Below, in pieces: positions 1 through 33,000 of a stretch of DNA of 33,000 nt; position 1 is the stretch's first letter; every line of letters starts with the position of its first letter. The DNA is from Alphaproteobacteria bacterium (GTDB lineage Bacteria > Pseudomonadota > Alphaproteobacteria > Reyranellales > Reyranellaceae), in NCBI GenBank assembly GCA_010032545.1, contig RGPT01000018.1:1-33000 (forward strand), written 5' to 3'. Under the pieces are notes generated by a model. That model saw nothing but the letters and a program-made list of their open reading frames with translations, was not told where the DNA came from and made no database searches. The position numbers and the translations under genes are program-made.

Positions 1-819
1 GGTCACCTGCTCTGCTGCGATACGCCGGCGGCGGATGAACTCGCTCGCCAACAGGATATAGGCCTGCGATCCGGCGCAGGCGTTGTCGTAAATCAGCACC
101 GGCAGGCCGTGCGAGGGCGCTTCGGCGATGCGGACGTTGCGCGGGATCGTGGTGCCGAACACCAGGTCGCCATAGTGGGCACGGACGTCGGCCTCGACCT
201 GCTGGCTGAGGGTCATGCGGCGGTCGACCATGGTCAGGACGACGCCGGCGATATGCAACTTGGGGTTGAGGCGTTTCCTGATGCGGTCGATCGTGGTGCC
301 GAGGGCGCCGATGCCCTCCAGCGCCAGGAACTCGGCCTGCAGCGGCACCAGCACGGCGTCGACGGCGACCAGGGCATTCAGGGTCACCAGGCCCAGCGAC
401 GGCGGGCAGTCGATCAGGATGGTCGTCCAGCGCGCCCGCGCGTCGTCCGTGGCGAGTGCCTCCAGCAGGCGATGTTCGCGCCGCTCCATGTCGATGAGTT
501 CGATCTCGGCGCCGGCGAGCGACGTTGCGGCCGGGATCACCGACAGGTTGGGGATCTGCGAGGCGCGCACGCAGTCGCCCAACGGCGACAGGCCGAGCAG
601 GAATTCATATGATCCAGGTGAGCGCTCACTTCTTGCAATACCAAGGCTGGTCGAGGCATTGCCCTGGGGATCGAGGTCGATCAGCAGCACCTGCTCGCCG
701 ACGGCGGCCAGCGCCGCGGCGAGGTTAATCGCCGTCGTGGTCTTTCCGACCCCGCCCTTTTGATTGGCGATCGCGAACACCTTTGGCGGTGTAGGCGCCG
801 ATTCGGAGGATGACGGCAT
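1..819 (-). CDS. parA: ParA chromosome-partitioning ATPase (C-terminal end cut)
   Basis: Cytoplasmic deviant-Walker ATPase that, with ParB bound at parS, segregates newly replicated origins. Read from the ATG at 819, the protein starts MPSSSESAPT and reaches the deviant Walker A motif KGGVGKTT at residues 21-28; DLDPQGNAST and IDCPPSLG, typical ParA motifs, follow. The frame stays open to base 1 (273 codons), ending YILLASEFIRR..., which is the usual ParA C-terminus, so only a few residues are missing. parB is expected just outside the left edge (inference from conserved order). The first 95 bases are shared with the 3' end of rsmG in another frame, suggesting co-transcription. Two parS sites lie 0.4 and 1 kb upstream. 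Confidence 0.95.
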   Translation of the reverse strand, partial: MPSSSESAPTPPKVFAIANQKGGVGKTTTAINLAAALAAVGEQVLLIDLDPQGNASTSLGIARSERSPGSYEFLLGLSPLGDCVRASQIPNLSVIPAATSLAGAEIELIDMERREHRLLEALATDDARARWTTILIDCPPSLGLVTLNALVAVDAVLVPLQAEFLALEGIGALGTTIDRIRKRLNPKLHIAGVVLTMVDRRMTLSQQVEADVRAHYGDLVFGTTIPRNVRIAEAPSHGLPVLIYDNACAGSQAYILLASEFIRRRRIAAEQVT

Positions 820-1318
820 CTAGGTCGGTCACGCTGTTGAAAGGCTTGCCGGGAATATCCCAGTCCTTCATGGCCTCGGTGAGTTCGGCCTGCCACTCTT
901 TCCCCTTGTGGAAAAGGCAAATAGCGGTATCCGTCCGGTGCGGCCGGGCCCATTCGAGCAACTGGCCGAGCGGCGCCAGCGCCCGCGCCGTCACGACATC
1001 GGCCTTCGTCGGCGATACCGCTTCGATGCGGCCAACCACGATTTTCGGTTGCTTTTTCAGGCCCATGCGGCGGCCGGCCTCGCCCAGAAACGCACTGGCT
1101 CTCTCGGGGATCAGGATCGCGAGCTGCGCCGAGTCGAGGACGTGACGCACCCAGATACCTTCTATGGTGGTGCGGCCGACCAGGTTGATGGCTTTTTGCC
1201 AGCGCACCAGCGTGTTGACCAACGCCTCGAGCTGGTCGCGTGTTTCACGTGAAACATCGGCCCCAAGCTGGCGCATTTCCCGCAGGAACAGATCCCGGCC
1301 CGACTGGATATGGCTCAT
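725..1318 (-). CDS. rsmG: RsmG 16S rRNA m7G527 methyltransferase, apparently missing its SAM-binding motif
   Basis: RsmG (GidB) uses SAM to methylate G527 (E. coli numbering) of 16S rRNA. The N-terminal half is typical (DVSRET at 21-26, RWQKAINLVG at 39-48, VRHVLDSAQLA at 57-67), as is ADVVTARALAPL at 106-117. Between about P71 and A76 the family's motif I (D-x-G-[ST]-G-x-G-x-P-G) and the following acidic strand are absent: LIPER runs straight into AFLGEAGRRMGL. Compared with E. coli RsmG about 36 residues are missing, in frame. The C-terminus, from about residue 174, reads 95 bases into parA. ATG at 1318, four bases after mnmG. The product is probably inactive as a methyltransferase, unless the deletion is an assembly error. 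Family identity is secure. Confidence 0.88.
   Translation of the reverse strand: MSHIQSGRDLFLREMRQLGADVSRETRDQLEALVNTLVRWQKAINLVGRTTIEGIWVRHVLDSAQLAILIPERASAFLGEAGRRMGLKKQPKIVVGRIEAVSPTKADVVTARALAPLGQLLEWARPHRTDTAICLFHKGKEWQAELTEAMKDWDIPGKPFNSVTDLDAVILRIGAYTAKGVRDRQSKGRGRKDHDGD
1241..1256. promoter_or_regulatory. parS centromere site (ParB binding), inside rsmG
   Basis: Perfect 16-bp palindrome TGTTTCACGTGAAACA, identical to the consensus bacterial parS. It lies inside rsmG and encodes the VSRET peptide, so the protein motif and the DNA site share the same bases. ParB nucleates here to form the segregation complex, working with ParA encoded next door. Confidence 0.97.
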
Positions 1319-1322
1319 GCGC

Positions 1323-3197
1323 CTAGGCTGCGCGGCGGCGGACGTATTTCAACAGGGCAACCAACGCCGCCGGGGTCACCCCCGAGATCCGGCCCGCTTG
1401 GCCGAGGGTTGCAGGCCGGTGCGCCTGGAGCTTTTGCCGGACTTCATTGGAAAGACCGCCGACCGCCCCATAGTCGAGGCCCTCCGGCAGATCCAGCGCC
1501 TCGTCGCGCCGATAGGCGCCGATATCCTGGCGCTGGCGCGTCAGATAGCCGGCGTAGCGGGCATCGATCGTGAGCTGTTCGGCGACGTCCCCGGCGATGG
1601 GCGAAAGCACTGGCCATAGGTCGACCAGCTGACTCCAGCCGATTTCGGGGTAGGCCAGGAGATCCAAGGCCGAACGCGCGACACCGTCCTGGTTGATGGC
1701 AATGCCCCGCTTGGCCAGTGCCGACGGGCTGATCTTCAAGCCGCCCGCCAATTCACGCGCTTCCGTGAGCGCCTGCTGTTTCACGTGAAACATTCGCGCA
1801 CGCTCGGAAGCGACGCAGCCGATCTCCATGCCGCGCGGCGTCAGCCGCTGGTCGGCATTGTCTGCCCGCAGCCAGAGGCGATACTCGGCCCTGGAGGTGA
1901 ACATCCGGTAGGGTTCGGTAACGCCCAAGGAGACCAAATCGTCAATCAAAACACCGAGATAGCCGTCGGCCCGGTCGACGACGAAGGGCTTTGCCAGCAC
2001 TGCATTCAACCCGGCGATCAGCCCTTGTGCTGCTGCTTCCTCATAGCCGGTCGTGCCGTTGATCTGGCCGGCCATGTAGAGGCCCGGAATCCGCCGCGTC
2101 TCCAGGGTCGCGCGCAATTCGCGGGGGTCGATATGGTCATACTCGATGGCATACCCCGGCCGCAGCATGGCGGCGTGCTCCAGCCCTGGGATCGTCTGCA
2201 AAATCTCGAGCTGCACGTCGCGGGGCAGGGAGGTCGAAATGCCGTTGGGATAGACGGTGTCGTCGTCCAGCCCTTCGGGCTCGAGGAAAATCTGATGCCT
2301 GTCTCGCCCAGCGAAACGAACAACCTTGTCCTCGATCGAGGGGCAGTAGCGCGGACCCACCCCCTCGATCTGACCGGAATACATCGGCGCGCGATGCAGA
2401 TTGGCGCGGATGATCGCATGCGTGGCCGCCGTCGTGGTCGTGATGTGGCAGGCGATCTGCGGCGTCGTGATCCGATCGGTGAGATACGAAAACGGCACCG
2501 GCGGATCGTCGCCGTCCTGGCGTTCCAGCCCGCTGTAATCGATGGTGCGGCCGTCGAGCCGGGCCGGCGTCCCGGTTTTGAGCCGCCCCAGCGCGAACCC
2601 CAGCCGATGCAACGTCTGCGCGAGTGCCGTGGAGGGTTCTTCAACCCCATCCCCTTGCCCCGGGCCACGCGCGCGGCCGGCCGGAATCTGCGTTTCGCCC
2701 ATATGGATCAGGCCCCGCAGGAACGTCCCCGTGGTCAGGATCACGCGGCCTGCGCCGATTTCCCGGCCCGACTCCGTAATCACGCCGGCACAAGCCCCGC
2801 TCGCATCGAGAATGATATCCGCAACCGGATCCGCCCGGATCTCGAGCCCCGGCTGTTCTGCCAATAGCGCCTGCACGGCGGCGCGATAGAGCTTGCGGTC
2901 GGCCTGGGCGCGCGGCCCGCGGACCGCCGGCCCCTTGGAGAGATTGAGCGTGCGGAACTGGATGCCCGCCCGGTCGATCGCCCGGCCCATGATCCCGTCC
3001 AGGGCGTCGATCTCGCGCACCAGATGGCCCTTGCCGAGGCCCCCGATCGCCGGATTGCACGACATCTCGCCGACGGTTTCGAGCCGGTGGGTGAGCAGCA
3101 GGGTGCGGGCGCCCAGCCGCGCCGACGCGGCCGCGGCCTCGCAGCCGGCATGGCCGCCGCCCACCACGATCACGTCATAAGGAAAGGCCCGTTGCAT
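1323..3197 (-). CDS. mnmG: MnmG (GidA) tRNA U34 carboxymethylaminomethyl synthase, FAD subunit
   Basis: FAD protein that with MnmE builds the cmnm5 group on wobble uridine 34 of certain tRNAs. Starting at the ATG at 3197 gives 624 residues, the normal length. The dinucleotide-binding GGGHAG is at residues 13-18 and the GidA signatures [15 protein letters not shown] and [12 protein letters not shown] are present; the C-terminal helical MnmE/tRNA-binding domain ends [11 protein letters not shown]. The frame is open 17 codons further upstream (to 3248), but those residues precede the family's normal N-terminus. rsmG follows after four bases, so the two are likely co-transcribed with parA. A parS site inside the gene encodes FHVKQ. 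No missing segments were seen in this protein. Confidence 0.97.
1777..1792. promoter_or_regulatory. parS centromere site (ParB binding), inside mnmG
   Basis: A second perfect copy of TGTTTCACGTGAAACA, 536 bases from the first and inside the mnmG reading frame, where it encodes part of MFHVKQQ. Two identical sites beside parA, about 11-12 kb from the proposed oriC, match the usual alphaproteobacterial centromere arrangement. Confidence 0.97.
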
Positions 3198-3263
3198 CGC
3201 CGGCCTTAAGTCGGGGAAGAGTGCCCCGAGGTCAAGGCCCCGGTGCACCTGCCATAGGTCCGC

Positions 3264-3878
3264 TCAACTCGAGAGGTGGCTGGTGTCGTTGATGCGCTCG
3301 ATCCGGACGTCGCCCGCGGCGGCGACCTCGATCTCGTTCAGGGTGCAGGGATCCTGGGACAGCCGCCAGTAGGCCGACAGGGGCTGATCGAGAAGTTGCA
3401 ACAACAGAGCGCGGTTGACGCTGTCGTGGCCAACCAGGACGACGGTATCGGTCGCATGCCGCCCCAGCACCATGCGCAGCACATCGGCCGTGCGCGCCAC
3501 CACGTCCTGCAGCGACTCGCCGCCGGGAAAGCGCACGAGGTGGGGCTTCTCGCGCCACAGCCGATAGGCGGCCGGCGTCTCGGCGCTTACCTCCTCATGG
3601 GTGCGCATCTGCCAGGCGCCGTAGTCGATATCGCCCAGCCCGTCGTGGACCGAGGCCGCGATCCCGCAGGCCGCGGCAATCTTGCCTCCGGTCACCGCGC
3701 AGCGCTGCAGCGGGCTGGTATAGACGGCGGCGGGCTTCCAGTGCGCCGCGATGCGCGCCGCCAGCGCGTCGGCCTGGGCGAGGCCGTGATCGGTGAGGGC
3801 CAACTCGGCACGGCCGCGAAAGCGGGCGGGCTTGATGCCATCGACGTGGCCGTGTCGGGTGAGGAGAATCCTAGTCAT
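3264..3878 (-). CDS. Histidine phosphatase family protein (phosphoglycerate-mutase-like)
   Basis: 204-residue cytoplasmic protein of the histidine phosphatase superfamily, which forms a phosphohistidine on the RHG motif. The motif TRHGH is at residues 7-11 and the second catalytic region LVGHDSVNRALL lies near residue 150. The conserved YTSPLQRCAVTG and the acidic GLGDIDYGAW segment are also visible. CobC (alpha-ribazole phosphatase), broad-specificity phosphatases and cofactor-dependent phosphoglycerate mutases share this fold; nothing nearby fixes the substrate, and no cobalamin genes are in view. It starts at the ATG at 3878 and lies 66 bases upstream of mnmG in the same direction, so it may be the first gene of the mnmG-rsmG-parA unit. 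The substrate cannot be called. Confidence 0.85.
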   Translation of the reverse strand: MTRILLTRHGHVDGIKPARFRGRAELALTDHGLAQADALAARIAAHWKPAAVYTSPLQRCAVTGGKIAAACGIAASVHDGLGDIDYGAWQMRTHEEVSAETPAAYRLWREKPHLVRFPGGESLQDVVARTADVLRMVLGRHATDTVVLVGHDSVNRALLLQLLDQPLSAYWRLSQDPCTLNEIEVAAAGDVRIERINDTSHLSS

Positions 3879-4013
3879 GGCCGCAGTCTAGCAACTGTTG
3901 CCCGTCCGCCACATGCGGGAACGTCCGTGATCGTCCCGGCAACCCGCTACCCCATCCGCCGTTGACCCCGCGACGCCCTCATCCCGAGGCATTCAACCCA
4001 CTGGGGAAATCAA

Positions 4014-4973
4014 ATGAAGAAGGCTCTTCTGGCGGCTGTTGCGAGTCTCGTTCTGCCCGCAGCGGTCCAGGCACAATCCATGTTCACGCCCGGCCCGTCC
4101 AATCCCGGCTTCTACGTCGGCATCGAAGGCGGCGGCAACTGGCTGCTGAACAGCAGCAACTACAACATGGACATCGGCTATGCGGCCGGCGGCGTCATGG
4201 GCTACGACTTTGTCGGTCCGCGCCTCGAACTCGAAGGCGTGTTCCGCAGCAACAACGGCCGCGGCACGGCCAACTTCGGCAACGTGTTCAGCAACGTGAG
4301 CGGCCGCATCGAGCAGCTCTCCGTCATGGCCAACCTGCTCTACGACTTCATGCCGGGCGCCACCATCACCCCCTACGTCGGCGCCGGTGCCGGCATCGCT
4401 TTCGCCGATGCCTCGATCAACGGCTGCTCGCTCTGCAGCACGCAGTTCGCCTACCAGGGCATCGTCGGTCTCGGTTGGAACGTCGACCAGAACATCCGCG
4501 TCAATCTCGACGGTCGTTACTACGGCACGACCAGTCCCGGCACCTACCAGAACAACAACATCACGGCGATGCTGAGCCTTACCTACAAGTTCGGCCAGCC
4601 GGCGATGACCGCCGCGCCGGCGCCGGCCGCCGCCGCGATCGCGCCGCCGTCGTTCATGGTGTTTTTCGACTGGGACCGCTCGAACCTCTCCGACCAGGCC
4701 CTGAACACGGTCAAGCAGGCGGCGAGCTCCTACAAGACCAAGGGCAACGCCCGCATCACCGCCACCGGCCACACCGATACGTCGGGTGCGGAAGCCTACA
4801 ACATGGCGCTGTCGCTGCGCCGTGCGAACACGGTCAAGGACGCGCTGGTGCGTGAAGGCGTACCCGCCACCGCCATCTCCGTTGTCGGCCGCGGCGAGGC
4901 GGGCCTGCTGGTCCAGACGGCAGACGGTGTGCGCGAGCCCCAGAACCGCCGCGTCGAGATCGTCATCCAGTAG
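4014..4973 (+). CDS. OmpA-family outer-membrane beta-barrel protein with peptidoglycan-binding domain
   Basis: 319-residue outer-membrane protein. Residues 1-21 form a Sec signal peptide (MKKALLAAVASLVLPAAVQA, cleaved before QS). Residues about 30-195 alternate polar and aromatic residues with GFYVGIEGGG and a terminal LTYKFG strand, as in 8-stranded OmpA/Opacity-type barrels. A short Ala/Pro linker (about 197-214) leads to a C-terminal OmpA domain with TGHTDTSG and NMALSLRRANTV, which bind peptidoglycan diaminopimelate. The family role is anchoring the outer membrane to the wall. ATG at 4014 has GGGGA about nine bases upstream. It is a single-gene unit, opposite in direction to its neighbours and closed by a strong terminator. 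Sub-family and any porin activity are unknown. Confidence 0.93.
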   Translation: MKKALLAAVASLVLPAAVQAQSMFTPGPSNPGFYVGIEGGGNWLLNSSNYNMDIGYAAGGVMGYDFVGPRLELEGVFRSNNGRGTANFGNVFSNVSGRIEQLSVMANLLYDFMPGATITPYVGAGAGIAFADASINGCSLCSTQFAYQGIVGLGWNVDQNIRVNLDGRYYGTTSPGTYQNNNITAMLSLTYKFGQPAMTAAPAPAAAAIAPPSFMVFFDWDRSNLSDQALNTVKQAASSYKTKGNARITATGHTDTSGAEAYNMALSLRRANTVKDALVREGVPATAISVVGRGEAGLLVQTADGVREPQNRRVEIVIQ

Positions 4974-4992
4974 CCTCGAATCGAACGAACGG

Positions 4993-5024
4993 AGCGGGCA
5001 GCACGATCGTGCCGCCCGCTTTTT
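4993..5024 (+). terminator. Intrinsic terminator of the ompA-like gene
   Basis: A hairpin with 14-base arms and one mismatch (left arm AGCGGGCAGCACGA, from 4993) and essentially no loop, followed by five T at 5020-5024. It starts 19 bases after the ompA-like stop. The reverse strand has no T-run after the stem, so it should act only on plus-strand transcripts. Confidence 0.85.
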
Positions 5025-5034
5025 CGCGCCCGGC

Positions 5035-6321
5035 CTACTTCCCGATGCAGAAATCGCGAAAAATCACGTCCAGCAATTCCTCGACCCGCACCGTGCCGGT
5101 GATGCGCCCAATGGCGCGTAGGGCCAGGCGCAGATCCTCGGCGGCGAGCGCAATCTCCGGCGCCACCAGCGCGCGGCCGAGGGAAGCGTGGGCCTCGGCC
5201 AGCGCCTCGCGATGGCGCGTGCGGGTGAGCGGCGGCGCGCCCCCCTGATCCCTGGCACCTTCGTCCATCAACGCGCCGGCCGCGCTTTCCAGCCGCGCCA
5301 GCAGCTCGGGCAGGCCTTCGCCGCTCCGGGCCGACAGCGGCACGGTTTCCGCGGCGGGGTCCGCCGGCGCGAGATCCACCTTGTTCAGCACCACGATATC
5401 GCGCGCGGGATCCCAGTTTTCGGTCTCGGCCGTGAGCGTTCGCATCGCCGCCTTCCAGTCGCCCGACGCGTCGAGCACCAGCAGGCGAAGGTCGGCCTGG
5501 GCGGCGCGGGCGCGGGCGCGGCGCACGCCTTCCTGCTCGATCGCATCGCCCGACTCGCGCAGGCCCGCGGTGTCGGCCAGCACCACCGGCCAGCCGCCGA
5601 GGTCGAGATGGACTTCGATGATGTCGCGCGTGGTGCCCGCGGTTTCGGAGACGATGGCGGCGTCGCGGCGCGCGAGCAGATTGAGCAGCGACGACTTGCC
5701 GGCGTTGGGCGGGCCGATGATGGCAATGTGCAGCCCCTCGCGCAGCCGCTCGCCGCGGCGGTCGACGAGATGGGCGCCGATGCCGTCCTGCAATCGTACG
5801 ATGCCGTCGCGTACGCCTTGCGCAAGGCCCGCTTGCAGGGCAAGCCGTCGCTGTTGCTCGGTCTCGGCCGCGACCAGGTCGGCGATGCCTTCGGCTTCGG
5901 TGAGATCGAGCTTGCCGTGCTCGAAGGCGCGGCGCGTAAACTCGCCGGGCTCCGCCAGCCGGCAAAGATCCAGTCGCCGGATGGCTTCCAACGCTGCGCC
6001 CACGACAGCGCGGCCGCCGTGCAGATGCAGCTCGGCCATCGGCTCGCCGGTCTCGGTGTGGGGCGCCTCGAACCAGACCACCAGGCCGCGGTCGATCGCC
6101 TCGCCGCTCAGCGGATCGTGGAGCGTGCGCAGCACCATGCGGCGCGGCGCCGGCAGGGCAGGATTGCGCGCCGACCGGCCGCGCTGAAAGGCACCCGGCT
6201 CGGTGAGGAAGACCAGCACATCGGCAGCGCGCGGACCGCTCAGGCGAACAACGCAAAGAGCGCCCGGACGGGCCCGCGATGGGGCGGGCGTGCCCAAGGC
6301 GTAGATCGTCGAGCCGTCCAT
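5035..6321 (-). CDS. mnmE: MnmE tRNA-modification GTPase with shortened helical domain
   Basis: GTPase partner of MnmG in tRNA U34 modification. The N-terminal tetrahydrofolate-binding domain carries the usual LHLHGG and PGEFTRRAFEHGKLDLTEAEG. The G domain has GPPNAGKSS (G1, 203-211), AGTTRD (G2), DTAGLRE (G3) and NKVD (G4). The C-terminus is the diagnostic CIGK (425-428), whose Cys is functionally important in the family. The protein is 428 residues against about 440-455 usual. In the helical linker LQAGLAQGVRDG passes quickly to RRGERLREG; the conserved block containing the IDFPDE sequence is missing, about 34 residues by comparison with E. coli, in frame. The stop faces the ompA-like terminator; the start abuts the preceding HhH gene. 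Confidence 0.95.
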   Translation of the reverse strand: MDGSTIYALGTPAPSRARPGALCVVRLSGPRAADVLVFLTEPGAFQRGRSARNPALPAPRRMVLRTLHDPLSGEAIDRGLVVWFEAPHTETGEPMAELHLHGGRAVVGAALEAIRRLDLCRLAEPGEFTRRAFEHGKLDLTEAEGIADLVAAETEQQRRLALQAGLAQGVRDGIVRLQDGIGAHLVDRRGERLREGLHIAIIGPPNAGKSSLLNLLARRDAAIVSETAGTTRDIIEVHLDLGGWPVVLADTAGLRESGDAIEQEGVRRARARAAQADLRLLVLDASGDWKAAMRTLTAETENWDPARDIVVLNKVDLAPADPAAETVPLSARSGEGLPELLARLESAAGALMDEGARDQGGAPPLTRTRHREALAEAHASLGRALVAPEIALAAEDLRLALRAIGRITGTVRVEELLDVIFRDFCIGK

Positions 6322-6657
6322 CTAGGTCCGCTTTTGCGGCGCCGGGCGAGCCGGCGCCGGCGCAGCGGGCGGCGGCCGCGCCATCACCTTGTCGGCAATC
6401 TTCTCGTAGAGGGATTCTGGGATCAGCCGGCGCTCGACCAACTCGGTCTTGGCCTTGAACGGCCGCGCCCGGATAATGGCGTCGGCCCGTACCTCGCCGA
6501 TGCCGTCGAGCGTCATGAGGTCGTCGCGGCTCGCGTTGTTGAGGTCGATCAGGTTGGAAGCAGGCGGCGGCGCGGCCGGCGCGGCCCGGGTCTGCGCGAA
6601 GGAAGGTGCCGCGAACGCCAGCAACGCGAGGGTGATCAGGGCGAGGATCGGTCTCAT
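6322..6657 (-). CDS. Secreted ComEA-like helix-hairpin-helix protein
   Basis: 111 residues. An N-terminal signal peptide (MRPILALITLALLAFAAPSFA, cleaved before QT) predicts export to the periplasm. A Pro/Ala linker leads to one helix-hairpin-helix unit, LIDLNNASRDDLMTLDGIGEVRADAIIRARPF (reported here as residues about 36-68), which resembles the DNA-binding domain of ComEA and other small helix-hairpin-helix proteins. The C-terminus is a Pro/Ala-rich tail ending in QKRT. Periplasmic binding of DNA for natural transformation is the family precedent, but many alphaproteobacterial proteins of this shape have no tested role. It begins seven bases after the upstream binding-protein gene and ends one base before mnmE, so the three are probably one transcript. 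Confidence 0.8.
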   Translation of the reverse strand: MRPILALITLALLAFAAPSFAQTRAAPAAPPPASNLIDLNNASRDDLMTLDGIGEVRADAIIRARPFKAKTELVERRLIPESLYEKIADKVMARPPPAAPAPARPAPQKRT

Positions 6658-6664
6658 CGGGTGA

Positions 6665-7600
6665 CTATCTCACGATCTCGTCCCGGGCGGGACTGGCCAC
6701 CTGGGAATGGCCACCGGCGAATGGCCAGACGGGAGTGGGTCTCTGGGCGAAGGGCACTTTCCACCGCGTGTAGTTCGACCGGTCGATCAGCTCGGCAGGC
6801 ACCACGATCTCGGGCGGCACCGGTTTTCCCTCCAGATGGCGGAGCGCAGCCCGGGTGGCGATGGCGGCGATATTGAAGGCGCTGAAGTCGACGCTGGCCA
6901 GCATGCGGCCGTGTTCGATGTGATCGATGGCGGCAGGCAGGCCGTTGACGCCGACCACCGCGGCCGTCCGCCCCGCCTCGGCCAGCGCCTCCAGCGCACC
7001 AAAGGCCATGACATCGTTGGCGCACCAGACGCCGTCGATGCGCGGATGTTCCGTCAGCAGCTCGGCCATCGCCGTGCGCGCGGGTGGTGCCAGGAGATAG
7101 CCCACGCGCGACCCCAGCAGCCGTATGCCGGGGTTTTCGGCAATCGCTCGCTTCAACCCCACGGTGCGGTCGCGGGCCGTGGGGGCGCTCGGTGTACCGT
7201 CGAGGGCGACGATACAACCATTGCCGTCCAGTCCCCGGATGAGCGCCGTTGCCGCCGTATGTCCCACGCCCACGTCGTCGGAGCCCACGAAGGCGAGCGC
7301 CGGGCCCTTCATGCGGTTGATGATCAGCACGACCGGAATACCGGCGGCGGCAAACCGCGCCAGATCTTCTGCCATCGCCACGTCGTCGGCCGGGTTGAGC
7401 AGCACGGCATCGGGGCGTGCCGCCAGCGCCTCGCTCACCAGGGCCTTCTGCTGGCCGACATGGTCGGGCGTCTCCGGCACATAGTGAATGGTGGCGGCGC
7501 CTGCTTCGGCTGCCACCCGGTCGGCCGCCATCCGGGCTGCATCATAGGCCGGATTGACCCTGTTCTTGGTGAAGACGGCGAGGGTGAAAGGGCGGGGCAC
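6665..7600 (-). CDS. Periplasmic-binding-protein-like (type 1 sugar-binding) domain protein without a visible signal peptide
   Basis: 311 residues matching the substrate-binding fold of ribose/autoinducer-2-type ABC transporters and LacI effector domains. Seen in the sequence are the starting strand TLAVFTKNRVNPAYDAAR, LVSEALAARPDAVLLNPAD, IPVVLIINR, VGSDDVGVGHTAA, GVWCANDVMAFGALEAL and VVGVNGLPAAIDHI. The ATG at 7600 starts directly on the first strand (MPRPFTLAVF), with neither a hydrophobic signal sequence nor a DNA-binding helix-turn-helix. No ABC permease or ATPase gene is near. It may be a cytosolic sensor, or the start may lie elsewhere, although an upstream extension would collide with the divergent glnD 42 bases away. 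It is co-directional with the HhH gene and mnmE. The ligand is not predictable. Confidence 0.8.
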   Translation of the reverse strand: MPRPFTLAVFTKNRVNPAYDAARMAADRVAAEAGAATIHYVPETPDHVGQQKALVSEALAARPDAVLLNPADDVAMAEDLARFAAAGIPVVLIINRMKGPALAFVGSDDVGVGHTAATALIRGLDGNGCIVALDGTPSAPTARDRTVGLKRAIAENPGIRLLGSRVGYLLAPPARTAMAELLTEHPRIDGVWCANDVMAFGALEALAEAGRTAAVVGVNGLPAAIDHIEHGRMLASVDFSAFNIAAIATRAALRHLEGKPVPPEIVVPAELIDRSNYTRWKVPFAQRPTPVWPFAGGHSQVASPARDEIVR

Positions 7601-7642
7601 GCCCTATTTTAGACCATCGCCGCCCTGTAGTATCCCGCCGCC

Positions 7643-10435
7643 ATGGCCAAGCCTTACGACCATATCCCCGACCGCCGCAGGATCGTCCGCCGCCGCGTGC
7701 TCGAAGAAGCGCTGGCGGCGCTGGTCGAGGATCTGCCTTCGGGCGGCGAGCCGCCCCGGCCTCCGGTGCTGGCGCTGCTGCGCGACGCGCTGACCAAAGG
7801 CCGGGCGGAAATTCGCCGCCGCTTCGAGGAGCCCGGCCCGCTGCGCAACGACGGACCGGCCGTGCTGGCCGCCACCTCCTACCTGATGGACCAGCTCGTC
7901 AGGGTCCTGTTCGACTTTGCCGACCGCTACGCCTATCCCGCCGCCAATCCCAGCACCGCCGAGCGGCTGGGCGTGGTGGCGACGGGCGGCTACGGCCGCG
8001 GCGAGCTGGCGCCGCTCAGCGACCTCGATCTCCTGTTCCTGCGTCCCTACAAGCAGACGCCCAGGGGCGAGCAGATCGTGGAGTTCATGCTCTACCTGAT
8101 GTGGGATCTCGGCCTGAAGGTGGGCCATGCCACCCGCACCGTGGCCGAGAGCCTGCGCTATGCCGAGAACGACCAGACCATCCGCACGGCGCTGCTCGAG
8201 ATGCGCTACCTGTGGGGCGACCGCGAACTGTTCGACGAATTGCTGAGGGGTTTTGCGCAGAAGTTCTACACCGGCGACGGCCGCGACTTCGTCGAGGCCA
8301 AGCTCGCCGAACGCGACCAGCGCCACCAGCGCATGGGCGATTCGCGCTACGTCGTCGAGCCCAACGTCAAGGAGGGCAAGGGCGGCCTGCGCGACCTGCA
8401 CCTGCTGTTCTGGATCGCCAAGTATCTCTATCGCGTGAGCGAGCCCGCCGACCTCGTGGCCAAGGGCGTGCTGACCAAGGAAGAGGCGCGCCTGTTCGAG
8501 CGCGCCGAGCGCTTCCTCACCACGGTGCGCTGCCACGTCCACTATCTGACGGGCCGCGCCGACGACCGCCTGTCGTTCGACCTCCAGCGCGAGATCGCCG
8601 GGCGGCTGGGTTACCAGGACCGTCCCGGCAGCCGCGGCGTCGAGCGTTTCACCAAACACTACTACCTGCATGCCAAGACCGTGGGCGACCTCACGCGCAT
8701 CTTCATCTCCGCCCTCGAGGACAGCCACAAGCGCAAACCCAAGCTCGCCGCCCTCTGGCAAACGCTGCGCCCGCGCCAGCTCGCGGGCTTCAAGCTCGAC
8801 GGCGAGCGCCTGGCCGTCGCATCGCCCGACGCCTTCGCCAACGACCCGGTGGCGATCCTGCGGCTGTTCTATGTCGCCCAGGAAAACGGACTCGACATCC
8901 ATCCGGCAACGCTTCGCCTCATCACCCAGAACATCCGGCTGGTCGATCGTCTGCGCGCCGACCCCGAGGCCAATCGCCTGTTCATGGAGATGATGACGTC
9001 GCGGCACGATCCGGAGACGACGCTCCGGCGCCTCAACGAGGCCGGCGTATTCGGCCGCTTCATACCCGACTTCGGCCGCGTCGTGGCGCAGACGCAGCAC
9101 GACATGTATCACACCTACACTGTCGACGAGCACACGATCCGGGCCATCGGCATCCTGGCGCGGATCGAATCGGGCGAATTGAAGGAAGACCATCCGCTTT
9201 CGGCCGACGTGGTGCACAAGATCCTCTCTCGACCGGTGCTCTATCTGGCGGTGTTGCTGCACGACATCGCCAAGGGCCGCGGTGGCGATCATTCAGCGCT
9301 GGGCGCCGATGTGGCCCTGCAGATCGGGCCGCGTCTTGGCCTCAGCGCCGCCGAGACCGAAACCGTGGCCTGGCTGGTGCGCTATCACCTCGCCATGTCG
9401 GGCACCGCCTTCCAGCGCGACCTGATGGATCCCAAGACCATCGAGAGCTTCGCCGGCCTGGTGCAGTCGCCGGAGCGGCTCCGTCTGCTGCTGGTGCTGA
9501 CGGTCTGCGACATCCGCGCCGTCGGCCCCAACGTGTGGAACGGCTGGAAGGCGGCGCTGCTGCGCCAGCTCTACAGCGCCGCCGAACAGGTGCTGTCCGG
9601 CGGCACGCTGGCCGGCGGTCGTGCCGAACGCATCAAGCAGGTCCAGGCCGACGTGGCCGAGCGCCTGACGGGCTGGAGCGACGCCGAGAAGGACGAACAC
9701 TTCGCCCGCGGCTACGCGCCCTACTGGCTGTCGTTCGACGCCGATTCACTTGCCCGCCAGGCCGGGCTGGTGCGCGGCGCCGAGCGTAACGGCCAGGCGC
9801 TCGCCCTGGAACATCGCGTCGATGCCGGGCGTTCGGTCACCGAGATCACGATCTACACGCTCGATACCCACGGCCTGTTCGCGCGCCTCGCCGGCGCCAT
9901 GGCGGTGAGCGGCGCCAACATCGTCGACGCCAAGATCTTCACGCTGGCCAACGGCATGGCGCTCGACACCTTCTGGATCCAGGACCTCGAGGGCAAGCCG
10001 TTCGACGATCCACAGCGCCTGGCGCGGCTCGCCGCCCGGGTCGAGCTGGCGCTTTCCAACCGCCTCGACATCCAGGGCGAACTCGCCGCCCAGCGCGGCT
10101 CATGGCCGAAGCGCGACCAGGTGTTCACGGTCGAGCCGCGCGTGCTGATCGACAACAACGCTTCCGACACCTTCACCGTGATCGAGGTCAACGGCCGCGA
10201 CCGGCCGGGCTTCCTGCACGTCGTCACGCGCGCGCTGACGCGTCTCAACCTGCAGATCGCCTCGGCCCACATCACGACCTACGGCGAGCGCGCGGTCGAC
10301 GTGTTCTATGTGAAGGACCTGTTCGGCCTCAAGGTCGTTAACCAGGAAAAGCTCAAGCAGGTCGCCGAGGCCGTCGAAAAGTCCATCCGTACCTTCGACG
10401 CGAGATTCGAACCGTTGGCCAAGGCTGCGGAATAA
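7643..10435 (+). CDS. glnD: GlnD bifunctional PII uridylyltransferase / uridylyl-removing enzyme
   Basis: Primary nitrogen sensor that adds UMP to PII proteins when glutamine is low and removes it when glutamine is high. The 930-residue length is normal for alphaproteobacteria. The nucleotidyltransferase motif GGYGRGELAPLSDLDLL is at 115-131. The GlnE/GlnD linker region follows (VKEGKGGLRDLHLL). The HD hydrolase motif LLHDIAKGRGGDHS is near residue 540. Two C-terminal ACT domains sense glutamine, starting near residues 732 (EITIYTLDTHGLFARLAGAM) and 842 (FTVIEVNGRDRPGFLHVV). ATG at 7643 (MAKPYDHIPDRR). It is divergent from the binding-protein gene, with only 42 bases between them, so promoters must overlap. 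All domains are intact. Confidence 0.97.
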   Translation: MAKPYDHIPDRRRIVRRRVLEEALAALVEDLPSGGEPPRPPVLALLRDALTKGRAEIRRRFEEPGPLRNDGPAVLAATSYLMDQLVRVLFDFADRYAYPAANPSTAERLGVVATGGYGRGELAPLSDLDLLFLRPYKQTPRGEQIVEFMLYLMWDLGLKVGHATRTVAESLRYAENDQTIRTALLEMRYLWGDRELFDELLRGFAQKFYTGDGRDFVEAKLAERDQRHQRMGDSRYVVEPNVKEGKGGLRDLHLLFWIAKYLYRVSEPADLVAKGVLTKEEARLFERAERFLTTVRCHVHYLTGRADDRLSFDLQREIAGRLGYQDRPGSRGVERFTKHYYLHAKTVGDLTRIFISALEDSHKRKPKLAALWQTLRPRQLAGFKLDGERLAVASPDAFANDPVAILRLFYVAQENGLDIHPATLRLITQNIRLVDRLRADPEANRLFMEMMTSRHDPETTLRRLNEAGVFGRFIPDFGRVVAQTQHDMYHTYTVDEHTIRAIGILARIESGELKEDHPLSADVVHKILSRPVLYLAVLLHDIAKGRGGDHSALGADVALQIGPRLGLSAAETETVAWLVRYHLAMSGTAFQRDLMDPKTIESFAGLVQSPERLRLLLVLTVCDIRAVGPNVWNGWKAALLRQLYSAAEQVLSGGTLAGGRAERIKQVQADVAERLTGWSDAEKDEHFARGYAPYWLSFDADSLARQAGLVRGAERNGQALALEHRVDAGRSVTEITIYTLDTHGLFARLAGAMAVSGANIVDAKIFTLANGMALDTFWIQDLEGKPFDDPQRLARLAARVELALSNRLDIQGELAAQRGSWPKRDQVFTVEPRVLIDNNASDTFTVIEVNGRDRPGFLHVVTRALTRLNLQIASAHITTYGERAVDVFYVKDLFGLKVVNQEKLKQVAEAVEKSIRTFDARFEPLAKAAE

Positions 10436-10436
10436 T

Positions 10437-10484
10437 CTTCCGTCGTCTCCAGGCGGAGATTACTCCGCCTGGAGACGACGGAAG
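10437..10484. terminator. Perfect 22-bp inverted repeat between convergent genes (probable bidirectional terminator)
   Basis: Bases 10437-10458 are the exact reverse complement of 10463-10484, with a four-base ATTA loop. It begins one base after the glnD stop and ends five bases before the stop of the converging solute-binding gene. Neither side has a T-run, so classical intrinsic termination is uncertain, but the stem is symmetrical and would protect or end both transcripts. Confidence 0.75.
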
Positions 10485-10488
10485 GCCA

Positions 10489-11469
10489 TCACTCCGGCTT
10501 GTAGTTCGCTTCCTTCAGGAGGGCCGTGTTGGTTTCGACTTCCTGCTTGATGTAGGCAGCGAACTCCTTCGGCCCGCGCGCCGTTGGCACAATGCCGAGC
10601 GATGCCGTCCTGGCGAGGAAGGTGGCGTCCTTGGAGACCTCGGCCATGGCGGCGGCGACGCGATCGACGACAGGATCTGGCGTGTCCTTGGGCGCCCACA
10701 GGCCGTACCACGAGCTCGGCGTAAAATCCTTCAGCCCTACCTCGTCGCTGGTCGGGATGTTGGGCGCAAGCTGCGTACGCTGCCTGGACGTGACGAACAG
10801 GCCGCGCGCCTTGCCCGACGTGGCAAGCGGCAGCAGCGCGGTCCAGGGGTCCATGAAGAGCTGCACGCTGCCGCTCAGGAGGTCGGCATTGGCTGGCGCC
10901 GTGCCCTTGTAGAGGATGGTGTCGAGCGGCAGCTTGGTCTTCTTCAGGAACTCGAGCGTCGCAATGTGCCCGGCCGATCCCCCGGACGAGAGCGCGAAGA
11001 AGAACTTCTTCGGGTCCTTGGCGATGGCGTCCATCGTGCTGGCATAGTCGGTGCCCGGCACATTGAGGTTGGCGAGCAGCACCAGCGGCGCTTCGCCGGC
11101 CTGGGCGATGGCGCGGAAGTCGGTCTGCGGCTCGTAGGGACAGGATGGCAGGATGGTCTTGCCAAGCACGAACAGGCTGGCGTTGAACAGCAGCGTATAG
11201 CCGTCGGGATCGGACCGCCGCACAACCTCGGAGCCCGTCGTCCCGGAAGCGCCGCCGATGTTCTGGACCACGATCGGCTGCCCGAGTTTCTGCGACAGAA
11301 ACTCCGAAGTGATGCGCCCGAGCCCGTCGGTGCCGCCACCCGGCGGATAAGGCACGATCACCTTCAGCGGCTTGTTGGGATAGGCACCCTGTCCAAAAGC
11401 CGGTCCGATCGCAGGTGCCGCCAGCACGGTTGTGCCGGCAGCGACCAGAAGCTTTCTTCTCCGGATCAT
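10489..11469 (-). CDS. Bug/TctC-family tripartite tricarboxylate transporter solute-binding protein
   Basis: 326-residue periplasmic solute receptor of the Bug (TctC) family. The start MIRRRKLLVAAGTTVLAAPAIG is a twin-arginine-like or Sec signal with likely cleavage after AFG. The mature protein begins YPNKPLKVIVPYPPGGGTD and carries VVQNIGGASGTTG and DPDGYTLLF, the usual family signatures. These proteins bind carboxylates or small acids and deliver them to TctA/TctB membrane subunits; neither is nearby, so it is an orphan receptor, as is common in this family. The start codon overlaps the stop of the upstream small secreted protein (ATGA), which implies translational coupling. The stop faces glnD across a strong hairpin. 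The ligand is unknown. Confidence 0.92.
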   Translation of the reverse strand: MIRRRKLLVAAGTTVLAAPAIGPAFGQGAYPNKPLKVIVPYPPGGGTDGLGRITSEFLSQKLGQPIVVQNIGGASGTTGSEVVRRSDPDGYTLLFNASLFVLGKTILPSCPYEPQTDFRAIAQAGEAPLVLLANLNVPGTDYASTMDAIAKDPKKFFFALSSGGSAGHIATLEFLKKTKLPLDTILYKGTAPANADLLSGSVQLFMDPWTALLPLATSGKARGLFVTSRQRTQLAPNIPTSDEVGLKDFTPSSWYGLWAPKDTPDPVVDRVAAAMAEVSKDATFLARTASLGIVPTARGPKEFAAYIKQEVETNTALLKEANYKPE

Positions 11470-11873
11470 GGCTGCACCGAAACCGACGAGGTGCAGGCCT
11501 TGCCGCCCGAAGCTTCACAGATCGTACGCAGCACGCGGCGCGACTTGACGTCACCACAGGCAGCACCAAGGGCCGCCGAAGTATCGAGATGCTGTTTCAA
11601 GACCGCCGTCCCTCCTGGGGCAATGGGGTAAAGTACGCCTTCACGATAGGCCGACTTGAGTTCGACGATGCGTTCCTGGCCATTGCCCAGCGCCACCGCG
11701 ACATCGACCTGAAGATAGTCGATGGTCTCCGCCGACTTGTTCTCCACGACCATGCTCGGCACGCAGTTGCCGAAGATCATGGCATCCACGCCGCGTTTGA
11801 CATCGATGCCATTCGCCGCGTGCGCCGAAAAACCAGCAAAAATCAGACCAACCGCAATGAGACGAACGTCCAT
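11466..11873 (-). CDS. Small secreted protein of unknown function, four cysteines
   Basis: 135 residues from the ATG at 11873, which has GAGGGAG seven bases upstream; the frame is open to a GTG at 11900, but that lacks a good ribosome site. MDVRLIAVGLIFAGFSAHA is a signal peptide, so the protein is probably periplasmic. The mature part has four cysteines (GNC, AACGD, TICE, KACTS), which could form two disulfides, and a central beta-rich stretch (ETIDYLQVDVAVALGNGQERIVELKSAY, residues about 50-77) resembling small immunoglobulin-like or pilus-chaperone-like strands. I do not recognise a family. It lies between the PPSR gene (stop about 27 bases upstream of this start) and the Bug protein gene, whose start it overlaps, suggesting a shared transcript. 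Confidence 0.72.
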   Translation of the reverse strand: MDVRLIAVGLIFAGFSAHAANGIDVKRGVDAMIFGNCVPSMVVENKSAETIDYLQVDVAVALGNGQERIVELKSAYREGVLYPIAPGGTAVLKQHLDTSAALGAACGDVKSRRVLRTICEASGGKACTSSVSVQP

Positions 11874-11900
11874 GATCCGCTCCCTCGTTGTGCCGACCAC

Positions 11901-12788
11901 CTAACTCGTTTGCAGTCTCTGTTCGCGGCGCGTCGCCAGCATCTGCAGGATTGCCGCCGCAGTTTCCTCGATCGACCGCCGCGTGACATCGATCGTCACC
12001 CACTTGCGCCGCGCATAGAGGCGGCGGGCATCCTGGATCTCGCGCTGCACCTGTTCCATGTCGGTGTATTCGGTTTCGGTTTCCTGCTGCAGCAGGCGCA
12101 GACGGTTTACCCGGATCTGCACCAGCCGCTCGGGATCGGTAATCAGCCCCACGATCAGAGGGCGCTTGGCGTCCTCGAGTTCCTGCGGTGGCGGCACCTC
12201 CGGCACCAGTGGCACATTGGCCGCCCGCACGCCGCGGTTGGCGAGATAGACGCAGGTTGGGGTCTTGGACGTCCGCGACGGTCCGACCAGGATGACGTCG
12301 GCGTCCTCCAGATCGTGCGTCGATTGACCGTCGTCGTGCGCCAGCGTGAAATGCATGGCGTCGATGCGATCGAAATAGCCTTCGTCGAGCTGATGCTGGC
12401 GGCCCGGCCATTGCTCGCTCTTGGAATGAAAATGGACGGCAAGCACGCTCATCGCCTGGTCGAGAACGCCGACGCAGGGAAGCTGCAGCCGCCGGCAGTG
12501 ATCGCGCACGAGATCGCGCAGATCCTGGTCGACCAGCGTATAAAGGACGGGACCTCGGTCGCGTTCGACCGCCTGTACGACCTTTTCCATCTGCCCCCGC
12601 GTGCGCACCAGGGACCAGACATGCTCCTGAACGAAGATGCCCTCGTACTGAACCAGGCAGGCGCGCGCGACGCTGGACACCGTTTCACCGGTGGAGTCGG
12701 ACACGAGATGAACGTGAAAATTACGGTTTGCCACGGTGTGTTTTACCCCACAGTCCGGCCGGGAGAAACGCGGGATTGGCGCAGACAT
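11901..12788 (-). CDS. PPSR-type bifunctional kinase/phosphorylase (DUF299), PPDK or PEP-synthase regulator
   Basis: Regulatory Ser/Thr kinase and Pi-dependent phosphorylase that inactivates and reactivates pyruvate phosphate dikinase or PEP synthase. Conserved elements: FHVHLVSDSTGET (24-36), PGRQHQLDEGYFDRIDA, the nucleotide-binding GPSRTSKT (169-176), IYLANRG-like VYLANRGVRAANVPLVPEV and VTIDVTRRSIEETAAAIL. The ATG at 12788 has no clear ribosome site; a GTG at 12734 would give the family-typical short N-terminus (VANRNFHVHL), so the real start may be there. It is divergent from hemE across the proposed origin. The orthologous pair hemE/DUF299 flanks the origin in Caulobacter and Rickettsia (recalled knowledge). 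Whether the target is PPDK or PPS cannot be told here. Confidence 0.92.
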   Translation of the reverse strand: MSAPIPRFSRPDCGVKHTVANRNFHVHLVSDSTGETVSSVARACLVQYEGIFVQEHVWSLVRTRGQMEKVVQAVERDRGPVLYTLVDQDLRDLVRDHCRRLQLPCVGVLDQAMSVLAVHFHSKSEQWPGRQHQLDEGYFDRIDAMHFTLAHDDGQSTHDLEDADVILVGPSRTSKTPTCVYLANRGVRAANVPLVPEVPPPQELEDAKRPLIVGLITDPERLVQIRVNRLRLLQQETETEYTDMEQVQREIQDARRLYARRKWVTIDVTRRSIEETAAAILQMLATRREQRLQTS

Positions 12789-12980
12789 CGCGGGGACAGA
12801 TGGCGGGCTCCGCCCAAACCGGCCGATTCAGGACCCGACTCGCCTTTGCCCTCCAACTATTCGTCCCTTGCGGACAACTTGGGAGGAATGACCTGCGAAT
12901 CGGGAATCAGCCCGACCAACCAGCCGAAACCGGCCCTGGCCGGTCCACAGCCCCCTGGGGAGAAGAGTCCAATAGGGCGC

Positions 12981-13022
12981 ATCCCCACATGCCACAGGCC
13001 CTACTACTGCTACTACCTATTA
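12981..13022 (+). other. DnaA-box pair plus DnaA-trio (basal unwinding element) within oriC
   Basis: ATCCCCACA and the overlapping CATGCCACA are followed by GGCC and then CTA-CTA-CTG-CTA-CTA (13001-13015), one C, and CTA-TTA (13017-13022). On the complementary strand this reads 3'-GAT repeats, matching the DnaA-trio consensus 3'-[G/A]A[T/A] in six of seven triplets. DnaA is known to form a filament on such trios to open the duplex. Confidence 0.7.
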
Positions 13023-13034
13023 AGATTAGAGTAA
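13020..13034. promoter_or_regulatory. CtrA-like box (TTAA-N7-GTAA)
   Basis: TTAA at 13020-13023 and GTAA at 13031-13034 are spaced by seven bases, 7 of 8 matches to the CtrA consensus TTAA-N7-TTAA. It lies in the AT-rich end of the proposed origin and about 23 bases before the hemE start. CtrA blocks initiation at such sites in Caulobacter; here the function is inferred. Confidence 0.4.
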
Positions 13035-13056
13035 GAGGAAGCATGAGGGACAAGAG

Positions 13057-14109
13057 TTGAGCCGCGTGGAAGCACCGGGAAAGTTTCTGCAGACATTGGC
13101 CGGAACGCGCTTTCCGACGCCACCGGTCTGGTTGATGCGACAGGCCGGGCGATATATGCCGGAGTATCGCGCCGTTCGCGCGACGACAAAATCCTTCCTC
13201 GAATTCTGCTACACGCCGGACAAGGCGGTCGAGGTGACGCTGCAGCCGATCCGCCGGTTCGGGCTCGATGCCGCGATCATCTTTTCGGACATCCTCGTCG
13301 TACCCGACGCGCTCGGCCAAAAGGTCTGGTTCGAGGAGGGCGAGGGTCCGAAACTCGAGGCGCTGACCGACCCCTCACAATTCGGACGCCTCTCCCGCGC
13401 CCGCATCTCCGACCATCTGGCGCCGGTATACGAGGCAATCCGGCAGACCCGTGCAGCGCTGCCACGGGAAACCGCACTGCTGGGTTTTGCCGGCGCACCG
13501 TTCACGCTCGCCTGCTACATGATCGAGGGCAGCGGCAGCAAGGACTTCGCCAAGGTAAAGTTGTGGGCCTACAAGCATCCCGAATCTTTCAGGCTGCTCA
13601 TCGATCTCCTGGTCGAGGCCGTGGTCGACCATCTGGCCTACCAGGTCGAGGCCGGCGTCGATGCGGTGCAGCTCTTCGATTCGTGGGCGGGCGTTCTGCC
13701 CGAGGAGCAACTTTTTCATTGGTCGCTCGATCCGATGGTGCGCATCGCCAAGGGATTGCGTGAGCGTCATCCCGGGATTCCCGTCATCGCCTTTCCGCGC
13801 GCCGTCGGGCCGGCGATGCTGATGTATCGCCGCCCGGATACTTTTTCCGCCCTGTCGATCGACACCGGCGTCGGCGCACATTGGGCCGCCAAGGAATTGC
13901 AGCCGCACATCTGCCTGCAAGGCAACCTCGATCCGATCATGCTGGTGGCCGGCGGCACGGCAATGGAACGCGAGGCGACGCGCATCCTCGACAAGCTTGG
14001 CCACGGGTCGTTCGTGTTCAACCTCGGGCATGGCGTGGTGCCGCAGACGCCCCCCGACAATGTCGCGCGCCTGGTCGAGATCGTCCGAAGCTGGAAGCCC
14101 GGCGCATGA
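13057..14109 (+). CDS. hemE: HemE uroporphyrinogen III decarboxylase
   Basis: Cytoplasmic enzyme that removes four carboxyl groups from uroporphyrinogen III to give coproporphyrinogen III in haem synthesis. 350 residues, normal length. The substrate-binding signature PPVWLMRQAGRYMPEYR is near the N-terminus; IIFSDILVVPDALG carries the conserved active-site aspartate; GFAGAPFTLACYMIEG and FNLGHGVVPQTPPDNV complete the family pattern. The start is a TTG at 13057 preceded by GAGGGA at 13045-13050. An ATG at 13043 is in another frame and stops after five codons. It begins directly at the edge of the proposed oriC and overlaps hemH by four bases (ATGA). Control by CtrA/DnaA is plausible from position only. 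Confidence 0.96.
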   Translation: MSRVEAPGKFLQTLAGTRFPTPPVWLMRQAGRYMPEYRAVRATTKSFLEFCYTPDKAVEVTLQPIRRFGLDAAIIFSDILVVPDALGQKVWFEEGEGPKLEALTDPSQFGRLSRARISDHLAPVYEAIRQTRAALPRETALLGFAGAPFTLACYMIEGSGSKDFAKVKLWAYKHPESFRLLIDLLVEAVVDHLAYQVEAGVDAVQLFDSWAGVLPEEQLFHWSLDPMVRIAKGLRERHPGIPVIAFPRAVGPAMLMYRRPDTFSALSIDTGVGAHWAAKELQPHICLQGNLDPIMLVAGGTAMEREATRILDKLGHGSFVFNLGHGVVPQTPPDNVARLVEIVRSWKPGA

Positions 14110-15137
14110 AAGTTGCCATCATCCTGTTCAATCTCGGCGGCCCCGATTCGCCCGAGGCGGTGCAGCCCTTCCTGAAAAACCTTTTCAGCGATCCGGCGAT
14201 CATCTCGCTGCCGTCGTTCCTGCGCCTGCCGTTGGCCAGCTTCATCTCCAGTCGGCGCGCGCCCAAGGCCAAGAAGATCTACGACCAGATCGGCGGCAGC
14301 TCGCCCATCCTCGGCCAGACCGAAGCCCAGGCCCGTGCGTTGGAGGAGGCGCTCGGCGGCGGGCACGAATGGCGCGGCTATGTGTGCATGCGCTACTGGC
14401 ACCCGATGACCGAGGCGGTGGTGCGCTCGGTGAAGAAGTTTGGCCCCGACCGCATCGTGCTGCTGCCGCTCTATCCGCAGTTCTCGACCACCACGACCGG
14501 CTCCTCGATCAAGACCTGGAAGGCGGCCGTGGCGGCGGCGAAGCTCGTGGTCCCGACGCAGGCCGTGTGCTGCTATCCCGACGAGCCGGGCTTTGTCGCG
14601 GCATCGGTCGATCTTCTGAAGCAGGGGCTCGCTGAAGCGGGCGACAGGCCGGTCCGCGTGCTGTTCTCGGCCCATGGCCTGCCGGAAAAGATCATCCAGC
14701 GCGGCGATCCCTATCAGGTCCAGGTCGAGCGCACGGCCAAGGCGATCGCCGACCGGATAGGCGGGCTCGACTGGTCGGTGTGCTACCAGAGCCGGGTGGG
14801 CCCGCTGAAATGGATCGGACCGTCGACCGACACCGAGGTCAAGCGTGCCGGCCAGGACGGCAAGGCCATCGTGCTCTATCCGCTGGCCTTCGTGTCGGAG
14901 CATTCCGAGACCCTGGTCGAGCTCGACATCGACTATCGCCGCGTTGCCGGGGAGTGCGGGGTGCCGGCCTACATCAGGGTGCCGACGGTGGGTACCCATC
15001 CGCTGTTCATCGCGGGCCTCGCCGATCGCGTGCGCGCGGTCCTCGCCGAGCCCAAAGTCGCCGTCTGCCATGGCGCGACGGCCATGCCGTGCGGCCAGCA
15101 GCACCGCGGCTGCCCCCTCGTCTCCGGAGCGGTGTGA
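14106..15137 (+). CDS. hemH: HemH ferrochelatase with Cys-rich C-terminal tail
   Basis: Inserts Fe2+ into protoporphyrin IX, the last step of haem synthesis. 343 residues. The catalytic histidine is in SAHGLP (H190) and the conserved acidic pocket residue in VSEHSETL (E268). The N-terminus MKVAIILFNLGGPDSPEAV and the PLYPQFSTTTTGSS segment are typical. The tail carries C321, C329 and C336 (C-x7-C-x6-C), and a Cys pair is at C155/C156; together these could hold a [2Fe-2S] cluster, as reported for some bacterial ferrochelatases including Caulobacter, but the ligands are not proven here. ATG at 14106 overlaps the hemE stop; the stop overlaps the hemJ start by one base, so translation is probably coupled. 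Confidence 0.96.
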   Translation: MKVAIILFNLGGPDSPEAVQPFLKNLFSDPAIISLPSFLRLPLASFISSRRAPKAKKIYDQIGGSSPILGQTEAQARALEEALGGGHEWRGYVCMRYWHPMTEAVVRSVKKFGPDRIVLLPLYPQFSTTTTGSSIKTWKAAVAAAKLVVPTQAVCCYPDEPGFVAASVDLLKQGLAEAGDRPVRVLFSAHGLPEKIIQRGDPYQVQVERTAKAIADRIGGLDWSVCYQSRVGPLKWIGPSTDTEVKRAGQDGKAIVLYPLAFVSEHSETLVELDIDYRRVAGECGVPAYIRVPTVGTHPLFIAGLADRVRAVLAEPKVAVCHGATAMPCGQQHRGCPLVSGAV

Positions 15138-15562
15138 TGCTCTACGAGGTCCTGAAGGCGCTGCACATCGTGGCCGTCATCGCCTGGATGGCGGGGCTGC
15201 TCTATCTGCCGCGCCTGTTCGTCTATCACGCCGATGCCGAGAAGGGATCCAAGCAGAGCGAGACCTTCAAGATCATGGAGCGACGCCTGGTCTACGCCAT
15301 CATGGAGCCGGCCCAGGGCGCGGTCTGGATCCTGGGGCTGCTGCTGGCCTGGCGCGGCGACTGGTGGGGCGCCGGCTGGTTCCAGGCCAAGATTGCGCTG
15401 GTCCTGCTGCTGACCGGCGTGCATCACCTCTACGGCCGCTGGCGCAAGACCTTCGAGGCAGACCGAAACACGCGGCCTGCCAGCTATTATCGCTGGTGGA
15501 ACGAGGTGCCGACGGTGTTGATGATCGCTATCGTATTCCTCGTGGTGCTTAAGCCGTTTTGA
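15137..15562 (+). CDS. hemJ: HemJ protoporphyrinogen IX oxidase, membrane type
   Basis: Integral inner-membrane haem enzyme oxidising protoporphyrinogen IX to protoporphyrin IX, immediately before ferrochelatase in the pathway. 141 residues with four hydrophobic segments: about residues 5-22, 55-75, 83-100 and 120-140. The conserved His is H10 (LKALHIVAVIAWMAGL), followed by LYLPRLFVYH and the family end NEVPTVLMIAIVFLVVLKPF. The ATG at 15137 shares its A with the hemH stop. In this position next to hemE and hemH the identification as HemJ (UPF0093, formerly grouped near CopD) is firm. It supplies the step otherwise done by HemG or HemY, neither of which is in view. Confidence 0.95.
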   Translation: MLYEVLKALHIVAVIAWMAGLLYLPRLFVYHADAEKGSKQSETFKIMERRLVYAIMEPAQGAVWILGLLLAWRGDWWGAGWFQAKIALVLLLTGVHHLYGRWRKTFEADRNTRPASYYRWWNEVPTVLMIAIVFLVVLKPF

Positions 15563-15572
15563 GTGGAGAAAC

Positions 15573-16103
15573 ATGAACGCCGTGACGCCGATCGATTGGC
15601 GCGACCAGATTTTCGAGACCCTGCAGGATCATGACATCAAGCAGGTCTATCATGTGCCCGATGCCGGGCATGGAAGACTGATCGAAGCCTGCCAGAAATC
15701 CAATTCCATCCGCACCGTGGCGCTCACGACCGAGGAGGAAGGCATTCCCCTCGCCGCCGGCGCCTGGCTGGGCGGCCAGCGCTCGGTGCTGCTGATGCAG
15801 AGCTCGGGTGTCGGCAACACCATCAACCTGATGGGTCTCACCAAGACGCTGCGCTTTCCGTTCCTGACCCTGATCACGATGCGCGGCGAGCCGGGCGAAT
15901 TCAATTCGTGGCAGTACCCGATGGGCCAGGGCACGCCCAAGGTGCTGGAAGCGATGGGCGTGCTGGTCATGTCGGTCGACAAGGCCGACGAGGTAAAGCA
16001 GACCGTCGATCACGCCGCACGTTCGGCCTTCAACGGCGGCCAGGCGGTTGCGGTGCTGCTGCGCCAGAAGCTGATCGGCATCAAGACGTTTGGAAAGAAG
16101 TAG
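15573..16103 (+). CDS. ThDP-dependent decarboxylase, PYR-domain subunit (sulfopyruvate/phosphonopyruvate decarboxylase-like)
   Basis: 176-residue subunit corresponding to the N-terminal PYR domain of ThDP enzymes, similar in shape to ComD (sulfopyruvate decarboxylase alpha). YHVPDAGHGRLIEAC starts the fold; LTTEEEGIPLAAGAWLGG (from residue 51) carries the glutamates E54-E56, one of which should activate the ThDP pyrimidine ring; LLMQSSGVGNTINL and LITMRGEPGEFNSWQYPMGQ follow the ComD pattern. It works as a complex with the next gene product, which supplies the other half of the cofactor site. It begins 10 bases after hemJ, so it may be read from the hem transcript. Substrate uncertain: 3-sulfopyruvate, phosphonopyruvate or another 2-oxo acid. 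Confidence 0.82.
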   Translation: MNAVTPIDWRDQIFETLQDHDIKQVYHVPDAGHGRLIEACQKSNSIRTVALTTEEEGIPLAAGAWLGGQRSVLLMQSSGVGNTINLMGLTKTLRFPFLTLITMRGEPGEFNSWQYPMGQGTPKVLEAMGVLVMSVDKADEVKQTVDHAARSAFNGGQAVAVLLRQKLIGIKTFGKK

Positions 16104-16120
16104 GGGCGGGAAGAAGTAAC

Positions 16121-16735
16121 ATGAGCAAAGCCACGCTCCAGCGTCGCCCGCTGGTCAAGAAGATCCTCGACGGCGCCGACGGCGACCTGCTGGTGATTGC
16201 AGGCCTCGGCTCCTCGAACTGGGACATCACCAACGCCGGGGACCGTCCGCTCAACATGCCGCTGTGGGGCGCGATGGGCGGTACGGTGCCGATGGGTCTT
16301 GGCCTCGCGCTGGCCCAGCCGACAAAGCGTGTGCTGGTGATCACCGGCGATGCCGACCTGATGATGACGTTGAGCGCGCTCGCCACCGTTGCCGCGCAGC
16401 AGCCCGACAATCTCGCGATCTGTGTGCTCGACAACGAGAAGTTCGGCGAGACGGGCAATCAGGCCAGTCACACCAGCCCGCGCAACAACGGCCCGATCAA
16501 CTCGGGTGCCGGCGCCGATCTCGCCATGATCGCCAGGGGCTGCGGCATCGCCGACACCGGTACCGTGACCGAACAGGCCGACGTCGCCCAGCTCGTCAAC
16601 GATCTCCGCACCAAGAAGGGCCCGGTGTTCCGGCTGGTGAAGGTGATGGTCGAGAAGCTCGAGTTCGTCATGCCGCCGCAGGACGGTGCGCATCTGAAGG
16701 ACCGCTTCCGCCAGGCCCTGCTGGGCCAGGCCTGA
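16121..16735 (+). CDS. ThDP-dependent decarboxylase, PP-domain subunit (sulfopyruvate decarboxylase beta-like)
   Basis: 204-residue partner of the preceding subunit, equivalent to the C-terminal PP domain (ComE-like). The ThDP/Mg motif reads GDADLMM...LDNEKFGETGNQ, i.e. GD-A in place of GDG with the usual spacing to the DN pair. MPLWGAMGGTVPMGLGLALAQP is the conserved glycine-rich approach to the diphosphate. The ATG at 16121 follows the upstream stop by 17 bases, with a purine-rich ribosome region. Splitting PYR and PP domains over two genes is typical of ComDE-type decarboxylases. cysK downstream hints at sulfur-containing C3 metabolism, but this is only context; no sulfonate transporter or lyase gene is present. 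Confidence 0.82.
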   Translation: MSKATLQRRPLVKKILDGADGDLLVIAGLGSSNWDITNAGDRPLNMPLWGAMGGTVPMGLGLALAQPTKRVLVITGDADLMMTLSALATVAAQQPDNLAICVLDNEKFGETGNQASHTSPRNNGPINSGAGADLAMIARGCGIADTGTVTEQADVAQLVNDLRTKKGPVFRLVKVMVEKLEFVMPPQDGAHLKDRFRQALLGQA

Positions 16736-16759
16736 CGCCACGACTGTTCGGGTGAGACC

Positions 16760-17908
16760 ATGGCCGACTACAGCCCCTTCCCGCTGATCGAGCTTGCGGG
16801 CAGTCCGCGCGAACGCGGCCGGACGCACGGCAAGGCTGCAGCCGACCGGCTGACGCGCGGCGCCAGGATGTATGCCGAGTCGCTGCTCGCAAGCGGCGTC
16901 GACTGGAAGGAACTGGAGCGCCGCGCCGAGGCGATGGTGCCGGCAATCGAGCGGTTCGACCCGGCGTATGTCGAGGAGATGCGCGGTATCGCCGAAGGTG
17001 CGGGCGAGCCTTTCGCCGCGGTGATGCTGATGAACGCCCGCACCGAGATGGTGGCGGCGGCGCGGCGCCAGAAGGCCGCCCAGCACTTCCCCGACGGCTG
17101 TACGGCGGCGCTGGCGTTGCCCGAAGCCAGCGCCGATGGCGTGCTGCTGCACGGCCAGAACTGGGACTGGCGCGCCGAATGCGCCGAAACGGGCGTGATG
17201 CTGCGCATCCGCCGCGACGACGGGCCCGATATTCTCACCTTCACCGAAGCCGGCGGCCTTGCCCGCTCGGGACTCAACTCGGCCGGCATCGGCCTCACCG
17301 CCAACGCGCTCGAATGCGATCGCGACTATCAGCGCGGCACCGGCGTGCCGCTGCCCTTCATCCGCCGCAAGGTGCTGGAAGCCTCCCACTTGGCGCTCGC
17401 CGTTCAGACGATCGTCTCGACGCCCAAGCCCGGATCCAATCACATGGCCATCAGCCACGCGACGAGCGATGGCGGCGGCGAGGCCTTCGGCTTCGAATGC
17501 GCGCCCGACGACACCTTCTGGCTGGCGCCCGACCGCGGTCTCTACGTCCATGCCAACCACTGGATCGCCGAGTCGGCGCGCGCCAGGGTCAAGGACACAG
17601 GCCTCGCCGAGACGCCCGATTCGGTCTATCGCGACAAGCGGGTACGCGACCAGCTCGCGCCGAAGCGCGGCAAGCTCACGCTGGACGATCTGCGCAGCGC
17701 TTTCTTCGACACATGGGGCACGCCCTACTCGGTGTGCCGGCCGCCACGACCCAACACCCGCGGCGTCATCACGGCGACGACGGCGATGATCCTGATGCGG
17801 CCCGGCGAGGGCCACCTGGAAGCCTGCCCGATGCCGGCGCTGAACAAGCAGTTCACGACCTACAGCCTGACGCCCGACCGCACTGCGCAGAAGCAGGCGG
17901 CAGAATAA
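16760..17908 (+). CDS. C45-family Ntn-hydrolase (acyl-CoA:6-aminopenicillanate acyltransferase-like)
   Basis: 382-residue member of peptidase family C45, whose proenzymes cleave themselves in front of a cysteine that becomes the N-terminal nucleophile. The expected site is [12 protein letters not shown], with C114 after Gly113. Nearby [23 protein letters not shown] and [13 protein letters not shown] fit the family; [11 protein letters not shown] begins the small N-terminal chain. No signal peptide, so the enzyme should be cytoplasmic. Family members hydrolyse or transfer acyl groups on amides, including beta-lactam side chains and N-acyl amino acids; the substrate here is unknown. It begins 24 bases after the decarboxylase subunit and ends 19 bases before cysK. 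Confidence 0.83.
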
Positions 17909-17927
17909 CCGCCTGGGAGAGTTCGAC

Positions 17928-18887
17928 ATGGCTCAATCGCCCGAGTTCCGCGGCCGCATCTACGCCAACATCACGGAGACGATTGGCGCCACGCCGCTGG
18001 TGCGGCTCAACCGGCTTCCCAAGCGCGACGGCGTCAAGGCCGAGATCCTGGCCAAGCTAGAATTCTTCAACCCGCTGGCCTCGGTAAAGGACCGCATCGG
18101 CCTGGCCATGATCGATGCCGCCGAGAAAACCGGCAAGATCGTGCCCGGCGTCAGCACCATCATCGAGCCGACGTCGGGCAACACCGGCATCGGTCTCGCT
18201 TTCGTGGCCGCCGCCCGCGGTTATCGCATCATCCTCACCATGCCCGATTCCATGTCGGTCGAGCGGCGCAAGATGCTGGCGATCCTGGGCGCCCAGCTTG
18301 AACTGACGCCGCGTGAAAAGGGCATCAACGGATCGCTCGCTCGGGCCGAGGAGCTGCTGAAGGAAATTCCCAACAGCTTCATGCCGCAGCAGTTCCAGAA
18401 CCCGGCCAACCCCGCCGTGCACAAGTGCACCACCGCGGAGGAGATCTGGAAGGACTGCGACGGCAAGCTCGATTTCTTCGTGGCCGGCGTCGGCACCGGC
18501 GGCACCATCACCGGGGTGGGCGAGACGCTGAAGCCACGCCTGCCGGGGCTGAAGGTGATCGCAGTCGAACCGGCATTGAGCCCGGTGCTGTCCGGCGGCA
18601 AGCACTCGCCGCATCCCATCCAGGGGATCGGCGCGGGCTTCGTCCCCGACATCCTCGATCGCAAGGTGATCGACGAGGTCGTGCAGATCGACAACGAGAG
18701 CGCCTTCAAGGCCGCCCGCGACATGGCCTCGATGGAAGGCATTCCCGTGGGCATTTCCTCGGGCGCGGCCGTGGCGGCCGCATTGAAGATCGGTGCCCGG
18801 CCGGAAGCGGCCGGCAAGCGCATCGTGGTGATCATTCCGTCGTTTGCCGAACGCTACGTCAGCACGGCGCTGTTCGAGGGGCTGTAA
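17928..18887 (+). CDS. cysK: CysK O-acetylserine sulfhydrylase (cysteine synthase A)
   Basis: PLP enzyme making cysteine from O-acetylserine and sulfide. 319 residues, normal. The lysine that binds PLP is K54 in [21 protein letters not shown] is the substrate (Asn) loop; [13 protein letters not shown] binds the PLP phosphate; [12 protein letters not shown] is the C-terminal catalytic serine motif. Family-typical [13 protein letters not shown] is also seen. The ATG at 17928 is the last of a seven-gene plus-strand run with gaps of at most 24 bases, and it converges on an enoyl-CoA hydratase gene 15 bases away. CysK versus CysM or a sulfonate-using relative cannot be separated fully by eye, but CysK fits best. 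Confidence 0.93.
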
Positions 18888-18902
18888 GCCGCCGGCGAAG
18901 AC

Positions 18903-19694
18903 TCAGCCCGGATACCACGCCGGCTTGCGCTTCTCGCGGAAGCTGGCGAGGCCCTCCGTCGCCTCGGCCTGCTGGCGGGTGCGGGCGTGTTCGTCGATCA
19001 GGTCGCGCAGCTCGCCGTCATCGACGAATGAATGCGCGGCGGCGAGGGAACGCATCTTGGTGGCCGACGTGGCGACGGGCGCATTCATCAGCACGGCCTC
19101 GACGATCTTGTTCCCTGCCTCCTCAAGGCCGCCGGTCGGGCAGACTTCGTGCACGAGGCCGAGTCGGCGGGCCTCCTGCGCGCCAAAGCGCTCGCCGGTG
19201 AGGGCATAGCGCCGGACCTGGCGTACGCCCATGGCCTGGCAGAGCTGCGGGAGGATGATGCCCGCCATCAGGCCCCAGCGCGTTTCGGCAATGGAGAAGA
19301 TCGCGTCTTCGCTGGCGACGACGACATCGCAGGCGGCGGCAATGCCGGTGCCGCCGCCGAAGCAGCCGCCCTGGACGAGGGCCAGGGTCGGCACCGGGCA
19401 GGTGTCGAGCCGGCGGATCGCCTCGGCAGTGAGCCGGCTCACCTGCTCGTTCTCGGCCGGTGATTGTTTCGCGACACCGCTGATCCATGCGAGATCCGCG
19501 CCGGCCTGGAAATGTTTTCCATTGCCGCGCAGCACGACGAGGCGGAGACCTGCTTCGCGGCCGAGCGCATCCATCCCGGCATGCAGACCGTCGATCAGAT
19601 CGCCATTGTAGGCGTTGTTCACTTGCGGCCGGTTCAGTGTGACCGTGGCCACGCCACGGCGGTCGACTGCCCAGAGGACCGTGTCGTTGCCCAT
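18903..19694 (-). CDS. Enoyl-CoA hydratase/isomerase family protein
   Basis: Crotonase-fold protein of about 263 residues. GVATVTLNRPQVNNAYN opens the fold; the oxyanion-hole segments are KHFQAGADLAWI and QGGCFGGGTGIAAACD; the catalytic-glutamate region is ETRWGLMAGI. The family adds water to, or isomerises, 2-enoyl-CoA; similarity in length and motifs to methylglutaconyl-CoA hydratase (leucine breakdown) is possible but unproven. Start is uncertain: the ATG at 19694 or a GTG at 19700, the latter overlapping the upstream stop (GTGA). It lies directly downstream of the damaged NTF2-like gene, so the two were probably co-transcribed. It converges on cysK with 15 bases between stops. The substrate is not determinable. 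Confidence 0.9.
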   Translation of the reverse strand: MGNDTVLWAVDRRGVATVTLNRPQVNNAYNGDLIDGLHAGMDALGREAGLRLVVLRGNGKHFQAGADLAWISGVAKQSPAENEQVSRLTAEAIRRLDTCPVPTLALVQGGCFGGGTGIAAACDVVVASEDAIFSIAETRWGLMAGIILPQLCQAMGVRQVRRYALTGERFGAQEARRLGLVHEVCPTGGLEEAGNKIVEAVLMNAPVATSATKMRSLAAAHSFVDDGELRDLIDEHARTRQQAEATEGLASFREKRKPAWYPG

Positions 19695-19696
19695 CT

Positions 19697-19962
19697 TCAC
19701 TCGGCCTTCAGGTAGCTGTCCTTGAGTGCAATCTTGCCGTCCTTCACCTCGTACAAGTCGATGCCGTAACGGTCGAAGGCGCGACCGGCGTGGTCGATGC
19801 CGGTGACGCGAAAGGTGCCGAACAGCTTGTCGCCGGCGCGATGGATGCGCGCCTCGGAAAAGCGCGCCTCGCGATGCGCCTTGGACTTGTCGGCGAAGTG
19901 GGCGCGCAGATCGTCCTTGCCCTTGAGCACGCGACCGGCCGGTCGTCGATAGCGTCAGCCAT
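19697..19962 (-). pseudogene. NTF2/SnoaL-like protein gene, N-terminal deletion with frameshift
   Basis: A good start exists at the ATG at 19962, with GGAGG ahead of it, giving MADAIDDR, the usual beginning of small SnoaL-like proteins. After eight codons that frame runs into unrelated sequence, whereas another frame from about 19930 (GTG, no ribosome site) gives VLKGKDDLRAHFADKS ... RAFDRYGIDLYEVKDGKI, the normal C-terminal two-thirds of the fold. The roughly 40-residue part containing the first helices and YADD-type strand is absent. The break falls on the 12-base palindrome GACCGGCCGGTC. A non-functional copy is the simplest reading; a re-initiated 77-residue peptide is the alternative. 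Confidence 0.62.
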
Positions 19963-20005
19963 GGTTTCCTCCGGATTGGTTGTCGCCACTATATTACGCC
20001 TCCGC

Positions 20006-20911
20006 TCATATTTCCCATGGCGGCGGCGTAAACTTCTCGATCAGGAAATTGACGAAGGCCGGGACCTTGGGCGCGAGGTGCCGGCGGTGCGGGTAGACGG
20101 CGTGGATGGGCACCGGCTCGTCGGCCGAGAAGTCGCTCAGCAGCGGTACCAGGGCGCCGTCGCGAATGGCCTGGGCCATGGTGAGCCGCGTCAGGCGCAC
20201 GATGCCGATGCCCTGCAGGGCGAGCTGCATCTGCATCTCGCCCTCGCTGACGGCGACCCGTCCCGCAACCTCGATCTCGCGAATCTGATTGTCGACGCGG
20301 AACTGCCAGCGGTTGAGGTGGGGCCGCTCCCGCGAGACGATGCAGTTGTGCCGCGTCAACTCTTCCGGGCGGCGCGGCGTGCCGTGGTGCGCGAGGTAGG
20401 CAGGTGCGGCACAGATCAGGCGTTTGTCCTCGCCGATCTTGCGCGCCATGAAGCTGGTGTCGGCCAGCCGACCGATACGGATGGCGATGTCGACGCCCTC
20501 CTCGACCATGTCGACCACGCGGTCGGTCGGCAGCAGCTCGATCTCCACCAGCGGATGGCGCGCCATGAACTCCGGAATCACGGGCGCGAGCTGGTGGGTC
20601 GAGAAGGCGAGCGAGGTGGTGACGCGGAGCAGGCCATGTGGCGTGCCGCGCTGGACCGAGATCTGCTCCTCGATGGTCTCGATCGCGCTCACGATCCGCC
20701 GCGCGGCTTCATAGAAGGCCTCGCCCTCGGCCGTGAGATGGAGCGCCCGGGTCGTACGCTGCAGCAGGCGGACGCCCAGCCGCGTTTCCAGCCGCGTCAC
20801 CAGCTTGCTGACGGCGGACGGCGAGAGGCCGAGGCCTGTCGCGGCGGCGGAAAAGCCCTTGGCCTCGACGACCCGCACGAAGGCCGCCATTTCGCTGGCA
20901 TGACCGATCAT
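20006..20911 (-). CDS. LysR-family transcriptional regulator
   Basis: 301 residues. The N-terminal winged helix-turn-helix spans about residues 1-60: MAAFVRVVEAKGFSAAATGLGLSPSAVSKLVTRLE (residues about 8-42), then RLLQRTTRALHLTAEG. The rest is a periplasmic-binding-like effector domain (HGLLRVTTSLAFSTHQLAPVIPEF, IAIRIGRLADTSFMARKI). This pattern belongs to the DsdC/CrgA-like branch often annotated as LysR regulators of oxidoreductases. It is divergent from the small-protein gene at 21014, with an AT-rich 70-102 base intergenic region, the normal layout for LysR control of the opposite gene plus itself. The co-inducer is unknown. The C-terminus PPPWEI ends cleanly. Confidence 0.92.
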   Translation of the reverse strand: MIGHASEMAAFVRVVEAKGFSAAATGLGLSPSAVSKLVTRLETRLGVRLLQRTTRALHLTAEGEAFYEAARRIVSAIETIEEQISVQRGTPHGLLRVTTSLAFSTHQLAPVIPEFMARHPLVEIELLPTDRVVDMVEEGVDIAIRIGRLADTSFMARKIGEDKRLICAAPAYLAHHGTPRRPEELTRHNCIVSRERPHLNRWQFRVDNQIREIEVAGRVAVSEGEMQMQLALQGIGIVRLTRLTMAQAIRDGALVPLLSDFSADEPVPIHAVYPHRRHLAPKVPAFVNFLIEKFTPPPWEI

Positions 20912-20922
20912 TGCCTAATTAG

Positions 20923-20935
20923 TGAATAATATTCA
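20923..20935. promoter_or_regulatory. Candidate LysR operator (TGAAT-N3-ATTCA)
   Basis: Inverted repeat TGAATAATATTCA, 12 bases upstream of the LysR start codon, in an AT-rich divergent intergenic region that stands out from the GC-rich surroundings. It fits the loose T-N11-A pattern of LysR sites. Function inferred from position. Confidence 0.45.
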
Positions 20936-21013
20936 TCAGTGTTCGTCAATATATACGGATTAACGAACTAAAGGACAGGAATTATGTTCTTTTCAACCTT
21001 GAAGGAGATTTCC

Positions 21014-21145
21014 ATGTTTGCTGTCCCCTATCCCACGATCCCCGAAGTCCAGGCCTACGCGACCCAGGCGCACCGTCTCCGCGGTCGGGTCGTCGCCACC
21101 CTGATCCGCGATCTGGCGCGCTGGATGTCGTCGGCCGCCCGCTGA
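21014..21145 (+). CDS. Small 43-residue protein, DUF1127/RSP_7527-like
   Basis: Open frame beginning MFAVPYPTIPEVQAYATQAH and ending with an amphipathic, arginine-rich helix (RLRGRVVATLIRDLARWM). The ATG at 21014 has an excellent ribosome site, GAAGGAG, six bases upstream; an in-frame ATG at 20984 would add 10 residues but has a weaker site. Short alphaproteobacterial proteins with this shape, including DUF1127 and RSP_7527-type families, are often stress- or growth-phase-related; membership is only suggested by the look of the helix. It is divergent from the LysR gene and 9 bases upstream of the DinB-family gene, so it probably shares that transcript. No opposing gene overlaps it. Confidence 0.6.
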   Translation: MFAVPYPTIPEVQAYATQAHRLRGRVVATLIRDLARWMSSAAR

Positions 21146-21154
21146 TCAAGGCAC

Positions 21155-21652
21155 ATGGTCGCGCCCTGGGGCCACTACGCCCGCTACAACCGGCTGGCCA
21201 ACGAGACGCTCTACGAGGCCTGCGCCGCGCTCCGAGACGAGGAGCGCCGGCGCGACCTCGGGGCGTTCTTCGGGAGCGTCCATGGCACACTTAACCACCT
21301 GTTGCTGGGCGACCGTATCTGGATGACCCGCTTCGAGGGCGGCAACCATCCCTCGACCGATCTCGGCGCGATCCTGCACGAGGACTTTGCCGCCCTGCGC
21401 TCGGCGCGCGCGGCAATGGACACCCGCATCGAGACATTCTTCTCGAACCTGCCGCCCGATTTCACGGCTGGCACGATTCGCTACGTCAACAATGCCGGCT
21501 TCGTGTCAGAGGACCCGCTCGACGTCCTGCTGCCGCACTTCTTCAATCACCAGACCCATCATCGCGCGCAGGTCCACACGCTGCTGTCGCAGTTGGGCCG
21601 CGATCCGCCAGTGCTCGACCTGCACCGCATGCTCAGGCCGAATCCGGCCTGA
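21155..21652 (+). CDS. DinB-family metal-binding four-helix protein
   Basis: 165 residues forming a DinB/YfiT-like four-helix bundle. The putative metal-binding histidines are H48 (HGTLNHLLLGDRIW), H132 and H136 (PHFFNHQTHHRAQVHTLL), which is the standard three-His arrangement. Family members are metal-dependent hydrolases or thiol transferases (mycothiol, bacillithiol), and many in proteobacteria are untested; alphaproteobacteria normally use glutathione, so the cofactor thiol is unclear. The ATG (or GTG-adjacent ATG) at 21155 reads MVAPWGHYARYN. It overlaps the 3' end of the converging RND pump gene by 20 bases, so both transcripts must pass through each other's terminus. Confidence 0.87.
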   Translation: MVAPWGHYARYNRLANETLYEACAALRDEERRRDLGAFFGSVHGTLNHLLLGDRIWMTRFEGGNHPSTDLGAILHEDFAALRSARAAMDTRIETFFSNLPPDFTAGTIRYVNNAGFVSEDPLDVLLPHFFNHQTHHRAQVHTLLSQLGRDPPVLDLHRMLRPNPA

Positions 21653-24600
21653 AGTCGGGCTTGATCTGCTGCTTGCGCCATTTGAAGCGCAGCTCCGCCA
21701 GGCCGGTGCAGATCACGTAGAAAACCGGGGTGAAGATCAGGCCGAAGATCGTGACGCCCAGCATGCCGGCGAACACAGCGGTGCCCAGCGACTGGCGCAT
21801 CTCGGCGCCGGCGCCCTCGCTGATGACCAGCGGCACCACACCCAGGATGAAGGCGAGCGAAGTCATCAGGATGGGCCGCAGACGGGTCTTGGCCGCGGTG
21901 ACAGCGGCGTCGTAGCGGCTCATGCCCTGCTCGTGCGCCTGCTTGGCGAACTCCACGATCAGGATGGCGTTCTTGGCCGCAAGGCCCACCAGAACCACCA
22001 GGCCGATCTCGACCAGGATGTTGCGGTCGAGGCCACGAAGGTTGACGCCGATCATGGCCGCCAGAACGCACATGGGAACGATCAGGATGACCGCGAGCGG
22101 CAGCAGCCAGCTCTCGTAGAGCGCCGCCAGCAGCAAGAACACGAACACCACGGCCAGGCCGAAGGCCAGGATGGCGGTGTTGCCGGCGAGCTTCTCCTGG
22201 AGCGCGATCTCCGTCCATTGGAAGCCGAAGCCGGAGGGCAGGACGCGCTCGGCCAGTGTCTCCATGGCAGCGATGCCCTGACCCGACGAGAAGCCACGCT
22301 GCAGCCCGACCTGGACCTCCGCCGCCGGATAAAGATTGTAGCGCGCCACGCGGTAGGGGCCGGTCGTGTCCTGGAAGGTCGCGACCGAGCCGATCGGCAC
22401 CATCTCGCCGCTCACGCTGCGCGTCTTGAGGTTGGCGACGTCGCGCAACGTCAGGCGATAGGGGTTGTCGGCCTGGGCGGTCACGCGATAGGTGCGGCCG
22501 AGGATGTTGAAATCGTTGACGAAGGCCGACCCCATGTAGATCGAAAGGGTCTGGAAGACGAAGCTGATCGGCACGCCCAACTGCTCGGCCTTGGTGCGGT
22601 CGATGTCGGCATAGATCTGCGGCGTGCGCGTGCTGAACAACGTGAAGGCCTGGGTGAGGCCGGGGGTCTGTCCGGCAGCGCCGGCCAGTGCCCAGGTGGC
22701 GCCCTCGAGCGCGGGCAGGCCGCGCGCGGCGCGGTCCTGGACATAGCCCTTCAATCCGCCGCCCGTGCCGATGCCGGGGACCGAGGGCGGCTCAAGCACG
22801 AACACGAAGGCTTCGCGCAGGGCGAACATGCGCCCGCGCAGGTCGGCCAGGATCATGTCCTTGGTGATGCCCGGCCGCTCGGCGAACGGCTTCAGAGTGA
22901 CGAAGATCACGCCGGTGTTGGGGGCATTGGTGAAGGTGGCGCCGTCGAAGCCGACGAAGGCCACCGCGTCCTTGACGCCGGGGCGCGAGACGATGATGTC
23001 GGTCGCCTGCCGCACCAGCGCGTCGGCCCGCTCGAGCGTGGCGCCGGCCGGCAACTGCATGGCCGCGATCAGATAGGAGCGGTCGAGCTGCGGCACCAGG
23101 CCGGCGTAGATCACCAGCATGATGAAGCCCTTGCGAATCAGGACGGCGGTCGAGCGGCCGTAGAAGTCCGCCAGCCATTCGAAACCGCGATTGAAATGAC
23201 CGAAGAACCAGTGCATCGGCCAGGCGAGCCGGTCGAGCAGGCCGGGCTTGGCTTTCTCGATATGCGACAGGGCATGGCTTTTCAGCAGCAGCGCGGCCAT
23301 CGCGGGCGACAGCGTCAACGATACGAAGGCCGAGATCGCAGTCGAGGCCGCGATGGTGATGGCGAACTGTTTGTAGAAGGTGCCCTGCAGGCCGGTGATG
23401 AAGGCGGTCGGCAGGAACACCGCGATCAGGACCAGCGAGATGGCGATCAGCGCGCCGCCGACCTCGTCCATGGTCTTGTGCGCCGCCTCCTTGGGAGACA
23501 TGCCCTGGGCAAGGTAGCGCTCGACGTTCTCGACCACGACGATGGCGTCGTCGACCACGATGCCGATCGCCAGCACCAGACCGAACAGCGACAGGGTGTT
23601 GAACGAAATGCCGGCGGCCGACATGACGGCGAAGGCGCCGATCAGCGACACCGGGATGGCAAGGATGGGAATGATCGCGGCCCGCCAGGTCTGCAGGAAC
23701 AGGATCACCACGAACACGACCAGGATCAGCGCCTCGAACAGCGTCTTGATCACCGCATCGACCGAGGCCTGGATGAACTCGGTCGGGTTGTAGACGACGG
23801 AATAGTCGATGCCGCTCGGGAAGACCTTCTTGAGACGCTCCATCTCCGCCTTGACGCCCTCGGCGGTCGAAAGCGCGTTGGAGCCCGGGCGCTGGAAGAT
23901 GGCAAGCGCCGTGGCGTTCTTGTTGTTGAGATAGGCGTTCAGCGTGTAGTCCTGCGCGCCCAGCTCGACCCGGGCGACATCGCGCAGCCGGGTCACCGAG
24001 CCGTCGGGCTCGGCGCGGATCACGATGTTCTCGAACTGATCGGGTGAACTCAGCCGGCCCAGGGTCTGCACCGACAGCGTGAAGGCACCGGGCGAGACCG
24101 CGGGCGCCTGGTTGATGGCGCCGGCGGCGACCTGGAGGTTGGCGGCGCGGAGCGCCAGGACGACCTCGGTGGCCGTCAGGTTGCGCGAGGCGACGCGCGC
24201 CGGGTCGAGCCAGACGCGCATCGAATAGTCGCGCGCGCCGAAGACGATCACGTTGCCGACGCCATCGACCCGGGCGAGCACGTCCTTCACGTAAAGTGTG
24301 GCGTAGTTCGAGATGTACTGCTGGTCGCGCGTGCCGTCGGGCGAAGTCATGTGCACGACCATCATCAGGTCGGGCGAGGCCTTGCGCACCACGATGCCGA
24401 GCCGCTGCACGTCCTCGGGCAGGCGTGGCTGGGCGACCGCGACGCGGTTCTGCACCAGCACCTGGGCCTGGTCGATGTTGACGCCCGGCTTGAACACGAC
24501 GTTGATCGACAGACGTCCGTCGCCGGTCGACTGCGAGTTGATGTAGAGCATGTCGTCGACGCCGTTGATCTCCTGTTCGAGCGGCGTGGCGACTGTTTCG

Positions 24601-24782
24601 GCGATGACCTCGGCCGAGGCGCCGGGATACGTCGCGGTCACGTTGACCGTGGGCGGCGCGATCTCGGGATATTCCGCCACCGGCAGCGAGCGCTGGGCAA
24701 TGAGGCCCACGATCACGATGATGACCGACAGGACCGAGGCGAAGATCGGCCGGTCGATGAAGAAATGCGAGAAGCGGATCAT
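21633..24782 (-). CDS. RND (HAE1-type) multidrug efflux permease with a damaged transmembrane segment
   Basis: 1049-residue inner-membrane proton-driven pump of the AcrB/MexB class. Seen are the N-terminus MIRFSHFFIDRPIFASVLSV (1-20), the TM4 proton-relay motif GIVVDDAIVVVENVER, the TM5 region, two large periplasmic loops, and the TM10-11 region GLAAKNAILIVEFAKQ. Around residue 562 (base about 23097) the usual end of the seventh transmembrane helix and its conserved TGFIP motif are absent: VIYAGL joins PQLDRSYL with one extra Val. About 19 residues are missing in frame, leaving a hydrophobic stretch too short for a membrane crossing. The adaptor gene precedes by three bases. No outer-membrane channel gene is nearby. 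Confidence 0.94.
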   Translation of the reverse strand: MIRFSHFFIDRPIFASVLSVIIVIVGLIAQRSLPVAEYPEIAPPTVNVTATYPGASAEVIAETVATPLEQEINGVDDMLYINSQSTGDGRLSINVVFKPGVNIDQAQVLVQNRVAVAQPRLPEDVQRLGIVVRKASPDLMMVVHMTSPDGTRDQQYISNYATLYVKDVLARVDGVGNVIVFGARDYSMRVWLDPARVASRNLTATEVVLALRAANLQVAAGAINQAPAVSPGAFTLSVQTLGRLSSPDQFENIVIRAEPDGSVTRLRDVARVELGAQDYTLNAYLNNKNATALAIFQRPGSNALSTAEGVKAEMERLKKVFPSGIDYSVVYNPTEFIQASVDAVIKTLFEALILVVFVVILFLQTWRAAIIPILAIPVSLIGAFAVMSAAGISFNTLSLFGLVLAIGIVVDDAIVVVENVERYLAQGMSPKEAAHKTMDEVGGALIAISLVLIAVFLPTAFITGLQGTFYKQFAITIAASTAISAFVSLTLSPAMAALLLKSHALSHIEKAKPGLLDRLAWPMHWFFGHFNRGFEWLADFYGRSTAVLIRKGFIMLVIYAGLVPQLDRSYLIAAMQLPAGATLERADALVRQATDIIVSRPGVKDAVAFVGFDGATFTNAPNTGVIFVTLKPFAERPGITKDMILADLRGRMFALREAFVFVLEPPSVPGIGTGGGLKGYVQDRAARGLPALEGATWALAGAAGQTPGLTQAFTLFSTRTPQIYADIDRTKAEQLGVPISFVFQTLSIYMGSAFVNDFNILGRTYRVTAQADNPYRLTLRDVANLKTRSVSGEMVPIGSVATFQDTTGPYRVARYNLYPAAEVQVGLQRGFSSGQGIAAMETLAERVLPSGFGFQWTEIALQEKLAGNTAILAFGLAVVFVFLLLAALYESWLLPLAVILIVPMCVLAAMIGVNLRGLDRNILVEIGLVVLVGLAAKNAILIVEFAKQAHEQGMSRYDAAVTAAKTRLRPILMTSLAFILGVVPLVISEGAGAEMRQSLGTAVFAGMLGVTIFGLIFTPVFYVICTGLAELRFKWRKQQIKPDFRPDSA

Positions 24783-24785
24783 GGC

Positions 24786-25952
24786 CTATTGCGCCTTTGC
24801 CGCGATCGCGCCCTTCTGCGGCACGACCTTGGATCCCGGCCTCACCATCGGGTTGGCGAGTCCGTCGAGCACCACCTTGTCGGTCGCGGCGAGGCCGCTG
24901 CGCACCACGCGCAGGCCGTCGACCAGCGGCCCGAGCACGACCGGCTTGGCCTGCACGACGTTGTCGGGCCCTACCGTGAACACGATCTTGCGGGCCTGGT
25001 CGGAGATGACCGCGGAATCGGGGATCAGCAAGGCATCGTACTCGCCGCCGAACAGCTGCAGCCGGCCGAAGATGCCGGGCGCCAGAAGCTGGTCGTCGTT
25101 CTCGAGGATGGCGCGGGCGCGGATCGTGCCGGACCGGGCTCCGAGCTGGTTGTCGACGAAGTCGATCTTGCCGGTTCGGGTCCAGTCGGCTTCGTCGGCG
25201 AGGCGAATGCGTACCGGAATTACGGTATCGCCGCGCTCGGACGGGCGCGAGCCCGACAGGAACAGGCGCTGGTAGCGGATGTAGTCTGATTCGGAGATGT
25301 CGAACACGAAACGGATCGGGTCGATGGTGACGATGGTGGCGAGCAGCGTGGCGCCGCTCTGGCCACCGGCGATCAGGTTTCCGGCATCGACCTTGCGGTC
25401 GGAGATGCGCCCGGCAAGCGGCGCCCGGACCTCGGTCCAGTCGAGATTGAGTTTGGCGTTGCGCAGCGCCGCCTCTGCCGACTTGAGCTGGGCGCGGGCG
25501 ACGGCAAGGCCCGATTTGCGCGAGTCGTTCTCCGCCTCGGTGATGGTGCGCGAGGCGATCAGCGACGCACCGCGGGTGACCTGCAATTCCGCCAGCTCGA
25601 CCTGGGCCTTGTTGCGGGCGACTTCGGCTTCGGCGACTTCGACGGCGATCTCGTAGGGCCGCTTGTCGATGGTGAACAGCAGGTCGCCGACATTGACGAG
25701 CTGGCCGTCACGGAAGTGCAACTTTTCGATGAAGCCGGAAACCCGCGCCCGGACCTCGACCGCGGCGACCGGCTCGAAGCGGCCCGAGTATTCGTCCCAC
25801 TGGGTGACACGCTTGGCGATCGGTTCGGCGACACCGACCGGCATGGCGGGCGGCCCGCCCTGCGCCATCGCCGGCGACACGGCGAAGGCAAGGGCGGCGA
25901 CGACAAAGGTGAGTTGACGAAATATGGACAAAGGAAATCCCCCGCGACTCAT
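24786..25952 (-). CDS. RND efflux periplasmic adaptor (membrane fusion protein)
   Basis: 388 residues linking an RND pump to an outer-membrane channel. A signal sequence FRQLTFVVAALAFAVSPAMA is followed by the barrel/lipoyl start RVTQWDEYSGRFEPVAAVEVRARVSG (residues about 48-73), a coiled-coil hairpin (about 95-165), the second lipoyl half RAPLAGRISDRKVDAGNLI, and the beta-barrel. The ATG at 25952 has no ribosome site, while a TTG at 25931 follows GGGGGA by five bases and would start MSIFRQLTF, which is a better signal peptide; the latter may be correct. The gene lies three bases upstream of the permease gene. A 19-bp palindrome lies between it and the divergent kinase gene. Confidence 0.93.
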   Translation of the reverse strand: MSRGGFPLSIFRQLTFVVAALAFAVSPAMAQGGPPAMPVGVAEPIAKRVTQWDEYSGRFEPVAAVEVRARVSGFIEKLHFRDGQLVNVGDLLFTIDKRPYEIAVEVAEAEVARNKAQVELAELQVTRGASLIASRTITEAENDSRKSGLAVARAQLKSAEAALRNAKLNLDWTEVRAPLAGRISDRKVDAGNLIAGGQSGATLLATIVTIDPIRFVFDISESDYIRYQRLFLSGSRPSERGDTVIPVRIRLADEADWTRTGKIDFVDNQLGARSGTIRARAILENDDQLLAPGIFGRLQLFGGEYDALLIPDSAVISDQARKIVFTVGPDNVVQAKPVVLGPLVDGLRVVRSGLAATDKVVLDGLANPMVRPGSKVVPQKGAIAAKAQ

Positions 25953-26059
25953 TCTGTGTCGCTGTGGCAGATGTGGTTCCGCCTGAGGGCAGAGTCAATT
26001 CCTGTCGAGGTAAGCGTCCGCTTTCCTGGCATGCAAGCCGGCCACGCGGTGCAAGTTTC

Positions 26060-26078
26060 CTGCACAATCATTGTGCAG
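26060..26078. promoter_or_regulatory. Perfect 19-bp palindrome upstream of the efflux operon (probable repressor operator)
   Basis: CTGCACAAT-C-ATTGTGCAG, two exact nine-base arms around one base, within the 167-base divergent region between the adaptor and the diacylglycerol-kinase-like gene. Such symmetry is typical for TetR- or MarR-type repressors of RND pumps. The regulator gene is not beside it. Whether it controls one or both genes is unknown. Confidence 0.6.
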
Positions 26079-26119
26079 CGTGTATGGCTGTCGCGACACG
26101 ATGCTAGCAGAATGCCAGC

Positions 26120-27061
26120 ATGGTCGAACGATCCAGTCTCGCCGTGATCGTCAACCGTGCCGCCAACAAAGGAGGTGCGGCGCGGCGGTGGCCGGAAATT
26201 GCCATGCAACTGAAGGCACATCTCGGATCCTTCAGGCCGTTGTTCACCGAAGCGCCGGGTCATGCCACCGCACTTGCGCGACAAGCGCTGGCACAGGGTG
26301 CCCGTCGTTTCGTGGCCGTGGGCGGTGACGGTACCGTGAACGAGACACTGAACGGTCTGCTCGAACCGTCGGGCCGTCTCAGCGCGCCCGATGTGGTCCT
26401 CTGTCCGGTGCCCGCCGGCACCGCCAACGAACTCTGCCGCGCGCTGGGTCACCTCGAGCATCCGATGGGGGCCTACAAGGCGGCGGCCGGTACCGTGACA
26501 CGGTCGGTCGATCTGTTGCGCGTGCGCTGCGTCGATCTCGCCGGTCAGCCGGTCGACCGCTTCGGCTACCTCATCGTGTCGCTGGGCGCAGCGGCCACCA
26601 TCAGTCATCGGACGTCACGCTCGCGCTGGCTGAAGAAGCTGGGCGAGATCGCCTACCTGCTGATGACCCCGGTGGTGACCCTGGGCTACAGCTCCCGCGA
26701 CATTGCTATCACCATCGATGGCGACGTCCCTCGGACACGACGTCTGTTCACCGCCATGGTGGCCAACACCGAGAACGGTGGCGGTGGCTTGAAACTGATG
26801 CCGGGCGCGAAATTCGACGATGGCATTCTCGATCTGATCGAGATGGGCGACGTCTCGCGGCTGGGCGTGCTGCTGGGGATCATGCCGAAGCTCTACAGCG
26901 GCGCCCACATCCACCATCCCAAGGTGCGGGTGAGCCAGGGTGCTTCGTTCCGTTTCGAGTCCGCGGTCGAGACCCTGGTCGATCTCGACGGCGAGACGGT
27001 CGGCCGCCTGCCGCTGGAAGTCTCGGTGCTGCCGCGCGCCTTTTCGGTCGGGGCCGCCTAA
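26120..27061 (+). CDS. Diacylglycerol/sphingosine kinase-like (DAGK_cat) lipid kinase
   Basis: 313 residues of the DAGK catalytic family (YegS/BmrU/LCB5-like). The nucleotide-binding motif [17 protein letters not shown] is at 66-82, with [15 protein letters not shown] next, the family's second signature. [30 protein letters not shown] matches the C-terminal beta-sandwich. The enzyme should phosphorylate a lipid diol at the membrane surface; whether the substrate is diacylglycerol, a sphingoid base or another lipid is unknown. It begins with the ATG at 26120, divergent from the adaptor gene; its TAA overlaps the purH stop by four bases in convergent orientation. Shared control with the pump through the palindrome upstream is possible. 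Confidence 0.9.
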
Positions 27062-28671
27062 TGGCGGAAGTGCCTCATGCCGGTGAAGACCATGGCGAGG
27101 CCGGCGTTGTCGGCCGCCTCGATCACTTCCTTGTCGCGCATCGAGCCGCCGGGCTGGATGATCGCCGTGGCGCCCGCCTCGGCGGCGGCCAGCAGGCCGT
27201 CGGCGAAGGGGAAGAAGGCATCGGACGCGACCACGCTGCCGACGGCCGGACTCACCTTGAGCCCCGCCGTTTCGCCCGCCTCGGCGGCGCGGATGGCGGC
27301 TATTCGTGAGCTGTCGCGGCGATTCATCTGGCCCGCGCCCACGCCCACCGTGGCGCCGTCCTTGGCATAGACAATGGCATTCGACTTCACGTGCTTGCAG
27401 ACGGTGAAGGCGAACATAAGGTCGTCGAGTTCCCGGGCGGTCGGCGCCCGCCGGGTCACGACCTTGAGGTCGGCCTTCTTCAGATGGCCGTTGTCGCGGC
27501 TCTGGAACAGATAGCCGCCGGCCACGCTCTTGATCGTCATGCCGGGAGACATCGGGTCGGGAAGCGTGCCGGCCAGCAGCACGCGCACGTTCTTCCGGGT
27601 GGCGAGGATGGCCAGCGCCTCAGGCGTCGCATCGGGCGCGATCACGACTTCGAGGAAGAGCTTCACCAGGTCGGCGGCCGTCCTGGCTTCGAGCGTGCGG
27701 TTGACCGCGACGATGCCGCCGAAGATCGACACCGGATCGCAGGCATAGGCTTTCAGGTAGGCGGCGTACTGGTCCTTGTCGACCGCGACGCCGCAGGGGT
27801 TGGCGTGCTTCACGACGACGATGGCCGATTCGGAGAATTCGGCGACGCATTCGTAGGCCGCTTCGGTGTCGCCGATGTTGTTGTAGGAGAGCTCCTTGCC
27901 CTGGACCATGCGCGCGGTGGCGACGCCCGGCCGCTTGCTGCCGTCCGAGTAAAAGGCTGCCTGTTGGTGCGGGTTCTCGCCATAGCGCAAGGTCTGCACG
28001 CGCTCGGCCGAGATCGTCAGCCGCTCGGGGAAGGTGTCGTTCTCCTGCTTGGCGAACCAGGTCGCGATCGCCGAATCGTAGGACGCCGTGCGGGCATAGG
28101 CCTTGGCGGCGAGCTTGCGGCGCAGCGCCAACGTGGTGGCGCCCTTGTTGGCCTCGAGCTCGTCGAGCACCGCAGCGTAGTCCTTCGGATCGACGATGAT
28201 GGTGACGAAGTCGTGGTTCTTGGCCGAGGCGCGGATCAGCGCCGGGCCGCCGATGTCGATGTTCTCGACGCAGGTCGGGAAATCGGCGCCGCGCGCCACG
28301 GTGGCCTCGAACGGATAGAGATTCACCACCACGAGATCGATGCCGGCGATCTTGTGATCGGCCATTGCCTTGGCGTGTCCGTCATCGGTGCGGCGCGCCA
28401 GGATGCCGCCGTGGATCGCGGGCTGCAGGGTCTTTACGCGCCCGTCCATGATCTCTGGGAACCCCGTGTGGTCGCTCACCTCGACGACCTTCAGGCCGGC
28501 GTCCCGCAGCGCCTTGGCTGAGCCGCCGGTCGAGAGGATTTCCACCCCGTGGGCGGCCAGCGCCTTGCCCAGCTCCACCAGGCCCTCCTTATCGGAGACG
28601 GAGATCAGGGCGCGCTGGATGCGGGCAAGATCGGGGGTGGGCGAAGGAACATAGGAGGAGCTGGCGGACAT
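27058..28671 (-). CDS. purH: PurH bifunctional AICAR transformylase / IMP cyclohydrolase
   Basis: Carries out the last two steps of purine synthesis, formylating AICAR and closing the ring to IMP. 537 residues from the ATG at 28671, which has AAGGA upstream; the frame is open to 28896 but those residues do not resemble the family. The cyclohydrolase domain (about 15-200) shows [27 protein letters not shown] and [18 protein letters not shown]. The transformylase domain has [23 protein letters not shown] (catalytic Lys-His), [15 protein letters not shown] and [20 protein letters not shown]. No gaps. It is the last gene of a minus-strand run that starts with sdhAF4, with a 46-base gap from the dehydratase gene. 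It converges on the lipid-kinase gene. Confidence 0.97.
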
Positions 28672-28717
28672 GGGCGTCCTTTTAGCCCGCAGCGCGGTGG
28701 GTTGTAAGGCGGCGCTT

Positions 28718-29941
28718 TTAAGCGTCGGCGCCCTCCAGCACCCGGACCTTGAAACCGTCGGCCTGCAGCGCAGCGAGTAGCTCGCCGAGATGGGCGCGGT
28801 CGCGGGTCTCGACGGTGACGTCGAGTTCGGTCGCCTTGGCAACCACGCCGAACAGCCGCTGGTGCAGCACTTCCACGATATTGCCGCCGGCGCCACCGAT
28901 CAGGCCGGCGACCCGGGCGAGCTGGCCGGGGGCATCGCCGATCATGAGCCGCAGCCGCACGATGCGGCCGTCGCGCACCAGCCCGCGCAGCAGGACCGAG
29001 GCCAGCAGGCGGGTGTCGATATTGCCGCCGCAGAGCACGAGGCCGACCTTGCGGCCGGTGAAATGCTGCGGATGGGCCAGGAGGGCGGCGAGACCGGCCG
29101 CGCCCGCGCCCTCGGCCACCGTCTTCTCGACTTCGAGGAAGAGCGCGATGGCGCGTTCGATCGCCACCTCGTCGACGGCGAGCACGTGGTCGACCAGCGC
29201 GCGCGCGATGGCAAGCGGCGTCGGGCCGATGTCGCGCACGGCGATGCCTTCGGCGATGGTGTCGCCGCCTACCGTCACCAGCTCGCCGGCCAGAAGCTGG
29301 CGCATCGCCGAATAGCCGGCCGATTCGACGCCGATCACTTTCAGGTCGGGTTTCAGGCCGCGCGCCGCCACGGCACAGCCCGCGATCATGCCGCCGCCGC
29401 CCACCGGGATCACCAGCGTGTCGAGCTCGGGAACGTCCTCAAGCATTTCCAGTGCGATCGTGCCCTGGCCCGCGATCACGCGGGCATCGTCGTAGGGATG
29501 GACGAACACGAGCTTTTCGTCGGCGGCGATCCGGTACGCCTCGGTCGCGGCCTCGGCCAGCGTGTCGCCCACCAGCACGAAGCGCGCGCCGTGGTTGCGC
29601 GTGTGCTTCACCTTGGTGTTGGGCGTGAAGGAGGGCATGACGATGGTGGTGGGAATGCCGAGGCGTCCGGCGTGGTAGGCGACGCCCTGGGCATGGTTGC
29701 CGGCCGACATGGCAATGACGCCCCGCCTGCGCTCGTCGTCGGTCAACTGCAGCAGGGTGTTGAGCGCGCCGCGTTCCTTGAACGAGGCGGTGAACTGCAG
29801 GTTCTCGAACTTGATCCAGACATCGGCACTGGCGATGCGCGACAGGGTCTCGCTGCGCAGGCAGGGTGTGCGGACCACGGCGCCCGCGATGCGCGCCGCG
29901 GCAGCCCGTATGTCGGCGAGGGTGACGGGGAGCTCAGCCAT
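28718..29941 (-). CDS. Threonine dehydratase (biosynthetic/catabolic type with C-terminal ACT domain)
   Basis: PLP enzyme deaminating threonine (or serine) to 2-oxobutyrate (or pyruvate), entry to isoleucine synthesis. 407 residues. PLP lysine is K55 in [24 protein letters not shown] and [14 protein letters not shown] hold the substrate and phosphate; [17 protein letters not shown] is the C-terminal catalytic end. A single ACT domain (about 330-405, [21 protein letters not shown] at its start) suggests allosteric control. This is the shorter ilvA/tdcB-like form, common in alphaproteobacteria, and the exact symbol cannot be fixed. The ATG at 29941 overlaps the upstream hydratase stop by eight bases, so translation is probably coupled. 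Serine racemase/dehydratase activity is an alternative. Confidence 0.92.
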
Positions 29942-30770
29942 CGCTCTTGCGTTCGCGATAATCGGCGAAAGTCGAATCGCGCTCGCTCAAGAGGTCGGAC
30001 ACGCTCTTCCCGTCGCGCCGGAAGCGGCTCATGTATTCCTTGCTCGGCGCCGTTTGGAAGGCCAGCGCCTGGATCTCGGTGCCGGCCCGGATGGCCGCGC
30101 GCATGCCCGATATCTCCATGGCGCGATGGACCGACCGCTTGTTGATCTGGGCCAGTTCGGTCGGCAGCTTGGCCACGCGTTCGGCGATCGCCAGCACCTC
30201 GCGTTCGAGGGCGGCCAGCGGATAGGCGCGCGTCGCCCAGCCCTTGGCCGCGGCCTCGGCGCCCGTAAGCGCATCGCCGGTGAGCATGGACTCCATCGCC
30301 TGCCGCATGCCCATCAGCCAGGGATGGAACTGCATGTCCGGTGGACTCATCAGCCGCACCGGCGGATAGCCGATCTGCGCGTCCTCGGCGACGTAGACGA
30401 GGTCGCAGGCGGTCGCGAGCTCGGTGCCGCCGGCCAGGCAATAACCGTGGACCTGGGCGATCACCGGCTTGGCAAGATCCCACACATGGAACCAGCCTTC
30501 GACGACATGGCGCGACCACTGCCCGAGTCCCGCCGCCGAGTGATAGGGCTGGCCAACACGATTATCGGCGGAAAGATCGTAGCCCGAGCAGAAGGCCGGC
30601 CCGGCGCCACGGATGATGGTGAGCTTCACCTCCGGGTCATTGTCGTGCGCTTCTAGCGCCTTGAACACGGCGCCGCGCAGTTCGTTGTTCAGCGCATTGC
30701 GCTTTTCGGGCCTGTTCAGCGTGAGACGGCGCACGCCGGGCAGCGGCGTGTCGATCAGCAGCACGGTCAT
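29934..30770 (-). CDS. Enoyl-CoA hydratase/isomerase family protein
   Basis: 278-residue crotonase-fold protein from the ATG at 30770, preceded by GGAGG six bases away; the frame opens further up to 30794, but the strong ribosome site favours this start. GVRRLTLNRPEKRNALNNEL begins the fold; AFCSGYDLS and GYCLAGGTELATACD form the oxyanion hole. The position of the catalytic acid reads PPVRLMSPPDM instead of the usual E-x-x-x-G, so hydratase chemistry is doubtful; isomerase, hydrolase or other CoA chemistry may apply. The C-terminal part has a conserved-looking KEYMSRFRRDGKSVSDLL extension. It overlaps the threonine dehydratase gene by eight bases and follows the FAD oxidoreductase by 13. Confidence 0.88.
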   Translation of the reverse strand: MTVLLIDTPLPGVRRLTLNRPEKRNALNNELRGAVFKALEAHDNDPEVKLTIIRGAGPAFCSGYDLSADNRVGQPYHSAAGLGQWSRHVVEGWFHVWDLAKPVIAQVHGYCLAGGTELATACDLVYVAEDAQIGYPPVRLMSPPDMQFHPWLMGMRQAMESMLTGDALTGAEAAAKGWATRAYPLAALEREVLAIAERVAKLPTELAQINKRSVHRAMEISGMRAAIRAGTEIQALAFQTAPSKEYMSRFRRDGKSVSDLLSERDSTFADYRERKSDG

Positions 30771-30783
30771 GGGGGGCCTCCGG

Positions 30784-32127
30784 TCATGCCGCAAGCCGGC
30801 GGTCGAGCCAGTCGCGCGTGCGGTACCAGGCGCCGATCAACGGCAGGTACATCGAAGGATCGCCGTTGTAGAGCGGATGCTCGGGAAATTCGCGGCCGTC
30901 GAACGCATTGACCGGCGCGTTGGAGCCGCCGGCGATCTTCCTGGCCGTCTGGGTGCCGAGATAGGTCATCATGGCGACACCGTTGCCGTTGCAGGCCAGC
31001 AGGTAATGCATGCCGTCGTCCTGACCCATGTGCGACATCGAATCGAGCGCGAAGGCGACGTTGCCGGTCCAGGCGTGGGTGATACGCACACCCTCGAGCT
31101 GCGGGAAGCGGTCGATCATGTACTGGTACAGGATCGGCGCGCTCACCTCCGGCGGCGCCGCGGTGAATCGGGCGCGGCCGCCGAAGATCATGTGCCTGCC
31201 GTCGGGCGAGGGCCGGTAATAGGTCAGCACCCGCTTGGTGTCGCCGATCGAGCGCTGCAGCGGGATCAGGTCGGTCGCCGGCATCGGCAGCGCTTCGGTG
31301 GCGATGATGTGGCTCGCCACCGGCACGACGCGCATCTTCAGCTTGGGTGTCAGGTCGCCGGTATAGCCATTGGTCGCGATCACGACCTCACGGCAGGCGA
31401 TCGGCCCCTTGGCGGTCAGCACGCGCCAGCCCCCACCTGTTTTTTCGCTGCCGACTTTCTCGATACGCTCGGCCTCGACATTGCCGCACAGGATCGCGCC
31501 CTGGCCGTGCGCGGCTTCGAGCAGGCCCTTGTAGTAGCGGGCGGGATGGAGATTGCCGCCGCTCTTCACATACATGCCGCCGTAGTAATAGTCGGACGCC
31601 ATCATCTCGCGCACGCGCTCGCGCGGTATCATCTCGGCGCCGACATTGGCGTACGTATTGAACATCTCGACCTTGCGCGCCTGGTCGTCGTAGTGCCTCG
31701 GCGTCCAGGCGCCGGTGAAGCGGCCGTTGGTGATCAGGCCACAATCGATCTTCTCGCGCCCGATGATGTCGATCAGGGTCTGCAGCGAGTCGGCGCCGCT
31801 GCCCAGGAACGCCGCCTTGTGCGCTTCGAACTCAGCCTCGACCTTCGGATTCTTCCCGCCCAGCCCCTTGGCGATGTTGGTGCCGCCCGAGAGCATGCCG
31901 CCGTTGCGCGTCGAGGCGCCGATGCCGAACACGCCGCGTTCCAGCACCACGCAGTCGATGCCGTTGCGCCGCAGTTCGAGCGCCGTCGACAGGCCGCCAT
32001 AGCCCGCGCCGACGATCACTACGTCGGTCCTGGCCGGCGGGTCGACGCTCAGCGCGTTGTTGGGTGTCCACGCCTCCCACCACCAGGGCTGGGCCTTGAA
32101 GTCGGGATGGAAGATGTCCCTGCGCAT
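30784..32127 (-). CDS. FAD-dependent amino-acid/amine oxidoreductase (DAO family, PuuB-like)
   Basis: 447 residues from the ATG at 32127. The N-terminal Rossmann motif VVIVGAGYGGLSTALEL is at 36-52 with GIDCVVLE after it; GIGASTRNGGM (69-78) is the flavin-contact loop seen in gamma-glutamylputrescine and glycine oxidases of the DAO family. WTGNVAFALDSMSHMG and the C-terminal NGNGVAMMTYLGTQTARKIAG are the second FAD-binding region. The W-rich N-terminus (PWWWEAW) is typical of PuuB-like enzymes. The family oxidises C-N bonds of amines or amino acids with oxygen or a carrier; the substrate here is unknown. It starts on the A of the sdhAF4 stop (TGATG), so the pair is coupled, and precedes the hydratase. 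Confidence 0.88.
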   Translation of the reverse strand: MRRDIFHPDFKAQPWWWEAWTPNNALSVDPPARTDVVIVGAGYGGLSTALELRRNGIDCVVLERGVFGIGASTRNGGMLSGGTNIAKGLGGKNPKVEAEFEAHKAAFLGSGADSLQTLIDIIGREKIDCGLITNGRFTGAWTPRHYDDQARKVEMFNTYANVGAEMIPRERVREMMASDYYYGGMYVKSGGNLHPARYYKGLLEAAHGQGAILCGNVEAERIEKVGSEKTGGGWRVLTAKGPIACREVVIATNGYTGDLTPKLKMRVVPVASHIIATEALPMPATDLIPLQRSIGDTKRVLTYYRPSPDGRHMIFGGRARFTAAPPEVSAPILYQYMIDRFPQLEGVRITHAWTGNVAFALDSMSHMGQDDGMHYLLACNGNGVAMMTYLGTQTARKIAGGSNAPVNAFDGREFPEHPLYNGDPSMYLPLIGAWYRTRDWLDRRLAA

Positions 32128-32294
32128 CAGAAATCCGTCACCTTCCCGTTGAACTGCCAGTCGCCGTAGCGGGTCGGTTCGGGGCCAGGCGGGCCGCCGA
32201 TCTCCTCGACTTTCTTCGGCTTTTCGGGAGGTGCCGGCGGGACGGGCTCGATTTTCTGCGCCTCGGGCGGGGTTTTGGGCTTGTCGTCGGACAT
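32127..32294 (-). CDS. SdhAF4 / DUF1674 succinate dehydrogenase assembly factor-like protein
   Basis: 55-residue protein from the ATG at 32294; an earlier frame-open ATG at 32339 is less likely. A Pro/Lys-rich flexible N-terminus leads to the diagnostic DUF1674 end [20 protein letters not shown], finishing KVTDF. In mitochondria and bacteria the family helps put FAD into the succinate dehydrogenase flavoprotein (SdhAF4). The gene is divergent from htpX over 59 bases, an arrangement recalled as common in alphaproteobacteria, and its stop overlaps the FAD oxidoreductase start by one base. In many relatives rsmB sits next to this pair; here a flavoenzyme takes that place. Confidence 0.87.
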
Positions 32295-32353
32295 GCCGGC
32301 ATGATGCCCGCTGCGGCCTTGATTCGCCACAGTTGGCAACCATCTTTCCGGCC

Positions 32354-33000
32354 ATGAACTACTTCAAGACGGCTCTCCTCCTCGCGGCCCTCACCGGCTT
32401 CGTCCTGGTGGCGGGCTATCTGCTGGGCGGCCCCTCCGGCCTCGTCATCGCCCTGGTCGCGGCGCTCGGCATGAACCTGTTCGCCTACTGGAACAGCGAC
32501 AAGATGGTGCTGCGCATGGCCAACGCGCAGGAGGTCGGCCCCAACGAGGCGCCCGAGCTCTACGGCATCGTCCAGGGCCTGGCGGAGCGCGCCGGCCTGC
32601 CGATGCCGCGCGTCTACATCATCGACGAAGAGCAGCCCAACGCCTTCGCCACCGGCCGCAACCCCGAGAACGCCGCCGTCGCCGCAACCACGGGCCTGCT
32701 GCGCCATCTCACGCGCGAGGAGATCGCGGGCGTGATGGCGCACGAGCTGAGCCATGTCTACCACCGCGACACGCTGATCATGACCATCGCCGCCACCCTC
32801 GCGGGCGCCATCGGCATGCTGGCGAGCTTTGGCGGCATGATGGGCGGCGGCCGCGATTCGGAGGGCCGGCCGCTGGTCAACCCCGTCGTGGCCATCGCCG
32901 CCATGATCCTGGCGCCGATGGCGGCCATGCTGGTGCAGATGGCGATCAGCCGCGGCCGCGAATACGAGGCCGATCGCCTGGGTGCGGAGATGTCCGGCCA
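32354..33000 (+). CDS. htpX: HtpX membrane metalloprotease (3' end cut)
   Basis: Inner-membrane zinc protease of family M48B that helps degrade misfolded membrane proteins. The visible 215 residues include the two N-terminal hydrophobic helices (about 5-20 and 25-45), [27 protein letters not shown], the zinc motif HELSH (H130-E131...H134) followed by VYHRDTL, another hydrophobic pair (about 141-160 and 172-190) and the third ligand region EYEADRLGA. The window ends in the next part. The ATG at 32354 starts [13 protein letters not shown], typical for the alphaproteobacterial group. It is divergent from sdhAF4, with promoters necessarily in the 59 bases between. In this family it is often heat- or CpxR-regulated; no such box was identified. 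Confidence 0.97.

Follow-up and report, generated by a model that had tools for sequence, protein, structure and literature searches.

The 33,000-nucleotide stretch analyzed here (the 'window') corresponds to contig 80 of an assembly comprising 567 contigs and 4.59 Mb. It contains a 322 bp intergenic gap, at positions 12735–13056, that separates two divergently oriented genes. On its left is a minus-strand DUF299 (Kinase-PPPase) gene (11904–12734, GTG start at 12734; PF03618, E = 2.9e-94), beyond which lie gidB, gidA, trmE and glnD. On its right is hemE (13057–14109, plus strand, TTG start; PF01208, E = 9e-117), followed by hemH and a UPF0093 gene. A preliminary description of the sequence had proposed this gap as a working chromosomal origin. 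We annotate all of it as a putative oriC, based on the position of the skew minimum in relatives and on blocks conserved among 54 upstream regions.

The closest relatives of the window's hemE (at most 94% identity) are mostly named Reyranella, with a few bearing other names, and are referred to here as the 'Reyranella lineage'. In that set, 52 of the 55 loci have DUF299 on the opposite side of the gap from hemE. Across the class, 99 of 144 genomes (the window's own included) gave a DUF299 score exceeding the cut-off; when 80 of the other 98 positive genomes were sampled, hemE was found within 2.5 kb of DUF299 in 74. No full dnaA was detected in the window's own assembly: only short AAA+ matches of ∼31 bits were found, on contig 164, and no DnaA C-terminal domain. 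Because dnaA is present in all relatives searched (4/4 and 28/28), its absence probably reflects an assembly gap, despite a stated completeness of 100. Properties of the DnaA protein in this organism are accordingly taken from its relatives only.

The right half of the gap contains an ordered series of elements. Two abutting DnaA-box-like sequences on the plus strand, box 1 (GCATCCCCA, 12979–12987) and box 2 (CATGCCACA, 12988–12996), differ from TTATCCACA at three and four positions, respectively. They are followed by a 4 bp spacer (GGCC, 12997–13000), five triplets reading CTA CTA CTG CTA CTA (13001–13015) that form 3'-GAT-type trios on the minus strand, a single C on the plus strand (13016) that ends the array, and a predicted AT-rich unwinding stretch of low stability (13017–13040). 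Two further box-like sequences lie to the left: CGGTCCACA (12941–12949, plus strand, three mismatches), which is conserved, and TTCTCCCCA (12956–12964, minus strand, two mismatches), in which a CTGGGGA core is conserved. All mismatches were counted against the generic TTATCCACA box and not a species-specific one.

We examined the conservation of these elements in 54 upstream regions (the window, L144 and 52 hemE loci; L011 and L047 were dropped as too short) and counted changes along a tree of hemE from 50 loci of the Reyranella lineage. That tree is built without L011, L036, L047, L053, L054 and L144, and the omission of L036 and L053 favors conservation in the counts that follow. The block ATCCCC (12981–12986) displays no change in any column, the next six columns (12987–12992) display 5 to 11 changes each, and the CACA that ends box 2, the part of that box that is mainly kept, displays 0, 2, 0 and 2. 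From this pattern of an invariant block, six variable columns and a kept CACA we read box 1 as GCATCCCCA abutting CATGCCACA. The letters of all elements stand where the preliminary description had placed them, with the exception of the register of box 1, which it had read as ATCCCCACA; column conservation places that reading two bases too far right. We treat CATGCCACA as a box, in spite of its mismatches, because many other Alphaproteobacteria have a good DnaA box at the same place, a TTATCCACA-like sequence being its positional homolog there. The spacer columns display 5, 8, 5 and 10 changes, indicating that its length is kept and its sequence is free, which corrects the GGCC of the preliminary description to a spacer of constant length.

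Within the array, conservation follows the triplet phase. The first positions of the five triplets display no changes at all, the second positions display 5, 5, 1, 0 and 2, and the third positions display 0, 0, 11, 0 and 0. The layout of boxes and triplets is almost constant across the 50 loci, and five C-first triplets plus the following C are present in 51 of the 54 regions in an ungapped read-out; a fifty-second, L054, which that read-out takes one register off, was recognized by eye. Of the other two, L053 carries an extra base, and L036, a second copy of hemE, lacks boxes. The box-trio arrangement, whose loss in close relatives had been named as grounds for abandoning the proposal, is thus retained. 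Column 13016 is a C in all 53 scored Reyranella rows and in 70% of 53 rows from the class, with T/A-rich DNA after it. We considered reading that C as a slipped trio and set this aside, since most arrays in the class end with the same base. The CTA-TTA that had been listed as final trios is better assigned to the AT-rich element, the array itself ending at 13016.

The array is also distinctive within the window. The 17-mer CTACTACTGCTACTACC (13001–13017) occurs once, even with three mismatches allowed, and none of 100 shuffles contained any occurrence. Only five start positions in the window give a 30 bp segment less stable than the one starting at 13011; for the AT-rich part, 46 start positions are less stable over 50 bp and 95 over 100 bp. 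The least stable stretch of the window is found away from the origin, at 20906–20960.

The published rule for box-trio modules calls for a better box with at most two mismatches and at least three NAN trios, no more than 16 bp apart (PMC8287927). With a box of at most two mismatches, that rule gives no match in 12735–13056; relaxed to three mismatches, it gives 23 matches on both strands of the window, and the generic rule is not significant here by itself. The trio part of the rule finds ample material (five NAN trios located 4 bp from box 2), and the box part falls short (three and four mismatches against the two allowed), although that limit is a program cut-off rather than a biochemical requirement. 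The significance of the module derives from the repeated CTA and from conservation and not from the boxes, in agreement with the original view that the trios are the stronger of the two signals.

The gap also contains five GANTC sequences, candidate CcrM methylation sites, between 12825 and 12969 (starting at 12825, 12837, 12897, 12904 and 12965). The window averages 1.9 such sites per kb, and the 322 bp of the gap, with five, fall in its densest part. The site at 12965 is kept in 14 of the 54 regions and the other four in 38 to 50 of them. Among other Alphaproteobacteria, 24 of the 47 modules that extend far enough contain GANTC in the 60 nucleotides from mid-array onward (8.2 expected), and methylation could thus have a direct effect on the unwinding element. 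The CtrA motif has the form TTAA-N7-TTAA. A single CtrA-like site is present in the window, with one mismatch, at 13020–13034 (TTAA-N7-GTAA; 0.34 expected). A perfect CtrA-type site was found in none of the 54 upstream regions and in 7 of 72 other class regions (1.3 expected).

The window is too short, and its own assembly too fragmentary, for analyses of nucleotide skew, and tests of origin position were therefore conducted on relatives. In Reyranella massiliensis 521 (a 5.79-Mb scaffold), 20 samples taken round the scaffold place the skew switch at 4.96–5.22 Mb. Within a contiguous 420 kb, the cumulative G–C minimum is at 4,989,509, which is 2.6 kb from the hemE start (4,986,950, as calculated from the range of the locus). 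For G059, a closed 5.44-Mb genome from the same genus, skew was sampled in 40 stretches of 20 kb; the best fit puts the origin at 1.92 Mb and the terminus at 4.74 Mb. Any origin between 1.38 and 2.02 Mb fits to within 10% of that optimum, a range that includes the DUF299 locus at 2.00 Mb. This second fit is coarse, the running sum of the samples being lowest at 1.755 Mb and not at 2.00 Mb. The skew minimum that had been suggested as a check is thus found beside hemE in R. massiliensis, with coarse agreement in G059, and we regard this as strong evidence that replication in the Reyranella lineage begins at or very near the DUF299–hemE gap. A marker-frequency peak close to hemE has been described for another alphaproteobacterium, Hyphomonas (PMC6650430).

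Is the array a peculiarity of one lineage? In 72 class genomes (one with a long gap was dropped, and the same-genus L144 was not counted), an iterated nucleotide profile identified the module at E < 0.05 in 56, the profile having been trained on the same genomes. Hold-out profiles, with no Reyranella in training, reached a threshold of 10 bits in 19 and 14 of the 36 genomes withheld from each, missing 17 and 22, respectively; shuffled sequences reached that score in 0 of 720 cases in each half. The window itself scores 12.8 and 12.9 bits with these profiles. The class consensus opens with ATCCCCG and a TTATCCACA-like box; after a short spacer come about five C-N-A repeats, usually a C, and T/A-rich DNA. 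Columns at the first triplet position (C) carry 1.15–1.87 bits and those at the middle position 0.45–0.61; in the 39 of 55 arrays from genomes lacking Asn187 (see below) that have a clear register, the plus-strand middle bases are 69 A, 63 T, 62 C and 1 G. Array stretches for G148 and L055 were taken by direct match. The iterated profile, checked by hold-out, took the place of a scan based on box-plus-trio scoring, which in many genomes chose sites off the array. A plain count of trinucleotides was weak, since CTA, CAA and CCA are all common in arrays.

We then considered the protein that would read such an array. B. subtilis DnaA captures two bases of each trio, the first and the second: Asn187 touches the middle adenine through its amino group, the G is bound by Arg202 and Glu228, and at the middle position cytosine is about as good as adenine while guanine and thymine work less well (PMC10721633). 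We aligned 112 alphaproteobacterial DnaA proteins (from 79 of the 80 class genomes, 4 plus 28 genomes behind named loci, and G148), with the B. subtilis chain in PDB 8btg as reference. Residue 187 is Tyr in 79, Asn in 20, Phe in 7, His in 3, Arg in 2 and Val in 1; all 112 have Lys at 202 and Glu at 228. In the closest relatives of the window, Asn187 and Glu228 are kept, and Arg202 and Asn196 are both replaced by Lys.

We conclude that the DUF299–hemE gap is very probably the oriC of a Reyranella-lineage alphaproteobacterium. The sequences themselves show the skew in relatives, the synteny, a layout that is conserved and changes in phase with the triplets, and an Asn187 in DnaA from close relatives; the skew, the synteny and the layout support the working origin first proposed beside hemE. 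The explanation that best accommodates the evidence taken together, and one in which we have considerable confidence, is that this is a working oriC at which a DnaA filament opens the strands by way of the triplets. DnaA binding, strand choice and unwinding at 12979–13040 would proceed as follows. DnaA would bind the weak tandem boxes at 12979–12996, held by the further weak boxes to the left, and a filament would run from box 2 across the 4 bp spacer onto the minus strand of 13001–13015. One triplet (3'-GAT GAT GAC GAT GAT-5') would lie between each pair of neighboring protomers, with the G and A of each captured, the A by Asn187 and the G by Glu228 together with Lys202 (residues taken from relatives). 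The AT-rich stretch at 13017–13040 would thereby be opened for helicase loading.

An origin at this site could also be opened in a different manner, with the triplets serving as a double-strand or structural element. In the E. coli scheme, for example, the strand returns to DnaA on distant boxes. Most class arrays have no conserved middle adenine, Tyr stands in place of the adenine-reading Asn in 79 of the 112 proteins, and the Arg expected at 202 is Lys in every one, all of which would suit such a scheme. Against it, conservation in triplet phase is found beside tandem boxes, at the expected side and distance, Glu228 is invariant, and the Reyranella lineage combines Asn187 with canonical triplets; we therefore consider opening by another scheme unlikely. 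It is less likely still that the conserved right half is mainly a hemE promoter and leader with only the look of an origin. In its favor, 51 of the 54 regions have ATGAGG in the 60 nucleotides preceding the hemE start, and the last triplets and AT-rich stretch persist at the second hemE of Reyranella soli (L036, ∼2900–3001), which lacks boxes and DUF299. However, a leader would not account for a skew minimum at the locus, for the conservation of boxes, spacer length and first triplets as well, or for class-wide modules beside hemE at varying distances from its start. L036 looks like a moved or acquired hemE, and because it keeps the right half by itself, part of the conservation there may serve hemE; the AT-rich stretch at 13017–13040 may likewise also serve hemE expression. 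Placing the origin elsewhere, near dnaA for instance, is the least probable reading of all. dnaA is a frequent neighbor of origins in other bacteria; in R. massiliensis it is 143 kb away from hemE, and in G059 it is 136 kb away from DUF299. However, the cumulative skew at R. massiliensis dnaA (−883) is far above its minimum (−2318), which brings this reading close to refutation.

In the region between the array and hemE, a short ATGAGG...TGA frame (13041–13060) overlaps the hemE TTG start; as judged by eye, that frame is not kept everywhere. The GAGG within ATGAGG is also a plausible ribosome site.

Comparison with relatives suggests that the triplet code may differ between lineages in step with residue 187 of DnaA. 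Runs of at least three CTN triplets are present upstream of hemE in 15 of 20 genomes with Asn187 versus 3 of 86 others (6 of 92 had no usable region), where 9.1 were expected from shuffles. Runs of at least four CTN are found in none of the 86 class genomes without Asn187, and runs of at least four CNA in 24 of them (0.9 expected). The three exceptions among the non-Asn genomes are G018 and G065, both with Tyr187 and with CTA CTA CTA inside the array, and G068, in which the run lies just after the array in a by-eye reading. The five Asn genomes without a CTN run all belong to the Reyranella clade, and in some of the 15 the run occupies trios 3–5 and not 1–3. A minus-strand middle T, which B. 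subtilis DnaA handles poorly, occurs in trios 1 and 5 of some Asn187 loci: in G059 (Asn), whose array reads CAA CGA CTC CTA CAA, CGA presents the tolerated cytosine and CAA a thymine. A strict rule that Asn187 implies T or G at all plus-strand middle positions is ruled out by G059, L028 and L049 (CAA in trios 1 and 5), and its strict converse fails on G018 and G065.

The Asn proteins form two separate clades in a quick tree, one comprising Reyranella with L055 (18 rows) and the other G109 with G148 (2 rows). There are only two independent pairs, both concordant in most random pairings, and a significant pair test is therefore not possible. Our hypothesis from these sequences is that the identity of residue 187 is linked to the middle-base code, a link drawn from two independent events. 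In its fuller form, which we advance tentatively and hold at somewhat short of even chances, the trio code would vary with DnaA: proteins with Tyr, Phe or His at 187 would read 3'-GNT-5' with only the G specific, lineages with Asn187 would carry the canonical 3'-GA[N]-5' triplets, and residue 187 would act as a natural specificity switch in origin unwinding. Among 27 DnaA proteins from elsewhere in the phylum, residue 187 is Asn in 8, Ala in 7, Thr in 6, Gln in 4 and Ser in 2; since it varies more widely than in the class alone, the change may have gone in either direction.

The locus can be compared with three related arrangements. It resembles Caulobacter crescentus Cori and the Hyphomonas origin in its place beside hemE, its weak DnaA sites and its GANTC cluster; Caulobacter itself uses moderate G-boxes and very weak W-boxes (PMC4468827). 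It differs from that type in the absence of a perfect CtrA-type site from all 54 Reyranella regions. With the B. subtilis BUS it shares the order and spacing of elements, 3'-GAT-type triplets and, in relatives' DnaA, Asn187 and Glu228, whereas its boxes fall below the published cut-off, Lys is found at 202 and 196 in relatives, and the flanking genes are hemE and DUF299, with dnaA more than 130 kb away. Other alphaproteobacterial C-N-A arrays have the same ATCCCC box, second box, short spacer, approximately five triplets, usual final C and AT-rich stretch, and differ in that most have a free middle base and Tyr187, and many have a box 2 near TTATCCACA.

The Reyranella lineage is thus a new member among hemE-type origins, and gains a defined, compact origin. 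The kind and place of origin were already known, and the extension of trio logic to this lineage, which the preliminary description had anticipated, is new only in part: in a survey from 2021, box-trio modules were predicted for 1755 of 2070 species, and its figure legend marks the five proteobacterial classes (PMC8287927). What is new is the comparison of degenerate-middle arrays and Tyr187, found in most of the class, with the mostly canonical arrays of the two Asn187 lineages. The survey required a middle adenine, such that arrays without one would not count. The comparison bears on how far one recognition rule for the opened strand extends across bacterial DnaA homologs; the authors of PMC10721633 raise the possibility that homologs recognize a range of sequences. 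If residue 187 and the middle base are indeed paired in nature, the rule could be tested by exchanging one residue and one base.

In the literature library searched, PMC10721633 was the sole match for Asn187 and DnaA, and Tyr187 may stand in its supplementary alignment; for DnaA-trio and Alphaproteobacteria, the match concerns Epsilonproteobacteria by its title, and the supplement of PMC8287927 may hold alphaproteobacterial arrays; for Reyranella and oriC, no title among the matches concerned origins. Finally, the left part of the gap contains two further blocks conserved among the 54 regions, at 12741–12800 and 12862–12910 (for example GGGAGAAACGCGGGATTGG and CGTCCCTTGCGGACAA), with no obvious DnaA boxes in them.
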